Below, one piece after another: positions 1 to 64,000 of a stretch of 64,000 nucleotides of DNA. The notes below the pieces were generated by a model. The model saw nothing but the letters and a program-made list of their open reading frames with translations. It ran no database searches and was not told where the DNA came from. Origin of the DNA: Streptacidiphilus pinicola (GTDB lineage Bacteria; Actinomycetota; Actinomycetes; Streptomycetales; Streptomycetaceae). Each line of letters starts with the position of its first letter. Position 1 is the first letter of the stretch. The stretch lies in contig NZ_QKYN01000034.1 of NCBI RefSeq assembly GCF_003258295.1, forward strand, positions 29,270 through 93,269, in the 5' to 3' direction. The position numbers were made by a program, and so were the translations under genes.

Positions 1-350
1 CCCCGGGCAGCGACGACTCCCGGGCGCAGAGCGAGGTCACGCTCACGACCAGGTACACCGTCAGCGCCCTCGACGTGCGGCTCCGCATCGCGCTGACGCC
101 GGGTCTCGCCGCCACGGGACAGCGGTCCTCCGCGCAGGGCCTGGCCGTCACCGTCACCCGGCAGGGCGGCTTCCTGCTCTACGAGTGGACCCTCGGGCCG
201 GGCACGACCCTCCCGCCGGGCACCTACACCTTCACGGCCCGGTACGACCACGCCCCCGGCCGCCGCGACGCGGGCCGGGACGACTACGCCGCGACGGCGA
301 CCGGCCACGGCCGACCGGTGTCCGTCCAAGGGGACTTCCACGGTCACTGA
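1..350 (+). CDS. C-terminal part of an unknown protein (5' end outside window)
   Basis: The frame that ends at the TGA at 348-350 is open back to the first base, so this is the last ~116 codons of a gene that begins upstream. A GTG at 75 could start a 91-residue protein, but the uninterrupted upstream frame makes a truncated gene more likely. The visible part is rich in Thr, Gly and Val, with alternating hydrophobic residues (for example FLLYEWTLGPG and GTYTFTARYDH), which suggests a beta-sandwich or Ig-like fold. I do not recognise a family. Its stop overlaps by 7 bp the stop of the convergent response regulator gene. Confidence 0.6.
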   Translation, partial: PGSDDSRAQSEVTLTTRYTVSALDVRLRIALTPGLAATGQRSSAQGLAVTVTRQGGFLLYEWTLGPGTTLPPGTYTFTARYDHAPGRRDAGRDDYAATATGHGRPVSVQGDFHGH

Positions 351-1033
351 TGCGGGCGCAGCAGCCCCCGGTGGAAGGCCTCGGTCACCGCTGCCGCCCG
401 GTCGGAGACGCCGAGCTTGGCGTAGACGTTCAGCAGGTGCGACTTGACCGTCGCCTCGGTGATGAAGAGCCGGGCCGCCGCCTCCCGGTTGGTCGCGCCG
501 GAGGAGACCAGCTGCAGGACCTCCAGCTCCCGCTGGCTCAGCGGCCCGGCGTCGGCCGGGGACGACGGCGACGGTGCGGCGGAGGCGGACGCGGGCCTGC
601 GGACACGCTGCATCAGCAGGGCGGCCACGGAGGAGGCCAGGACGGACTCGCCGCGGGCGGTCGCCCGGACCGCGCGCAGGAGTTCGTCGCGCGGCGCGTC
701 CTTGAGCAGGTAGCCGGAGGCGCCGGCCTCGATCGCGGGCAGCACGTGCGCGTCGGTGTCGTACGTCGTCAGCACCAGCACCCGTGCGGCGCCGCCCCGG
801 CGGACCAGCTCACGGATGGCCGTGACGCCGTCGGTGCCCGGCATCTGCAGGTCCATCAGGATCACGTCGGGTGCCAGCGTCTCGGCCAGCCGCAGCGCCT
901 CGGCGCCGTCCGCGGCCTCGCCGACGACCTCGAACCCCGGCTCACGGGCGAAGAGCCCGGCCAGCCCGTCCCGGACCACCGGGTGGTCGTCGGCGACGAC
1001 CAGCCTGATCGCGCGCCCGCCCGCCCCGCTCAT
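344..1033 (-). CDS. NarL/LuxR-family two-component response regulator
   Basis: 229 residues. The N-terminal receiver domain has the acidic pair (VVADDHP) near residues 14-16, the phospho-acceptor Asp61 in VILMDLQMPG, the TTYD switch Thr and the Lys of YLLKDA. A Ser/Ala/Pro linker leads to a C-terminal LuxR-type HTH (LSQRELEVLQL, then TVKSHLLNVYAKLG). It is the output partner of the kinase immediately upstream: its ATG overlaps the kinase TGA in an ATGA junction (1030-1033), which implies translational coupling. Target genes are unknown. The membrane protein gene further upstream is a plausible cotranscribed partner. Confidence 0.93.
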   Translation of the reverse strand: MSGAGGRAIRLVVADDHPVVRDGLAGLFAREPGFEVVGEAADGAEALRLAETLAPDVILMDLQMPGTDGVTAIRELVRRGGAARVLVLTTYDTDAHVLPAIEAGASGYLLKDAPRDELLRAVRATARGESVLASSVAALLMQRVRRPASASAAPSPSSPADAGPLSQRELEVLQLVSSGATNREAAARLFITEATVKSHLLNVYAKLGVSDRAAAVTEAFHRGLLRPHQ

Positions 1034-2292
1034 GCGTCCTCCTCCGTCGAACCGACCGGTACCCGGGCCGAGAGGCCGGTGCCGGAGCCCGGTTCGGACT
1101 CGATCTGCAGGGTGCCCGCCACGGACTCGATGCGCTCCCGCATCCCGACCAGCCCGAACCCGCCGTCCCGACGCGGACCGGCGGCGGCCGCCCGCGCGGG
1201 GTCGAAGCCCGCGCCGTCGTCGACCACGTCCAGCGCCACCTCGGCCTCCAGGTACGACAGGGTCAGCGCGACCCGGGAGGCGCGGGCGTGCTTGGCCACG
1301 TTGGCCAGCGCCTCCTGGGCGGTGCGCAGCAGGGCCAGCTCCGTCTCGGGGGGCAGCGGCCGGGCGGTGCCCGTCGTGGAGAGGCGGACCGGTGTGCCGT
1401 GCAGGGCGGTCCAGCGGTCGGCGACGCCGGCCAGCGCCTCGCCGAGCACCGCCGTGCGCAGCGGCTCGGGGCGCAGCGCGTGCACCGAACGCCGGGCCTC
1501 GGTCAGGCTCTCCTGCGCCAGCCGTCCGGCCGCGTCCACATGCCGGTGCCAGGCGGCGGCGTCGGCGTCCGGACCGTCGGCCGCGTGCTCGGCGGCGCGC
1601 AGTTGGGCGATGATGCCGGTGAAGCCCTGCGCGAGCGTGTCGTGGATCTCCCGCGCCATCCGGCGCCGTTCGTCCTGCACCCCCGCCTCCCGGGCCCGGG
1701 CCAGCAGTTGCTCGTGCAGGGCGGCGTTCTCCGCGAGGCTCACCTCCAGCCGCCGGTTGGCCTCCTGGATCTCGGCCAGGGCCAGCTCCCGTTCCTGCTG
1801 GTAGCGGGCGCTGCGCCGGGCGTAGAAGGCGAACCCGCACATCGGCAGGATGTTCACGAGCAGGATGGCCGCGTACTCCGTGGCGCCCACCGCGGTGCTC
1901 CTGTCCACCCCGTAGGACTGGGCGGTTCCGGCGACCGCGGCGACCACGCCCACCGCGACGGGCTCCCAGGGCCACGGGATCAGCCGGAAGGCGAAGACGT
2001 AGCAGGCTGGGGTGAAGAAGCCGAACCACGAGTCGCGGACCACCAGGACGGCGGTGATCGCCATCAGGACGACGAAGAAGACCGCCATCGTCCGGGGCCG
2101 GTCCCGCCACTCGGGGTGGAGCGTGAAGACCACCAGGATCCACGCCGCCGTCAGTGCGCACAGCGCCAGGTCGACGGCGAGGGAGACGCCGGCGAAACCC
2201 TTGTTGGAGGCCGTCACCAGGGCCAGGAAACCAAGGAGGGGGTAGGGCAGGACGGTCGCCCACACGGGCCACCGCCGCGTGGGATCGTCCAC
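1030..2292 (-). CDS. Sensor histidine kinase, HisKA_3 (NarL-type) family
   Basis: 420 residues from the GTG at 2292, which has a strong AAGGAGG ribosome binding site directly upstream. A longer frame to 2382 exists, but its extra residues look non-coding. The first ~150 residues contain about five to six hydrophobic segments (membrane sensor). A short coiled-coil linker follows, then the HisKA_3 dimerisation helix with the phospho-acceptor His (MAREIHDTLAQGFTG) and a HATPase_c domain with N box (EALANVAKHARAS) and DDGAGFD. It phosphorylates the overlapping downstream response regulator. The signal cannot be inferred from the sequence. Confidence 0.92.
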   Translation of the reverse strand: MDDPTRRWPVWATVLPYPLLGFLALVTASNKGFAGVSLAVDLALCALTAAWILVVFTLHPEWRDRPRTMAVFFVVLMAITAVLVVRDSWFGFFTPACYVFAFRLIPWPWEPVAVGVVAAVAGTAQSYGVDRSTAVGATEYAAILLVNILPMCGFAFYARRSARYQQERELALAEIQEANRRLEVSLAENAALHEQLLARAREAGVQDERRRMAREIHDTLAQGFTGIIAQLRAAEHAADGPDADAAAWHRHVDAAGRLAQESLTEARRSVHALRPEPLRTAVLGEALAGVADRWTALHGTPVRLSTTGTARPLPPETELALLRTAQEALANVAKHARASRVALTLSYLEAEVALDVVDDGAGFDPARAAAAGPRRDGGFGLVGMRERIESVAGTLQIESEPGSGTGLSARVPVGSTEEDA

Positions 2293-2388
2293 GCCCTCCT
2301 CCTTCCCGTCTCGTGGTCGCCACCCTATCGGCGCGACGTGCACCTGACCCGGCATCACCCGCTCACCGTCGTCCGCCGTCATCCGCCG

Positions 2389-2802
2389 TCATCCGGCGGC
2401 GAAGACGCCGCGCAGGTGCCGGCCGTTCGCGATGGCCACGACGCCCAGCAACAGCACGCCGCACAGGGCCTGTTCGACCCGCATCCAGACGGGCAGGAAA
2501 CCGGGCAGGGAGGCGATGACCGCGATGGCGACGAGCATCAGCGCCGAGGTGATCCGCAGCCGGCGGAAGGCCCCGCGGTGGCCGCGCGCGCTGCGCACCA
2601 CGAAGGAGAGCATCAGCAGCGAGGCCAGCGCGACAATCCCGCCGCGGATCCAGACGGTCGAGGTGACCAGAGCGGTGTGCCCGCGCAGCAGGTAGGCGAC
2701 GCCGAGCGTCGCCACGCTGAGCCCGGCGTAGGCGGTGACGAGAGTCCGCAGGCTGCGGAACGCGGCCTGGCTGCGCGGGTGGGTGATGGCTTGGGTGGTC
2801 AT
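2389..2802 (-). CDS. Small four-helix membrane protein
   Basis: 137 residues from the ATG at 2802, preceded by AAAGGA. Four hydrophobic segments are visible (about residues 20-40, 48-70, 85-108 and 112-128), with short basic loops (RSARGHRGAFRRLR). No catalytic motif or named family is recognised. It lies upstream of the kinase and regulator on the same strand with a 96-bp gap, so it may be part of the same transcription unit. It could serve as an accessory sensor or as a target of the two-component system; this is inference from position only. Confidence 0.75.
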   Translation of the reverse strand: MTTQAITHPRSQAAFRSLRTLVTAYAGLSVATLGVAYLLRGHTALVTSTVWIRGGIVALASLLMLSFVVRSARGHRGAFRRLRITSALMLVAIAVIASLPGFLPVWMRVEQALCGVLLLGVVAIANGRHLRGVFAAG

Positions 2803-3063
2803 GGGACCAGTCCTTTCAGGGGGCTGCTCGGGCTTCTTTCGGCTCCCTTCCAGAGTCGTGAGAACGGCCCTCGCCCACATCGACCGATCCACCGGGTGCA
2901 CGGCTGAATCCGCCGCCCCACCGAACGGCTGATCCGTCTCCACCGATCGGCTGAGTGGACCGCCTCCGAAAGAACTTCCGCGCGCCGGGCAACCTTTCCG
3001 CCGCGCCGGACCACCAAGAGTCGTCCCTGCCCGTCGAGCAGTACCCACCAGAGGATTGACCCG
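2803..3063. promoter_or_regulatory. Divergent intergenic region, membrane protein / pectinase
   Basis: This 260-bp region separates two divergently transcribed genes and must carry both promoters. AGAGGA at about 3051-3056 is a ribosome binding site for the GTG at 3064. I see no clear operator palindrome. Small open frames on both strands here lack codon bias and are not called. Confidence 0.35.
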
Positions 3064-5550
3064 GTGTCACAGACCGCACGACCGTCCGCCCACCGCCGCT
3101 CCCGGCCGGCCCGCCGCCTGCTCGGGGCCGCGGCGGCCCTGACCGTAGCGGCGTCCGGAATCGCCGCGATACCGCTGTTCGCCGACGCGAGCACCGCGTC
3201 CCCCGCCGCGCACGCGCCCCGCACGCTGACCGTCGCCGCCGACGGCGGCGCACAGTACCGGACCGTGCAGGCGGCCGTGGACGCCGCCGCGGCCGGGGAC
3301 ACGATCAGCATCGCCAAGGGCGGCTACCACGAGACGGTGACCGTCCCGGCGAGCAAGACCGGGCTCACCCTGGTGGGCGCGACCGGCCGCGCCGCCGACG
3401 TGGTGATCAGCTACGGCAACGCCTCCGGCACCCCCGAGCCCGGCGGCTCGACCCACGGCACCCTCGGCAGCGCGACCGCCACCTTCGCCGCGCCCGGAAT
3501 GACCGTGAAGAACCTCACCATCGTCAACTCCTTCTCCAGGGCCGCGAATCCGGGAATCAAGAACACGCAGGCCGTCGCGCTCGCCGCCGAGGGCGACCGG
3601 CAGGTGTACGAGGGCGACCGCATCCTGGGCCACCAGGACACGCTGCTGGCCTGGTCGCCGAACCCCACCGCGCAGACGCGGCAGTACTTCCGCGACGACG
3701 ACATCAGCGGCGACGTCGACTTCCTCTTCGGCAACGCGACCGCGGTCTTCGACCACGACACGCTCGACGCGCGGGACGACGGCGCGGCGGCGGGCGGCGT
3801 CAATGGCGTGCTGACGGCGGCGAACACCGAGGCGTCGAAGAAGTACGGCTTCCTGATCACCGACAGCACGGTGGTCAGCAGCGCCAAGGCCGGGACATAC
3901 TGGCTGGGCCGGCCGTGGCATCCGACGGCCACGGCCGTGGCCCAGGTGGTGGTCCGGAACACCGTGCTGCCGGCGGCCGTGAAGGGTGCCGCGCCGTGGA
4001 CGGACATGAGCGGCTTCTCGTGGCGCTCGGCACGCTTCGACTCCTACGCGAACACCGGCCCGGGCGCTGCCGTGACCGCTGACAGTCCGCAGTTGACCGC
4101 CGGTCAGGCCGCGCAGTACACCACCGGGGCCTACCTCGCGGGAACCGACGGCTGGAACCCCGCCGCGACCGCCCCGAGCACCGCGCCGGCCGGGACCCTC
4201 GCCACCGGCGACGCCCGGCAGGTGAGCGAGCCGAGGGTGCCGACGACCGTCTGCGCGACCGTCACCGCCACCCTCGCGATGCCGAACCGCGTCGCGTCGG
4301 GGAGCGCCGAGGCGACCCCGCCGGACACCGGCCGGATCCAGCGGGCGCTCGACTCGTGCGCGCAGACCGGGTCCGGCACCGTCGCGGTGAAGCTGGCGGC
4401 CGCCTCCTCCCGGACGGCGTTCCTGAGCGGCCCGCTGACCGTCCACCGCGGCGAGGTGCTGCTGCTGGACCCGACCGTCACCCTCTTCGGCTCCCGCAAC
4501 CCGGCGAACTACCAGGTCAGCGGCAAGCCGGCCTGCGGCACGCTCGCCTCCTCGTCGGGTGGCTGCGCGCCGCTGGTCACCGTCGCGGGCGCGAACGCGG
4601 GCATCGAGGCCGTGCGCGCGGCGAGCGGCACCCAGGGCCGGATCGACGGCCGCGGCGACGAGACGATCCTGGGCAAGGGCACGAGCTGGTGGGGTCTGGC
4701 CACCGCCGCGCAGAAGGCGGGTGAGAACCAGAACAACCCGCGCCTGATCCAGGCCAACAACTCCGACAACTTCACCCTCTACGACGTGGACCTGGTCGAC
4801 TCGCCCAACTTCCACGTGGTCTACAACGGCGGCGACGGCTTCACCGCCTGGGGTGTCCGGATCAAGACCCCGGCCACCGCCCGCAACACCGACGGCATCG
4901 ACCCGGCCGGCGCCACGAACGTGACCGTCGCCGACAGCTGGATCATGGACGGGGACGACGGCGTCGCCATCAAGGGCGGCAGCGCCGCGAGCCGGAACAT
5001 CACCATCGAGAACGACCACTTCTACGGCACGCACGGCATCTCGATCGGCAGCGAGACCAACAGTGGCGTCAGCAACGTCCTGGTCCGCGACAACACGGTC
5101 ACCGGCACCGACGCCTACGGCAACGTCAGCGGCAGCAGCAGCGGCATCCGGATCAAGTCCTCGCCCGCCAACGGCGGCAAGGTGAGCGACGTCAGCTACC
5201 TCGACACCTGTGTCACCGCCGTGCGCGCCCCGATGGTCTTCGACACGCACTACTCGGGCGGCTCCGGCTCCTTCGTCCCCTGGTTCACCGGCATCACCGT
5301 CGAGGGCTTCCGCGCGACCGCCTCGACCTCCGGCGCGAAGTCGACCTTCGTCGGGTTGGACGCGAGTCACCCGCTCGGTCTCGCGCTGCTCGACGTCGCC
5401 TCGGACGCCACCGCGAACACCGCCGCCTACGCGGCGATCACGGCCCGCGACGACAACCTCGAGCCGTCCGGCACCGGCGTGACCGTCACGGGCGTCAGCG
5501 GGAGCGGCTCCGTGCCCTCCTGCTCGTTCCCCGCCTTCCCCGCCCTGTGA
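3064..5550 (+). CDS. Secreted bifunctional pectin methylesterase / GH28 polygalacturonase
   Basis: 828 residues with a GTG start. A twin-arginine-like or Sec signal (several RR pairs, then LLGAAAALTVAASGIAAIPL) precedes the mature protein. Residues ~55-360 form a carbohydrate esterase 8 domain: GYHE, GHQDTL (~190), DVDFLFGNA with the catalytic Asp (~219) and LGRPWHP (~281). Residues ~395-828 form a right-handed beta-helix GH28 domain with NTDGID (~608), DGDDGVAIKG (~630), THGISIGS (~655) and GIRIKSS (~694), the four hallmarks of polygalacturonases. One enzyme would thus de-esterify pectin and then hydrolyse the polygalacturonate. It appears monocistronic. Having both steps in one polypeptide is less usual than separate genes. 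The assignment rests on complete catalytic motifs in both halves. Confidence 0.92.
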   Translation: MSQTARPSAHRRSRPARRLLGAAAALTVAASGIAAIPLFADASTASPAAHAPRTLTVAADGGAQYRTVQAAVDAAAAGDTISIAKGGYHETVTVPASKTGLTLVGATGRAADVVISYGNASGTPEPGGSTHGTLGSATATFAAPGMTVKNLTIVNSFSRAANPGIKNTQAVALAAEGDRQVYEGDRILGHQDTLLAWSPNPTAQTRQYFRDDDISGDVDFLFGNATAVFDHDTLDARDDGAAAGGVNGVLTAANTEASKKYGFLITDSTVVSSAKAGTYWLGRPWHPTATAVAQVVVRNTVLPAAVKGAAPWTDMSGFSWRSARFDSYANTGPGAAVTADSPQLTAGQAAQYTTGAYLAGTDGWNPAATAPSTAPAGTLATGDARQVSEPRVPTTVCATVTATLAMPNRVASGSAEATPPDTGRIQRALDSCAQTGSGTVAVKLAAASSRTAFLSGPLTVHRGEVLLLDPTVTLFGSRNPANYQVSGKPACGTLASSSGGCAPLVTVAGANAGIEAVRAASGTQGRIDGRGDETILGKGTSWWGLATAAQKAGENQNNPRLIQANNSDNFTLYDVDLVDSPNFHVVYNGGDGFTAWGVRIKTPATARNTDGIDPAGATNVTVADSWIMDGDDGVAIKGGSAASRNITIENDHFYGTHGISIGSETNSGVSNVLVRDNTVTGTDAYGNVSGSSSGIRIKSSPANGGKVSDVSYLDTCVTAVRAPMVFDTHYSGGSGSFVPWFTGITVEGFRATASTSGAKSTFVGLDASHPLGLALLDVASDATANTAAYAAITARDDNLEPSGTGVTVTGVSGSGSVPSCSFPAFPAL

Positions 5551-5553
5551 CCG

Positions 5554-6384
5554 CTACTCGGGCTGGGTGACGAAGTCGATCAGCTCCTCGACCCGGCCCA
5601 GCAGGGCCGGGTCGAGGTCCCGGTACGAGCGCACCGAGCCGAGGATGCGCTTCCACGCCGCCGGGGTGTCCAGCGGCCACCCCAGCCGGGCGCAGACGCC
5701 CGTCTTCCAGTCCTCCCCGCGCGGCACCTCCGGCCACGCGGCGATGCCCACGGAGGCGGGCTTCACCGCCGCCCAGACGTCGATGTACGGGTGCCCGACC
5801 ACCAGCACGTGATCGCCCGTCACCTGCGCGGCGATCCGCGCCTCCTTGGTGCCCGGCAGCAGGTGGTCCACCAGCACGCCGAGCCGCCGCCCCGGCTCCG
5901 GGGCGAACTCCGCGACGATCGCGGGCAGGTCGTCGACGCCCTCCAGGTACTCCACGACCACCCCCTCGATCCGCAGGTCGTCGCCCCAGACCCGCTCGAC
6001 CAGCTCGGCGTCGTGCCGGCCCTCGACGTAGATCCGGCTCGGCAGCGCGACCCGGGCCTTCACGCCCTGCACCGCGTTCGACCCGGACGCCGTCCGTCCC
6101 GGCCCCTGCCGGGCGACGCCCGCGGCCGGTTGCGGGCGGACCAGGGTCACCGGCTTGCCGTCCACCAGGAACCCGCGCGGCGTCAGCGGGAAGACCCGCA
6201 GCTTGCCGTGCCGGTCCTCCAGGGTGACGGTGAAGCCCTCCGCGGTCTTCTCGCAGCGCACGACCGCGCCGCAGAAGCCCGTCGTGGCCTCCTCCACCAC
6301 CAGGTCCCGCTCGGCGGGCAGCTCCGGCACGGTGGAGGGGCGCTTCCAGGGCGGCGTCAGGTCCACGGCGTCGTATCGGCTCAC
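5554..6384 (-). CDS. DUF3097 family protein
   Basis: 276 residues from the GTG at 6384 (GTGAGCCGATAC). It is conserved in actinobacteria with no established function. Visible features are a basic, Gly-rich central region (PSRIYVEGRHDAELVERVWGDDLR) and a stretch reading as an alternating beta/alpha fold (LGVLVDHLLPGTKE, VLVVGHPYIDVWAAVKP). The YVEGRHDAELVE segment resembles the start of Toprim domains, so a nucleic-acid role is possible; this is inference. It is convergent with the pectinase gene (3-bp gap) and divergent from the sigma factor gene 72 bp away. Confidence 0.85.
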   Translation of the reverse strand: MSRYDAVDLTPPWKRPSTVPELPAERDLVVEEATTGFCGAVVRCEKTAEGFTVTLEDRHGKLRVFPLTPRGFLVDGKPVTLVRPQPAAGVARQGPGRTASGSNAVQGVKARVALPSRIYVEGRHDAELVERVWGDDLRIEGVVVEYLEGVDDLPAIVAEFAPEPGRRLGVLVDHLLPGTKEARIAAQVTGDHVLVVGHPYIDVWAAVKPASVGIAAWPEVPRGEDWKTGVCARLGWPLDTPAAWKRILGSVRSYRDLDPALLGRVEELIDFVTQPE

Positions 6385-6456
6385 CCGTCGATCATCGCAG
6401 AGGGGAGCGCGGGCGTGGGAACGCCCGCGCGTGTGCTGATTCGCCATCATGGACGG

Positions 6457-7422
6457 GTGGCCGCACCGTATGCCGAAACGACGCTCGAACCGCTCCGGGG
6501 CCCGCTCACGGGCTACTGCTACCGGATGCTCGGCGCCTCCGCCGAGGTCGACGACGCCGTCCAGGAGACGCTGCTGCGCGCCCACCGGAACCTGCACCGC
6601 CACGACGCGACCCGGGCCAGCCTCTCCACCTGGGTGCACGGCATCGCCACCAACGTCTGCCTCGACCTGCTGCGCGGCGCCCGCCGCCGGGCCCTGCCGT
6701 GGGACCTCGGCCCGGCGTCCACCACCGGCGAGCTCGGCGCACCGCTGCCGCCCGCGCAGTGGATCGAACCGCTGGCCGACTCACGCCTGCCGCAGGTGGC
6801 CGACCCGGCCGAGCTGGCGGTGCGCCGCGAGTCGGTCCGCCTCGCCTTCGTCACCGCGCTGCAGTGGCTGCCGCCGCGGCAGCGGGCAGCGCTGGTGCTG
6901 CGCGACGTCCTCGCCTTCTCGGCGGCCGAGACCGCGCAGATCCTCGACTGCTCCCCGGCCGCCGCCAACAGCGCGCTCCAGCGCGCCCGCGCCACCCTGG
7001 CGGAGCACCGCCCCGCGCCCGCCGACGCCGCCGACCCCGAGGGCCCGGAGACGCAGGCGCTGCTGCGCGCCTACGTGGACGCCTTCGAGTCCCACGACGT
7101 GGACCGGCTGATCGCGCTGCTCGCCGACGACGTGCGCTCCGGCATGCCGCCGTTCCTGTGGTGGCTGCACGGCCCGGCGCGCATCGGCGCGGCCATGGAG
7201 GCGGGTGCGGAGTACTGCGCCGAGGACCGCATGCTGCTCGGCGCGAGCGCGAACGGCAGCCCCACCATCGGCCAGTACCGGCCGGACCCGGACGGGGTGC
7301 TGCGGCCCTTCGCGCTGCTGGTGCTGGAGCTGCGCGACGGCCGGGTGGGCGAGATCGTCACCTACCTCGGCTGGGGCGACCGCTTCGCGGAGTTCGGCCT
7401 GCCGCCGAAGGTCTCCCGATGA
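6457..7422 (+). CDS. ECF RNA polymerase sigma factor with C-terminal SnoaL-like domain (SigG/SigJ type)
   Basis: 321 residues from the GTG at 6457. A second in-frame GTG at 6433 is possible, and no strong ribosome binding site favours either. Sigma region 2 (about 8-75) includes GYCYRMLGASAEVDDAVQETLLRAHR and WVHGIATNVCLDLLR. Region 4 (about 130-185) includes LPPRQRAALVLRDVL and an HTH (SAAETAQILDCSPAAANSALQRAR). Residues ~200-320 form a SnoaL/NTF2-like domain typical of ECF41-like and SigG-type sigma factors, where it tunes activity. No anti-sigma gene is adjacent. The next gene, of the mycothiol-dependent isomerase fold, follows after 68 bp. Confidence 0.9.
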   Translation: MAAPYAETTLEPLRGPLTGYCYRMLGASAEVDDAVQETLLRAHRNLHRHDATRASLSTWVHGIATNVCLDLLRGARRRALPWDLGPASTTGELGAPLPPAQWIEPLADSRLPQVADPAELAVRRESVRLAFVTALQWLPPRQRAALVLRDVLAFSAAETAQILDCSPAAANSALQRARATLAEHRPAPADAADPEGPETQALLRAYVDAFESHDVDRLIALLADDVRSGMPPFLWWLHGPARIGAAMEAGAEYCAEDRMLLGASANGSPTIGQYRPDPDGVLRPFALLVLELRDGRVGEIVTYLGWGDRFAEFGLPPKVSR

Positions 7423-7490
7423 CCGATGAGTTTCCGGGCTCCGCGTCGTACCAGGAGTGACACCACTCCGACGGACGCGAAGGCACGACC

Positions 7491-8132
7491 ATGGACACCC
7501 AGCTGCAGACCGAGACCTACGCCGAACGCGAGCGGCTCGCCTCGCTCCTCGCCGACCTGACCCCCGAGCAGTGGGACACGCCCTCGCTCTGCACGGGATG
7601 GCGGGTGCGCGAGGTGGTCGCCCACATCACGTTCCCGTTCCGGACCAAGCCGCTGCGCTTCTTCACGGGGCTGGCGGCCGCGCGCTTCTCCATCAACCGC
7701 TTCTCGGACACCGCCGCCCGGCGCGACGCCTCCCGCATGTCCGCGGACGAGCTGCTGCGCTCGCTGCGCGACAACGTCCGCCACCCCTGGCAGCCCCCGG
7801 GCGGCGGTCAGGCCGGGGCCCTCAGCCACGACGTGATCCACGGCCTGGACCTGACCGAACCCCTCGGCCTCCCGCCGGCCCCGCCGGAGCGCATCGCCAC
7901 CGTCCTCGCCAACGCGAGCGGGAGCGCCCGCGCCCTCGCCTTCTTCGGCGTCGACCTCGGCGGCGTCACCCTCCGCGCTCAGGACGCCGACATCGCCTTC
8001 GGCACGGGGGACACCGTCCTCGACCTCCCGGCCAAGGACCTGCTCCTGACCATCACCGGCCGCCGCCCATTGCCCGCCGCGGCGAAGGCGACTACAGCCC
8101 CGGGGCGCCCCACACCGGGAACCAGCGGCTGA
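7491..8132 (+). CDS. Maleylpyruvate isomerase-fold (MDMPI/DinB) mycothiol-dependent family protein
   Basis: 213 residues. The N-terminal four-helix DinB/MDMPI bundle shows LTPEQWDTPSLCTGWRVREVVAHI, with the first metal-ligand His in VVAHI, and a later HDVIHGLDLTEPLG that supplies further ligands. Members are metal-dependent enzymes that use mycothiol in actinobacteria, but most, including this one, have no known substrate. It sits just downstream of the sigma factor and could be its target, which is inference. Its 3' end overlaps the convergent pspAB gene by 41 bp, and the last ~15 residues are low-complexity. Confidence 0.83.
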   Translation: MDTQLQTETYAERERLASLLADLTPEQWDTPSLCTGWRVREVVAHITFPFRTKPLRFFTGLAAARFSINRFSDTAARRDASRMSADELLRSLRDNVRHPWQPPGGGQAGALSHDVIHGLDLTEPLGLPPAPPERIATVLANASGSARALAFFGVDLGGVTLRAQDADIAFGTGDTVLDLPAKDLLLTITGRRPLPAAAKATTAPGRPTPGTSG

Positions 8133-8673
8133 GCTCCTGCTCGATGCGGAGGTCGTTGGCCAGCATGGCCTTGATCTGCAGCTCCAGCGGGTTGTCCCGC
8201 TTCTCGCCCGGCAGTGGGGCGAAGGGGTAGAAGCTGCCGCGCTTGTAGAGGTAGACCAGGGCCAGCTTGCGGTGCTGCGCGTCGGTGAAGTTGACCAGCG
8301 TGCACAGCAGCTGCGGGCCGAAGCCCTGGGACTCCAGGCCGGAGTTGACCGCGTGGACGTCGTTGACGAGCGAGACGATGTCGTCCGGCGACTGCCGCGC
8401 GGTGATCCAGCTGTAGCCGTAGGAGTCCCGCTGGGTCACCTCGATCGCTTGGCCGCCGCGGCCGGTGTCCGCGTCGAGCAGCGCCTGGATGTCCTGCTGG
8501 ACCTGGGCGAACGCGCCGCCCTCGGCCGCGGCGAAGCAGACGGAGCCGACGCCGGTCGGCTTGAAGCCCGCGGCGGCCTCCAGGGTGATCGCGGCCGAGG
8601 GGAGGCCGAAGAGCTGGTCGAGGTCGGGCTTGACCGGCTTGGTCCGGCCCAGCAGGGCGTCCAGGAAACCCAT
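8092..8673 (-). CDS. pspAB: PspA-associated protein PspAB
   Basis: 193 residues beginning MGFLDALLGRTKPVKPDLDQLFGLP, the usual start of the actinobacterial PspAB family. The body contains the conserved ITARQSPDDIVSLVNDVHAVNSGLE and a C-terminal DLRIEQELSRWFPVWGAPGL. PspAB proteins are associated with the phage-shock/membrane-stress protein PspA, and their biochemical role is unclear. Here the gene lies 54 bp downstream of htpX on the same strand, which is consistent with a membrane quality-control unit. pspA itself is not in the window. Confidence 0.88.
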   Translation of the reverse strand: MGFLDALLGRTKPVKPDLDQLFGLPSAAITLEAAAGFKPTGVGSVCFAAAEGGAFAQVQQDIQALLDADTGRGGQAIEVTQRDSYGYSWITARQSPDDIVSLVNDVHAVNSGLESQGFGPQLLCTLVNFTDAQHRKLALVYLYKRGSFYPFAPLPGEKRDNPLELQIKAMLANDLRIEQELSRWFPVWGAPGL

Positions 8674-8727
8674 CGCTACGTGTGTCCTCTCAGCTCTTCG
8701 CTATGTGCTGCAGTTCTAGCGCAATGC

Positions 8728-9648
8728 TCAGCTCTTGCCGAGCTCTGCGGAGATCTTGCCGAGCTGCTCCAGGCGCTGCTCCAGCGAGGGGTGCGTGGAG
8801 AAGGCGTTCGTCGCGATCTCACGGGCCGACAGGGCCGGGGCGAAGTAGAAGGCGTTGTACGGCTGCGCCTTGCGCAGATCCTGTGAGGGGATCGCGCCGA
8901 TGTCGCCGGTCACCTTGGTCAGGGCCGAGGCCAGCGCCGAGGGGCGGCCGGTCAGCAGCGCGGCCGAGCGGTCCGCCGACAGCTCGCGGTAGCGCGAGAG
9001 CAGCCGGGTCAGCAGGAAGCTGATCGCGTACACGACGGCGCTCACGGCGATGACGATCAGCGCGGCGACGGCGGTGTTGTCGTTGTCCCGGTTGTCGCGG
9101 TCGTTGAAGCCGCCGAACATGCCGAACTGCAGGCCGACGCGGGTGATGATGCCGGCCATCACGCCGAGGAAGCCGGCGATCGTCATCACCGCGACGTCGC
9201 GGTGCGCGACGTGGGAGAGCTCGTGGGCGAGCACGCCCTCCAGCTCCTCCGGCTCGAGCCGGCGCAGCAGACCGGTGGTGACGCAGACCACGGCGTTCTT
9301 CTCGTTGCGGCCCGTGGCGAAGGCGTTCGGCATGTCGGTGTCGGCCACGGCGACCCGCGGCTTGGGCATGTCGGCCAGGGCGCAGAGGCGGTCGACGGTG
9401 CCGTGCAGCTCGGGGAACTCCTCGGGCGAGACCTCACGGGCGCCCATGCTGAATGCGGCGATCTTGTCGCTGAACCAGAACTGCGCGACGAACAGCCCAC
9501 CGGCGAGGATGACGACGATCGGCCATGCCCCGCGCAACAGCACCAGCAGCAGACCGACGAAGGCCACGAAGAGCAGACCGATCAAGAACATCGTGATCAG
9601 CATGCGCGTGGTCAGCCCGCGGTCCGGCGCGAATCGAGTCCTGGACAT
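8728..9648 (-). CDS. htpX: Zinc metalloprotease HtpX
   Basis: 306 residues from the ATG at 9648, preceded by AGGAGG. Two N-terminal transmembrane helices (about 15-55) are followed by the M48 protease domain with the zinc-binding HELSH motif (~142), the third ligand in the [12 protein letters not shown] segment, and two more membrane helices between them. It degrades misfolded membrane proteins. It is divergent from hrcA, with the CIRCE element in the shared 201-bp intergenic region, and is followed by pspAB. Confidence 0.95.
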
Positions 9649-9755
9649 GAGGTCCCTCCTGGGGCGGTGGACTGCCGATGCAATTCTGCCTGTCGCCCTC
9701 GGTATGTGGTACGTCTGACGAGGTCCAGACGTTCCGGTCGTGGACCGTCGCGCTT

Positions 9756-9761
9756 TACACT
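9756..9761 (+). promoter_or_regulatory. Candidate -10 box of the hrcA promoter
   Basis: TACACT fits the actinobacterial TANNNT -10 pattern and would place the start of transcription near 9768, just ahead of the CIRCE operator. The -35 region is not obvious. This is a sequence-only guess. Confidence 0.4.
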
Positions 9762-9776
9762 GACAGCTGACGGAGG

Positions 9777-9803
9777 CTGGCACTCGAATGTCCAGAGTGC
9801 CAG
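9777..9803. promoter_or_regulatory. CIRCE operator (HrcA binding site)
   Basis: CTGGCACTC, a 9-bp spacer and GAGTGCCAG form a perfect inverted repeat of 9-bp arms matching the CIRCE consensus (TTAGCACTC-N9-GAGTGCTAA) except at the outer bases. It lies 46 bp upstream of the hrcA start and downstream of the likely -10 box, so bound HrcA would block its own transcription and that of dnaJ. The site also lies 129 bp upstream of the divergent htpX start. Confidence 0.9.
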
Positions 9804-9849
9804 AGCCGAGGTAGGGACAGGATCAAGGTCCGGCTGGAGGTGCGTGCCC

Positions 9850-10881
9850 GTGCGTGAGGAGCGTCAGCTCGACGACCGCAAGCTCGCGGTGCTGCGCGCC
9901 ATCGTGCAGGACTACGTCGGCACCGAGGAGCCGGTCGGCTCGAAGGCCCTGGTCGAACGGCACAACCTGGGCGTCTCCTCGGCGACCGTGCGCAACGACA
10001 TGGCCGTGCTCGAGGACGAGGGGTTCATCCACCAGCCGCACACCAGTGCCGGGCGGGTCCCCACGGACAAGGGCTACCGCCTCTTCGTGGACCGGTTGAC
10101 CGAGGTCAAGCCGCTGTCGGTGGCCGAGCGTCGCGCCATCACCAACTTCCTGGACCAGTCCGTCGACCTCGACGACGTGGTGGCCCGCACGGTCCGGCTG
10201 CTCGCGCAGCTGACCCGTCAGGTCGCCGTCGTCCAGTACCCGTCGCTGACCCGGTCCACGGTCCGGCACGTCGAGCTGGTCGCGCTGAGCCCGACGCGGG
10301 TGATGCTGGTGCTGATCACCGACACCGGCCGGGTCGAGCAGCGCCTGGTCGACTGCCCGGCGCCGGTCGGCGAGGCGACCCTCGGCGAGCTGCGCAGCCG
10401 CCTCAACGCGGGCGCCGGAGGCCGCCGCTTCGCGGAGGTGCCGCGTCTGTTGCAGGACCTGCCCGAAAGTTTCACACCCCAGGACCGCCCCGCCGTCTCG
10501 ACCGTGCTGTCCACGCTGTTCGAGGCCCTGGTGGAGCAGACCGAGGAGCGCGTCGTTCTCGGCGGCACCGCCAACCTGACCCGGTTCCCGCACGACTTCC
10601 CGCTCACCATCGCCCCCGTGCTGGAGGCGCTGGAGGAACAGGTTGTGCTGCTGCGACTACTGGGTGAGACCGCGGACCCCGGCGTGATGGTCAGAATCGG
10701 TCACGAGAACGCCTACGAGGGCCTCAATTCCACCTCGGTGGTCTCGGTGGGCTACGGTTCGGGCGACGAGACCGTCGCCAAACTCGGCGTGGTCGGCCCG
10801 ACTCGCATGGACTACCCGGGAACCATGGCCGCCGTCCGGGCGGTTGCCCGGTACGTGGGCCAGATCCTGGCAGCGTCCTAG
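9850..10881 (+). CDS. hrcA: Heat-inducible transcription repressor HrcA
   Basis: 343 residues from the GTG at 9850, with GGAGG nine bases upstream. The N-terminal winged HTH ([28 protein letters not shown], then [16 protein letters not shown]) and the long GAF-like effector domain are typical in order and length. HrcA represses chaperone genes through CIRCE and is kept active by GroEL. The CIRCE element upstream shows autoregulation. dnaJ follows after 96 bp. Confidence 0.96.
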
Positions 10882-10977
10882 GCGGCAGCGACGACGCGAC
10901 GACCGACGCAGCAGGGACCGACCACACCGGCCCGACGACCGGCACGAGCCTCAGACGGAAACTAGCGGAGCATTTTG

Positions 10978-12120
10978 GTGGCCACGGACTACTACGCGGT
11001 ACTCGGCGTCCGACGGGACGCGAGTCAGGACGAGATCAAGAAGGCTTTCCGCCGTCTGGCGCGCGAGCTGCACCCTGACGTCAACCCGGACCCGAAGACG
11101 CAGGAGCGGTTCAAGGAGATCAACGCCGCGTACGAGGTCCTCTCCGACCCGAACAAGCGGCAGGTCTACGACCTCGGCGGCGACCCGCTGTCCGCGACGG
11201 GCGCGGGAGCCGGCGCGGGCGGCTTCGGCCAGGGCGCGGGCTTCGGCTTCAGCGACATCATGGACGCCTTCTTCGGCGCGTCCGGCGGTCAGCGCGGCCC
11301 GCGTTCACGGACCCGCCGGGGCCAGGACGCCATGATCCGGATCGACATCGATCTGGAGGAGGCGGCCTTCGGCACGACCAAGGACATCCAGGTCGACACC
11401 GCGGTCCGCTGCAACACCTGCAACGGTGAGGGCGCGGCCCCGGGCACCTCGGCCCAGACCTGCGACATGTGCCGCGGCCGCGGCGAGATCTCCCAGGTGA
11501 CCCGCTCGTTCCTGGGCCAGGTCATGACCTCGCGGCCGTGTCCGCAGTGTCAGGGCTTCGGCACGGTCGTCCCGACGCCCTGCCCCGAGTGCGCGGGCGA
11601 CGGTCGCGTGCGCGCGCGCCGGACGCTGACGGTCAAGATCCCGGCGGGTGTCGACACCGGCACGCGCATCCAGCTCGCCGGCGAGGGCGAGATCGGCCCG
11701 GGCGGCGGCCAGGCGGGCGACCTCTACGTCGAGATCTCGGAGAACCCGCACGCGATCTTCCAGCGTCGGGGCGACGACCTGCACTGCACGGTGACCCTGC
11801 CGATGACGGCGGCGTCGCTCGGCACGAAGGTTCCGTTGGAGACGCTGGACGGTATGGCGGAGATCGACATCCGCCCTGGGACCCAGTCGGGCCAGTCCAT
11901 CCCCCTGCACGGGCGCGGCATCACGCACCTGCGGGGCGGCGGCCGAGGTGACCTGATCGTCCACGTCGAGGTCCTGACGCCCAGCAAGCTGGACGCGGAA
12001 CAGGAGAACCTGCTCCGGCAGCTGGCCAAGCTGCGCGGCGAGGAGCGCCCGTCCGGGCAGTTCGCGCCCGGGCAGCAGGGGCTGTTCTCGCGCCTCAAGG
12101 ACGCGTTCAACGGGCGTTAG
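10978..12120 (+). CDS. dnaJ: Chaperone protein DnaJ
   Basis: 380 residues from the GTG at 10978, with GGAG seven bases upstream. A TTG one codon earlier is a less likely start. The J domain holds the HPD tripeptide (ELHPDVNP, residues ~33-39). A Gly/Phe-rich linker follows. Four CxxCxGxG-type zinc repeats occupy ~140-205 ([32 protein letters not shown]), then the C-terminal substrate-binding domains. DnaJ stimulates the DnaK ATPase and delivers unfolded clients. Linkage to hrcA rather than dnaK/grpE marks it as the second DnaJ (DnaJ2 type) of actinobacteria, under CIRCE/HrcA control. Confidence 0.96.
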
Positions 12121-12126
12121 CCACTG

Positions 12127-12227
12127 AGGGGCGCGGGGAACTGCGCGACAAGCCACTGATGGGGTGGGTCGCCGCACGCGCAGGGCCATCCGCATAGGGT
12201 GGTTCTCGCGCAGTTCCCCGCGCCCCT
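12127..12227. repeat. Full-length GGGGCGCGGGGAACTGCGCG interspersed palindrome, copy A
   Basis: A 101-bp element begins AGGGGCGCGGGGAACTGCGCGA and ends with the reverse complement of that arm, giving a 21-22 bp near-perfect stem. The inner loop contains GGGCCATCCGCA and GGTGGTT blocks shared with the copies at 35811 and 48764. It lies between dnaJ and rsmE and could act as a terminator or processing hairpin. It is one of at least seven related elements in the window. Confidence 0.85.
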
Positions 12228-12259
12228 GACATGTGCCCTTCCGAAGGTAGAGCAAGCAA

Positions 12260-13009
12260 GTGACCGCTCCGGTGTTTCTCATCCCCCCTGACCGAATCGT
12301 GACCGCGCGGGTCGGGGCCGTGGTGCGGCTGGACGGCGCCGAGGGGCGGCACGCCGTCTCCGTGAAGCGGATGAACCCCGGTGAGGAGGTCGTGCTCACC
12401 GACGGTGAGGGGGCCGGGCTGCGCGGGGCCGTCGCCGCCGTCGAGGGGAAGGACGTCCTCGACGTCACCGTCGCCGAGCTGCTCTCCGAGCCTGAGCCGG
12501 ACGTCCGCATCGTCGTGGTGCAGGCGCTGCCGAAGGGTGACCGCGGGGAGCTCGCGGTGGAGTTGATGACCGAGGTCGGGGTGGACGAGATCGTGCCCTG
12601 GCAGGCGTCCCGCTGCATCACGCAGTGGAAGGGCGAGCGCGGCGAGAAGGCCCTCGGGAAGTGGCGCGCGACAGCGCGCGAGGCGGGGAAGCAGTCGCGC
12701 CGGCTGCGGTTCCCCGTCGTGCACGGGGCGATGAGCACCCGTCAGGTCGCGACGCTGCTCGCCTCGGCCACCCTCCCGGGCGTCCTGCACGAGGAGGGCG
12801 CGGCCCGGCTCGCCTCCGCCGACCTGCCCTCGTCCGGCTCCGTCGTCCTGGTCGTCGGCCCGGAGGGCGGGGTCTCCCCGGACGAGATGGACACCTTCAC
12901 CACCGCCGGCGCCGGCGCCTACCTTCTCGGCCCCTCGGTCCTGCGCACCTCCACCGCCGGCATCGCCGCCGCCTCGCTGCTGCTCGGCCGTAGCGGCCGC
13001 TGGAACTGA
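12260..13009 (+). CDS. rsmE: 16S rRNA (uracil(1498)-N(3))-methyltransferase RsmE
   Basis: 249 residues with a GTG start. The N-terminal PUA-like domain (GRHAVSVKRMNPGEEVVLTDGEG) is followed by a SPOUT-class methyltransferase domain with the knotted SAM site VVLVVGPEGGVSPDEMDTF and the C-terminal LLGPSVLRTSTAGIAAASLLL. It methylates U1498 of 16S rRNA in the assembled 30S subunit. Its position after dnaJ is conserved in actinobacteria. The repeat upstream may separate it from the heat-shock transcript. Confidence 0.95.
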   Translation: MTAPVFLIPPDRIVTARVGAVVRLDGAEGRHAVSVKRMNPGEEVVLTDGEGAGLRGAVAAVEGKDVLDVTVAELLSEPEPDVRIVVVQALPKGDRGELAVELMTEVGVDEIVPWQASRCITQWKGERGEKALGKWRATAREAGKQSRRLRFPVVHGAMSTRQVATLLASATLPGVLHEEGAARLASADLPSSGSVVLVVGPEGGVSPDEMDTFTTAGAGAYLLGPSVLRTSTAGIAAASLLLGRSGRWN

Positions 13010-13075
13010 GTTCGGTCTGGTTCGCTCACGGAAAAAGATCTCGTATCCCGGACGTCCGCTGGGTAGCGTGCGCCC

Positions 13076-16000
13076 GTGACAGAGACCCAGGCGCAGACCC
13101 AGAAGCAGACACCCGACAGCGACGGCTACTTCCGGTACCCCGACATCCACGGCGACCTCGTCGCCTTCGTGGCCGAGGACGACGTGTGGGTCGCCCCCGT
13201 CGCCGGGGGGCGGGCGTGGCGGGTGAGTGCGGATCAGGTGCCGGTGAGCAGGCCGAGGTTCTCACCGGACGGCACCCTGCTGGCGTGGGCGTCGACGCGG
13301 GACGGCGCGCCCGAGGTGCATGTCGCGCCGGTCGAGGGCGGGCCCGCGCGGCGGTTGACGTACTGGGGGAACGCCAACACCACCGTGCTGGGCTGGACCG
13401 CCGACGGCGAGGTGCTCGCCGCGAGCGCGCAGGGTCGCCGGTCCCGGGCGCATGTGTGGGCGCACGCCGTCCCGCTGGACGGCGGGCCCGCCCGCACGCT
13501 GCCCTACGGGCGGCTCAGCGGGCTCGCCCTGCAGCAGGACGGGGACGGCGTGCTGCTGGCCTCCGCCACCGCCGGGCGCGAGGCCGCGCACTGGAAGCGC
13601 TACCGCGGCGGCACGGCGAGCAAGCTCTGGATCGGCAGCGAGGACGGCGAGTTCGCCCGCCTCCACGCCGAGCTGGACGGACAGCTCGACTCCCCGATGT
13701 GGCTGGGCGAGCGCGTCGCCTTCCTCTCCGACCACGACGGCGTCGCCCGCCTCTGGTCCAGCCTCCCGGACGGCTCCGACCTGCGGACCCACGGCGGGCA
13801 CGACTTCTACGCCCGCAACGCCGCCACCGACGGCCACCGCGTCGTCTACCACGCGGGCGGCGACCTGTGGTTGGTCGACTCGCTCGACGAGGGTGTCGCG
13901 CCGCGCCCGCTGGACGTACGGCTCGGCGGACCGCGCAGCGGGCGGCAGCCGCATCCGGTCGCCGCGGGGGCGCACCTGGGCGAGGTCGCCGTCGACGCGG
14001 ACGGACGGTCCAGCGTGGTCGAGGTACGCGGCACCCTGCACCGGGTGACCCATCGCGACGGCCCGGTCCGCGCGCTGGCCGCGACGCCGGGCGTGCGGCA
14101 CCGCCTGCCGGTCGCGCTGCCTGACGGTGCGTCGGCGTGGGTGACGGACGCCGAGGGCGAGGACGCGCTGGAGTTCTCCGACGGCCGCCGCGTGCTCGCC
14201 GGCCGCCTCGGCCGGGTCGAGGAGCTGGCGGCCTCGCCCGACGGCCGCCTGCTGGCGGTCGCCGACCGCACCGGCCGGGTGCTGCTGATCGAGACAGCCG
14301 ACACCGCGGACGCGCCGCGGGAGCTGGACCGCAGCGAGTACGGCGCCGCCGGCGGGCTCGTCTTCTCGCCCGACTCGCGGTGGCTCGCCTGGTCGCACCA
14401 GGTGTTCTGCGAGGGGATGCTGACGCAGATCCGGCTCGCCGACACCGGGACCGGCCAGATCGTCGAGGCGACGCCGCGGCGCTTCCGCGACTGGTCGCCC
14501 GCGTTCACGCAGGACGGCCGCCACCTGGCGTTCCTCTCCGCGCGCGACTTCGACCCGGTCTACGACGAGCACGTCTTCGACCTGTCCTTCCCCGCCGCCT
14601 CCCGGCCCTACCTGCTGACCCTCACCGCCGAGGCGCTCTCGCCGTTCGGCCCGCTGCTGGAGGGCCGCCCGGTCGGCCGCGCGGGCGACGCGAAGCCCGC
14701 CGGGGACGAGGCCGAGCCGACCCCGGCGACCGAGGTGGAGCTCGCGGGCCTGGAGGCCCGCGTGCTGGCCTTCCCCGTCCCCGCCGGACGCTACGGCAGC
14801 CTGCACGCCGTCAAGGGCGGCGTCGCCTGGCTGCGCCACCCGCTCGTCGGCAACCTGGGCAACGGCCGCGCCACCCCGGAGACCCAGCCGGAGCGCAGCG
14901 CGCTGGAGCACTACGACCTGACCGCGCGTCGGCTCACCGTGCTCGTCGACGCGCTCGACGACTACGCGGTCTCCGGCGACGGCAGCCGCGTCGTGGTCCG
15001 CGACGGCCGTACGCTGACGGTGCTGCCCGCCGACAGCCGCGTCGACAAGGACGACCGGGACTCCCGCGTCGAGGTGGACCTCTCCCGGGTCCGGGTGACC
15101 GTCGAACCCGCCGCCGAGTGGCGGCAGATGTTCGACGAGACCGCCCGCCTGATGCGTGACAACTTCTGGCGCGCCGACCTGGGAGGCATGGACTGGGACG
15201 GCGTCCAGGCCCGCTACCGGCCGCTGGTCGAGCGCCTGGGCAGTCACGGCGACCTCGTCGACCTGCTCTGGGAGCTCCAGGGCGAGCCCGGCACCTCCCA
15301 CGCCTACGTCACCCCGCGGGCGTCCGGCCCGGAGGCGGCCCGCCGTCAGGGCTTCCTCGGCGCGGACCTGGCCCGCGACGAGCAGGGCCTCTGGCGGATC
15401 ACCGCCGTGCTGCCCGGTGAGTCCTCCGACCCGCAAGCCCGCTCGCCGCTGGCCGCGCCGGGCGTCGCGGTCCGCGCCGGCGACGCGCTGGTGGCCGTGG
15501 ACGGCCGCCCCGTCGAGGCCCTCACCGGCCCCGCGCCGCTGCTGGTCGGCACGGCCGGCAAGCCCGTCGAGCTGACCGTCGCCCCGGCGGACGGCGGCGC
15601 GGAGCGCACCGTCGTCGTGGTGCCGCTGGCCGACGAGTCGTCACTGCGCTACCACGTGTGGGTCGCCGACCGCCGGGCCCACGTCCACGCGGCGTCCGGC
15701 GGCCGCCTCGGCTACCTGCACGTCCCGGACATGGTCAGCAACGGCTGGGCGCAGCTCCACCGCGATCTGCGCACCGAGGTGCTGAACGAGGGCCTGGTCG
15801 TCGACGTCCGCGAGAACCGCGGCGGGCACACCTCGCAGCTGGTCATCGAGAAGCTGAACCGCCGCGTCATCGGCTGGGACCTGGAGCGGGACTCCGTCCC
15901 GATGAGCTACCCCATGGACGCCCCGCGCGGCCCGCTGGTCGCCGTCACGGACGAGTTCGCCGGCTCCGACGGCGACATCGTCGGCGGCGCGTTCCAGGCC

Positions 16001-16294
16001 CTGCGCCTCGGCCCCGTGGTCGGCGCGCGCAGCTGGGGCGGCGTGATCGGCATCGACATGCGGTACAGCCTCGTCGACGGCACCGCGGTCACCCAACCGC
16101 GCTATGCCACCTGGATGGAGGGCTACGGCTGGGGCCTGGAGAACCACGGCGTGGACCCGGACGTCCCCGTCCCCTGCACCCCGGCCGACTGGGTGGCCGG
16201 CCGCGACCCCCAACTCGACGAGGCGATCAGGCTGGCCCTCGCCGCGCTGGCCACCACCCCGGCCGCGACCCCGCCCTCGCTCCCGGAGCTGTAG
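13076..16294 (+). CDS. Tricorn-like S41-family serine protease
   Basis: 1072 residues, matching tricorn protease length. The N-terminal half shows repeated beta-propeller blades (FSPDGTLLAWAST, FSPDSRWLAWSHQ, FTQDGRHLAFLSA), about 30-650. A C1 helical domain (~690-760), a PDZ domain (~780-860, AGDALVAVDGRPVEAL) and the C2 catalytic domain follow. The nucleophile Ser is in FAGSDGDIVG (~963), followed by GARSWGGVIGIDMRYSLVDG. Tricorn degrades peptides released by the proteasome, and actinobacterial homologues are cytosolic; no signal peptide is seen here. It starts 66 bp after rsmE. Confidence 0.92.
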   Translation: MTETQAQTQKQTPDSDGYFRYPDIHGDLVAFVAEDDVWVAPVAGGRAWRVSADQVPVSRPRFSPDGTLLAWASTRDGAPEVHVAPVEGGPARRLTYWGNANTTVLGWTADGEVLAASAQGRRSRAHVWAHAVPLDGGPARTLPYGRLSGLALQQDGDGVLLASATAGREAAHWKRYRGGTASKLWIGSEDGEFARLHAELDGQLDSPMWLGERVAFLSDHDGVARLWSSLPDGSDLRTHGGHDFYARNAATDGHRVVYHAGGDLWLVDSLDEGVAPRPLDVRLGGPRSGRQPHPVAAGAHLGEVAVDADGRSSVVEVRGTLHRVTHRDGPVRALAATPGVRHRLPVALPDGASAWVTDAEGEDALEFSDGRRVLAGRLGRVEELAASPDGRLLAVADRTGRVLLIETADTADAPRELDRSEYGAAGGLVFSPDSRWLAWSHQVFCEGMLTQIRLADTGTGQIVEATPRRFRDWSPAFTQDGRHLAFLSARDFDPVYDEHVFDLSFPAASRPYLLTLTAEALSPFGPLLEGRPVGRAGDAKPAGDEAEPTPATEVELAGLEARVLAFPVPAGRYGSLHAVKGGVAWLRHPLVGNLGNGRATPETQPERSALEHYDLTARRLTVLVDALDDYAVSGDGSRVVVRDGRTLTVLPADSRVDKDDRDSRVEVDLSRVRVTVEPAAEWRQMFDETARLMRDNFWRADLGGMDWDGVQARYRPLVERLGSHGDLVDLLWELQGEPGTSHAYVTPRASGPEAARRQGFLGADLARDEQGLWRITAVLPGESSDPQARSPLAAPGVAVRAGDALVAVDGRPVEALTGPAPLLVGTAGKPVELTVAPADGGAERTVVVVPLADESSLRYHVWVADRRAHVHAASGGRLGYLHVPDMVSNGWAQLHRDLRTEVLNEGLVVDVRENRGGHTSQLVIEKLNRRVIGWDLERDSVPMSYPMDAPRGPLVAVTDEFAGSDGDIVGGAFQALRLGPVVGARSWGGVIGIDMRYSLVDGTAVTQPRYATWMEGYGWGLENHGVDPDVPVPCTPADWVAGRDPQLDEAIRLALAALATTPAATPPSLPEL

Positions 16295-16364
16295 TTCCCC
16301 GCACCCCTGATGGCTGAGGCCATCGGTACCATTCCGTACGAGAACCCCGATGTAGGAGCGTGTG

Positions 16365-16730
16365 ATGGCCGGCGAGGCCCAGGTGGACTGCGTGTTCTGC
16401 AAGATCGTGGCCGGGGAGATCCCCTCCACCAAGGTGCGTGAGACCGAGCACACGCTCGCGTTCCGCGACATCAACCCGCAGATGCCCACGCATGTGCTCG
16501 TCGTGCCGAAGGCGCACTACCCGAACGCCGCCGCGCTCGCCGAAGCGGACCCGCGGCTCGCGGGGGCCGTGCTCGCGGAGGCGGGGCGGGTGGCGGAGGA
16601 GGAGAAGGTCGTCGACAGCGGCTACCGGCTGATCTTCAACACCGGCGCCGGCGCCGGGCAGACGGTGTTCCACGCCCACGTGCACGTGCTCGGCGGCGGG
16701 AACGGCGAGCTGCACGAGAAGCTGGTCTGA
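16365..16730 (+). CDS. HIT (histidine triad) family nucleotide-binding protein
   Basis: 121 residues from the ATG at 16365, preceded by AGGAG six bases upstream. The in-frame GTG one codon earlier is less likely. An N-terminal zinc-ribbon-like CVFCKI and the catalytic triad HAHVHV (~104-109) identify an HINT-type nucleotide hydrolase (phosphoramidase-like). The length fits the family. It ends 5 bp before rnz and is probably cotranscribed with it. Confidence 0.93.
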
Positions 16731-16735
16731 CGGCG

Positions 16736-17653
16736 GTGTCGGCGCGCGAGCTGGTCGTGCTGGGCACGGCCAGCCAGGTTCCCACCAGGCATCGCAACCA
16801 CAACGGCTATCTGCTGCGGTGGGACGGCGAGGGCCTGCTCTTCGACCCGGGTGAGGGCACCCAGCGGCAGATGCTGCACGCCGGGGTGAGCGCGCACGAC
16901 ATCACCCGGATCTGCGTCACGCACTTCCACGGGGACCATTGCCTCGGCCTGCCGGGGGTGATCCAACGGATCAACCTCGACAAGGTGCCGTATCCGGTGC
17001 CCGTGCACTACCCGGCCTCGGGCGAGCCGTTCTTCGAGCGGCTGCGGCACGCCAGCGCGTTCTACGAGCAGGTGGAGCTGCGGCCCGAGCCGGTCTCCGG
17101 CGAGGGCGGTCCGCTCAAGGCCACCGGGAACGAGAGGTCTCCGTTCACGCTGGAGGCCGCGCGCCTGTCGCACCCGGTCGAGTCCTACGGCTACCGCCTG
17201 GTCGAGCCGGACGGCCGGCGGATCCTGCCGGAGAAGCTGCGCGCGCTCGGCATCACCGGCCCGGACGTGGGCCGGCTGCAGCGCGAGGGACGCCTCGGGG
17301 ACGTCACCCTGAGCGACGTCAGTGAGACGCGGCGCGGCCAGCGGGCCGCGTTCATCATGGACACCCGGCTGTGCGAGGGCGTCCACGCGCTCGCCGAGGG
17401 GGCGGACCTGCTGGTCATCGAGGCCACCTTCCTCGACGCGGACGCGCACCTCGCGGAGGAGCACGGGCATCTCACCGCCGCGCAGGCCGCCCGGGTCGCA
17501 GCGCAGGCGGGCGTGCGTACCCTCGTGCTGACGCATTTCTCGCAGCGTTATCCCGACCTCGGAGGGCATCTCGACGAGGCCGAGCGCCACTTCGACGGCG
17601 AGATCGTGGTCGCGGCCGACCTGATGCGCATCCCGGTCCCGTTGCGGGGATAG
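16736..17653 (+). CDS. rnz: Ribonuclease Z
   Basis: 305 residues with a GTG start. The metallo-beta-lactamase fold shows HFHGDH (~63-68) followed by LGLPG, the VDPGEG-like [13 protein letters not shown], the later DTR and EATF motifs, and [15 protein letters not shown] with LTHFSQRY. These match tRNase Z, which cleaves the 3' trailer of tRNA precursors. It begins 5 bp after the HIT gene. Confidence 0.93.
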
Positions 17654-17808
17654 CGGGCAGCGAAATGAACAGCGGAATAAAAGACTGGCGAATCCCTGCT
17701 GACCGGCGCAGCATCGTTGTCCCCGGCCGTATCGTCCGTCGTACCCTTTTCTTGGATCCAGACGGACACGACAGAGAAATGGGATGAGGCAGGCCTCAGC
17801 GCCGACCT

Positions 17809-18852
17809 ATGACTTCTCAAACGCAGACCCAGTCGCCCCAGTCGCAGACCCAAGCGCGCATCGTCATCCCGGAGAAGCACCCGATGGTGACGGTGCTCGG
17901 TACCGGGGACTCACTCCTCCGCGTGATCGAGAACGCCTTCCCCTCCGTCGACATCCACGCCCGCGGCAACGAGGTCACCGCGACCGGTGACCCCCGCGAG
18001 ACCGCGCTGGTGCAGCGTGTGTTCGACGAGATGATGCTGGTGCTCCGGACCGGTCAGCCGCTGACCGAGGACACCGTGGAGCGCTCGATCGCGATGCTGC
18101 GCAAGGCTGCCGAGGATCCGAACAGCCCGGAGGCGCACGAGAGCCCCTCGTCCGTCTTCACCGCGAACATCCTCTCCAACCGCGGCCGCTCGATCCGTCC
18201 CAAGACGCTGAACCAGCAGACCTACGTGGACGCGATCGACCGCCACACCATCGTCTTCGGCATCGGCCCGGCCGGTACCGGCAAGACGTACCTGGCCATG
18301 GCCAAGGCCGTGCAGGCGCTGCAGGCCAAGCAGGTCAACCGGATCATCCTGACCCGTCCGGCCGTCGAGGCCGGCGAGCGGCTCGGCTTCCTGCCCGGCA
18401 CGCTCTACGAGAAGATCGACCCGTACCTGCGCCCGCTCTACGACGCGCTGCACGACATGATCGACCCGGACTCGATCCCGCGCCTGATGGTCGCCGGGAC
18501 GATCGAGGTGGCGCCGCTCGCCTACATGCGCGGCCGCACCCTCAACGACGCGTTCATCATCCTCGACGAGGCGCAGAACACCAGCGCCGAGCAGATGAAG
18601 ATGTTCCTGACCCGGCTCGGCTTCAACTCCAAGATCGTGGTCACCGGCGACATCACGCAGATCGACCTGCCCGGCGGCACGGTCAGCGGCCTGCGCGTGG
18701 TCCAGGACATCCTGGACGGGGTGGAGGACATCCACTTCTCCCGGCTGACCAGCGCGGACGTGGTCCGGCACAAGCTGGTGGGCCGGATCGTCGACGCCTA
18801 CAGCCGCTACGACGCGAACCCCGCGCCGAAGCCGAACTCCCACCGCAACTGA
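17809..18852 (+). CDS. phoH: PhoH family ATPase (YbeZ-like)
   Basis: 347 residues. A Gln/Ser/Thr-rich start is followed by a KH-like N-terminal region and the PhoH P-loop domain with Walker A GPAGTGKT (~154-161) and Walker [10 protein letters not shown] (~249-257), plus [17 protein letters not shown] and [12 protein letters not shown]. PhoH/YbeZ pairs with YbeY, which follows 43 bp downstream, in rRNA processing and ribosome quality control. The 155-bp gap upstream suggests its own promoter. Confidence 0.95.
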
Positions 18853-18895
18853 GCGACAGAACCAACCGACCAGGAAGCCGAGAACCGCACTCGCC

Positions 18896-19384
18896 ATGGC
18901 GATCGACATCAACAACGAATCCGGTACGGACGTCGACGAGGAGGCGCTCCTCGACGTCGCGCGCTTCGCGCTGGACCGGATGCGCATCCACCCGCTCTCC
19001 GAGCTCTCCGTCATCGTCGTGGACGAGGAGGCCATGGCGGCGCTGCACGTGCAGTGGATGGACGAGCCCGGCCCCACGGATGTGATGTCGTTCCCGATGG
19101 ACGAGCTGCGTCCCGGCAAGGAGGACGAGGAGCCCCCGCAGGGCCTCCTCGGCGACATCGTGCTGTGCCCCGAGGTCGCGGCCAAGCAGGGCGCGGCCAA
19201 CGGCCATTCCATGGACGCCGAGCTGCAGTTGCTCACCGTCCACGGCGTGCTGCACGTCCTCGGCTACGACCACGAGGACCCGGAGGAGGAGCGCGAGATG
19301 TTCGGGCTGCAGAAGCGCATCCTGGACGACTGGCGCGCCGCCCGCGGCGAGACCGGTCCGTCGCCGGCCCCCACCACCCGCTGA
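18896..19384 (+). CDS. ybeY: rRNA maturation endoribonuclease YbeY
   Basis: 162 residues. The UPF0054 metal-binding motif [11 protein letters not shown] (~116-126) is intact, preceded by the conserved [10 protein letters not shown] and [10 protein letters not shown]. YbeY matures 16S rRNA 3' ends and takes part in 70S quality control. It sits between phoH and the CNNM/CorC gene, the classical bacterial arrangement. Confidence 0.96.
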
Positions 19385-19412
19385 GCGAGCAGAAGAAGAA
19401 AACGCCACCGAG

Positions 19413-20771
19413 ATGAGCGGCAGTAGTACCAGCTTCAGCACCTCCTTCCTGATCGGGGCGGTGCTGCTCGTCATCTGCGCGTGGCTCGCCGCCTGCGCCG
19501 AGGCGGGGATCTCGCGGGTCTCCCGCTTCCGCGCCGAGGAGGCCGCGCGCAACGGCCGCCGCGGCGGGGAGCGTCTGCTGACCCTCGCCAACGACCCGAC
19601 GCGCTACCTCAACCTGGCGACGCTGATCCGTGTCACCTGCGAGATGGCGGCGACGGTCCTGGTCACCGTCGTGTGCGTGCGCTTCTTCCCGCACACCTGG
19701 CAGGCGGTGCTGGTCGCCATCGCCGCGATGGTGCTGGTCTCCTTCGTCGCGGTCGGCGTCTCGCCGCGCACGATCGGGCGTCAGCACCCGCTGAACTCCG
19801 CGACGGCCGCCTCCTACGTGCTGCTGCCGCTGGCCAGGGTCATGGGCCCGGTGCCGCGCCTGCTGATCCTGCTCGGCAACGCGCTCACCCCGGGCAAGGG
19901 CTTCCGCGAGGGCCCCTTCGCCTCCGAGGCGGAGCTGCGCGCCCTGGTGGACCTGGCCGAGAAGGACGACCTGATCGAGGACGACGAGCGCCGCATGGTG
20001 CACTCCGTCTTCGAGCTCGGCGACACCATCGTCCGCGAGGTGATGGTGCCGCGCACCGACCTGGTGATGATCGAGCGCGGCAAGTCGGTGCGGCAGACCC
20101 TCACGCTGGCGCTGCGCTCCGGCTTCTCCCGGATCCCGGTGGTCGGCGAGAACGAGGACGACGTCGTCGGTATCGCGTACCTGAAGGACCTGGTCCGGCG
20201 CACCCACGCCAACCGCGACGCCGAGTCCGAGCCGGTCGGCTCGGTGATGCGCCCGGCCACCTTCGTCCCCGACAGCAAACCGGCGGCCGACCTGCTGCGG
20301 GAGATGCAGCGGGACCGGATCCACGTCGCCGTCGTCATCGACGAGTACGGCGGCACGGCCGGGCTGGTGACGATCGAGGACATCCTGGAGGAGATCGTCG
20401 GCGAGATCACCGACGAGTACGACCGGGAGACCCCCGCCGTCGAGCCGCTGCCGGACGGCTCCTACCGGATCACCGCCCGGCTCCCGGTGGAGGAGCTCGG
20501 CGATCTCTTCGGCCTGGAGCTCGAGGACGAGGACGTCGAGACCGTCGGCGGCCTGCTGGCCAAGGCCCTCGGCCGCGTCCCGATCCCCGGCTCCGACGCC
20601 GTGGTGCCGCTGCCGGACGACGAGGACCTGCCGATCGCCGCGATCCGCCTCACCGCGGAGAGCACGGCGGGCCGCCGCAACCGGATCGGGACGCTGCTGG
20701 CGTCCCCGGTCCCGCGCGTCAGCGCCGCCGCTCCGCGCGAGGCGGAGGAGCCGCGCGCGGAGTCGGCGTGA
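19413..20771 (+). CDS. CNNM/CorC-family (hemolysin C-like) membrane protein with CBS pair
   Basis: 452 residues. An N-terminal DUF21/CNNM membrane domain with about three to four helices (1-150) is followed by a CBS-domain pair (~210-330, VREVMVPRTDLVMIE and AVVIDEYGGTAGLVTIEDILEEIVGEI) and a C-terminal CorC_HlyC FAD-like domain (~345-425). The family is linked to Mg2+/Co2+ efflux and homeostasis. It lies 28 bp after ybeY, probably in the same operon. The last ~25 residues are Ala/Glu/Arg-rich and unstructured. Confidence 0.93.
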   Translation: MSGSSTSFSTSFLIGAVLLVICAWLAACAEAGISRVSRFRAEEAARNGRRGGERLLTLANDPTRYLNLATLIRVTCEMAATVLVTVVCVRFFPHTWQAVLVAIAAMVLVSFVAVGVSPRTIGRQHPLNSATAASYVLLPLARVMGPVPRLLILLGNALTPGKGFREGPFASEAELRALVDLAEKDDLIEDDERRMVHSVFELGDTIVREVMVPRTDLVMIERGKSVRQTLTLALRSGFSRIPVVGENEDDVVGIAYLKDLVRRTHANRDAESEPVGSVMRPATFVPDSKPAADLLREMQRDRIHVAVVIDEYGGTAGLVTIEDILEEIVGEITDEYDRETPAVEPLPDGSYRITARLPVEELGDLFGLELEDEDVETVGGLLAKALGRVPIPGSDAVVPLPDDEDLPIAAIRLTAESTAGRRNRIGTLLASPVPRVSAAAPREAEEPRAESA

Positions 20772-20783
20772 CCCTTCCTCGGC

Positions 20784-21221
20784 TCAGGGGTGCATCCGCG
20801 CACCCTTGATCACCTTGTCGACGGCGTTGCGCGCGCCGTACACGGCCAGTCCGACGATGTCGAGGTCGTCGCCGCGCACGGCGCGGACGGCGGCGCGGTT
20901 GTGGGCGTCGTTGCCGGTGGCGAACAGGTCCGAGGTGAAGACCGCGCGCGGCAGCGAGCGGGCGAGGGCCTTGGCGTGGGCGGCGGTGAGCGTCTCCTTG
21001 GAGCCCTCGAAGACCAGCACGGGCTGCCGGAACATCCGCAGGTAGGCGTTGCCGTCCGCGTCCTCGTACGGCTCGCCGACGACCTCCGGCGCCTCCGTGC
21101 CGAGGCCGCTGACGAGGAACGCCGTGACGTTGAGGCGCTGCCAGGTCTGCAGGTCCTCGCGGAGCAGCACGGCGATCTTGGTGTCGAAGCGGACGGGGGC
21201 GGTGGTCTGGTCATCGCTCAT
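20784..21221 (-). CDS. DUF2000 family protein
   Basis: 145 residues from the ATG at 21221. The domain reads FDTKIAVLLREDLQTWQRLNVTAFLVSGL, PVLVFEGSK and DIVGLAVYGARNAVDKVIKGARM, matching DUF2000, a small alpha/beta family structurally related to peptidyl-tRNA hydrolase 2. Its function is unknown. It is divergent from the AraC-type regulator gene (50 bp between starts), a pairing that suggests the regulator controls it. Confidence 0.85.
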   Translation of the reverse strand: MSDDQTTAPVRFDTKIAVLLREDLQTWQRLNVTAFLVSGLGTEAPEVVGEPYEDADGNAYLRMFRQPVLVFEGSKETLTAAHAKALARSLPRAVFTSDLFATGNDAHNRAAVRAVRGDDLDIVGLAVYGARNAVDKVIKGARMHP

Positions 21222-21270
21222 GGAGTGAGACTGCCGCGTCAGGCGCGGCACGGTCTTGTACGTTCTTTGC

Positions 21271-24554
<3,284 letters not shown>

Positions 24555-25433
24555 GTGGACGTTCGTACGAATACCGCCGAGGTCCGACGCCGTGCCGACC
24601 TGCGTGAGTTCCTGATGAGCCGACGCGCCCGGGTCAGCCCCGGCGACGCCGGGCTGCCCGACGGCGGCGCGCGGCGCCGGACGCCGGGCCTGCGCCGCGA
24701 GGAGGTGGCGGTGCTCGCCGGGGTGGGCGTCAGCTGGTACCAGTGGCTGGAGCAGGGCCGCGACATCACCGTCTCCGGCCAGGTGCTCGACTCCGTCTCG
24801 CGGGTGCTGAAGCTGGACGAGCCGGAGCGGCGTCACCTCTACGTGCTGGCCGGCCTCAATCCGCCGCTGCTCGCCGTCCCGCCGGTGCAGGCCCCGGTGA
24901 GCGAGTCGATCCAGCGGCTCATCGACTCGTGGATGCCGCTCCCGGCCAACGTGATCGACCGCTACTGGAACAACGTCGCCTACAACACCGCCGCCACGGC
25001 CGTCTTCGACTTCGACGAGCGCTGCAGCAACTGCCTCTTCTCCTTCTTCCACAACACCCTCTACCGTGACCGCCACGTCGGTTGGGACCACGACGCGTCG
25101 CTGGTCGTGGCCGAGTACCGGGCCGCGGCGGCGGAGTTCCCCGGCGACGAGGGCTTCGCGGCGATCGTGGACGAGCTGAGCGCCACCAGCGAGCTCTTCG
25201 CCGAGCTCTGGGCCCGCGGCGACGTCCGGCCGCCCGGCACCCGGCCCAAGCACGTCGAGCACCCGCTCGTGGGCGAGCTGCGGTTCGAGAGCACGCAGCT
25301 GCGCATCCCGGACCGCCCCGACCTGACCGTCGTCCTGCACAACGCCGCGCCGGGCACGGACACCATGCGCAAGCTGGAGTGGCTCGCCTCCCCGGAGGGC
25401 CGCCGCTCCACGTTCCGTCCCATCGCCGGCTGA
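24555..25433 (+). CDS. XRE-family regulator with MmyB-like ligand-binding domain
   Basis: 292 residues from the GTG at 24555. The N-terminal HTH_31 domain contains RRRTPGLRREEVAVLAGVGVSWYQWLEQGRDI (~40-70), the hallmark of this actinobacterial family. The C-terminal MmyB-like PAS-type domain (~110-285) includes NVIDRYWNNVAYN and ends with the usual hydrophobic strand (LTVVLHNAAPGTDT). Such regulators usually control a divergent oxidoreductase or exporter gene; here the divergent partner is the broken SDR. The paralogue at 54486 has the same architecture. Confidence 0.92.
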   Translation: MDVRTNTAEVRRRADLREFLMSRRARVSPGDAGLPDGGARRRTPGLRREEVAVLAGVGVSWYQWLEQGRDITVSGQVLDSVSRVLKLDEPERRHLYVLAGLNPPLLAVPPVQAPVSESIQRLIDSWMPLPANVIDRYWNNVAYNTAATAVFDFDERCSNCLFSFFHNTLYRDRHVGWDHDASLVVAEYRAAAAEFPGDEGFAAIVDELSATSELFAELWARGDVRPPGTRPKHVEHPLVGELRFESTQLRIPDRPDLTVVLHNAAPGTDTMRKLEWLASPEGRRSTFRPIAG

Positions 25434-25470
25434 TCCGTGCGCGCCGCAGCGTGCTGCGGCCGATCCGTGC
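25430..25470 (+). promoter_or_regulatory. GATCCGTGC direct-repeat pair with 30-bp period, upstream of first M20 gene
   Basis: GATCCGTGC occurs at 25432-25440 and 25462-25470, exactly 30 bp apart, and the second copy is preceded by GGCC. The same pair with the same 30-bp period occurs at 29395-29433 between the Lrp/AsnC and MFS genes. The first copy overlaps the stop of the upstream regulator gene. The pair ends 75 bp before the preferred M20 start. It is a candidate operator for a regulator shared by the two loci. Confidence 0.55.
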
Positions 25471-25545
25471 AGGGGCGAGCGCGCGGGAGGGGCCGGGATG
25501 AGCATGGGAGCGTTCCCGCTCACCGCCCCCTCCGAGGAGACGCCG

Positions 25546-26745
25546 ATGTCGCCCACTCTTGCCGAGTCCGCTGTGGAGTTGTTGCCGGAGTTGGTCGCGT
25601 TGCGGCGGTCGATTCACGAGGAGCCGGAGATCGGTCTGGAGTTGCCGTTGACGCAGGCCAAGGTGGTGGCGGCGTTGGAGGGGCTGGGGTTGGAGGTCTC
25701 GCTCGGTGAGAAGTTGAGCAGTGTGACGGCGGTGTTGCGGGGTGGGCGTCCTGGGCCTGCGGTGTTGTTGCGTGGTGATATGGACGCGTTGCCGGTGCAG
25801 GAGACGAGTGGGTTGCCGTTCGCGTCGCGGATCGCGGGGGCGATGCATGCGTGTGGGCATGATCTGCATGTGGCGGGGTTGGTGGGTGCGGCGCGGTTGC
25901 TGGCGGAGCGTCGGGAGGAGCTGGCCGGGTCGGTCGTGTTCATGTTCCAGCCCGGCGAGGAGGGCTGCGGCGGCGCCCAACTGATGGTCGACGAGGGCGT
26001 CCTGGAGGCCGCCGGTACGAAGGCCGTCGCCGCCTACGCCCTGCACGTCGCCGCCGCGCTGCTGCCGGCCGGCTGGGTCGCCTCCCGTCCCGGTCCGGTG
26101 ATGGCCGCCTCCGACACCCTGCAGGTCACCTTCCGCGGCCGCGGCGGCCACGGCTCCATGCCGCACGCCGCGCTCGACCCGCTGCCCGCCGCGTGCGAGG
26201 CGGTCACCGCGCTGCAGACCATGGTCACCCGGCGCTTCGACGCCTTCGACCCGGTGGTCGTCACCGTCGGCACCTTCCACGCGGGCAGCGTGGAGAACGT
26301 CATCGCGGAGACCGCCACCTTCGGGGCGACCATCCGTTCCTTCTCCGTCGAGGCCCGGGAGAAGGTCGCGCAGGAGGCGCTCCGCGTCGTCCGCGGGATC
26401 GGCGAGGCGCACGGCCTCACCGTGGAGGCGGAGATCGTCGGCGGCTACCCCGTGACGGTCAACGACCCGGTCGAGTCCGCGTACGCCGCGGGCGTCGTCA
26501 CCGAGGTCCTGGGAGCGGGCCGCTACGTCGAGATGCCGCACGCCGTGGCCGGCTCCGAGGACTTCGGCGTGCTCGACAAGCTCGTCCCCTCCGCGTACCT
26601 GATGCTCGGCGCGACCCCGCCGGACCGCGACCCCTCCACCGCGCCGTACAACCACGCGCCCGAGGCCGCCTTCGAGGACTCGGTCCTGGGCGACGCCGCA
26701 GCGCTGCTCGCGGGCCTCGCCCTCGCCCGCTTGGCCAGGGCCTAG
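25546..26745 (+). CDS. M20-family metallo-amidohydrolase (copy 1)
   Basis: 399 residues from the ATG at 25546, chosen because GAGGAG lies six bases upstream and because the paralogue starts at the equivalent position. A longer frame from 25498 also has a ribosome-binding-like sequence. Catalytic and metal residues are present: GDMDALP, HACGHDLH, PGEEGCGG, a dimerisation domain (GRGGHGSMPHAALDP) and APYNHAPEAAF near the end. Family members cleave N-acyl or amide bonds of amino acids (hippurate or IAA-amino-acid hydrolase type). Bases 25553-25976 are 99% identical to the start of the second copy and use TTG leucine codons heavily, whereas the rest uses CTG/CTC and diverges. Confidence 0.92.
   Translation: MSPTLAESAVELLPELVALRRSIHEEPEIGLELPLTQAKVVAALEGLGLEVSLGEKLSSVTAVLRGGRPGPAVLLRGDMDALPVQETSGLPFASRIAGAMHACGHDLHVAGLVGAARLLAERREELAGSVVFMFQPGEEGCGGAQLMVDEGVLEAAGTKAVAAYALHVAAALLPAGWVASRPGPVMAASDTLQVTFRGRGGHGSMPHAALDPLPAACEAVTALQTMVTRRFDAFDPVVVTVGTFHAGSVENVIAETATFGATIRSFSVEAREKVAQEALRVVRGIGEAHGLTVEAEIVGGYPVTVNDPVESAYAAGVVTEVLGAGRYVEMPHAVAGSEDFGVLDKLVPSAYLMLGATPPDRDPSTAPYNHAPEAAFEDSVLGDAAALLAGLALARLARA
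25553..25976 (+). repeat. 424-bp near-identical 5' block shared by the two M20 genes (copy 1)
   Basis: This block matches 31029-31452 with about four substitutions and no indels. It has visibly lower GC and many TTG, GTG and GGT codons compared with the flanking coding sequence. The downstream parts of the two genes are clearly more divergent, apart from a second identical island at 26194-26255 / 31670-31731. The pattern indicates recent gene conversion or joint acquisition of the block. Confidence 0.85.
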
Positions 26746-26748
26746 GGC

Positions 26749-27636
26749 CTAGTCCTCCAGGCGGACGGCGCGGCGGATGGTGACGTCACCGAGCTTGGTG
26801 CCGGCGCGCAGCTCGACCCTGTCGACCGGCTCATCGGCCTCGGGGGCGGCGGCGGCGCCGAGCTCGTTGTAGACGCGGCCGACCCCGGTGCTCAGCTCCA
26901 GCCACGCCGCGGTGCCCTCGCGGACGCCGACCTCGACGCTGCCGTTCTTGGAGGTCGCGGAGACCTTGCCGCGGACGACCTCGCCGATCCGGACCACGCC
27001 GTTGGAGCTGGCGGCGGTGATGTCGGAGAGGGCACGGTCGACGGTGACGGCTCCGTTGGAGCACTTGACCGTCGCCGGCCCGGTGATGGCACCGATGTGC
27101 ACCTTGCCGTTGTCGTTGGAGACGTCGGCGGTGCCGTCCAGCGTGCCCAGCTGGATGTCGCCGGAGCCGCTGTGCACCTGCGTCGGGCCGCTGACGCTCG
27201 TGACGGAGATCTGGCCGACGCCGCCGCGGACGTTGAGCGGGCCGGTCTCGGTGAGCCGGACGCAGCCGAGTCCGGTCTTGAGCTGGACGGTGCCCAGCGC
27301 GCCGTCGGCGTGGAAGTCGCCGAGGTCGGCCTCGCCGCGCACCTCGGAGTCGGTGGGCAGCGCGATCACCACGTCGATGGACTCCGGTCGCTTGCTGCTC
27401 CATTCGACGAAGCGCTTCAGCGGCTTCCTGGAGACGATGTTGAGCGTGCGCGTGGTCTCGTCGTACTCGACGCGGGTGTTCTCGACGGCCTTGGCGTCGG
27501 CGGGCTTGCCCGGGTCGCTCGGCTTGATCTCGACGACCGTGTCGGTCCGGTCGGAGACGGAGAAGCGGACGTCGGCGACGTAGAGGTCGAGCACGACGGA
27601 GATCGGCGACGGGGTGGCGAACTTCGACTCGGACAT
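26749..27636 (-). CDS. DUF4097-family beta-strand repeat protein (cytoplasmic form)
   Basis: 295 residues without signal peptide or membrane segment. Repeated short strands of the type GDIQLGTLDGTADVSNDNGKVHIGAITG and SNGAVTVDRALSDITAASSNGVVRIGEVV form a predicted single-stranded right-handed beta-helix, the DUF4097 fold. Its function is unknown. It follows the ribbon-helix-helix gene by 70 bp on the same strand, so the two probably form one operon. A second DUF4097 gene at 51429, membrane-anchored, follows a two-component system. Confidence 0.85.
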   Translation of the reverse strand: MSESKFATPSPISVVLDLYVADVRFSVSDRTDTVVEIKPSDPGKPADAKAVENTRVEYDETTRTLNIVSRKPLKRFVEWSSKRPESIDVVIALPTDSEVRGEADLGDFHADGALGTVQLKTGLGCVRLTETGPLNVRGGVGQISVTSVSGPTQVHSGSGDIQLGTLDGTADVSNDNGKVHIGAITGPATVKCSNGAVTVDRALSDITAASSNGVVRIGEVVRGKVSATSKNGSVEVGVREGTAAWLELSTGVGRVYNELGAAAAPEADEPVDRVELRAGTKLGDVTIRRAVRLED

Positions 27637-27706
27637 CTCGGGTTCCTTAGGCAGGCGAGGACAGGACGCCCTCGGACGGTGCTCGGTGCTCAGCTGTGCG
27701 CGGTGC

Positions 27707-28237
27707 TCAGCGGGCCCAGCCGGTGTAGCGCTGGCCGATCGTCAGATCGGGCTTCTGCGCGGGCGCGGGCCGGGCGGAGCTGCGGCCTTCGGCGGCGAGG
27801 CCGGCCGCTGCCGCGCGGACGATCCAGGCGTTGACGGAGAGTCCGCCGGAGGAGGCGGCGTCCTCGATCAGGGCCTTGAGGTTGGCGGGCAGCCGCAGGT
27901 TGATCCGGACCATGGCGGCGTCGTCGCCCTCGGCGAAGGGCAGCCGGACATCCATCGGCGCGGGGGCGGCCTCGGCGACCGGCGCGGCGGGCGCGGGCGG
28001 CGGCGTCACCGCGAAGCCGGCGGACCCGCCCCGCAGCCGGACGTCCACGGAGCCGGGCGCGAGCTCGGCGGAGATCTCCTCGGCGGCGGCCGAGAGTGCC
28101 TCCAGCAGGGTGAGCCGGACCGCGGCGTCCAGCGGCTGCAGCAGCCGGCCGGCCAGCGCGCGGGCCTCCTCGCCGCCGACCTCGGCCGCGGTGGTCAGCT
28201 CGCGGCGGAGCTGGTCGACATAAGGGGTGAGTTCCAT
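27707..28237 (-). CDS. Ribbon-helix-helix (HicB/Arc-like) DNA-binding protein
   Basis: 176 residues from the ATG at 28237. A helical N-terminal part (~1-60) and a Pro/Ala-rich linker lead to a clear RHH motif near residues 108-146 (MVRINLRLPANLKALIEDAA, then GLSVNAWIVRAA), as in HicB-like antitoxins, and then a basic tail. No HicA-type toxin is adjacent, so a toxin-antitoxin role is not supported. A role as repressor of its own operon with the downstream DUF4097 gene is more likely. Tandem TGGTGCCA repeats overlap the promoter. Confidence 0.8.
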   Translation of the reverse strand: MELTPYVDQLRRELTTAAEVGGEEARALAGRLLQPLDAAVRLTLLEALSAAAEEISAELAPGSVDVRLRGGSAGFAVTPPPAPAAPVAEAAPAPMDVRLPFAEGDDAAMVRINLRLPANLKALIEDAASSGGLSVNAWIVRAAAAGLAAEGRSSARPAPAQKPDLTIGQRYTGWAR

Positions 28238-28247
28238 GGCTCTAATG

Positions 28248-28266
28248 TGGCACCACTTTGGCACCA
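28248..28266. promoter_or_regulatory. Tandem TGGTGCCA operator candidate of the ribbon-helix-helix gene
   Basis: Two TGGCACCA sites (TGGTGCCA on the gene strand) lie at 28248-28255 and 28259-28266 with an 11-bp period, 11 bp upstream of the start codon. Ribbon-helix-helix repressors commonly bind such short tandem repeats about one helical turn apart. A TTGCAT -35-like hexamer lies just upstream, so binding would block transcription. Confidence 0.5.
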
Positions 28267-28341
28267 ATGCAAGTGGCTCTGGCTCACTTTGGCGTAAGAG
28301 CAGCTCAGGCCCGGTCAGTGCGGTCAGGCCGGGTTGTGCGG

Positions 28342-29376
28342 TCAGGCCAGGCTCAGGTTCTGCCACGGGTCCAACGGCACGTGGCCGATCCGGCGGCCCT
28401 CCGCGTCGAGGAGATGGCCGACCAGCTTCGTGGTCCGCAGGATCACCTGGCGCGCCGTCACCCGTGCCGCTGGGAACAGCGAACCCAGCTGCGCCTCGAT
28501 CCGCCGCCCGTCCGCGACCTGATGCGTCATCACCGCCACCACCACGTTCGCCGTCGCACCCGCCACCACCCCGCACATCCGCACCGCGGGGAGCTCGACC
28601 AGCCAGTGCGTCGCCGCGTCCAGCTCGCGGACCGGGACGTCGAGCCAGAGCCAGGTGCTGACCGAGTGCCCGTTCAGCCGCGGTGAGGCGTCGCAGCGCA
28701 GCACCAGGCGGCCGCTGCGGCGCAGCTCCTCGACCCGGCGGCGCACCGTCGTCGCCGGCAGGCCGGTGCGCTCGGCGAGTTCGGCGAACGGCATGCGGCC
28801 GTCCGCCCCCAGCGCCTGCAGCAGGGCCCGGTCGTCGAGCGCCCGTCGCAGCGCGCCGCCGCGCGCCGGGACCGTCTCGACGGACGGGCCGAGCCCCGCG
28901 CCGATCGCCTCCTGCTGGGAGCGGTCCAGCGCGCCCTCCCGCCAGCGGCTGCCCTCGCGCAGGGTGCGCTCGACGAACGCCGTGCGGGTGCGCAGCACCC
29001 CGGGCACCTTTCCGATGCGGTCCAGCACGTAGGCGGTGACCTGGCCCGGCTCCAGCGCGGCGACGGTCAGCATGACGTCGGCCTCGCCCGTGACGACCTC
29101 GACCGTCGGTGTCTGCGGGTCGGCCGCCAGCGTCTGCGCGACCGCCAGCACGGCGTCGGCCCGGCAGTCCACCGCGACCAGTGCGGTCAGACCGACGCCC
29201 ATCCGCTCCGCGGAGGGGTAGCTGGTGACCCACGCGTCGCCGTCCGACGTCAGCCGTGCCCAGCGGCGCGAGAGCGTCGCCGGATCCACGCCCAGCGGGC
29301 CGGCGAGCCGGGACCAGGGCGCGCGGGGGGCCACACGCAGCGCGTCCACGAGGGCGAGATCCAGTTCGTCGATCAC
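28342..29376 (-). CDS. Lrp/AsnC-family regulator with two HTH-AsnC modules
   Basis: 344 residues with a GTG start, about twice the usual Lrp/AsnC length. Two AsnC-type HTH motifs (residues ~4-45, LDLALVDALRVAPRAPWSRLAGPLGVDPATLSRRW; ~180-225, ALLQALGADGRMPFAELAERTG and TTVRRRVEELRRSG) alternate with two RAM-like ligand domains. Such duplicated regulators sense amino acids or small ligands. It is divergent from an MFS gene followed by an M20 gene, its likely targets. The GATCCGTGC repeats in the shared intergenic region are probable binding sites. Confidence 0.9.
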   Translation of the reverse strand: MIDELDLALVDALRVAPRAPWSRLAGPLGVDPATLSRRWARLTSDGDAWVTSYPSAERMGVGLTALVAVDCRADAVLAVAQTLAADPQTPTVEVVTGEADVMLTVAALEPGQVTAYVLDRIGKVPGVLRTRTAFVERTLREGSRWREGALDRSQQEAIGAGLGPSVETVPARGGALRRALDDRALLQALGADGRMPFAELAERTGLPATTVRRRVEELRRSGRLVLRCDASPRLNGHSVSTWLWLDVPVRELDAATHWLVELPAVRMCGVVAGATANVVVAVMTHQVADGRRIEAQLGSLFPAARVTARQVILRTTKLVGHLLDAEGRRIGHVPLDPWQNLSLA

Positions 29377-29394
29377 GCGACGCCCTCCTTGGCC

Positions 29395-29433
29395 GATCCG
29401 TGCGCGCGGGGGCGCGCTCTTGCCGATCCGTGC
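29395..29433 (+). promoter_or_regulatory. GATCCGTGC direct-repeat pair with 30-bp period, Lrp/AsnC-MFS intergenic region
   Basis: Two copies of GCCGATCCGTGC (cores at 29395-29403 and 29425-29433) are exactly 30 bp apart, about three helical turns. They begin 19 bp upstream of the regulator start. The arrangement and the adjoining GCGC sequence match the pair at 25432-25470. Lrp/AsnC proteins often bind several helically phased sites, so this is a candidate autoregulatory operator. Confidence 0.6.
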
Positions 29434-29569
29434 GGCGGCGGCCCGACGCGGCCCAGGTTAGCGATCCTTTCGCCCACTCGGGCCTTTCGCCCGCGTGAGC
29501 GGCTGCGTTTCCCTGCTCGTGCACTTCTCGTGCACTCCCGCTGCCTTCCCTGGAACAGAAGGGCCGCCC

Positions 29570-30985
29570 ATGCCCCGTCCCCCCGCCGCCCGGCCGCTGA
29601 CCGGAGCGGGCGCCCTGGTCGGTCTGCTCGTCCTCGTCGAGTTCTTCAGCGGCACCATCCAGGGCTCCTTCCCGGTGCTGCTGCCGGATCTCGCCCGGTC
29701 ACTGCACTTCGACGCGGGCGCACAGGCGCTGGTGCTCGGGGTGAACTTCCTCGTCGCCGGCGTGACCGTGCCGCTCGGCTCGCGCCTGGGTGACCTGCTG
29801 GGCCACCGCCGCCTGTTGCTGGTCACGCTCGCGCTGACCAGCCTCGGGTTCGCGCTCTCGGCGACCGCGACCGCGCTGCCGCTGCTGCTCGTCGGACAGG
29901 CCCTGGCCGGGGTGCTCGCCTGCTGGCTGCCGCTGGAGTTCGCGCTGCTGCGCGACCAGTTGGGCGAGGAGCGCGGCGGACGCGCCGTCGGCCTGCTGGT
30001 CGGCGCGTTGACGCTGGGGACCGTCGCGGGCGCCGTCGTTCGCCCCGGGCTGTGGATCCTCGCCGCGCTGCCCGCCGTCTCCCTCACGGCGGTGTGGGTG
30101 TTCGCGCCGGAGTCCGTGACCCGGGCCGTCGGACGCTTCGACCGGCGCGGCGCGGCCCTGCTCGCGACCGGCCTCGGGCTGCTCTTCGGTGGCCTCGGCA
30201 CCGCCGGCAAGTCCGGCGGCGTGTCGCTGACGGCCGGCCTGCTGCTCGGCGCGGCCGCCATGCTCGCGCTCTTCGTCCGGCAGGAACTACGCTGCCCCAC
30301 CCCGACGGTGGACGTGCGGATGCTGGCGCGCCGCCCCACCGCCCCCGTCTTCGGCCTCAGCCTGCTGCTCGGCTTCGCCCTCTACGGCGCCCAGTCGCCC
30401 ACCCTCTCCTTCCAGGCCGCCAAGCCCGCCGAGGACGGCTACGGCCTCGGCGCGGACTCGCGGCTGCTCGGCCTGCTCTCGCTGCCCGCCGTCCTCGGCG
30501 CGATGCTCGGCGCGCTCGTCGCCGACCGCCTGGCCCGCCGTTTCGGCGCCCGCGCCCTGCTGGCCTTCGGCTTCGCCATGAGCGCCCTCGGCTACGCGGT
30601 GATCGCCGCGAGCCACGGCAGCGCCGCCGCCTTCGTCGCCCCCAACGCGGTGGCCGGCTTCGGCGCGGGCCTCGGCCTCAGCCTGCTGCCGGGCCTGCTG
30701 ATGCGCCGTCTGCCCGCGGACCGGACGGGCATCGGCACAGGCGTCTACAACACCCTGAAGACGCTCGCGGGCGCGGCGGCGGGCGCCGTCGGCGCTGCCG
30801 TCCTGGACGCGGTGCTGCTGCGCCCCGGCGTCCCCTCGGCGGCCGCCTACGTCACGATCTGGACCGCCTGTGCCCTGCTCTGCGCCCTCGGCGTGCCCGT
30901 CGCCCTGGCCCTGCGTGCGACTCCTGACGGCGCGACTCCTGACACCAGAGAGGGCATGCGGCTAGCCTCGGAACAGCCGGTGTGA
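29570..30985 (+). CDS. MFS transporter, DHA-like, next to Lrp/AsnC regulator
   Basis: 471 residues from the ATG at 29570 with GAAGG upstream. A GTG at 29495 would add 25 residues of poor coding character. About 12-14 hydrophobic segments are visible, with motif A-like GSRLGDLLGHRRLLLV. It probably moves amino acids, peptides or related amides, inferred only from its setting: it is divergent from a duplicated Lrp/AsnC regulator and ends 33 bp before an M20 amidohydrolase gene, most likely in one operon with it. Confidence 0.87.
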   Translation: MPRPPAARPLTGAGALVGLLVLVEFFSGTIQGSFPVLLPDLARSLHFDAGAQALVLGVNFLVAGVTVPLGSRLGDLLGHRRLLLVTLALTSLGFALSATATALPLLLVGQALAGVLACWLPLEFALLRDQLGEERGGRAVGLLVGALTLGTVAGAVVRPGLWILAALPAVSLTAVWVFAPESVTRAVGRFDRRGAALLATGLGLLFGGLGTAGKSGGVSLTAGLLLGAAAMLALFVRQELRCPTPTVDVRMLARRPTAPVFGLSLLLGFALYGAQSPTLSFQAAKPAEDGYGLGADSRLLGLLSLPAVLGAMLGALVADRLARRFGARALLAFGFAMSALGYAVIAASHGSAAAFVAPNAVAGFGAGLGLSLLPGLLMRRLPADRTGIGTGVYNTLKTLAGAAAGAVGAAVLDAVLLRPGVPSAAAYVTIWTACALLCALGVPVALALRATPDGATPDTREGMRLASEQPV

Positions 30986-31018
30986 TCATCGCCTACGCGC
31001 CTTACAGGAGGCCTGTTC

Positions 31019-32221
31019 ATGGTTGCAGCCACTCTTGCCGAGTCCGCTGTGCAGTTGTTGCCGGAGTTGGTCGCGTTGCGGCGGTCGATTCACGAGGAGC
31101 CGGAGATCGGTCTGGAGTTGCCGTTGACGCAGGCCAAGGTGGTGGCGGCGTTGGAGGGGCTGGGGTTGGAGGTCTCGCTCGGTGAGAAGTTGAGCAGTGT
31201 GACGGCGGTGTTGCGGGGTGGGCGTCCTGGGCCTGCGGTGTTGTTGCGTGGTGATATGGATGCGTTGCCGGTGCAGGAGACGAGTGGGTTGCCGTTCGCG
31301 TCGCGGATCGCGGGGGCGATGCACGCGTGTGGGCATGATCTGCATGTGGCGGGGTTGGTGGGTGCGGCGCGGTTGCTGGTGGAGCGTCGGGAGGAGCTGG
31401 CCGGGTCGGTCGTGTTCATGTTCCAGCCCGGCGAGGAGGGCTGCGGCGGCGCGAAGGTCATGATCGACGAGGGCCTGCTGGATGCCGCCGGCGTCGAGGT
31501 CGTCGCCGCCTACGGCATCCACGTCACCAGCGGCCTGCTGCCCGGCGGTGTCGTCTCCGGCCGCCCCGGCCCGGCGATGGCCGCCGCCGACACCCTCCAC
31601 GTCACCCTGCGCGGCCGTGGCGGCCACGGCTCCGCCCCGCACGCCGCGCTCGACCCGATCCCGGCCCTGTGCGAGGCGGTCACCGCGCTGCAGACCATGG
31701 TCACCCGGCGCTTCGACGCCTTCGACCCGGTCGTGGTGACGGTCGGCCACATCCACGGCGGCACGATCAACAACGTCATCCCCGACGACGCCTCCTTCGA
31801 GGCCACCATCCGCTCCTTCTCGGCGGAGGCGCGCGCCCGCGCGGAGCAGGAGACGCTGCGCGTCGTGCGCGGCGTCGCCGCGGCCCACGGCCTGGAGATC
31901 GACGCGCGCTACGAGCGCCTCTACCCGGTCACCCGCAACGACGAGACGGAGGCCGCGTTCGCGGCCGCCACCGCCCGCGACCTCCTCGGCGAGGACCGCT
32001 TCCGCCCCATGCCCCAGCCCCTGGCCGGCGCGGAGGACTTCTCCTACGTCTGCGAGCGCGTCCCCTCGGCCTACTTCTTCCTCGGCGCCTGCGCCCCCGA
32101 CCGCGACCCGGCCACCGCCCCGTACAACCACAGCCCGGAGGCCTACTTCGACGACTCCGTCCTCGCGGACGGCGCGTCGCTCCTCGCGGAGCTGGCGATC
32201 CGGCGCCTGGCACGCGGGTGA
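31019..32221 (+). CDS. M20-family metallo-amidohydrolase (copy 2)
   Basis: 400 residues with the ATG at 31019 and an AGGAGG site nearby. It has the same catalytic set as copy 1: GDMDALP, HACGHDLH, PGEEGCGG, GRGGHGSAPHAALDP, EDFSYV and APYNHSPEAYF. The first 424 coding bases are nearly identical to copy 1 and TTG-rich, while the remainder differs at many positions. It is predicted to hydrolyse N-acyl or amide-linked amino acids imported by the MFS protein encoded 33 bp upstream. The substrate is not known. Confidence 0.92.
   Translation: MVAATLAESAVQLLPELVALRRSIHEEPEIGLELPLTQAKVVAALEGLGLEVSLGEKLSSVTAVLRGGRPGPAVLLRGDMDALPVQETSGLPFASRIAGAMHACGHDLHVAGLVGAARLLVERREELAGSVVFMFQPGEEGCGGAKVMIDEGLLDAAGVEVVAAYGIHVTSGLLPGGVVSGRPGPAMAAADTLHVTLRGRGGHGSAPHAALDPIPALCEAVTALQTMVTRRFDAFDPVVVTVGHIHGGTINNVIPDDASFEATIRSFSAEARARAEQETLRVVRGVAAAHGLEIDARYERLYPVTRNDETEAAFAAATARDLLGEDRFRPMPQPLAGAEDFSYVCERVPSAYFFLGACAPDRDPATAPYNHSPEAYFDDSVLADGASLLAELAIRRLARG
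31029..31452 (+). repeat. 424-bp near-identical 5' block shared by the two M20 genes (copy 2)
   Basis: This is the partner of 25553-25976, aligned without gaps at a constant offset of 5476 bp and in direct orientation. Recombination between the two blocks would delete or duplicate the ~5.5 kb between them (DUF4097, ribbon-helix-helix, Lrp/AsnC and MFS genes). Confidence 0.85.
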
Positions 32222-32233
32222 GTTGCTCTACCT

Positions 32234-32294
32234 AGGGGCGCGGGGCTCTGCTGACCACGCGGCGGAGCCGCAATCAGCAGAGCCCCGCGCCCCT
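32234..32294. terminator. GGGGCGCGGGGCTCTGCTGA palindrome after second M20 gene
   Basis: AGGGGCGCGGGGCTCTGCTGA and its exact reverse complement form a 21-bp stem around a 19-base loop, 12 bp after the M20 stop. The LLM oxidoreductase gene converges from the other side and ends 4 bp beyond. It probably acts as a bidirectional terminator. It belongs to the window's palindrome family but has a CTCTGCTGA inner arm instead of AACTGCGCG. Confidence 0.8.
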
Positions 32295-32298
32295 CAGG

Positions 32299-33168
32299 TC
32301 AGTGGCTGAGCGCCGTTATCACCTTGCGGACCTGCGCGAGCGGTTCCGGACCGCACGCCCGCAACACCACCGTCCCCGCACCCGCGTCACCGAGCGCGCG
32401 GAGTGACGCCGCAGCGTCGTTCGCCGAGCCTCCCGCGGCGAACGTCTCGGTGACATCCCGCCCGAGCCACTGGGCGTGGCCCGCGACGGCCTCCCGCAGG
32501 GCCGGCGCCGCGGCCTCGCCCACGCCGAGGAACGTGAAGACCGTGACGGTGTGGTCCGCCCCCGCGCCGCCGCGTTCCGCGGCCGCGCGGACCGCGTGGA
32601 GATCCGCCGGGCCGTGGCCCTCGGCCACGAGCGTGCCCTGGGCGGCGCGTCCGGCCAGTTCGAGGGACTTGGGAGAGACGACGCCCGCGATCACCGGCGG
32701 CACCGCGCCCTTGGCCGGTGGGTGCACCAACTCCACCCCGTCGAGCCGCAGTTCGCGACCGTCCAAGGTGACCCGCTCGCCGCGCAGCAGGGCGCGGACC
32801 GCGGTCAGGGTCTCCTCCAGGAGCGCCAGCGGCGACCGCGGGGCGACGCCGACCTGGCGCATCCACTCCCGCACTCCGTGGCCGATCCCCGCGACCAGGC
32901 GGCCCGGGTGGACCCGGGCCAGCGTGGCGATCTCCATCGCCAGCAGCGCGGGGCTGCGCAGCGGCGCCGGGGCGATCCCGAGGCCGACCCGGAGCCGCTC
33001 GGTCGCGCCGAGGGCGACCGCCGCCGCCGAGATCCCGCCGTTCCAGCCGAGGTCCTCGACGACCCACAGGTCGTCGACCCCGAGCGCCTCCACCTCGCGC
33101 GCGAACGCGGGCAGCCCGGCGGGGTCCCAGGAGCGGTCGTACATGACACCGATACGAAGAGCCGTCAT
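32299..33168 (-). CDS. LLM-class (luciferase-like, F420-type) flavin-dependent oxidoreductase
   Basis: 289 residues from the ATG at 33168. The TIM-barrel signatures are RIGVMYDRSWDPAGLPAFAREVEALGVDDLWVVED, ATERLRVGLGIAPAPLRSP, LARVHPGRLVAGIGHGVREWMRQVG and PPVIAGVVSPKSLELAGRAAQG. Members use F420 or FMN for oxidation or monooxygenation of varied substrates, and no substrate can be named. Its start codon overlaps, on the other strand, the ATG of the GNAT remnant. Confidence 0.88.
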   Translation of the reverse strand: MTALRIGVMYDRSWDPAGLPAFAREVEALGVDDLWVVEDLGWNGGISAAAVALGATERLRVGLGIAPAPLRSPALLAMEIATLARVHPGRLVAGIGHGVREWMRQVGVAPRSPLALLEETLTAVRALLRGERVTLDGRELRLDGVELVHPPAKGAVPPVIAGVVSPKSLELAGRAAQGTLVAEGHGPADLHAVRAAAERGGAGADHTVTVFTFLGVGEAAAPALREAVAGHAQWLGRDVTETFAAGGSANDAAASLRALGDAGAGTVVLRACGPEPLAQVRKVITALSH

Positions 33169-33495
33169 GAGCGGCCAAGGTAGCGCCCGGACGGGCGCGC
33201 TGCGCGGCGCTCGGAGCCGGCTGACCGGCTCGCTCGACGCGGGAGCGATGTTCGCGGCCACGGTGGACGAGGAGATCCTCGGGGTCGGGTCGGTGACGCC
33301 GCAACCGCACTGGTCCGGCGGCCGGGACGCCTACGGGCTTGAGCTGGTCGCCCCGCACGCGGCTCGGCGCGGGATCGGCCGGGCGCTGGTGGAGACAGCC
33401 CGCGCCTCTACGCTGCCCTCGGCTTCGCCGAGGAGGAGGTGCGGCACACCCTGCCGCTCGGGGACCGGGGAGCCGTTCCGGGGACCGCACCGTGA
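33167..33495 (+). pseudogene. GNAT-family N-acetyltransferase remnant
   Basis: The frame from the ATG at 33167 contains the acetyl-CoA binding hallmark of GNAT proteins (LELVAPHAARRGIGRALVETARA). At about 33403 the homology jumps to a different frame, reading LYAALGFAEEEVRHTLPLGD to the TGA at 33493-33495; this is the usual C-terminal strand of GNATs. About 20 residues normally between these blocks are missing and the frame has changed, so an internal deletion inactivated the gene. The N-terminal part is also short. Confidence 0.65.
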
Positions 33496-33538
33496 ACACG
33501 ACTGATCATGACGGCGCGGCAGACCTTATCCTCGTGCC

Positions 33539-33895
33539 ATGAGCGAGCAGCCCGTCGAGCTTGACGCCGAAGACAAGAAGATCATCACCCTCGCCCGGTC
33601 GGCCCGCGCCCGCAACGGCGTCGCCGAGGGCGCCGCGGTCCGCGACGAGACCGGCCGCACCTACGTCGCCGCGACCGTCTCCCTTCCGTCCCTGCACCTC
33701 AGCGCGCTGCAGACGGCCGTCGCCATGGCCGTGGCCAGCGGCGCGAAGAGCCTGGAGGCGGCCGCCGTCGTCAGCGATGCCAACCACCTCGCCGACCCCG
33801 ACCTCGCTGCCGCCCGCGACCTCGGCGGCTCCGGCACCCCGGTCTACCTGGCCGGCACGGACGCGGTTGTCCGCGACACCGTCGTCGTGGAGTAG
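33539..33895 (+). CDS. Cytidine-deaminase-like protein lacking the zinc motifs
   Basis: 118 residues. The sequence (DDKKI-like EDKKIITLARSARARNGVAEGAAVRDETGRTYVAATV, then ALQTAVAMAVASGAKSLEAAAVVSD) follows the cytidine deaminase fold, and homologues lie near era in streptomycetes. The catalytic HAE/CAE and PCxxC motifs are absent: the expected site reads SLPSLHLSALQTAVAMA. Deaminase activity is therefore doubtful, and a binding or structural role is more likely. Confidence 0.75.
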   Translation: MSEQPVELDAEDKKIITLARSARARNGVAEGAAVRDETGRTYVAATVSLPSLHLSALQTAVAMAVASGAKSLEAAAVVSDANHLADPDLAAARDLGGSGTPVYLAGTDAVVRDTVVVE

Positions 33896-33974
33896 GGCGG
33901 CGGTCTCTTGCCAACGCCCCGGGCCCGACTAGGGTCGGGGCGTCGGCCGTGGAGCGACGTGGGGGAGCGGGCAA

Positions 33975-34136
33975 ATGATGAAGGGCATCGCGTTCATCTG
34001 TGGCGTGCTGTTCGTGCTCATGGGCATGGGCCACTGGCAGCAGGACCAGAACCCGTGGTGGCTCACGGCCTCGATCATCGTGGCGCTGTTCACGGTGGTG
34101 GGGGGTGTGGGGTCGCTGTTCAAGAAGGGCAAGTGA
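33975..34136 (+). CDS. Small two-helix membrane protein
   Basis: 53 residues from the ATG at 33975, with GGGGGAGCGG upstream as ribosome binding site. Two hydrophobic segments (IAFICGVLFVLMGMG and WLTASIIVALFTVVGGVGSLF) flank a short polar loop (HWQQDQNPWW), and the tail is basic (KKGK). The stop at 34134 precedes the Uma2 gene by 89 bp. No function is known. Confidence 0.7.
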   Translation: MMKGIAFICGVLFVLMGMGHWQQDQNPWWLTASIIVALFTVVGGVGSLFKKGK

Positions 34137-34225
34137 GCCTGCGCTCCCACGTTCGGGTGAGTGATGGGCCCAACCCGCTGGGTACGCTGAACAGCACGAC
34201 GAGGATCCGCGGCATGGGAGCAACG

Positions 34226-34813
34226 ATGACCGTCGCACCGCCGAACACCCCGACCTGGCCGGTCCCGCCCGAGGACGGCTGGACTGCGGGCGATCTCGAC
34301 AGGCTCCCGGACCTGCCTCCCCACACGGAGCTTCTCGACGGGAACCTCGTCTTCATGAGTCCGCAGCGCAACTTTCACATCTACGCGATCAGGTTGCTCG
34401 AATACGGCCTCCTGGCCGCCCGTCCTCCGGAGCTCGCAGTTATCCGCGAAATGACGGTCACGCTGGGCAAGCGCGACCGGCCGGAGCCGGATCTCATGAT
34501 CGTGCCCAAGGCGGCCGTCATCGACGACCAGCAGTCCGACTACCGGCCGGAGGACGTCCTGCTCGCGGTGGAGGTCGTCTCGCCGGACTCGGTCGAGCGC
34601 GACCGCGACGTCAAGCCGCGCAAGTACGCGGGCGCTGGTTTCCCGCACTACTGGCGGGTCGAGAACGAGAAGGGCGAGCTCGCGGTGCACGTCTTCGAGC
34701 GGGAGGAGGCGACGGGAAGCTACGCGCCGCAGGGCATCTTCCGGGGCCGGCTCACGCTGGAGCTGCCCTTCCCGATCGACATCGACCTTGCCGACCCGCA
34801 GCGCTGGCTCTGA
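34226..34813 (+). CDS. Uma2-family (DUF820) putative restriction-endonuclease-fold protein
   Basis: 195 residues from the ATG at 34226, with GGGAG five bases upstream. An ATG 12 bp earlier is the alternative. The PD-(D/E)XK-like core is visible: TELLDGNLVFMSP (Glu), RPEPDLMIVP (Asp), LAVEVVSPDSVERDRDVKPRKYAGAGFPHYWRVEN (ExK-type, with EVVS and the later Lys). These proteins are common and highly duplicated in actinobacteria and cyanobacteria, and their biological role is unproven. Confidence 0.88.
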   Translation: MTVAPPNTPTWPVPPEDGWTAGDLDRLPDLPPHTELLDGNLVFMSPQRNFHIYAIRLLEYGLLAARPPELAVIREMTVTLGKRDRPEPDLMIVPKAAVIDDQQSDYRPEDVLLAVEVVSPDSVERDRDVKPRKYAGAGFPHYWRVENEKGELAVHVFEREEATGSYAPQGIFRGRLTLELPFPIDIDLADPQRWL

Positions 34814-34848
34814 GCACAAGCGTTCCCCGCGTGGGGGAGAATGGCCGC

Positions 34849-35775
34849 ATGAGTTCTACCCAGCAGCACCGCTCGGGTTTCGCCTGCTTCGTCGGGCGCC
34901 CCAATGCCGGCAAGTCCACGCTCACCAACGCGCTCGTCGGCACCAAGGTTGCGATCACCTCCGACCGTCCGCAGACCACCCGGCACACCGTGCGCGGCAT
35001 CGTGCACCGCCCCGACGCGCAGCTCGTGCTCGTCGACACGCCGGGGCTCCACAAGCCGCGCACGCTGCTCGGCGAGCGCCTCAACGACGTCGTGCGCGCC
35101 ACCTGGGCCGAGGTCGACGTGATCGGCTTCTGCCTCCCCGCCGACCAGAAGATCGGCCCCGGCGACAAGTTCATCGCCAAGGAGATCGCCGGGATCAAGC
35201 GCACGCCCAAGGTCGCCATCGTCACCAAGACCGACCTGGTCGACTCCAAGCGCCTCGCCGAGCAGTTGCTCGACGTCGCCAAGATCGGCGCGGAGCTCGG
35301 CATCGAGTGGGCGGAGATCGTTCCGGTCTCGGCCAAGGACGGCCACCAGGTCGACCTGCTGGTCGACCTCCTCGTCCCGCTGCTGCCCGAGGGCCCGACC
35401 CTCTACCCGCACGGCGACCTCACCGACGAGCCCGAGCAGGTCATGGTCGCGGAGCTGATCCGCGAGGCCGCGCTGGAGGGTGTCCGCGACGAGCTGCCGC
35501 ACTCCCTGGCGGTCGTCGTCGAGGAGATGATCCCCCGCGAGGGCCGCCCCGCGGACCGCCCGCTGCTGGACATCCACGCGAACGTCTACATCGAGCGGCA
35601 GAGCCAGAAGGCCATCGTCATCGGCACGCGAGGCGCCCGCCTCAAGGCGGTGGGCACCGCTGCCCGCCAGCAGATCGAGGCGTTGCTCGGCACGCCGGTC
35701 TTCCTGGACCTGCACGTCAAGGTCGCGAAGGACTGGCAGCGCGACCCGAAGCAGCTCAGGAAGCTCGGCTTCTAG
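34849..35775 (+). CDS. era: GTPase Era
   Basis: 308 residues from the ATG at 34849. A GTG at 34831 would add six residues. G1 GRPNAGKS, G3 DTPGLH and G4 TKTD are present, with TSDRPQTTRHTVRGI as the Era switch region. The C-terminal KH domain contains IGTRGARLKAVGTAARQQIEALLG. Era binds 16S rRNA and assists 30S maturation. The ybeY, phoH and CNNM genes lie ~14 kb upstream, separated here by an accessory region. Confidence 0.96.
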   Translation: MSSTQQHRSGFACFVGRPNAGKSTLTNALVGTKVAITSDRPQTTRHTVRGIVHRPDAQLVLVDTPGLHKPRTLLGERLNDVVRATWAEVDVIGFCLPADQKIGPGDKFIAKEIAGIKRTPKVAIVTKTDLVDSKRLAEQLLDVAKIGAELGIEWAEIVPVSAKDGHQVDLLVDLLVPLLPEGPTLYPHGDLTDEPEQVMVAELIREAALEGVRDELPHSLAVVVEEMIPREGRPADRPLLDIHANVYIERQSQKAIVIGTRGARLKAVGTAARQQIEALLGTPVFLDLHVKVAKDWQRDPKQLRKLGF

Positions 35776-35810
35776 GGGTCGGTTGCACTGTCTCAGGCGG
35801 CGCGGCCGCC

Positions 35811-35912
35811 AGGGGCGCGGGGAACTGCGCGAGTAACCACCGTGTGCGGATGGCCCTGCACGTTGAGGACCATCTGCCCCGGGTGGTTGTTCGCGCAGTT
35901 CCCCGCGCCCCT
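35811..35912. repeat. Full-length GGGGCGCGGGGAACTGCGCG interspersed palindrome, copy B
   Basis: The outer arms AGGGGCGCGGGGAACTGCGCGA and reverse complement enclose a nested second stem (AACCACC with GGGTGGTT; TGCGGATGGCC with GGACCATCTGCC). It lies between the convergent era and LacI-family genes. Inner blocks match copies A (inverted) and C. Confidence 0.85.
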
Positions 35913-35924
35913 GAGGTGGTGCGA

Positions 35925-36929
35925 CTAGCTGCTGTCCCGCACCGTGATCGTCGCGTCGCCGATCCGGTAGGTCTCCGGTGGGGTGTCCGGCTCGCGGATC
36001 AGGCGGTCGATGAGGTCCGCCAGGGCGATGCCCTCCGGCAGGGAGACGTGGACCGAGGTGAGCCGGGGGCGCAGCACGCGGGCCAGCATCAGGTCGTCCG
36101 CGCCGACCAGCGCCGCGTCCGTCGGGACGGCGATGCCGGCGTCCTGGAACGCCGCCTGGATCAGGGCCGCGTACTCGTCGTTGTAGCAGAACAGGCCCGT
36201 CAGCCCGAGTGAGCGCCAGCGCGCGGCCAGCTCCGCCGCGGAGGACTCGGTGTAGTCGAGGGCCAGCGGTTCGACGCGCGCGCCCGCCGCGGCCTGCCGC
36301 ACGCCCGCGAGCCGGGGCTCGCTGAAGCGGCGCAGGGTGGCGTCCGTGGGCATCACGACGCCGATCGCGCGGTGGCCTCGGGCCACCAAGTGCTCGCCGG
36401 CCGTCGCGCCGACCGCGCTCTGGTCCAGGAGCAGCGAGTGCGCGCCCGGGACCGGGCGCTCGGCGAGGGAGAGCACCGCGCGGGTGCCGGAGCGGCGCAG
36501 GATCTCCACGCCCTCCGGCGTCAGGTCGTCGGTGACGCCGGTGATGACGGCGGTCGGGCGCAGCTCCGCCCAGGCGCGGGCGATCTCGCGGCCGGAGAGG
36601 TCGCCGCGGGTGCCGTAGAGGACGGCGGTGTAGCCGTGGTCGCGCAGGCCCGCGCGCAGTTCGGCGAAGAACTCGTTGAAGAGCGGGCCGAAGGTGATCT
36701 CCGGCGCGGCCATCAGGACCAGACCGGTGTGCCCGGCGCGCAGGGAACGCGCGGCGGCGTGGGGGACGTAGCCCAACTGGTCCGCCGCGGCGCGCACGCG
36801 CAGTCGGGTCTTCTCGCTCACCCGGCCGCCTGCGGTGTCGTTCAGCACGTAGGAGACGGTGGCCCGGGAGACGCCCGCGAGGCGGGCGACGTCCGCGCTG
36901 GTCGGCGCGGTTGATGTCGTTTCGCTCAT
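35925..36929 (-). CDS. LacI-family transcriptional regulator of the glycoside operon
   Basis: 334 residues from the ATG at 36929. The N-terminal LacI HTH reads TSADVARLAGVSRATVSYVLND and is followed by the hinge (RSLRAGHTG) and a periplasmic-binding-protein-like sensor domain. It is divergent from an MFS - alpha/beta hydrolase - GH3 operon and likely represses it until a glycoside or sugar binds. The 13-bp inverted repeat at 36997-37034 is its probable operator. Confidence 0.93.
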   Translation of the reverse strand: MSETTSTAPTSADVARLAGVSRATVSYVLNDTAGGRVSEKTRLRVRAAADQLGYVPHAAARSLRAGHTGLVLMAAPEITFGPLFNEFFAELRAGLRDHGYTAVLYGTRGDLSGREIARAWAELRPTAVITGVTDDLTPEGVEILRRSGTRAVLSLAERPVPGAHSLLLDQSAVGATAGEHLVARGHRAIGVVMPTDATLRRFSEPRLAGVRQAAAGARVEPLALDYTESSAAELAARWRSLGLTGLFCYNDEYAALIQAAFQDAGIAVPTDAALVGADDLMLARVLRPRLTSVHVSLPEGIALADLIDRLIREPDTPPETYRIGDATITVRDSS

Positions 36930-36996
36930 GGCGCTCCACATCTTTGCAGACTCATCTGTCCTGAGGGCTGGTCTTGCGACAAAACCAATGCTAGAC

Positions 36997-37034
36997 ATGT
37001 GCTTACACGAGTCAGGTGACACGTGTAAGCACAT
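36997..37034. promoter_or_regulatory. 13-bp inverted repeat, candidate LacI-family operator
   Basis: ATGTGCTTACACG, a 12-bp spacer and CGTGTAAGCACAT form a perfect inverted repeat in the 225-bp region between the divergent lacI-type and MFS genes. Each arm contains GCTTACAC/GTGTAAGC, typical LacI-family half-site sequence in streptomycetes. The A/T content stands out from the surroundings. Confidence 0.7.
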
Positions 37035-37154
37035 CATGGGTAAGCCTGACGCAGGAGCGGCGCGGGGTTGCGAGACCCCGGCCGCGACGGCCCCCCTCAG
37101 CCGATCGCGGCACCCCCACCCACCCAGCTCCGAGCCAGAAACCAGGAGGGCATC

Positions 37155-38411
37155 GTGGCCCTTTCCGAGCCGACCCCCAGCCCGGCCCCGGTCGAGCAGT
37201 CCGCCTACGCCGGCGCCGACGCGAGGCCTTCCAGAGGCCTGTTGCCGCTGCTCTTCACGGGCAACACGGCGATGTACGCGCTCTATGTCGGAGTCGGCGG
37301 CATCCTGCTGCCGCTCCAGATCGAGAAGATCACCCCCCACGACAAGGTCGCCATGCTCGGCCTGGTGGCCGGGGTCAGCGCGATCTTCGCCACCGTGTTC
37401 AACCCCGTCGCGGGCGCGCTCTCGGACCGGTCCGGGCGCCGCAACCCGTGGATCCTCGGCGGCGGCCTGCTCGCCGTGCCGGCGATGCTGCTGCTGGGCG
37501 CGGTGAACTCGGTCCTGCTGGTCGCCGTCGCCTGGTGCCTCGGCCAGGCGGTGATGAACGTCTACCAGGCCGCGATCACCTCGGTGATCCCGGACCGGGT
37601 GCCGGTCACGCGGCGCGGCAGCGCCTCCGCCGCCGTCGGGCTCGGCGTGCCGATCGGATCCATCCTCGGCGTGCTCGTCGCCAACGGCTTCTCCGGCCAC
37701 TTCGCCACCGGCTATCTCGTGCTGGGCCTGGTCGTCGCAGTCGCCGCCGTGCTGTTCACCTCCCTCGGCAAGGAGACCCGGCGTCCGCCCAAGGCCCCGG
37801 CCGGTCTCGGCGAGCAGGTCCGCGCCTTCGCCGACAGCCTGAAGGCCCACGACTTCCGTTGGGCCTTCGTCGGCCGGGCGCTGCTCGTCCTCGGCTACTT
37901 CGCCGTCAGCGGCTACCAGCTCTACGTCCTCCAGGACCACATCCGCCTGCCGCACGGTATGAGCGCGACGGCGGCCGCCGCCGTGCTGACGCCGGTCAAC
38001 AGCGTCGCCATGGTCGTCTCGATCGCGATCTGCGGTCCGCTCTCGGACCGGCTCGACGCGCGCAAGCTCTTCGTCGGCATCTCGGCCGCGGCGTCCGGCC
38101 TGGCCGTGCTGATCCCGATCGCCGCCCCGACCTTCGCCGGGATGGTCACCTTCTCCGTGGTCAACGGGCTTGCCTTCGGCTGCTTCTTCGCCGTCGACAA
38201 CGCGCTGGTCACCCTCGTGCTGCCGAGGGCCGAGGACGCCGCGCGCGACATGGGCGTGCTGAACGTCGCCAACGCCGGACCGCAGATCGTGGCGCCCTTC
38301 GTCGCCTCGGTGCTGGTGAGCGTCGGCGGCTACGACTTGCTCTTCGCCGCGGGCGGCGCGCTCGCCGTCCTCGGCGCCTTGGCCATCCGACCCATCCGCT
38401 CCGTCCGCTGA
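37155..38411 (+). CDS. MFS transporter, probable sugar/glycoside importer
   Basis: 418 residues from the GTG at 37155, with AGGAGGG five to eleven bases upstream. About 12 hydrophobic segments are visible. GALSDRSGRRNPWILGG after the second helix is the motif A variant of GPH/MFS sugar transporters. As first gene of a LacI-controlled operon ending in a GH3 beta-glycosidase, it most likely imports an oligosaccharide or glycoside; this is inferred from context. Confidence 0.9.
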   Translation: MALSEPTPSPAPVEQSAYAGADARPSRGLLPLLFTGNTAMYALYVGVGGILLPLQIEKITPHDKVAMLGLVAGVSAIFATVFNPVAGALSDRSGRRNPWILGGGLLAVPAMLLLGAVNSVLLVAVAWCLGQAVMNVYQAAITSVIPDRVPVTRRGSASAAVGLGVPIGSILGVLVANGFSGHFATGYLVLGLVVAVAAVLFTSLGKETRRPPKAPAGLGEQVRAFADSLKAHDFRWAFVGRALLVLGYFAVSGYQLYVLQDHIRLPHGMSATAAAAVLTPVNSVAMVVSIAICGPLSDRLDARKLFVGISAAASGLAVLIPIAAPTFAGMVTFSVVNGLAFGCFFAVDNALVTLVLPRAEDAARDMGVLNVANAGPQIVAPFVASVLVSVGGYDLLFAAGGALAVLGALAIRPIRSVR

Positions 38412-38451
38412 GATCCGGCGTGACGCGAACCCGAAAGGCAAGAACACACCC

Positions 38452-39150
38452 ATGCTGCTCAACACCCGCGAGTGGGGTTCCGGCGACCGCGTCGCCCTGC
38501 TCGTCCACGGGATCATGTCCGACTCCCGCACCTGGCGCCGGGTCGGCCCGGCGCTGGCCGAGCGTGGCTACCGCGTCATCGCCGTCGACCTGCGCGGCCA
38601 CGGCGCGTCCGGGCGCGGCGCGTACACCCCCGAGCTGTTCGCCCAGGACCTGGTCGAGACCCTGCCCTCCGGCGCGGACCTCGCCGTCGGGCACTCCCTC
38701 GGCGGCCTCACCCTCTCCTTCGCCGTCGACCGGCTGCGGCCCGAGCGCGCGGTCTTCTCCGACCCGGCGTGGCGGTTCGTGCAGCCGGAGCAGGGCTTCG
38801 ACCCTGCCGTCTTCGTCCAGTTCGCCGCGAACGCGACGTCCGATTCGATCGCCGCGATGAACCCGCGCTGGGCGCGGGAGGACATCGGGGTGGAGTTGGA
38901 GACGCTCGCCGTCTGGGATCCGGCCACCGCCACCTCCCTCTCCGGCCTGGCCGAGCAGGCGGTGCTCCCGGCGAAGCCCGCCGTCCCCTCCCTGGTGCAG
39001 GTCGCCGACCCGAGCTTCCTGCTCGACGACGGGGCTCAGGAGACGCTGCGCGAGCGTGGCTTCGAGGTGCGTGTGGTCAAGGGCGCGGGGCACACCATCC
39101 ACCGTGACGACTTCGACGGGTTCATCTCCTCGCTCGACGGCTGGATCTGA
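38452..39150 (+). CDS. Alpha/beta-fold hydrolase in the glycoside operon
   Basis: 232 residues. The fold is clear: LLVHGIMSDSRTWRRVGPALAERGYRVIAVDLRGHGASG, the nucleophile elbow GHSLGG (Ser ~82), a later acidic residue in the VADPSF region, and the catalytic His in GAGHTIHRDDF near the C-terminus. No signal peptide is present. Between a sugar importer and a GH3 enzyme it may remove acyl or aromatic ester groups from imported glycosides, which is an inference. It starts 40 bp after the MFS gene. Confidence 0.88.
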   Translation: MLLNTREWGSGDRVALLVHGIMSDSRTWRRVGPALAERGYRVIAVDLRGHGASGRGAYTPELFAQDLVETLPSGADLAVGHSLGGLTLSFAVDRLRPERAVFSDPAWRFVQPEQGFDPAVFVQFAANATSDSIAAMNPRWAREDIGVELETLAVWDPATATSLSGLAEQAVLPAKPAVPSLVQVADPSFLLDDGAQETLRERGFEVRVVKGAGHTIHRDDFDGFISSLDGWI

Positions 39151-39163
39151 CGGAGAGTTGAAC

Positions 39164-41716
39164 ATGGCGGCAACCGGGGGAGTGAGAAAGGATGCAGGAG
39201 AGATGACACCCGATCAGCAGCACGGCGAGCAGCGGAACGGCGAGCAGGAGCGTGAGGCGGCCGTCGAGGCGGCGCTGGGCAAGCTGGACCTGACCGCCAA
39301 GGTGGCCCTGCTCGCGGGCGCCGACATGTGGTCGCTGCCCGCCAACGCGGACATCGGCCTGGGACGGCTGGTGATGTCCGACGGGCCCGCGGGCGTGCGC
39401 GGCGAGAACTGGACGCCGGACGACCCGTCCGTCTCGGTGCCCTCACCGACCGCGCTCGCGGCCACCTGGGATCCGGAACTCGCGCGCCGCACCGGGCAGT
39501 TGCTGGCGCAGGAGGCGCGCCGCAAGGGCGCGCACGTGGTGCTGGCGCCGACGGTCAACCTGCACCGCAGCCCGCGCGGCGGACGGCACTTCGAGGCGTA
39601 CTCGGAGGACCCGCTGCTGACCGGCGAGCTGGGCGCGGCGTTCGTGGCGGGCGTGCAGTCGGGCGGCGTGGGGACGACGCCCAAGCACTTCGTCGCCAAC
39701 GACTCCGAGACCGACCGCTTCACCGTCGACGTGCGCGTCGACGAGCGGACGCTGCGCGAGCTCTACCTGGCGCCGTTCGAGGCGATCGTGCGCAAGGCCT
39801 CGCCATGGGGTCTGATGTCCGCGTACAACAAGGTCAACGGTGCCTTCATGACCGAGCACCAGGAGCTCAACAACGGCGTGCTGCGCGGCGAGTGGGGCTT
39901 CGACGGGATGCTCGTCTCGGACTGGACCGGCGCCCGCGACACCGTGCGCGACGCGCTGGCCGGTCTCGACGTGGCGATGCCGGGCCCGGCGACGGTCTAC
40001 GGCGAGCACCTGGTCCGCGCGGTGCGCGAGGGCCTGGTCCCGGAGGAGACCGTCGACGAGCTGGCCCGACGGGTGCTGCGGCTCGCCGCCAGGGTCGGGC
40101 TGCTGGAGGGCGCGCCCGCGGCCGTCCCGGCGGCCGAGCTGCCCGCGCCGATCGACGGCGAGGCGCTGGCCCGCGAGGTGGCCGCCGCCGGCATGGTGCT
40201 GCTCGCCAACGACGGCGTGCTGCCGCTGCCCGACTCCGTGGGCTCGGTCGCGCTGGTCGGCCAGGCCGCGCAGGAGGCGCGGATCGGCGGCGGCGGATCG
40301 GCGCAGGTCTTCCCGACGCACGTGGTCAGCCCGCTGGAGGGCCTGCGGGCGGCGCTGCCGCCGGGCACCGCCCTCGCCTACGCCGTCGGCGCGGATCCCA
40401 ACGTGCACCTGCGCCCGCTCGCCGCCCGCACCGAGGCCCGGTTCCTCGACCGGGACGGCGCGGAGCTCGGCACGGCCACGCTGCCGGACGGCGCCGCGCG
40501 CTGGATCGGCCAGTTGCCGAGCGGGCTCTCCTTCGCGGATCTCGCGGCGGTCGAGCTGACCGGCACGCTCCAGCCGGGCCGCGCCGGCACGCACCGGATC
40601 GGGATCCGGGGGGTGGGCCGCTTCGTCCTGGAGGCGGACGGTGCGGTGCTCTTCGACGACACGGTGCTGGTGGAGGGCGAGGACCCGGCGGCCGCGTTCC
40701 TCAACCCGCCCGAGCGCGTCGTCGAGCTGGAGCTGGCCGAGGGCGTCGCCGGGCCGGTGTCGCTGGCGCTGCGGCACGTCCTGCCCGAGGGCGGCGGCTT
40801 CGCGGGCTTCGGCCTGGTCTCCTTCACTCTCGGCCACGGCGAGCCGGCCGGCACCGCCGACGAGCTGCTGGAGGAGGCCGTCTCGGTGGCGGCCGCCGCC
40901 GATGTCGCGGTGGTCGTCGTCGGCACCACGGAGGAGGTCGAGAGCGAGGGCGTCGACCGGGCCGGACTGGCCCTGCCGGGCCGCCAGGACGAGCTGGTCG
41001 CGCGGATCGCCGAGGCCAACCCGCGCACGGTGGTCGTCGTCAACGCCGGTGCTCCGGTGCTGATGCCGTGGCGCAAGGACGTCGCGGCGGTGCTGCTCGG
41101 CTGGTTCCCGGGCCAGGAGGCGGGCGCGGCGCTGGCCGACGTCCTCACCGGCGCCCGTGAGCCGGGCGGTCGGCTGCCCACGACCTGGCCCGCGGCCGAG
41201 GTGGACGCCCCGGTGTGGGACGTGGACCCGGTGAACGGCGCGCTGGCGTACGGCGAGGGCCTCTTCGTCGGCTACCGCGCCTGGCAGCGCCGAAGCGGGA
41301 TCGCGCCCGCGTACTGGTTCGGCCACGGCCTCGGCTACACCGAGTGGAGCTACGAGGGCCTCGACGTGCGGGTCCTGCCGTCGCCGGCGGGCGACGACCC
41401 GTACGCCCCGGTCGTCGAGGCGGTCGTGCTGCTGCGCAACACCGGCGCCCGGCCCGGACGCGAGGTCGTGCAGCTCTACTTGTCCCCGGACGGCACGGAC
41501 GACTCCCGCCCGGCCACCGCGCTCGCCGGCTTCGCGTCGGCGACGGCGGCGCCGGGCGAGCAGGCGGAGGTGCGGGTGCGGCTCCCGCTCCGCGCCTTCC
41601 AGACCTGGACGGACGGGCACTGGACCGACCGCCCGGGCGGCTACCGGATCCAGGCCGGCCACAGCGTGGCCGACCTGCCCCTGACCGTCACCGCGGAGGT
41701 GCCTCCCCGCGGCTGA
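39164..41716 (+). CDS. Glycoside hydrolase family 3 beta-glycosidase with PA14 insert
   Basis: 850 residues from the ATG at 39164 (GGAGAG six bases upstream). The ATG at 39203, with its own AGGAG, gives 837 residues and is possible. The order is a GH3 N-terminal barrel with nucleophile Asp in DGMLVSDWTG (~250), a GH3 C-terminal domain split by a PA14-like insert (~410-560, ARFLDRDGAELGTATLPDG), and a fibronectin-like C-terminal domain (~740-845). There is no signal peptide, so it acts in the cytoplasm on imported glycosides. It ends the LacI-controlled operon 13 bp after the hydrolase gene. Confidence 0.93.
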   Translation: MAATGGVRKDAGEMTPDQQHGEQRNGEQEREAAVEAALGKLDLTAKVALLAGADMWSLPANADIGLGRLVMSDGPAGVRGENWTPDDPSVSVPSPTALAATWDPELARRTGQLLAQEARRKGAHVVLAPTVNLHRSPRGGRHFEAYSEDPLLTGELGAAFVAGVQSGGVGTTPKHFVANDSETDRFTVDVRVDERTLRELYLAPFEAIVRKASPWGLMSAYNKVNGAFMTEHQELNNGVLRGEWGFDGMLVSDWTGARDTVRDALAGLDVAMPGPATVYGEHLVRAVREGLVPEETVDELARRVLRLAARVGLLEGAPAAVPAAELPAPIDGEALAREVAAAGMVLLANDGVLPLPDSVGSVALVGQAAQEARIGGGGSAQVFPTHVVSPLEGLRAALPPGTALAYAVGADPNVHLRPLAARTEARFLDRDGAELGTATLPDGAARWIGQLPSGLSFADLAAVELTGTLQPGRAGTHRIGIRGVGRFVLEADGAVLFDDTVLVEGEDPAAAFLNPPERVVELELAEGVAGPVSLALRHVLPEGGGFAGFGLVSFTLGHGEPAGTADELLEEAVSVAAAADVAVVVVGTTEEVESEGVDRAGLALPGRQDELVARIAEANPRTVVVVNAGAPVLMPWRKDVAAVLLGWFPGQEAGAALADVLTGAREPGGRLPTTWPAAEVDAPVWDVDPVNGALAYGEGLFVGYRAWQRRSGIAPAYWFGHGLGYTEWSYEGLDVRVLPSPAGDDPYAPVVEAVVLLRNTGARPGREVVQLYLSPDGTDDSRPATALAGFASATAAPGEQAEVRVRLPLRAFQTWTDGHWTDRPGGYRIQAGHSVADLPLTVTAEVPPRG

Positions 41717-41819
41717 CGCACCGAGCCCGCCCCGCGCTCCCGGCCCGTGCCTGGCCCGGGCCCGCGGGGCGGGCGCGCGTTCACAGCCTGGTCCTCTCTG
41801 CTGATTTCCCAGTCGGTCG

Positions 41820-42095
41820 TCACATTTGGCCGTTCAGCACCAGGGTTATCAACGAGCGCTGAGAAGAGGTCAGTTGGGGGTCCGCACAGTAGCCCGTGGG
41901 GCGGCCGTCGACGGTGATCGCGTAGGCGAAGTGCGGGGCGTGCGGCAGGCCGAGAGAGGGGCTGCGACCGCAGGCGCCGAGGGCCTCGCGCACCAGGGCG
42001 TGGATGTGGGGGGCGTCGGGACGACCGTCGGTGTCCAACAGGGCCCAGTGGTCCGTCGTGGCGGACCCGCCGGTGCGGGTGACCGTGATGCGCAT
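41820..42095 (-). CDS. Emfourin-like (protealysin inhibitor family) small protein
   Basis: 91 residues from the ATG at 42095. The start MRITVTRTGG and the later FAYAITVDGRPTGYCADPQLTSSQRSLITLVL follow the pattern of emfourins, small inhibitors of M4 proteases usually encoded beside the protease. No M4 protease gene is in this window, so this would be an orphan. The family assignment is from motif resemblance only. It is divergent from the leuA leader. Confidence 0.5.
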   Translation of the reverse strand: MRITVTRTGGSATTDHWALLDTDGRPDAPHIHALVREALGACGRSPSLGLPHAPHFAYAITVDGRPTGYCADPQLTSSQRSLITLVLNGQM

Positions 42096-42268
42096 AGTAA
42101 TCAGTGTGCTCCGGGGAGCGACGAAAATGCAGTGCTTTCCGCCCTTGACTCTTGACCGCGAGCAGTCCATTGAGGGGGGCAGTGGTCCAGACCTCCTGTC
42201 TCACCAAGCGGACTACCGGCGGGTTTCGCTCACTCATCGGAACCGGTTGGGTTACTCTGGCAGACATC

Positions 42269-42319
42269 ATGCGTAGCGGACTGCTTCTTCTTAGCTGCCG
42301 CGGCGAGGGCCCGAGTTGA
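42269..42319 (+). CDS. leuA leader peptide (leucine-rich)
   Basis: A 16-codon frame reads MRSGLLLLSCRGEGPS with four consecutive Leu codons (CTG CTT CTT CTT), three of them rare in this genome. It lies 115 bp upstream of leuA, and its end forms the left arm of a strong hairpin. This is the arrangement of ribosome-mediated transcription attenuation: scarcity of charged leucyl-tRNA stalls the ribosome at the Leu run and prevents the terminator. Similar leaders are known for leuA of actinobacteria. Confidence 0.85.
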   Translation: MRSGLLLLSCRGEGPS

Positions 42320-42343
42320 TCGAGGCCGACTCCCTCGCCGCGG
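42298..42343 (+). terminator. Attenuator hairpin of leuA
   Basis: CCGCGGCGAGGG (42298-42309) pairs perfectly with CCCTCGCCGCGG (42332-42343) around a 22-base loop. The left arm overlaps codons 11-14 of the leader peptide, so a ribosome passing or stalling there would control folding. No long T-run follows, as is common in high-GC terminators. Confidence 0.75.
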
Positions 42344-42367
42344 GGGTGGGTGCTGCGCGTTAGTTGA

Positions 42368-44200
<1,833 letters not shown>

Positions 44201-44205
44201 CCACT

Positions 44206-44234
44206 AGGGGCGCGGGGCTCTGCCCCGCGCCCCT
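44206..44234. terminator. Compact GGGGCGCGGGG hairpin after leuA
   Basis: AGGGGCGCGGGG, a CTCTG loop and CCCCGCGCCCCT make a perfect 12-bp stem five bases after the leuA stop. It is a short member of the palindrome family and probably ends the leuA transcript. Confidence 0.8.
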
Positions 44235-44343
44235 ACCCGGCTACGCCGGGGGTGCTGACAGGTCGTCATCCGCGTGGCAGCATCAAGGGTCAGCCGGACG
44301 GCGACGGGGCCTTGCCGGCTGACGACGGAGTCGGGAGCGCAAC

Positions 44344-45015
44344 GTGGCGCACGTGGTCGCTGTCTCAGCCCGGTGGCACACCGAGCTGCTCGGGGAGTTC
44401 TACTGCCTCGCCTGCGGTGGCGACCGCAACTACCGCAGACAGCGCGGCCGCAACTGGCTCCGGGTCGCGGGGATCCCGCTGCTCCCGCTGCGGCGCACCG
44501 CGGCGACGCTGCAGTGCACCTCGTGCCGGCACCGCTACGGGACGGACGCGCTGGCCCGTCCCACCTCCGGCCAGCTCCTGGCCATGCTCAGGAACGCCCA
44601 GCACGCGGTCACGCTCGCGGTGTTCGCCGCGTCCGGTGGGCCGGGGGCCGCGCCCGCGGTGAAGGAGAGTGCGATCACGGCGCTGCGCGAGGCCGGGTAC
44701 GCCGACCTCGACGAGCCTGGGCTGCTGGCCGACCTCGCAGCCTGCACCGAGGAGGAGGACCCGCTGGCGGACGTCTGCGGCTGTGGCAGCGCCCTCGTCG
44801 TCGAGCTGCACACCGCGATCGAGCCACTCGCGCCGCACCTGCTCGGGCCGGGCCTGGCCCGCCTGCTGACGCAGGGCGCGCTGATCGCGCTGGCCGACGG
44901 GCCCTACCGGCCCGCCGAGCGGTCGGTGCTGCGGGCCGTCGGGCAGTGCCTCGGCTTCAGCGGCGAGGAGACCGACGCGACCCTTGCGGCCGCGGCGCGC
45001 ACCCTGCGCCCCTGA
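44344..45015 (+). CDS. TerB-like tellurite-resistance family protein with N-terminal zinc ribbon
   Basis: 223 residues with a GTG start. An N-terminal zinc ribbon has two Cys pairs (CLACGG ~22 and CTSCRHR ~59) and is followed by an all-helical TerB-like domain (~80-223) with the typical end ALADGPYRPAERSVLRAVGQCLGFSGEETD. TerB proteins are metal-linked, membrane-associated scaffolds. The role of this chromosomal single-gene form is unknown. recO follows 67 bp downstream. Confidence 0.85.
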   Translation: MAHVVAVSARWHTELLGEFYCLACGGDRNYRRQRGRNWLRVAGIPLLPLRRTAATLQCTSCRHRYGTDALARPTSGQLLAMLRNAQHAVTLAVFAASGGPGAAPAVKESAITALREAGYADLDEPGLLADLAACTEEEDPLADVCGCGSALVVELHTAIEPLAPHLLGPGLARLLTQGALIALADGPYRPAERSVLRAVGQCLGFSGEETDATLAAAARTLRP

Positions 45016-45082
45016 CCGGTCCGCCCGACCGGTTTCCGGCCCGACGTCACGATCACGGTGCCGTACGGGTCAGAATGGACCC

Positions 45083-45829
45083 ATGAGTCTGATCCGGGAC
45101 GACGGGGTGGTGCTGCGCACCCAGAAGCTGGGCGAGGCGGACCGGATCATCACCATCCTGACCCGGCAGCACGGCCGGGTCCGCGCGGTCGCGCGCGGGG
45201 TGCGCAAGACCAAGTCGAAGTTCGGCGCGCGGCTGGAGCCCTGCTCGCACGTGGACGTGCAGTTCTTCTGCCGCGGTGACGAGATCGTCGGGCGGCATCT
45301 CGCGCTGTGCACGCAGGTCGAGACGATCTCCCCGTACGGCGGGCGGATAGCGACCGACTACGACCGCTGGACCGCGGCCTCGGCCATGCTGGAGACCGCC
45401 GAACGGTTCACCGAGAACGAGGGCGAGCCGGCCGTCCAGCAGTACCTGCTGCTCGTCGGCGCGCTGCGCACCCTCGCCGCGGGCGAGCACGAACCGCACC
45501 TGGTGCTCGACGCGTTCCTGCTGCGCTCCCTGGCGGTCAACGGCTATGCGCCGTCCTTCGGGGCGTGCGCGGCCTGCGGGCTGCCGGGGCCGAACCGGTT
45601 CTTCTCGGTGCAGACCGGCGGAGCCCTCTGCGGGGACTGCCGGGTGCCCGGGAGTGTCGTACCCTCCCCTGAGACACTGGAGCTGCTGGGGGCCCTGCTC
45701 TCCGGCGACTGGGAGACCGCGGACGCCTGCGAGCCGCGGCACCGCCGCGAAGGCAGCGGGCTGGTCGCCGCCTACGTCCAGTGGCACCTGGAACGCGGGC
45801 TGCGTTCGCTGCGGTACGTGGCCCACTGA
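45083..45829 (+). CDS. recO: DNA repair protein RecO
   Basis: 248 residues from the ATG at 45083. The N-terminal OB fold ([37 protein letters not shown]) is typical. The C-terminal helical domain contains the zinc site CAACGLPG...CGDC (~154-190). RecO loads RecA and anneals DNA in the RecFOR pathway. uppS follows 34 bp downstream, an arrangement conserved in streptomycetes. Confidence 0.95.
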
Positions 45830-45863
45830 CACACGTCTCGACGCTAGAGAAGAAGTAGGGCAC

Positions 45864-46709
45864 ATGGCTGTGGCACGGCGCGGACTCTTCGGCAGCAAGC
45901 GGACCCGGGAGTACCTCCCGCCCACCCCGCACCCGAGCGGCGCGCAGCCGCCGAAGCTCCCCGGTGAGCTGGTCCCGCAGCACGTCGCCATCGTCATGGA
46001 CGGCAACGGCCGCTGGGCGAAGGAGCGCGGCCTGCCGCGCACGGAGGGGCACAAGGTCGGCGAGTCCGTCGTGCTCGACGTGCTCAAGGGCTGCCTGGAG
46101 CTGGGCGTAAAGAACCTCTCGCTCTACGCCTTCTCCACCGAGAACTGGAAGCGCTCGCCCGACGAGGTCCGCTTCCTGATGAACTTCAACCGCGACGTCA
46201 TCCACCGCCGCCGCGACGAGATGAACGACATGGGCATCCGGATCCGCTGGGCGGGTCGTATGCCCAGGCTGTGGAAGTCCGTGGTCCAGGAGCTTCAGGT
46301 CGCCGAGGAGATGACCCGCGACAACGACGCCATGACGCTGTACATGTGCGTCAACTACGGCGGCCGCGCCGAGATCGCCGACGCGGCGGCGGCGCTGGCC
46401 AAGGACGTGGCCGAGGGCCGGCTGGACCCGGCCAAGGTCAACGAGAAGACCTTCGCCAAGTACATGTACCACCGGGACATGCCGGACGTGGACCTGTTCA
46501 TCCGCCCGAGCGGCGAGCAGCGCACCTCGAACTTCCTGCTCTGGCAGTCCGCGTACGCCGAGATGGTGTTCCAGGACGTGCTCTGGCCGGACTTCGACCG
46601 GCGCGACCTGTGGCGGGCCTGCGAGGAGTACGCCATGCGCGACCGCCGCTACGGCGGGGCCCTGCCGAACGAGGTGCCGACCCAGCCGGGGCCCGTCCGG
46701 ACCTCCTGA
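45864..46709 (+). CDS. uppS: Isoprenyl transferase (undecaprenyl diphosphate synthase family)
   Basis: 281 residues. The cis-prenyltransferase motifs are [24 protein letters not shown] (catalytic Asp ~45), [13 protein letters not shown] and [24 protein letters not shown]. It adds isopentenyl units in cis to make the C55 or related lipid carrier for cell-wall synthesis. It follows recO by 34 bp and converges on zur with a 2-bp gap. Confidence 0.95.
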
Positions 46710-46711
46710 GC

Positions 46712-47131
46712 TCAGCCCTGTCGAGCCTGCGCGGCGCAGCCCGCGCAGGTGCCGAAGATCTCCAGGGTGTGCGCGACGTCGACGAAGCCGTGGTCGCGGG
46801 CGACGCCCTCGGCCCAGCGCTCCACGGCCGGACCCTCCACCTCGACGGTCCGGCCGCAGGAGCGGCAGACCAGGTGGTGGTGGTGACCGCTGCTGCACCG
46901 GCGGTAGACGGCCTCGCCGTCGTCGGTGCGCAGCACGTCGATCTCGCCGGCGTCGGCCAGCGACTGCAGCGTGCGGTAGACCGTGGTCAGGCCCACCGAG
47001 TCGCCGCGGTGCTTGAGCAGGTCGTGCAGCTCCTGCGCGCTGCGGAAGTCGTCGACCTCCGCGAGCAGGGAGGCGACGGCGGTGCGCTGACGGGTCGACC
47101 TGGCGGGGGACGACTGGTTCGCGGGGGTCAC
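46712..47131 (-). CDS. zur: Zinc uptake regulator Zur (Fur family)
   Basis: 139 residues from the GTG at 47131. The winged HTH (STRQRTAVASLLAEVDDFRSAQELHDLLKHRGDSVGLTTVYRTLQSL) and metal sites (SSGHHHHLVCRSCG ~83-96, C-terminal CAGC) identify Fur/Zur. A Zur-box palindrome lies 110 bp upstream. The znuABC zinc-uptake genes, which I recall being next to zur and glyS in Streptomyces coelicolor, are absent here. Confidence 0.93.
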   Translation of the reverse strand: MTPANQSSPARSTRQRTAVASLLAEVDDFRSAQELHDLLKHRGDSVGLTTVYRTLQSLADAGEIDVLRTDDGEAVYRRCSSGHHHHLVCRSCGRTVEVEGPAVERWAEGVARDHGFVDVAHTLEIFGTCAGCAAQARQG

Positions 47132-47240
47132 CGGCTCTCCTGCGGTTCTCGGGTGTTCTCGGGGGTGGACGCGAGGCCCTTCCGGGCAATTGTGCCAGTC
47201 CGTGGTCGTACGGGAACGGACTGGTACGGTGGCGTTCATA

Positions 47241-47255
47241 TGAAAACGATTTTCA
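47241..47255. promoter_or_regulatory. Zur box
   Basis: TGAAAACGATTTTCA is an almost perfect 15-bp palindrome matching the streptomycete Zur consensus (TGAAAATGATTTTCA) at 14 of 15 positions, and is strikingly A/T-rich for this genome. It lies between zur (-) and glyS (+), 106 bp before the glyS start. Confidence 0.85.
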
Positions 47256-47360
47256 AGATACCACGGATTTGAAACGTCCCCCGCGCCGCCCGGTAGCCTT
47301 TGGTATCCGCGTGCATGGAAATCCATCCTTGACCGCTTCGTCGTACCTGAAGAGAGCACT

Positions 47361-48743
47361 GTGGCCGCCGACAAGATCGACACCATCGTCAGCCTGAGCA
47401 AGCGCCGTGGCTTCGTCTACCCCTGCAGTGAGATCTACGGTGGACAGCGCGCCGCCTGGGACTACGGACCGCTCGGTGTGGAGCTCAAGGAGAACATCAA
47501 GCGCCAGTGGTGGCGTGCGATGGTCACCGGCCGCGAGGACGTGGTGGGTCTGGACTCCTCGGTCATCCTGGCGCGTGAGGTGTGGGAGGCGTCCGGCCAC
47601 GTCGCCACCTTCAACGACCCGCTGACCGAGTGCACCTCCTGCCACAAGCGCTACCGCGCGGACCACCTGGAAGAGGCGTACGAGGCCAAGCACGGCCGGC
47701 TCCCGGCGAACGGCCTGGCGGACGTCAACTGCCCCAACTGCGGCACCAAGGGTCAGTTCACCGAGCCCAAGCAGTTCTCCGGCATGCTCAAGACCCACCT
47801 GGGCGTGACCGAGGACGCCTCCGGCCTGGCGTACCTCCGCCCGGAGACGGCGCAGGGCATCTTCATCAACTTCGCCGCGGTGCAGACCACCTCGCGCAAG
47901 AAGCCGCCGTTCGGCATCGCCCAGACCGGCAAGAGCTTCCGCAACGAGATCACGCCGGGCAACTTCATCTTCCGTACGCGTGAGTTCGAGCAGATGGAGA
48001 TGGAGTTCTTCGTCAAGCCGGGCGAGGACGAGAAGTGGCACGAGTACTGGCTGCAGGAGCGCTGGGACTGGTACCGCAACCTCGGCATCCGCGAGGAGAA
48101 CATCCGCTTCTTCGAGCACCCGAAGGAGAAGCTCTCCCACTACGCCAAGCGCACGGTGGACATCGAGTACCGCTTCAACTTCGGCGGCAACGAGTTCGGT
48201 GAGCTGGAGGGCATCGCCAACCGCACCGACTACGACCTCGCCTCGCACAGCGAGGCCTCCGGCGTCGACCTCAAGTACTTCGACCAGGAGTCCGGCGAGC
48301 GCTGGTACCCCTACGTCATCGAGCCGGCCGCCGGTGTCAACCGCGCCATGCTCGCCTTCATGCTGGACGCCTACCGCGAGGACGAGGCGCCGAACGCCAA
48401 GGGCGTCATGGAGAAGCGCGTCGTCATGCGCCTCGACCCGCGGCTCGCTCCCGTCAAGGTCGCGGTCCTGCCGCTGTCCCGCAACGCCGACCTCTCCCCG
48501 AAGGCCCGTGGCCTGGCCGCGGACCTGCGCCAGTTCTGGAACGTCGAGTTCGACGACGCGGGCGCGATCGGGCGCCGTTACCGCCGCCAGGACGAGATCG
48601 GCACGCCGTTCTGCATCACCGTCGACTTCGACACCCTCGAGGACAACGCGGTGACGATCCGCGACCGCGACACCATGGAGCAGACGCGCGTCTCGCTCGA
48701 CCAGGTCACCCAGTTCCTGGCCCCGAAGCTCATCGGCTGCTGA
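47361..48743 (+). CDS. glyS: Glycine-tRNA ligase
   Basis: 460 residues with a GTG start. This is the dimeric alpha2-type class II synthetase: [15 protein letters not shown] at the N-terminus, zinc-like CTSC/CPNCG pairs (~94 and ~126), motif 2 region [25 protein letters not shown], and motif 3 [18 protein letters not shown], followed by the anticodon-binding domain. The Zur box upstream raises the possibility that it is zinc-responsive, but the box may be left over from lost zinc-transport genes. Confidence 0.96.
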
Positions 48744-48763
48744 GAGCTGTAGCTGCACTATCC

Positions 48764-48866
48764 AGGGGCGCGGGGAACTGCGCGAGCAACCACCCTGTGC
48801 GTATGGCCCTGTTCATGGGCGACCATCCGCACGCGGGTGGCGTGTCGCGCAGTTCCCCGCGCCCCT
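48764..48866. repeat. Full-length GGGGCGCGGGGAACTGCGCG interspersed palindrome, copy C
   Basis: It has the same outer arms as copies A and B, with inner blocks AACCACC, TGCGTATGGCCCTG, GACCATCCGCA and GGGTGG that can form a nested stem. It lies between convergent glyS and the small hypothetical gene at 48874. Confidence 0.85.
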
Positions 48867-48873
48867 CAAGTCG

Positions 48874-49302
48874 CTACCGCGACCAACCCGCCCGTACTCG
48901 GAGCTTGGCGTGTGTGCCGTCGGGGGCGTGCGCCAGCACACGATCGGCGTCGCCGTCGGTGAGGGCGAGCCAGAAGCCGCCCGGGGTGGTGATCGCGCCG
49001 AGCAGTGGGGTGCCGGCGCGGCCGAGGGTCAGGGACGGGGCGGTGCCGTCCGCGCAGACGTGGCCCCAGGCGAGGACGCTGTGGCGGCCGTCGCGGCAGC
49101 CGCGGCGCGCGCCGCGCAGCAGCTGGGTGGCGAGGGCCGTTTCGACCATCACGTCCAGCAGCAGGCCGTTGTTGTAGACCTCCAGCGCGCGGCGGTCCCG
49201 CGTGCCGCGGGCGAAGCGCACGGACCAGGGGGAGTCCAGTAGCGGGAGCCCGCGGAACTCCAGGTCCAGCGCGCTCGGTTCGCCCAGCCCGGTGTCGTTC
49301 AC
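48874..49302 (-). CDS. Conserved small hypothetical protein
   Basis: 142 residues from the GTG at 49302, preceded by GGGAGG. The sequence is mixed alpha/beta (LEFRGLPLLDSPWSVRFARG, LEVYNNGLLLDVMVETALATQLL, GGFWLALTDGDADRVLAHAPDG) with no recognised domain, signal or membrane segment. It is divergent from the histidine kinase gene at 49467, with 164 bp between starts. Coding bias supports a real gene. Confidence 0.65.
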   Translation of the reverse strand: MNDTGLGEPSALDLEFRGLPLLDSPWSVRFARGTRDRRALEVYNNGLLLDVMVETALATQLLRGARRGCRDGRHSVLAWGHVCADGTAPSLTLGRAGTPLLGAITTPGGFWLALTDGDADRVLAHAPDGTHAKLRVRAGWSR

Positions 49303-49466
49303 CGTTCCCTCCCACCTTCTTGGTCCGCCCTGCGTATCCAAGCCTTCCGGACCTTCCTGTGGAAGGCAGTAGCGCCAGTCGCCGTCCCGGGGGTGGTGCC
49401 AGGTACACCCTGAGACGGTCTCAGGGTTCATGGCAGCGGTGATCATTCAGCCTCTAGCCTGGGCGC

Positions 49467-50777
49467 ATGCGCTTCTCCCGTGCGGTCCGCGCAGTCCTCG
49501 CCCCTTACGGGCGGCAGGGTCTGCGCGACCTCGTCTTCCTCGCCTCGGCCGTGCCGACGGCGAACCTCTCGGCGGTCGTCGTGCTGGCCTGGCCGGGCGC
49601 GGCGCCGTTCGTGCTCGCGCCGGTACTGCTGCCGTTGCTGCTGACCCCGGTGCTGACGAGGATTCACCGCAGTCGTTTCCGTTCGCTCCTGGGGCTGGAG
49701 ATCCCGGCCGTCCCGCAGGTGCGGCCGCGTTGGCGCGCGCTCACCGCCGAGACGACCTGGCGGCAAGTTCTCTACCACGTCGTGGTGAACACCGTGATGG
49801 CGCTGTACGCGCTGGGCACCGTCTTCGTGATCGTCTGCGGACTGGTGCTGGTGAGTCTGCCGGCCTGGTACTGGGCGGTGCCGGGCAACGACGCGACGGG
49901 CGGGGCGCCCCCGCCCGCCGCTCCGGGCACCAGGCCCGACCTGCCCGCCACGCTCGCGTTCGGGATCAACCACCACGGCATCACCTGGCTGATCGTGCTG
50001 GGCTCGCTCGCCCTCGTGCTCGCGCCCTGGATCGTGCTGCTCGGGCGGATGCTGGACACCCGCGCGGCGGCCGGCCTGCTCGGGCCCAACCGGGCCCGCG
50101 AGCTGGCGGAGTTGACGCGGCGCGTCGAGAACCTGGCGGAGAGCCGCGCCGAGGTCGTCGACGCCGCGGACGCCGAGCGCCGCCGGATCGAGCGGGACCT
50201 GCACGACGGAGCCCAGCAGCGGCTGGTGTCGCTGGCGATGAACCTCGGGCTGGCCAAGCGCACGCTGAAGAACCTGCCACCCGAGGAGCAGGCCGCGCGG
50301 GCGATGGTGGTCATCGACGAGGCGCACACCGAGGCCCAGTCCGCCATCTCCGAACTGCGCGACCTGGTGCGGGGCCTGCACCCGGTGGTCCTGGAGGACC
50401 GCGGCCTGGACGCGGCCCTGTCCGGGATCGCGGCCCGCGCGCCGCTGCCGGTCCGGCTGCAGGTGCGGCTGGACCGGCGGGCCGCGCCGGCGGTCGAGGC
50501 GGTGGCGTACTTCGTGGTCTCCGAGGCGCTGGCCAACATCGCGAAGCACGCCCGCGCCTCACGCGCGGAGATCGCCGTGGACGAGCGGCCGGGCGCGAAC
50601 GGTCCGGTCCTGGTCATCAGGGTGACCGACGACGGGGTCGGCGGCGCCGACCCGGTCAACGGCAGCGGACTTGTGGGCCTGCGCCAGCGAGCGGCGTCCG
50701 TGGACGGAACGCTGCAGATCACCAGCCCCCTCGGGGGACCGACGACTCTTCATGTGGAGCTGCCGTGCGCGCTGTAA
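49467..50777 (+). CDS. Sensor histidine kinase, LiaS/NarX-like
   Basis: 436 residues. About four membrane helices lie in the first ~200 residues, with a long external Pro/Gly/Ala-rich loop near 140-165. The HisKA_3 helix contains the phospho-acceptor in RRRIERDLHDGAQQRLVSLAM (~245), and the HATPase_c domain has SEALANIAKHARASRAE and DDGVGGAD. It pairs with the response regulator that overlaps its 3' end by 13 bp. The architecture resembles cell-envelope stress kinases, and the DUF4097 gene downstream fits that. Confidence 0.93.
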   Translation: MRFSRAVRAVLAPYGRQGLRDLVFLASAVPTANLSAVVVLAWPGAAPFVLAPVLLPLLLTPVLTRIHRSRFRSLLGLEIPAVPQVRPRWRALTAETTWRQVLYHVVVNTVMALYALGTVFVIVCGLVLVSLPAWYWAVPGNDATGGAPPPAAPGTRPDLPATLAFGINHHGITWLIVLGSLALVLAPWIVLLGRMLDTRAAAGLLGPNRARELAELTRRVENLAESRAEVVDAADAERRRIERDLHDGAQQRLVSLAMNLGLAKRTLKNLPPEEQAARAMVVIDEAHTEAQSAISELRDLVRGLHPVVLEDRGLDAALSGIAARAPLPVRLQVRLDRRAAPAVEAVAYFVVSEALANIAKHARASRAEIAVDERPGANGPVLVIRVTDDGVGGADPVNGSGLVGLRQRAASVDGTLQITSPLGGPTTLHVELPCAL

Positions 50778-51406
50778 TCGCCGAGGACTCCGTCCTGCTG
50801 CGGGTGGGACTGGTCAAGGTACTGGAGGCCGTCGGCTACACCGTCGTCGCAGCGGTCAACGACGCCGAGGAGCTCCTCGCCGCCGTCGACGAGCACCAGC
50901 CGGACGTCGTGGTGACGGACGTGCGGATGCCGCCCGGCTTCACCGACGAGGGCGTGCGCGCCGCCTTGCTGATCCGTCGCCAGTGGCCGTCGATCGCGGT
51001 GCTGCTGCTCTCCCAGTACGTCGAGGAGCGCTACGCCGCGGACCTGCTGACCGGTGACAACCGGGGGGTGGGCTACCTGCTCAAGGAGCGGGTGGCCAAC
51101 GTCGACGACTTCCTCGACGCGCTGGAACGCGTCGCCGCCGGTGGCACCGCGCTGGACCCCGAGGTCGTCTCGCAGCTGCTGCTGCGCCGGCAGAGCGGCC
51201 CGCTGGACCAGCTCACCCCGCGCGAGCGGGAGGTGCTCGGCCGGATGGCGGAGGGCCGCTCCAACGCGGCGATCGCCCGCGAACTCGTGGTCAGCGAGAG
51301 TGCGGTGGCCAAGCACATCAACAGCATTTTCATGAAGCTCGACCTGCCGCCGACGGAGGGCGAGCACCGCCGCGTCATGGCGGTGCTGCGCTTCCTCGAC
51401 GCGTGA
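50765..51406 (+). CDS. LuxR-type response regulator (LiaR/DevR-like)
   Basis: 213 residues from the GTG at 50765, inside the 3' end of the kinase gene. The receiver domain has AEDSVLLRVG, phospho-acceptor Asp52 in VVVTDVRMPP and the Lys of YLLKERV. The C-terminal LuxR HTH reads LTPREREVLGRMAEGRSNAAIARELVVSESAVAKHINSIFMKLDL. It likely activates the DUF4097 gene 22 bp downstream as part of one operon. Confidence 0.93.
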   Translation: MRAVIAEDSVLLRVGLVKVLEAVGYTVVAAVNDAEELLAAVDEHQPDVVVTDVRMPPGFTDEGVRAALLIRRQWPSIAVLLLSQYVEERYAADLLTGDNRGVGYLLKERVANVDDFLDALERVAAGGTALDPEVVSQLLLRRQSGPLDQLTPREREVLGRMAEGRSNAAIARELVVSESAVAKHINSIFMKLDLPPTEGEHRRVMAVLRFLDA

Positions 51407-51428
51407 CACGAACACTGGGAGGGATGAA

Positions 51429-52208
51429 ATGGCACGGCAGAAGAGGATCTGGTGGGTCCTGTCGGCGCTCGTCATCGTGGTGGCGGCGACGCTCTCGGCG
51501 GGGACGATGCTGACCTGGATGCTGCAGCAGCAGTCGACGCACACCGACAGCTACACCGCCGCACAGATCAAGTCGGTGCAGTTGAACACCGGGCCGGCGA
51601 AGGTGCAGGTGCATCCCGCGAACGGGGGGACGGCGCGGGTGACCCAGACGATGCAGTGGGTCTTCACCAAGCCGACGGTGGTCCTGAAGTTCGACCCGAG
51701 CAGCGGCACCCTGAACGTCGACGCGAGCTGCGAGGGGGCCAGGTTCCTCGCCGACAAGTGCGCGGTGCAGCTGGACATCACCGTGCCGGCGACGGCCGAG
51801 GTCGTCTCCACCGGAGGCTCCGGGCAGCTGAGCGTCACGGCCATGGCCGGCCCGGTCACCGCACAGTTCGGCTCGGGTGAGGTCGACCTGAACCGCGCGA
51901 GCGGCCCGCTCGACATCCGGGTGGGGTCCGGCCAGATCTCCGGGACCGACCTGCAGAGCGACAAGGTGAACGCCGTCGCCGGCTCGGGCGAGGTGGATCT
52001 CGGCTTCGCTGCGCCGCCCACCACCGTCACGGCCGGCGCGACCTCGGGGCAGGTCTCGGTCGCCGTGCCGTCCGGCACCCAGTACCGGGTGAACGCGTCC
52101 GTCACCAGTGGCGAGAGCGACGTCGCCCCGGGCCTGTCCTCCTTCTCGGCGCCCGGCACGATCGCCGTGTCCGTGACGAGCGGCCAGGCCGAGGTGCACT
52201 ACCGGTAG
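51429..52208 (+). CDS. DUF4097-family envelope protein with N-terminal membrane anchor
   Basis: 259 residues. An N-terminal hydrophobic helix (WWVLSALVIVVAATLSAGTMLTWML, ~8-32) anchors an extracytoplasmic beta-repeat domain with GSGEVDLNRASGPLDIRVGSGQISG-type repeats (~60-255), the DUF4097 fold also found in LiaG-like proteins. Its position behind a two-component pair suggests a role in sensing or buffering envelope stress, by analogy with lia operons. Two Cys residues (~97 and ~107) could form a disulfide. Confidence 0.85.
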   Translation: MARQKRIWWVLSALVIVVAATLSAGTMLTWMLQQQSTHTDSYTAAQIKSVQLNTGPAKVQVHPANGGTARVTQTMQWVFTKPTVVLKFDPSSGTLNVDASCEGARFLADKCAVQLDITVPATAEVVSTGGSGQLSVTAMAGPVTAQFGSGEVDLNRASGPLDIRVGSGQISGTDLQSDKVNAVAGSGEVDLGFAAPPTTVTAGATSGQVSVAVPSGTQYRVNASVTSGESDVAPGLSSFSAPGTIAVSVTSGQAEVHYR

Positions 52209-52213
52209 CCGGA

Positions 52214-52819
52214 CTACTCGGCGGCCAGCCGCTCGCGGGCCTCCATCAGCGCGAAGCCCAGGAGGTTGAGGCCGCGCCAGCGCTGCGGGTCGGAGGCGGC
52301 CTCGTTCGCTGCGCCGAGACCGATGCCCCAGACCCGGTCGAGCGGGCTGGCCTCGACCAGCACGCGCTGCCCGGTGCCGAGCAGGTACCGGCGCAGCTCC
52401 GGGTCCTGGCCGAACTTGGCCACGTTGCCCCGGACCACCAGCTCGAACCGGGACTCGGCCCAGCGCTGCTCGTCGAAGCTGGCGACCTTGCGGCCCAGCG
52501 CCTTCGCCTCGGCGGGGGTGCGGGCCGCGAGTATCGCCGGGACCGACGCGTCGTCACCGAAGAGCCGGGCCTTGGCCGCCATCATCCAGTGCTCGGCGCT
52601 CGCGTACTCGACGCCGTCGACCGTGAACCGGCAGGGCCACCACTGGCTCAGCGAGCCCTGACCGACCGTCCCGTCCTTCTGCGGCTGATGCCCCCAGAAC
52701 ATCAGCCACTTGGGATGGGCGCCGGCCGTCACGAGGGCGGCCAGCTCCTCCCGGCTGCGAGCCTCAGACGGGTGGGCTCCCGCCGGGTGTTCGTGGGTGG
52801 TGATGTCGTTCTGCGTCAT
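52214..52819 (-). CDS. NADAR (YbiA-like) family protein
   Basis: 201 residues from the ATG at 52819. Family blocks are WGHQPQKDGTVGQGSLSQWWPCRFTVDGVEYASAEHWMMAAKARLFGD, FDEQRWAESRFELVVRGNVAKFGQD and SPLDRVWGIGLGA. NADAR/YbiA proteins act as N-glycosidases, on riboflavin-pathway intermediates or as ADP-ribose removers depending on the member. The acidic and tryptophan residues of the family are present. It converges on the DUF4097 gene with a 5-bp gap. Confidence 0.88.
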   Translation of the reverse strand: MTQNDITTHEHPAGAHPSEARSREELAALVTAGAHPKWLMFWGHQPQKDGTVGQGSLSQWWPCRFTVDGVEYASAEHWMMAAKARLFGDDASVPAILAARTPAEAKALGRKVASFDEQRWAESRFELVVRGNVAKFGQDPELRRYLLGTGQRVLVEASPLDRVWGIGLGAANEAASDPQRWRGLNLLGFALMEARERLAAE

Positions 52820-52883
52820 GCCCGCGATCCTGGCAGTCGGCACTGACAACCCGCCACGCGTTATCCACAGCCCTCACCGTTCC

Positions 52884-54383
52884 TCACCCGACCTTGCGCG
52901 GCAGGCGCGTGGAGAGGGCGATGACCAGGAAGGTCGCCGCGAACTGCAGGACCAGCACCAGGGTCAGCGCGTCCCGCATGCCCATGGAGGGGGAGAGCGA
53001 GAGGAACAGCGTGCCGAGGGTGGCGACGCCCAGGGCCAGCGAGGACTGCTGGGTGGTGGCGAGGATGCCGCCGCCGACGCCCGCCCGCTCGACCGGGATC
53101 TGGCTCAGCACCAGGCGGATGAGCGGCGGCATGACCAGGCCCTGGCCAGTGCCGGCGATCACCATGCCGGGCAGCAGCCCCCACGTGTTGATGCCGGACC
53201 AGTCGTTGGCCACCGTCAGTGCCAGGGTGCCGAGGCCGAGGGCCTGGATGACCGCGCCGGTCACGATGACCTTCGAGCCGAAGCGGGCCAGCAGCCGCGG
53301 GCCGGCGAGCGAGGCGGCGAAGAAGCCGGCGGCCATGGGCACCATCGCGAAGCCGGAGGCGATCGGGCCCTCGTGCAGGCCGACCTGGAGCGCGACGGCC
53401 ATCACCATCATGAAGCCGCCGAACCCGGCGAAGAACGGCACGGCCATGGTCAGACCGACCTTCAGCCCGCGCAGCTTCAGCAGCGAGATCGGCACCAGCG
53501 GCACCTGCCCGTTGCGCTCACCACGCCGCTCGACCAGCACGAAAGCGGTGAGCAGGAAGGGGAAGAGAGCGAGCAGCACCCAGGTCCACACCGGCCAGCC
53601 CAGCGAGCGGCCCTCCATCAGCGGGACCAGCAGCGCCAGCAGCGCACCGGCCAGCAGCACCGTGCCGGGGACGTCGACGCGAGCGGGGTTGGCGGAGCGG
53701 GTCTCGGGGACGGTGCGCAGCGCGAGCAGCACGGCCACGACCGCGACCGGCACGTTGACCAGGAAGATGAACCGCCAGCCGGTGCCGAAGAGGTTGGCGG
53801 AGAGCAGCACGCCGCCCAGCACCTGGCCGATGACGACGGCGATGCCGCCGACGGCGCCGTAGACGCCCATGGCCTTGGCCCGGCGCTCGCCCTCGGTCGC
53901 GGCCTGGATGGTGGCCAGCGCCTGCGGCAGCATCAGCGCGGCCGAGGCGCCCTGGGCGACGCGGGCGACGACCAGCGCCAGCGCGGTGGGCGCGAAGCCG
54001 CAGGCCGCGGAGGTGAGGCCGAAGAGCAGCGCCCCGGCGACGAAGAGCTTCTTGCGTCCGTAGAGGTCGCCGAGGCGACCGCCGAGCACCAGCAGCACCG
54101 CGTAGGCGATGCCGTAGCCGGCGACGAAGAGTTCGAGCGTGGCCGGGCCCGCCGACAGGTCCTTGTCGATGGTGGGCAGGGCGACGTTGACGATGAAGAA
54201 GTCCAGCATCGGCAGGAAGGCGCCGAGCAGGACGGTGACCAGGCCCAGGGTGCTGAGCCGGCCGGGAGCGGAGGTGCGGACGGGAGCCGGAGCCGGGCCG
54301 CCGGCGATGCGTGAGACGCGCGGCAGCACGTTCGCCCGGGTGAGTGTCCGGGGGGTCTGCTGAGGGGTGGTGTGGATCGTCAC
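52884..54383 (-). CDS. MFS transporter, DHA2 drug-efflux type, divergent from XRE regulator
   Basis: 499 residues from the GTG at 54383. An ATG at 54407 (507 residues) is the alternative, with no ribosome binding site. DHA2 hallmarks are LPMLDFFIVNVALPTIDKDL, GGRLGDLYGRKKLFVAG (motif A) and ARVAQGASAALMLPQALATI, with about 14 hydrophobic segments. It is predicted to be a proton-driven exporter. It is controlled presumably by the MmyB-like regulator encoded divergently at 54486; CTGGTAC repeats lie between them. Confidence 0.9.
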   Translation of the reverse strand: MTIHTTPQQTPRTLTRANVLPRVSRIAGGPAPAPVRTSAPGRLSTLGLVTVLLGAFLPMLDFFIVNVALPTIDKDLSAGPATLELFVAGYGIAYAVLLVLGGRLGDLYGRKKLFVAGALLFGLTSAACGFAPTALALVVARVAQGASAALMLPQALATIQAATEGERRAKAMGVYGAVGGIAVVIGQVLGGVLLSANLFGTGWRFIFLVNVPVAVVAVLLALRTVPETRSANPARVDVPGTVLLAGALLALLVPLMEGRSLGWPVWTWVLLALFPFLLTAFVLVERRGERNGQVPLVPISLLKLRGLKVGLTMAVPFFAGFGGFMMVMAVALQVGLHEGPIASGFAMVPMAAGFFAASLAGPRLLARFGSKVIVTGAVIQALGLGTLALTVANDWSGINTWGLLPGMVIAGTGQGLVMPPLIRLVLSQIPVERAGVGGGILATTQQSSLALGVATLGTLFLSLSPSMGMRDALTLVLVLQFAATFLVIALSTRLPRKVG

Positions 54384-54410
54384 GACCACTACTGTCCGCC
54401 GCTCCATAAC

Positions 54411-54442
54411 CTGGTACCAGTGTCTGGTTATCCTGGTACTGG
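54411..54442. promoter_or_regulatory. CTGGTAC repeat pair, candidate operator of the MFS/XRE divergon
   Basis: The palindrome CTGGTACCAG (54411-54420) is followed 22 bp later by CTGGTACTGG (54433-54442), two helical turns apart, in the 102-bp region between the divergent MFS and regulator genes. This placement suits a repressor acting on both promoters. Confidence 0.5.
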
Positions 54443-54485
54443 GACTACCTGGCAACGGGATCGAATCGGTTGCATCCTGGAATAC

Positions 54486-55367
54486 ATGACCACCGCACCC
54501 GCGTCCAGCCTCGAACTCGTCGCACCCGTCGGCAAGCCCGGAGACCTGCGCCGCCGCGAACTCGCCGCGTTCCTGCGCAGCCGCCGCGAGCGCATCTCGC
54601 CGGAGCAGGTCGGCCTGCCCAGCATCGGCCGCCGCCGCACACCGGGGCTGCGCCGCGAGGAGGTCGCACAGCTCGCCGCGGTCGGGGTCACCTGGTACAC
54701 GTGGCTGGAGCAGGCCCGCGACATCCAGGTCTCCGCGCAGGTCCTCGACGCGATCGCCCGCGGCCTGCTGCTGAACCAGGTGGAGCGGCAGCACCTGTTC
54801 GCGCTCGCCGGCGCCGCCGACCCGATCGGCTCGCCCAGGGAGTGCCCGGTGGTCACCCCGCCGGTCCGCGCCGTGCTGGACCAGCTCTCGCCGATGCCCG
54901 CGGTGGTGCTCAACGCCCGCTTCGACATCATCGGGTTCAACGACGTCTACTCCCGGCTCTGCGGCGGCCTGGAGCGGTTCGAGCCGGAGCAGCGCAACCT
55001 GATGTGGCTGGCCTTCACCGATCCGGCCTGGCGCGAGCTGCTCGTCGACTGGGACGTGGCCGCGCGCCACATGACCGCGAAGTTCCGCGTCGCCCTGGCC
55101 GAGCACGTGGCCGAGCCGGGCTACAAGTCGCTGCTGAAGCGGCTGCTGCTGGCCTCGCCCGAGTTCGCCGAGGCGTGGGAGCAGCACGACGTCACCGGCA
55201 CCTCCGAGGGGACCAAGCGTTTCCTCAACAGCGCGGTGGGCCTGCTGAACTTTGAGTACACCAACCTCTGGCTCGGTCCGCGCCCCGGCTACCGCATGAT
55301 CACCTACATCCCGGCCGACCCGGTGACCAAGGCCCGCGTGGAGCAGCTGGCGGCAATGGGACAATAG
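54486..55367 (+). CDS. XRE-family regulator with MmyB-like ligand-binding domain
   Basis: 293 residues. The N-terminal HTH_31 contains RRRTPGLRREEVAQLAAVGVTWYTWLEQARDI. The MmyB-like domain begins near residue 115 (MPAVVLNARFDIIGFNDVYSRLCGG) and ends with a strand and helix rich in basic residues. It is a paralogue of the protein at 24555. It is divergent from a DHA2 exporter and likely its ligand-responsive repressor. dusB follows 38 bp downstream in the same direction. Confidence 0.92.
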   Translation: MTTAPASSLELVAPVGKPGDLRRRELAAFLRSRRERISPEQVGLPSIGRRRTPGLRREEVAQLAAVGVTWYTWLEQARDIQVSAQVLDAIARGLLLNQVERQHLFALAGAADPIGSPRECPVVTPPVRAVLDQLSPMPAVVLNARFDIIGFNDVYSRLCGGLERFEPEQRNLMWLAFTDPAWRELLVDWDVAARHMTAKFRVALAEHVAEPGYKSLLKRLLLASPEFAEAWEQHDVTGTSEGTKRFLNSAVGLLNFEYTNLWLGPRPGYRMITYIPADPVTKARVEQLAAMGQ

Positions 55368-55405
55368 AGGTTCTGCCTGTCGCCGCCCGACCGAAGGACC
55401 TCCGG

Positions 55406-56569
55406 ATGACCACGCCCGCGCCCGATGCCGTCACCGCCGCGCCGCTGCGTCTCGGCTCAGCGCTGACCGTGTGGCCGCCCGTCGTGCTGGCGCCGATGGC
55501 CGGGATCACCAACGCGCCGTTCCGCACCCTGTGCCGGGAGCAGAGCGGGGGCAAGGGCCTCTTCGTCTCGGAGATGATCACGACCCGGGCCCTGGTCGAG
55601 CGCAACGCCAAGACCATGAACCTGATCCACTTCGACCCGAGCGAGCAGCCGCGCTCCATCCAGCTCTACGGTGTGGACCCGGAGACCGTCGGCCGCGCGG
55701 CGAAGATGATCGCCGACGAGGACCTGGCCGACCACATCGACCTGAACTTCGGCTGCCCGGTCCCCAAGGTCACCCGCAAGGGCGGCGGCTCGGCCCTGCC
55801 CTACAAGCGCAACCTGCTGCGCGACATCCTGCGCCAGGCCGTCGCCAACGCCGGCGACCTGCCGGTGACCATGAAGATGCGGGTCGGCATCGACGCGGAC
55901 CACATCACCTACCTCGACGCCGGCCGGATCGGGGCCGAGGAGGGCGTGGCCGCGATCGCGCTGCACGGGCGCACCGCCATCCAGCACTACAGCGGCGAGG
56001 CCGACTGGTCCGCCATCGCCCGCCTGCGCGAGGCCGTCCCGGCCCACGTGCCGGTGCTGGGCAACGGCGACATCTGGTCCGCGGACGACGCCGCCCGCAT
56101 GGTCCGCGAGACCGGCTGCGACGGCGTGGTCGTCGGCCGCGGCTGCCTGGGCCGCCCGTGGCTGTTCAAGGAGCTGGTCTCGGTCTTCGAGGGCACGGTC
56201 GACTACGCCCGCCCCGACTTCGGCTACGTCGCGACGACGATGATCCGCCACGCGGAGCTGCTGGGGGAGTGGATCGGGGACGAGAAGCGCGGCGTCATCG
56301 ACTTCCGCAAGCACGTCGCCTGGTACACCAAGGGCTTCTCGGTCGGCTCGGAGCTGCGCAACGGCCTGGCCACCGCCTCCTCGCTGGCCGAGCTGGAGGA
56401 GCTGCTCGCCCAGGTCGACCAGGAGCAGCCCTGGCCCGTCTCGGCCGACGGCCCGCGCGGCCGCACCTCCGGCGCGCACCGCGTCGTCCTGCCCGAGGGC
56501 TGGCTCGACGACCCCTACGACTGCGCGGTTCCCTCCGCCGACGCGGAGCTGGACACCTCCGGGGGCTGA
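55406..56569 (+). CDS. dusB: tRNA-dihydrouridine synthase DusB
   Basis: 387 residues. The FMN-binding TIM barrel contains VVLAPMAGITNAPFR at the N-terminus, the catalytic Cys in LNFGCPVPKVTRKGGGSAL (~116), MKMRVGID, HGRTAIQHYSG and GCLGRPW. It reduces uridine in the D-loop of tRNAs. The C-terminal helical tRNA-binding domain is present, plus a short acidic tail. It is a housekeeping gene next to ppdK, as in other streptomycetes. Confidence 0.95.
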   Translation: MTTPAPDAVTAAPLRLGSALTVWPPVVLAPMAGITNAPFRTLCREQSGGKGLFVSEMITTRALVERNAKTMNLIHFDPSEQPRSIQLYGVDPETVGRAAKMIADEDLADHIDLNFGCPVPKVTRKGGGSALPYKRNLLRDILRQAVANAGDLPVTMKMRVGIDADHITYLDAGRIGAEEGVAAIALHGRTAIQHYSGEADWSAIARLREAVPAHVPVLGNGDIWSADDAARMVRETGCDGVVVGRGCLGRPWLFKELVSVFEGTVDYARPDFGYVATTMIRHAELLGEWIGDEKRGVIDFRKHVAWYTKGFSVGSELRNGLATASSLAELEELLAQVDQEQPWPVSADGPRGRTSGAHRVVLPEGWLDDPYDCAVPSADAELDTSGG

Positions 56570-57040
56570 GCTTGGCCTAACGGAGTGTGGACACCAGGCG
56601 ACACATGGTGAGACGGGCTACGTACGAGGAGTGAGACAGACGCCCCATCGGCGCGTGACTCCGGCCACATTCGTCGTCACTTTGCGTCAGATGGACGTAA
56701 AACCGCAGGTGGGACGGGGTGTGAAACGCTTCCCGAACGAGTCCGAACGCGGCGACGGGCGCGTGCCTCCAAAGGATCAAGCCAAGGACATCTGATCGTT
56801 GCCATCCGTGGTCGTCCGGTTGCGCTCGTGTGAGATCGGGGTTTCCCTGGGTTCAACTGATGAAGGATCGCTAGCGTCAGGGCGACGATTTTACTTTCGC
56901 AGGCTAAGGCCGATTCCGGGCTTTCGATCTCACGGGTTACCGGTCGGTACCGGCCGCTGACGGCCTATCTGGGGCAGCCAAGTGCCTTCGATCTGGGTAT
57001 GTTCTCCGGCATCAGGGCAACCGCGCGGCAGGAGAGGCTC
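56570..57040 (+). promoter_or_regulatory. Long upstream region of ppdK
   Basis: 471 bp without a credible gene. A 67-codon antisense frame (56577-56780) lacks coding bias. The region is less GC-rich than its surroundings and contains several short palindromes (for example CTACGTACGAG near 56617 and CGGTCGGTACCGGCC near 56941). GGAGAG just before the GTG at 57041 is the ribosome binding site. A long 5' leader or several promoters are likely. Confidence 0.4.
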
Positions 57041-59749
57041 GTGGCCACTCAGGACAAGTTCGTCTTCGACTTCACTGAAGGCAACAAGGACCTCAAGGAC
57101 CTTCTCGGCGGCAAGGGAGCGAACCTGGCCGAGATGACCAACCTCGGTCTCCCCGTCCCTCCGGGATTCACCATCACCACCGAGGCCTGCAAGGTCTACC
57201 TGGAGACCGGCAGTGAGCCGGCCTCCCTGCGCGACGAGGTCAGTGCGCACCTCGCCGCCCTCGAGAAGACCATGGGCAAGAAGCTCGGCGCCGCCTCCGA
57301 CCCGCTGCTGGTCTCGGTGCGCTCCGGCGCCAAGTTCTCCATGCCCGGCATGATGGACACGGTTCTCAACATCGGCCTGTCCGACGCCTCGGTCAAGGGC
57401 CTGGTCAAGCAGTCCGGCAACGAGCGCTTCGCCTGGGACTCCTACCGCCGTCTGGTCCAGATGTTCGGCAAGACCGTGCTGGGCGTCGAGGGCGAGCTCT
57501 TCGAGGAGGCCCTCGAGGAGGTCAAGCGCGCCAAGGGCACGGTCAACGACCTGGACCTCGACGCCGCGGACCTCAAGGGCCTGGTCAAGACGTTCAAGAA
57601 GATCGTCAAGGACCACGCCGGCCGCGACTTCCCGCAGGACCCGCGCGAGCAGCTGGACCTCGCCGTCCACGCCGTCTTCGACTCCTGGAACAGCGACCGC
57701 GCCAAGCTGTACCGCCGTCAGGAGCGCATCCCGCACGACCTGGCCACCGCGGTCAACGTCTGCTCCATGGTCTTCGGCAACCTCGGCGAGGACTCCGGCA
57801 CCGGCGTCGCCTTCACCCGTGACCCCGCCTCCGGCCACCAGGGCGTCTACGGCGACTACCTGTCCAACGCGCAGGGCGAGGACGTCGTCGCCGGCATCCG
57901 CAACGCCCTGCCGCTGGCCGAGCTCGAGCAGCTGGACAAGAAGTCCTACGACGAGCTCATGACGATCATGCAGACCCTGGAGAACCACTACCGGGACCTG
58001 TGCGACATCGAGTTCACCATCGAGCGCGGCAAGCTCTGGATGCTGCAGACCCGCGTCGGCAAGCGCACCGCGGCCGCGGCCTTCCGCATCGCCGTCCAGC
58101 TGGTCGACCAGGGCCTGATCGACCTCGACGAGGCGCTGCACCGCGTCAACGGCGCGCAGCTGGCGCAGCTGATGTTCCCGCGCTTCGACGAGAACACCAA
58201 GGCGGAGAAGATCGGCCGGGGCATCGCGGCCTCGCCCGGCGCCGCGGTCGGCAAGGCGGTCTTCGACTCCTACACCGCCGTCAAGTGGTCCCGCTCCGGC
58301 GAGAAGGTCATCCTCGTCCGCCGCGAGACCAACCCGGACGACCTCGACGGCATGATCGCCGCCCAGGGCATCCTCACCTCGCGTGGCGGCAAGACCTCGC
58401 ACGCCGCCGTCGTCGCCCGCGGCATGGGCAAGACCTGTGTCTGCGGCGCCGAGGAGCTCGAGGTCGACACCAAGAAGCGCCGGTTCACCACCGCCGACGG
58501 CCGGGTGATCGAGGAGGGCGACCTCATCTCGATCGACGGCTCCACCGGCAAGGTCTACCTCGGCGAGGTACCGGTCGTACCGAGCCCCGTCGTCGAGTAC
58601 TTCGAGGGGACCCTGCACGCCGGCGCCGACGAGGAGGGCGGCCTGGTCAAGGCGGTCCACCGGATCATCGCCCACGCCGACTCGGCCCGCCGGCTGCGGG
58701 TGCGCGCCAACGCCGACAACGCCGAGGACGCGAGCCGCGCCCGCCGCTACGGCGCCCAGGGCATCGGACTGTGCCGCACCGAGCACATGTTCCTCGGCGA
58801 GGAGCGCCGCAAGGAGGTCGAGCGGCTGATCCTCGCCGACAACGACGCCGACCGCGAGGCCGCGCTCTCCGTGCTGCTCCCGCTGCAGAAGACCGACTTC
58901 GTCGAGCTCTTCACGGCCATGGACGGCCTGCCGGTCACGGTCCGCCTGCTGGACCCGCCGCTGCACGAGTTCCTGCCCGACATCACCGAGCTGTCGGTGC
59001 GCGTCGCCCTCGCCGAGGCCCGCAAGGACCCGAACGAGAACGACCTGCGCCTGCTGCAGGCGGTCCACCGCCTGCACGAGCAGAACCCGATGCTGGGTCT
59101 GCGCGGCGTCCGCCTCGGCCTGGTCATCCCCGGCCTGTTCGCCATGCAGGTCCGGGCGATCGCCGAGGCCGCGGCCGAGCGCAAGCTCGCGGGCGGCGAC
59201 CCGCGCGCCGAGATCATGATCCCGCTGGTGGGCACCGTCCAGGAGCTGGAGATCGTCCGCGACGAGGCCGAGAAGGTCCTCGCCGAGGTCAGCGCGAAGA
59301 CCGGGGTCGACCTGAAGATCGCGCTCGGCACCATGATCGAGCTGCCGCGCGCCGCGGTGACCGCCGGTCAGATCGCCGAGGCCGCCGAGTTCTTCTCCTT
59401 CGGCACCAACGACCTGACCCAGACGGTGTGGGGCTTCAGCCGCGACGACGTCGAGGCCAGCTTCTTCACCGCCTACCTGGAGAAGGGCATCTTCGGGGTC
59501 TCCCCGTTCGAGACCATCGACCGCGACGGCGTGGGCGCCCTCGTCCGCAACGCCGCGATCGAGGGCCGCAAGACCCGCCCGGACCTCAAGCTCGGCGTCT
59601 GCGGCGAGCACGGCGGTGACCCGGACTCGGTCCACTTCTTCCACGAGGTCGGTCTGGACTACGTGTCCTGCTCGCCCTTCCGGATCCCGGTGGCGCGCCT
59701 GGAGGCAGGCCGCGCCGCCATCGAGACGGCGGGCAGCGACTCGCGCTGA
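57041..59749 (+). CDS. ppdK: Pyruvate, phosphate dikinase
   Basis: 902 residues from the GTG at 57041. The order is the ATP-grasp nucleotide-binding domain (GGKGANLAEMTNLGLPVPPGFTITTEAC), the phosphohistidine domain with GGKTSHAAVVARGMGKTCVCG (catalytic His ~455), and the PEP/pyruvate TIM barrel ending in GVCGEHGGDP (catalytic Cys ~853). It interconverts pyruvate, ATP and Pi with PEP, AMP and PPi, allowing gluconeogenic PEP formation. The ORF antisense to it is a codon-bias shadow. Confidence 0.97.
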   Translation: MATQDKFVFDFTEGNKDLKDLLGGKGANLAEMTNLGLPVPPGFTITTEACKVYLETGSEPASLRDEVSAHLAALEKTMGKKLGAASDPLLVSVRSGAKFSMPGMMDTVLNIGLSDASVKGLVKQSGNERFAWDSYRRLVQMFGKTVLGVEGELFEEALEEVKRAKGTVNDLDLDAADLKGLVKTFKKIVKDHAGRDFPQDPREQLDLAVHAVFDSWNSDRAKLYRRQERIPHDLATAVNVCSMVFGNLGEDSGTGVAFTRDPASGHQGVYGDYLSNAQGEDVVAGIRNALPLAELEQLDKKSYDELMTIMQTLENHYRDLCDIEFTIERGKLWMLQTRVGKRTAAAAFRIAVQLVDQGLIDLDEALHRVNGAQLAQLMFPRFDENTKAEKIGRGIAASPGAAVGKAVFDSYTAVKWSRSGEKVILVRRETNPDDLDGMIAAQGILTSRGGKTSHAAVVARGMGKTCVCGAEELEVDTKKRRFTTADGRVIEEGDLISIDGSTGKVYLGEVPVVPSPVVEYFEGTLHAGADEEGGLVKAVHRIIAHADSARRLRVRANADNAEDASRARRYGAQGIGLCRTEHMFLGEERRKEVERLILADNDADREAALSVLLPLQKTDFVELFTAMDGLPVTVRLLDPPLHEFLPDITELSVRVALAEARKDPNENDLRLLQAVHRLHEQNPMLGLRGVRLGLVIPGLFAMQVRAIAEAAAERKLAGGDPRAEIMIPLVGTVQELEIVRDEAEKVLAEVSAKTGVDLKIALGTMIELPRAAVTAGQIAEAAEFFSFGTNDLTQTVWGFSRDDVEASFFTAYLEKGIFGVSPFETIDRDGVGALVRNAAIEGRKTRPDLKLGVCGEHGGDPDSVHFFHEVGLDYVSCSPFRIPVARLEAGRAAIETAGSDSR

Positions 59750-59868
59750 CAAACCCTCACCCGGTCCTCACCTCACCGGGTGCCAGCGCGAGGTATGCCC
59801 CTCCGACGTCACACCGTCCCCGACCAAGGCGGAAGTTGATGCAAGGGGGAGGGGCCGCTGCCCGCACC

Positions 59869-59960
59869 TGCTCCGTCGCGGAGCTCGGCGCAGAGTAGCC
59901 GCGACGGAAACCCGCCCGAGCGGGGCACGGACAACGGCGTCCGTCCCCGCTCGGGCTTTT
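59869..59960 (+). ncRNA. Candidate structured RNA ending in an intrinsic terminator
   Basis: TCCGTCGCGG pairs with CCGCGACGGA around a 17-base loop. A few bases later CCCGAGCGGGG and ACGGAC pair with GTCCGT and CCCCGCTCGGG, followed by CTTTTGTTGT. The second hairpin is the most conventional rho-independent terminator in the window. It lies ~165 bases after the ppdK stop, so it may end the ppdK transcript or a separate small RNA that begins in the G-rich stretch near 59835. No known RNA family is recognised. Confidence 0.4.
59915..59960 (+). terminator. Intrinsic terminator with T-tract
   Basis: The stem CCCGAGCGGGG-C-ACGGAC / GTCCGT-CCCCGCTCGGG with a six-base loop (AACGGC) is followed by CTTTTGTTGT. 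It is strong by base-pair count and by the rare T-run. Confidence 0.85.
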
Positions 59961-60224
59961 GTTGTCTCCGGGCGTCCTCGCGTGTCCTCGGACGTCTTCG
60001 CACGTCTTCGCACGTCCCCTCATGTCTCCGCGCGTAGGCGGGAATTCCGGAACCTCTCAGTTCGCTCTGAGGCTGCCGTCGCACTCTTGAACGCTGTCTG
60101 TCCGATCGCCTAACGTCTCGGAACGCAAGCGCACACCCCCAAACGTGGTGACACCAACGGGCCGCCTGGCCAGCGGCGTTGCACAGCCCTCCGCTTCTCC
60201 CCCTCGTTCGAGAAGGGCACCACC

Positions 60225-61196
60225 GTGCTTCGTTCCGCACTTGTCGCCGGCGCCGCGTCCGCGCTGGCCGTCGCCGGCTTCGTCGCCGCCGCCCCCGCCG
60301 GCGCCAGTGAGCTCGCCCCCCACCACATGAACCCGCACGCCGCGATGACGGCGGCCGCCAGCACCGCCGGCAACCTCGCCTACGGTGGCGGCAACGTCGT
60401 CACCGCGCCGACGGTCTACTACGTCTACTGGGGCAACCAGTGGGGCAGCTCCAGCGTCACCAACGACCCGTCGGGTGAGGTCGCCCTCCAGCAGAGCTTC
60501 TTCTCGCACGCCTACGGCAGCGGCGACACGTTCTTCACCTCGCAGACCCAGTACTGCCAGGGCGTGGCCACCGGTACCACCCAGTGCAACGGCGCCGGCA
60601 CCCCCGTCGGCCACCCGGCGTCGAGCCCCCTCGGTGGCACCTGGCTGGACAGCTCCAGCAAGACCCCCAGCCGCCCCAGCACCTCCGCGATCGCCGCCGA
60701 GGCGGTCAAGGCGGCGGCCCACTTCGGCGTCTCCGGTGACAACGTCCAGATCGTCGTCGACCTGCCGCACGGTGTGGTGCCCTCGGGCTTCAAGACCTCC
60801 TACTGTGCCTGGCACGACCACACCACGACCGCCTCCGGCGCGGACCTGCCCTACACCAACATGCCCTACATCACCGACGCGGGTTCGGGCTGCGGCGCGA
60901 ACTTCGTCGGCACCGGCTCCTCCGGTGTGAACGGCGCGGACGAGGGCATCACCATCGTCGGCGGCCACGAGTACGCCGAGACGCTGACCGACCCGGCGCC
61001 CAGCAGCGGCTGGGTCGACAGCTCGGGCGCGGAGACGGGCGACAAGTGCGCCTGGATCTCCAGCGGCCAGGGCGCCTCGCAGATCATCAGCCTGAACGGC
61101 GCGAACTTCGCCGTCCAGTCGCTGTGGAGCAACAACTTCTCTGGCGGTGCCGGCGGTTGCGTGGTGTCCTACACCAGCGCGAGCAACCAGCACTGA
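60225..61196 (+). CDS. Secreted protein with HExxE motif, possible metalloprotease or Phi-1/EXORDIUM-like
   Basis: 323 residues with a GTG start. A Sec signal peptide (SALVAGAASALAVAGFVAAAPAGA, cleavage near 29) is present. The mature part is Gly/Ser/Thr-rich and contains YYVYWGNQWGS, paired cysteines (YCQG...QCNG, SYCAWHDH, SGCGAN, KCAWI, GGCVV) and GGHEYAETLTDPAPSSGW (~246-262). That segment looks like a metal-binding HEYxE site of the kind found in Phi-1/EXORDIUM-related secreted proteins. I cannot name a substrate. A lipoprotein gene follows 70 bp downstream. Confidence 0.7.
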   Translation: MLRSALVAGAASALAVAGFVAAAPAGASELAPHHMNPHAAMTAAASTAGNLAYGGGNVVTAPTVYYVYWGNQWGSSSVTNDPSGEVALQQSFFSHAYGSGDTFFTSQTQYCQGVATGTTQCNGAGTPVGHPASSPLGGTWLDSSSKTPSRPSTSAIAAEAVKAAAHFGVSGDNVQIVVDLPHGVVPSGFKTSYCAWHDHTTTASGADLPYTNMPYITDAGSGCGANFVGTGSSGVNGADEGITIVGGHEYAETLTDPAPSSGWVDSSGAETGDKCAWISSGQGASQIISLNGANFAVQSLWSNNFSGGAGGCVVSYTSASNQH

Positions 61197-61266
61197 CGTC
61201 GCACCACCCCGTCGTAGGCCGGGCCCCGAGGGGTTCGGCCTACGGCCGCATCCGAGGAGTCCTGTC

Positions 61267-61725
61267 GTGAACCGAGCCCTGCGAATCCTGCCCCTGGCGG
61301 CCGTGGCCCTGCTGACCGCTTGCAGCGGCGGCACGTCCACCCCGTCCGCCGCGCCGAGCGCGGCTCCCGCGGTTCCCTCCGCGACGGCGACGACCGCGAC
61401 CACCGCGCTGCCCGCGTGCGCGAAGCTCCCGGACCCGGTGCTGCCGCACTCGGCGGGGGAGCTCACGGAACAGCAGGCCGGCGTCTACTGCCTGCCCCGC
61501 GGCCAGCGGGTCGACATATTCCTCACCGCCGCGAAGAGCGGCGACGCCTGGCGCCCGGTGCAGTCCTCCGCCACGATCCTCGCCCCGGCCAACACGGGCG
61601 TCATGACCGCCCCCCTCGGCGTCACCCCGGCCATGTTCTACGGCACCACCGACGGCACGTCGGTCCTCACCAGCTCAGCCGCCTCCGGCAAGACCTGGAA
61701 GGTCACCATCGTCGTCAAGGGGTAG
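61267..61725 (+). CDS. Putative lipoprotein
   Basis: 152 residues from the GTG at 61267 with GAGGAG upstream. The signal ends in a lipobox (AVALLTAC, Cys at ~19), followed by a long Ala/Ser/Thr/Pro linker (~20-48) and a small globular domain with two more cysteines (LPACAKLP and VYCLPRG). The protein would be anchored on the outer face of the membrane. No family is recognised. Confidence 0.75.
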   Translation: MNRALRILPLAAVALLTACSGGTSTPSAAPSAAPAVPSATATTATTALPACAKLPDPVLPHSAGELTEQQAGVYCLPRGQRVDIFLTAAKSGDAWRPVQSSATILAPANTGVMTAPLGVTPAMFYGTTDGTSVLTSSAASGKTWKVTIVVKG

Positions 61726-61736
61726 TCGCACTCTTC

Positions 61737-61781
61737 AGGGGCGCGAGTAACAGCCGCACATCAGCGGAGCCTCGCGCCCCT
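61737..61781. terminator. GGGGCGCGAG hairpin between lipoprotein and GNAT genes
   Basis: AGGGGCGCGAG and CTCGCGCCCCT form an 11-bp stem 11 bp after the lipoprotein stop, between convergent genes. It is a divergent member of the GGGGCGCGGGG palindrome family and probably a bidirectional terminator. Confidence 0.7.
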
Positions 61782-61787
61782 GTTCGG

Positions 61788-62477
61788 CTACGCCGAAATG
61801 AGGGGCCTCGTGTCGGTCACTCGGTGGCTCCGGCCCGCGGCGACGCGTTGTTCGAGGCCGGAGCGGACCAGGGGCCATTCCTCGTCGAGGATGGAGTAGA
61901 AGGCCGTGCCGCGGACCATGCCGTCCAGGCCGCGGGTGTGCATGCGGTGGACGCCCTCCAGGACCGCGCCGAGGCGTTCGATCGCCGCGCGCGAGCGCCC
62001 GTTGCGGGCGTCCGCGCGCATGGAGACCCGGCGCACGCCCCACGTCTCGAAGGCGTGACGGAGCATCAGGAGCTTGGCCTCGGTGTTGATCCCGGTGCCC
62101 TGGGCCCGCGCGGAGAGCCACGTGGCGCCGATCTCCGTCGCGTCGGGGATCGCCGTCAGCGGGTCGCCGACGGGGCCGCGGGGGGCCGGAGGCCAGATCA
62201 CCGGGCCCTGCCAGTAGTCCAGCTCCGTGAACCGGGTCGACCCCACCACCAGGCCGTCGCTCGCTCTGACCGTGACGAAGGGGAGGGCGCGACCCGCCGC
62301 CTGCGCGGCCAGCGCGTCTCTGACGTAACGTTCCGTCGCCTCGATGCCGTGCGGCACGGGCGTGAACGCATAGCTGCTTCGGTCCTCTGCCGCGGCCGCG
62401 GCAAGGGCCTCGATGTGGCGCTCAGTGAGCGGCTCCAGCCGCACGGTGCGGCCGCAGAGGAAGACGGGTACGGGCAC
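61788..62477 (-). CDS. GNAT-family N-acetyltransferase (RimJ/RimL-like)
   Basis: 229 residues with the GTG at 62477. The N-terminal TVRLEPLTERHIEALAAAA, central TEIGATWLSARAQGTGINTEAKLLMLRHAFETWGVRRVSMRADARNGRSRAAIERLGAVLEGVHRMH and C-terminal DEEWPLVRSGLEQRV match RimJ/RimL-type acetyltransferases of ribosomal proteins or small amines. The acetyl-CoA loop is the degenerate ARAQGTGIN form common in this subgroup. It is convergent with the lipoprotein gene. Confidence 0.9.
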   Translation of the reverse strand: MPVPVFLCGRTVRLEPLTERHIEALAAAAAEDRSSYAFTPVPHGIEATERYVRDALAAQAAGRALPFVTVRASDGLVVGSTRFTELDYWQGPVIWPPAPRGPVGDPLTAIPDATEIGATWLSARAQGTGINTEAKLLMLRHAFETWGVRRVSMRADARNGRSRAAIERLGAVLEGVHRMHTRGLDGMVRGTAFYSILDEEWPLVRSGLEQRVAAGRSHRVTDTRPLISA

Positions 62478-62932
62478 TTGGCCTTAGGTCCTTCGGCGGG
62501 TGGGGTCGGGAAAGGTGCGCCCCGCCGGCCGTGGGTACGGCGACGGATCGCGTGCGCCGTGCGGCGTAGCGGGGAGCGGGGGGACAGTGTGTGTCCGAAA
62601 GATGGCCGAGGCGGGAACGAGAGCGCGAAGGACAGCGGGCGGCCAGGTGAAGGCAAGGTGCGAAGCGAGGGTGCTGCAAGAAAGTGCTGCGAGAGGTTGT
62701 GCGGCAGTCTCCACGCGCCCTGCGCGGGCGAGAGTGGAGTGCAGCGAGAGGACCATACCGGGCCTGAGGGGTTAAGTCACCCCAGTCGCGCGAAACCGAC
62801 GTGCACGGCGTGTCTCCGGGGCGCATGGCCTCGGTTCGCACTCCGAATTGGGGAATGAACCCTGGTTCCGGGATGCTGGAACCAGGGTACTGGAAGCTGT
62901 TTCGACAGCCTGACGACGGGAGTGGACCCCAG
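62478..62932 (+). promoter_or_regulatory. Intergenic region upstream of the PAC2 gene
   Basis: 455 bp between the divergent GNAT and PAC2 genes. The first ~280 bp are purine-rich on the plus strand and contain a 91-codon frame (62500-62775) without family resemblance or normal codon bias, which I do not call. The 3' part holds the inverted repeat at 62859-62888. GGGAG precedes the GTG at 62933. Confidence 0.4.
62859..62888. promoter_or_regulatory. 11-bp inverted repeat upstream of the PAC2 gene
   Basis: ACCCTGGTTCC, an 8-bp spacer and GGAACCAGGGT form a perfect inverted repeat that ends 44 bp before the PAC2 start. It may be an operator or a 5'-UTR hairpin. Confidence 0.55.
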
Positions 62933-63844
62933 GTGCTGGAACCGGAGGGGCTGTACGCGTTCGAGCCGGACGCCGAGGAGCTGGCCGCGGACGCCTCGAT
63001 CCTGCTGCACTTCTTCGACGGCTTCATGGACGCCGGGGAGACCGGCGAGCAGATCGTCGCGGAGTTGCTGGAGGACCCGGACCGCCGGCTGGTCGCCCGC
63101 TTCGACGCCGACCGGCTGGTCGACTACCGCGCTCGTCGCCCCACGATGCTGTTCGACCGCGACCACTGGGCCACGTACGAGGCCCCGACGCTCGACCTGT
63201 ACCTCGTGCACGACGCCGTCGGTGCCCCCTTCCTGCTGCTGTCCGGCCCGGAGCCGGACGTGGAGTGGGAGCGGTTCGCGGCGGCCGTGCGGCAGGTCGT
63301 CGAGCGCCTGGGCGTGCGGCTCGCGGTGACCTTCCACGGGGTGCCGATGGGCGTCCCGCACACCCGCCCGGTCGGGCTGACCCCGCACGGCAACCGCAAG
63401 GACCTGATCGGTCAGCACCCCCGCTGGTTCGAGCAGGTGCAGGTGCCGGGCAGTGCCGGCGGCATGCTGGAGTTCCGCCTCGACGAGGCCGGCCACGACG
63501 TCCTGGGCTTCGCCGCGCACGTGCCGCACTATCTGGCGCGCACGCCCTACCCGCACGCCGCGGTGGCCGTGCTGGAGGCGATCCAGTCCGCGACCGGGCT
63601 GGTGCTGCCGGGCACGGGGCTGCGGGACCGGATGGACGAGGTCCGCGAGGACATCGACCGCCAGATCGCCGAGGGCGACGAGGACCTGCGGACGGCGATC
63701 CGGGGCCTGGAGCAGCAGTACGACGCGGTGGCGGGGGCGGCCGACCGCGAGAACCTCCTCGCCGAACCGGTCGACCTCCCCTCCGCGGACGAACTAGGCC
63801 GCGCTTTCGAGGAGTTCCTGGCCGAGCAGGGCGACACGGAGTAG
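62933..63844 (+). CDS. PAC2 (proteasome assembly chaperone-like) family protein
   Basis: 303 residues from the GTG at 62933, preceded by GGGAG. Frames reaching 62801 have no similar pattern. PAC2-family blocks are YAFEPD at the start, [41 protein letters not shown] and [32 protein letters not shown]. Actinobacterial PAC2 proteins are linked to the proteasome by homology to eukaryotic assembly chaperones; a function is not established. The C-terminal coding sequence (from 63815) is part of the large inverted repeat at the contig end. Confidence 0.85.
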
Positions 63845-63979
63845 AGATTTCGCTCCCGCAGTCAGTCGCAACACCTCAGGGGCGCGGGGAACTGTCGCGC
63901 AGTTCCTCGCGCCCCTGAGGTGTTGCGACTGACTGCGGGAGCGAAATCTCTACTCCGTGGCGCCCTGCTCGGCCAGGAA
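63815..63979. repeat. 80-bp near-perfect inverted repeat at the right end
   Basis: Bases 63815-63894 and 63900-63979 are reverse complements at about 78 of 80 positions, separated by five bases. The left arm includes the last ten codons of the PAC2 gene, its 3' flank and half of a GGGGCGCGGGGAACTG palindrome. The right arm would read, on the minus strand, the same protein end with one substitution (FLAEQGATE versus FLAEQGDTE). Because adapter-like sequence follows, the right arm is probably a fold-back artefact of library preparation rather than a convergent paralogue. Confidence 0.7.
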
Positions 63980-63984
63980 CCGGC

Positions 63985-64000
63985 CTCGTATACACATCTC
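63985..64000 (+). other. Probable Nextera transposase adapter residue
   Basis: The final 16 bases, CTCGTATACACATCTC, match CTCTTATACACATCTC of the Nextera mosaic-end adapter at 15 positions. Such an A/T-rich string is foreign to the surrounding sequence. It marks a contig end with untrimmed adapter. Confidence 0.85.

Follow-up and report, generated by a model that had tools for sequence, protein, structure and literature searches.

Which protein reads the short repeats that stand in front of an M20-family amidohydrolase gene and recur beside a gene for a double-HTH Lrp/AsnC-type protein? The first-pass annotation of the window (the whole 64,000-nt stretch analysed here) had proposed that identical GATCCGTGC pairs, 30 bp apart at two loci, mark a shared regulon. 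The pairs proved exact and lie where it had placed them, and the gene identities it had given (M20, double-HTH AsnC-type, MFS, M20) also stood. The window holds four copies of GATCCGTGC, all on the + strand, against 1.21 expected by shuffling, and a count of four was reached in 2 of 100 shuffles. The copies form two pairs, both with a start-to-start distance of 30 bp, and the two pair regions (25428-25477 and 29391-29440) are alike over 50 nt, with 80% identity.

Table 1. Features of the locus, with positions in the window.
Feature	Position	Strand	Remark
Operator A copy 1 (GATCCGTGC)	25432..25440	+	upstream of M20a
Operator A copy 2 (GATCCGTGC)	25462..25470	+	30 bp past copy 1
-10-like hexamer GAGCAT, predicted M20a promoter	25500..25505	+	putative promoter role
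M20a, M20-family amidohydrolase (TIGR01891)	25546..26745	+	homology, profile match
Double-HTH Lrp/AsnC-type regulator, HTH-RAM-HTH-RAM, predicted binder	28342..29376	-	
Operator B copy 1 (GATCCGTGC)	29395..29403	+	18 bp upstream of regulator start codon
Operator B copy 2 (GATCCGTGC)	29425..29433	+	30 bp past copy 1
Conserved block CCAGGTTAGCGATCCTTTCGCCCA	29453..29476	undefined	putative role
MFS transporter gene	29570..30985	+	divergent from regulator
M20b, second M20-family amidohydrolase	31019..32221	+	downstream of MFS

Single copies of the 9-mer are common in the 8.43-Mb genome (n = 111), yet the exact 30-bp pair occurs only at the two places in the window, which rules out a mere common repeat. 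About 0.0007 exact pairs would be expected genome-wide, as computed from 52 + 59 single copies, and the pattern read backwards, used as the control for exact matches, gave none in the same genome. When 2-3 mismatches were allowed, 26 more pairs were found, against 3 in the control; these may be extra weak targets, the surroundings having been inspected for one of them (L005) and the others taken as printed matches. A longer consensus at 31-bp spacing gave no match in this genome at up to 3 mismatches.

Across 394 genomes of the family, a non-tandem pair was present in 22 of the 31 genomes with an orthologue of the Lrp and in 2 of the 363 without (Fisher p = 9e-27), a count from which eight genomes carrying only arrays had been dropped post hoc (G003, G033, G074, G170, G197, G298, G325 and G374, the last two judged from the printed match alone); with these kept in, the figures are 23 of 31 and 9 of 363. 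The reversed pattern occurred in 0 of 394. Neither exception has an intact regulator: in G002, lrp and MFS are gone and a chimeric M20 stands beside the gap, regulator and transporter seemingly having been deleted when the two M20 genes of that genome recombined, while in G110 lrp is reduced to fragments with no long open frame. Conversely, the strict pair was absent from 9 of the 31 orthologue-bearing genomes; among the eight examined (all but G056), a pair turns up in seven once 1-2 mismatches are allowed, and in G013 at no fewer than 3. The first-pass annotation had held that the regulon would be contradicted if the motif pair proved frequent elsewhere without any tie to M20 or Lrp/AsnC genes; in the own genome and the 394 family genomes the outcome favours the regulon. 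The 15-bp-period GATCCGTGC arrays of other genomes were rejected as further operators because a middle copy is present and they often lie in reading frames (four of seven inspected clearly so, L012, L098, L101 and L103; not clearly in L109, L110 and L111). One non-tandem pair, on contig C8 of G004 (L013), is unexplained; this genome has a true pair too.

Judged by its conservation, the repeat pair is a conserved putative operator. The site GGCNGATYCKTGCR recurs as a direct repeat at 30 or 31 bp in related loci of Streptacidiphilus, Kitasatospora, Actinospica, Actinacidiphila and Streptomyces, and site and spacing are preserved while the flanking sequence diverges. At either spacing and with up to 2 mismatches, the pair was found upstream of M20a in 23 of 26 rows, a count that omits M20b-labelled rows standing in M20a position (L112, 0 mismatches; L126, 2; L122, 3) as well as L018, where Ns mask the M20 start and the pair is intact; the L122 row labelled M20a stands in M20b position. 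The M20a-side exceptions include a Streptomyces locus without the site (L029, 7 mismatches) and a weak case (L022, 3). On the lrp side, the pair (30 or 31 bp) is present in 21 of 29 rows, duplicate loci (L017, L023, L124, L125, L129) being counted once throughout; G164, in which regulator and M20 lie on separate contigs, retains a single copy there. That three-turn phasing suits the Lrp family, as had been suggested, agrees with the accessible part of PMC2995911, which documents sites clustered on one DNA face at centre-to-centre spacings of two or three helical turns.

The lrp-side pair follows the transporter. Where a divergent MFS gene is present, the pair is kept between the double-HTH Lrp and MFS genes in 20 of 20 loci (up to 2 mismatches), whereas without it the pair remains in 1 of 9 and is lost in 8 (Fisher p = 2e-6, to be read with the close relatedness of many loci, which makes counts and p-values non-independent). 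The MFS-less loci, mostly without an adjoining operator, amount to a natural experiment. Because the lrp-side pair decays without MFS, autoregulation is not the conserved trait. In Kitasatospora, copy 1 on this side overlaps the regulator's likely ribosome-binding site, and that overlap alone could conserve it.

Among paralogous double-HTH Lrps, 36-48% identical, 15 of 60 starts have similar repeats nearby that keep this spacing (up to 2 mismatches), three at 30 bp and 12 at 31 bp, or 10 of 39 when redundancy is removed; at the other 45 starts no pair was found at 2 mismatches. As a control, any other spacing gave a mean of 0.38 and a maximum of 4, and shuffles at most 1 of 60. An M20 gene is directly divergent in 15 of the 39 non-redundant paralogue loci, and a member of the fused two-HTH subfamily occurs in 115 of the 394 family genomes (E 1e-40). 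Phylogenetic footprinting, the co-occurrence of operator and regulator, and the paralogue operators strongly support the proposed regulon of one Lrp/AsnC-type regulator, two M20 enzymes and one MFS protein.

The promoter layout bears on how such a regulator would act. The M20a start given in Table 1 is the most likely one, picked on the strength of its homology with M20b and of a GAGGAG that lies upstream. In the window 29 bases separate operator A copy 2 from the GAGCAT hexamer, and in 24 of 26 M20 rows a -10-like hexamer, under a definition set after inspecting the sequences, lies 28-30 bases past the second repeat. This puts the end of the pair at the expected beginning of a -35, an activator-like position. 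By eye, no -35 consensus is apparent at M20a. Beside the regulator, the conserved block CCAGGTTAGCGATCCTTTCGCCCA contains a degenerate third GATCCTTTC and, on the regulator strand, TAACCT, which is likely to be the -10 of the regulator gene. We give a probability of roughly 0.7 to the reading that the adjacent double-HTH Lrp uses the GATCCGTGC pairs as its operators and activates M20a and the MFS-M20b operon. That this Lrp would bind the pairs, be it activator or repressor, is predicted with high confidence.

The alternative that survives best is that the same protein binds the pairs but represses M20a and MFS-M20b, a ligand releasing it. Repression shares all the site evidence with activation, and the regulator-side sites lie downstream of the likely -10; at M20a, however, the pair stops short of the hexamer and leaves the start uncovered, and the missing -35 consensus also argues for an activator. 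As the two readings are mutually exclusive, they were weighted accordingly, and repression appears unlikely. Under the preferred reading, activation, one chain with two different HTH and two RAM units would be a built-in pseudo-dimer that reads a single asymmetric site some 14 bp long (GGCNGATYCKTGCR), and two regulator molecules would line up head to tail on the same DNA face, three turns apart. At M20a the pair would span roughly -80 to -42 and adjoin a promoter whose -10 is weak and in which no -35 is evident, so that polymerase would be recruited by the bound regulator together with its ligand, which we infer to be an amino acid or acyl-amino acid. The same complex at the other promoter would serve MFS-M20b and, as it would lie downstream of the regulator's likely -10, may also hold down the regulator's own gene.

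Operator A copy 1 overlaps the stop codon of an upstream MmyB-like gene, and the motif might belong to this XRE regulator, whose gene neighbours the operator both here and at several more Streptacidiphilus loci. No such gene was found in L020-L031 (Kitasatospora, Actinospica, Actinacidiphila and Streptomyces), although the sites are kept there at one or both promoters; since the co-occurrence of motif and gene fails in these loci, the MmyB-like (MltR) protein was rejected as the binder. Its involvement is rendered very improbable also by the paralogous systems, whose repeats lie beside Lrp starts, and by the expectation, drawn from the accessible text of PMC3406030, that MltR-type proteins require a palindrome.

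The double-HTH protein itself, of 344 aa, departs from the one-HTH-one-RAM plan (about 15 kDa) of the Lrp/AsnC family in having two HTH stretches, and is a fused variant of that family. Its AsnC-type HTH (PF13404) scores 82.4 bits against a cut-off of 27 and its RAM domain (PF01037) 39.1 against 25. The AlphaFold model has the domain order HTH-RAM-HTH-RAM at moderate confidence (mean pLDDT 68.4), and the placement of the halves relative to each other was left out of the evidence. Among 22 orthologues, the first recognition helix is near-invariant and the second well conserved. The best Foldseek matches are to the siroheme decarboxylase NirDL (PDB 4ch7), an enzyme that likewise has a fused double Lrp fold, which would allow the protein to be a NirDL-like enzyme and the repeats to have another binder. 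This is hardly credible given an AsnC-type HTH in 29 of 29 members examined, the invariance in all 29 of four residues in the first HTH (T34, R37, R38 and W39), a score of 20.4 with the NirDL-like HTH PF22451 (cut-off 27), and the co-occurrence of operator and protein. That the repeats are a minisatellite, or a side effect of the M20 duplication, and play no part in regulation is very unlikely, for although 15-bp-period arrays exist elsewhere and M20a and M20b share converted 5' ends, no middle copy is present here, the pair is absent from the start of M20b and stands at 0 of 4 M20b starts behind MFS, Kitasatospora loci without a second M20 match carry both operators, and a neutral repeat would not be expected to hold to 30 or 31 bp across genera.

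With TIGR01891, M20a and M20b score 301.3 and 315.6 bits (curated cut-off 153.75), and both are homologous over most of their length to the M20 amidohydrolases YxeP, ILL2 and N-alpha-acyl-glutamine aminoacylase (PDB 1ysj, 1xmb and 6slf). When aligned to 1ysj, 1xmb, 4ewt and 6slf, M20b matches in HACGHD and QPxEE, which we take to be the metal-site motifs; M20a contains HACGHD and QPGEE. By analogy with their M20 relatives, both enzymes are predicted to split acyl-amino acids. The transporter matches MFS_1 (PF07690), and its best named models, a DHA2 export model (TIGR00711, 75.2 bits against 230.2) and a uridine transporter, both fall under their curated cut-offs. As to its proposed role in uptake, import is not supported over export.

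Local regulators of the Lrp/AsnC (feast/famine) family resemble the present system in combining HTH and RAM domains, in one-face site clusters with two- or three-turn spacing (accessible part of PMC2995911) and in controlling neighbouring genes, as predicted here (examples in the accessible part of PMC11033246). Unlike them, the regulator described here has two HTH and two RAM units per chain, and its predicted sites are asymmetric direct repeats (no dyad score above 0.48 on a scale from 0 to 1, 74 site copies) rather than imperfect inverted repeats of 13-17 bp. The AsnC/Lrp protein DoeX of Halomonas elongata, which acts in ectoine degradation, is likewise encoded beside a deacetylase and binds just upstream (46 nt) of its catabolic operon, whereas binding is predicted here; DoeX consists of just one unit of 158 aa, DoeB is described as M14-related rather than M20, and the accessible text describes no repeat operator (PMC3187862). 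TobR and other actinomycete Lrp/AsnC regulators directly control neighbouring genes, as predicted for our protein, but TobR has one HTH and one ligand domain and belongs to an antibiotic cluster, with no twin direct repeat described in the accessible text (PMC11033246). A full-text search of the open-access literature found no paper that treats the operators of double-HTH Lrps, nor was there one among the matches listed for the 9-mer itself (20 of 169); PMC12565409, as far as its accessible text goes, has no bearing on the repeats.

According to the accessible part of PMC2995911, Lrp-family regulators usually bind degenerate sites that are difficult to predict. Here a strict, asymmetric and phased site is linked to a fused two-HTH subfamily and to a recurring M20 (sometimes M20 and MFS) neighbourhood, and this linkage makes many uncharacterised regulons in antibiotic-producing actinobacteria directly testable. 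We lean, by a little over even odds, towards the view that the double-HTH Lrps of Streptomycetaceae and their kin form a regulator class with an operator code of its own, in which built-in heterodimers would occupy asymmetric GATYCNTGC-type sites, set head to tail at 30 or 31 bp, instead of the palindromic Lrp box, with a class-wide coupling to M20 genes. If this is true, the regulons of double-HTH Lrps would be readable from genome sequence alone.

Four copies of the nonamer GATCCGTGC lie in the window, forming two pairs whose copies start exactly 30 bp apart, at the coordinates and spacing already recorded by the first-pass annotation. The similarity around the pairs extends over 50 nt, with 80% identity from one place to the other. 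The 8.43-Mb genome contains 111 copies of the single 9-mer, from which about 0.0007 pairs would be expected; the exact pair was found only at these two places, and the reversed-pattern control gave no pair in this genome.

Repeat pairs and M20 genes in the window (positions in window coordinates; lrp, regulator gene)
Feature	Position	Context
Pair A	25432-25440 and 25462-25470 (+)	flanked by MmyB-like regulator gene and M20a amidohydrolase gene
M20a	start 25546 (most likely)	
Pair B	29395-29403 and 29425-29433 (+)	flanked by Lrp/AsnC-type gene lrp (28342-29376, minus strand) and MFS gene
M20b		second M20 gene, after MFS gene

Between M20a and lrp (26749-28237) lie a DUF4097 gene and a gene for a 176-aa protein with no Pfam match, neither of which had a homologue in the mapped related loci (tblastn, E 1e-8). 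An SDR-like gene adjoining a DHA2-type MFS gene (about 23640-24289, minus strand; family names by eye) is split over two frames, by a frameshift or a sequencing error.

In the Lrp/AsnC-type protein (344 aa) Pfam recognises an AsnC ligand domain and two HTH stretches of AsnC type, and its AlphaFold model (16 sequences, mean pLDDT 68.4) gives the domain order HTH-RAM-HTH-RAM. Foldseek returned the fused Lrp-fold enzyme NirDL first, followed by many single Lrp/AsnC proteins. When 22 orthologues and 7 paralogues were aligned, the first-HTH helix DPATLSRRWARL was nearly unchanged among the orthologues and T34, R37, R38 and W39 of the first HTH were invariant in 29 of 29 sequences; the second recognition helix was well conserved, less strictly than the first. 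Scanning named genomes yielded 20 loci, 15 of them with full-length orthologues (58-90% identity) in Streptacidiphilus, Kitasatospora, Actinospica, Actinacidiphila and Streptomyces, and five matching one HTH only. Across 394 whole genomes of the family, scoring the best five candidates per genome, 29 had an orthologue at 59% identity or more, separated by a clear gap from paralogues (at most 48%). With genomes G013 and G104, where the orthologue is in two pieces, the total is 31 of 394.

Around these orthologues, GATYCKTGC recurs in direct repeat, spaced 30 or 31 bp, both at the lrp-MFS promoter and in front of the M20 gene nearby, and points to the structural gene. A pair with at most 2 mismatches precedes M20a in 23 of 26 rows, assigned by best-hit label (missing in loci L022, L029 and L122), and lies at the lrp start in 21 of 29. 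The latter was found in 20/20 loci retaining the divergent MFS gene versus 1/9 without it, the exception being a derived version in L118 (Fisher p 2e-6, uncorrected for shared ancestry, several Kitasatospora loci being near-identical). The M20b start behind MFS had no pair in four of four loci. From 37 pairs a fuller site was obtained, TGGCNGATYCKTGCRCG for the first repeat (copy 1) and GGCNGATYCGTGCR for the second (copy 2), with variable flanks and spacer; the site is non-palindromic (best dyad score 0.48). In Kitasatospora, copy 1 on the lrp side directly adjoins the regulator ATG and shares bases with the likely ribosome-binding site of that gene, which offers a second possible cause for the conservation of that single copy; no such second cause applies to copy 2 or the M20a copies.

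The pair in relaxed form, with 21-22 bases separating the copies, was present in 32 of the 394 genomes and its reversed pattern in none. Eight genomes were set aside, their sole match holding a third, middle copy (15-bp arrays). Among the remaining 24 genomes with a non-tandem pair, 22 have the orthologue; nine genomes have the orthologue and no strict non-tandem pair, and both are absent from the other 361 (Fisher p 9e-27, uncorrected for shared ancestry). With the array genomes kept, the pair occurs in 23/31 genomes with the orthologue versus 9/363 without. Eight of the nine genomes lacking a strict pair were inspected: seven carry a pair with 1-2 mismatches and G013 one with 3. The two genomes with pair and no orthologue, G002 and G110, are informative; in G110 only lrp fragments are left beside M20a, with no open frame of 150 codons. 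Elsewhere, GATCCGTGC or GATTCGTGC occurs in 15-bp-period arrays with different spacers at unrelated places (L012, L098, L101, L103, L109, L110, L111), clearly coding at four of the seven. At L013 (G004:C8:196246-196284), a non-tandem GATCCGTGC pair with 30-bp spacing lies at the end of an ORF, acetyltransferase-like by eye, with no M20 or Lrp match in the 3-kb locus.

In 24 of 26 M20 rows (missing in L126 and L128), copy 2 is followed after 28-30 bases by a BASSAT hexamer, usually GAGGAT or GAGCAT, the form having been picked after viewing the sequences and rows being admitted at 3 mismatches or fewer. If this hexamer is a -10 element, copy 1 would span -80 to -72 and copy 2 about -50 to -42, and no -35 is evident beside copy 2. 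Judged by sequence, the position of the pair at M20 genes is an activator layout. In most loci, the part of the lrp-MFS gap beyond copy 2 holds a conserved CCAGGTTAGCSATCCTT-like block (29453-29476 in the window). TAACCT from this block, on the regulator strand, is a likely -10, which would put both copies within the regulator's leader. A third, degenerate site also falls in this block, about 38-39 bp away from copy 2 in hand-counted loci.

Paralogous double-HTH Lrps were sampled as 60 gene starts (36-48% identity) from the upper part of the candidate list. A GATYCNTGC pair with at most 2 mismatches lies near 15 of them, 3 at 30 bp and 12 at 31 bp (10/39 once near-duplicates were removed), against a mean of 0.38 and a maximum of 4 for other spacings and at most 1/60 in 100 shuffles. 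Allowing 3 mismatches gave 27/60 (15/39 non-redundant), with a peak at 31 bp (19); 30 bp (9) did no better than the best other spacing (9). Since 45/60 starts have no pair at 2 mismatches, the code would be partial or divergent among paralogues. In the 39 non-redundant loci, 15 paralogues have an M20 gene as their immediate divergent neighbour (gap 123-234 bp), five more have one within 3 kb and 19 have none. The S. pinicola genome itself has such a second system (L052, G000:C19), in which the double-HTH Lrp gene, its product 39% identical, diverges from another M20 gene. At the start of this Lrp gene stand GATCCCTGT and GATTCATTC, spaced 31 bp (hand count).

With 301.3 bits for M20a and 315.6 bits for M20b, both M20 proteins exceed the cut-off of the TIGR01891 amidohydrolase model (153.75). 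Most of each protein can be aligned with YxeP, ILL2 and N-alpha-acyl-glutamine aminoacylase, and these results make an acyl-amino-acid or amide substrate plausible. The uptake role initially proposed for the MFS protein gained no support over export: its likeness to DHA2 exporters and a uridine transporter is below cut-off in both cases, and it resembles a PDB 'drug transporter'.

The 5′ stretches of M20a and M20b (about 25560-25920 and 31033-31395) are 97-100% identical within the genome (about 300 bp, four 75-column windows), versus 86-92% to S. melanogenes M20a. Two other species repeat this likeness and two more diverged species show it less; the pattern indicates gene conversion between both M20 genes. 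In G002 (L112, 11758-13915), a single M20 gene lies behind the operator and lrp and MFS are gone. This M20 is chimeric, its first 75 bp closest to M20a and its later part like a relative's M20b, and the loss most likely reflects recombination between the converted M20 5′ ends that deleted the intervening genes.

Our searches of open-access full texts turned up no earlier report of double-HTH Lrp operators. Sites of the Lrp family are described as imperfect inverted repeats of 13-17 bp that cluster with a spacing of two or three helical turns (PMC2995911), and the Halomonas AsnC/Lrp protein DoeX as binding 46 nt of DNA ahead of its catabolic operon (PMC3187862). Compared with these accounts, the system described here shares the phasing and, as predicted, local control, and differs in its fused double unit and asymmetric direct-repeat site.
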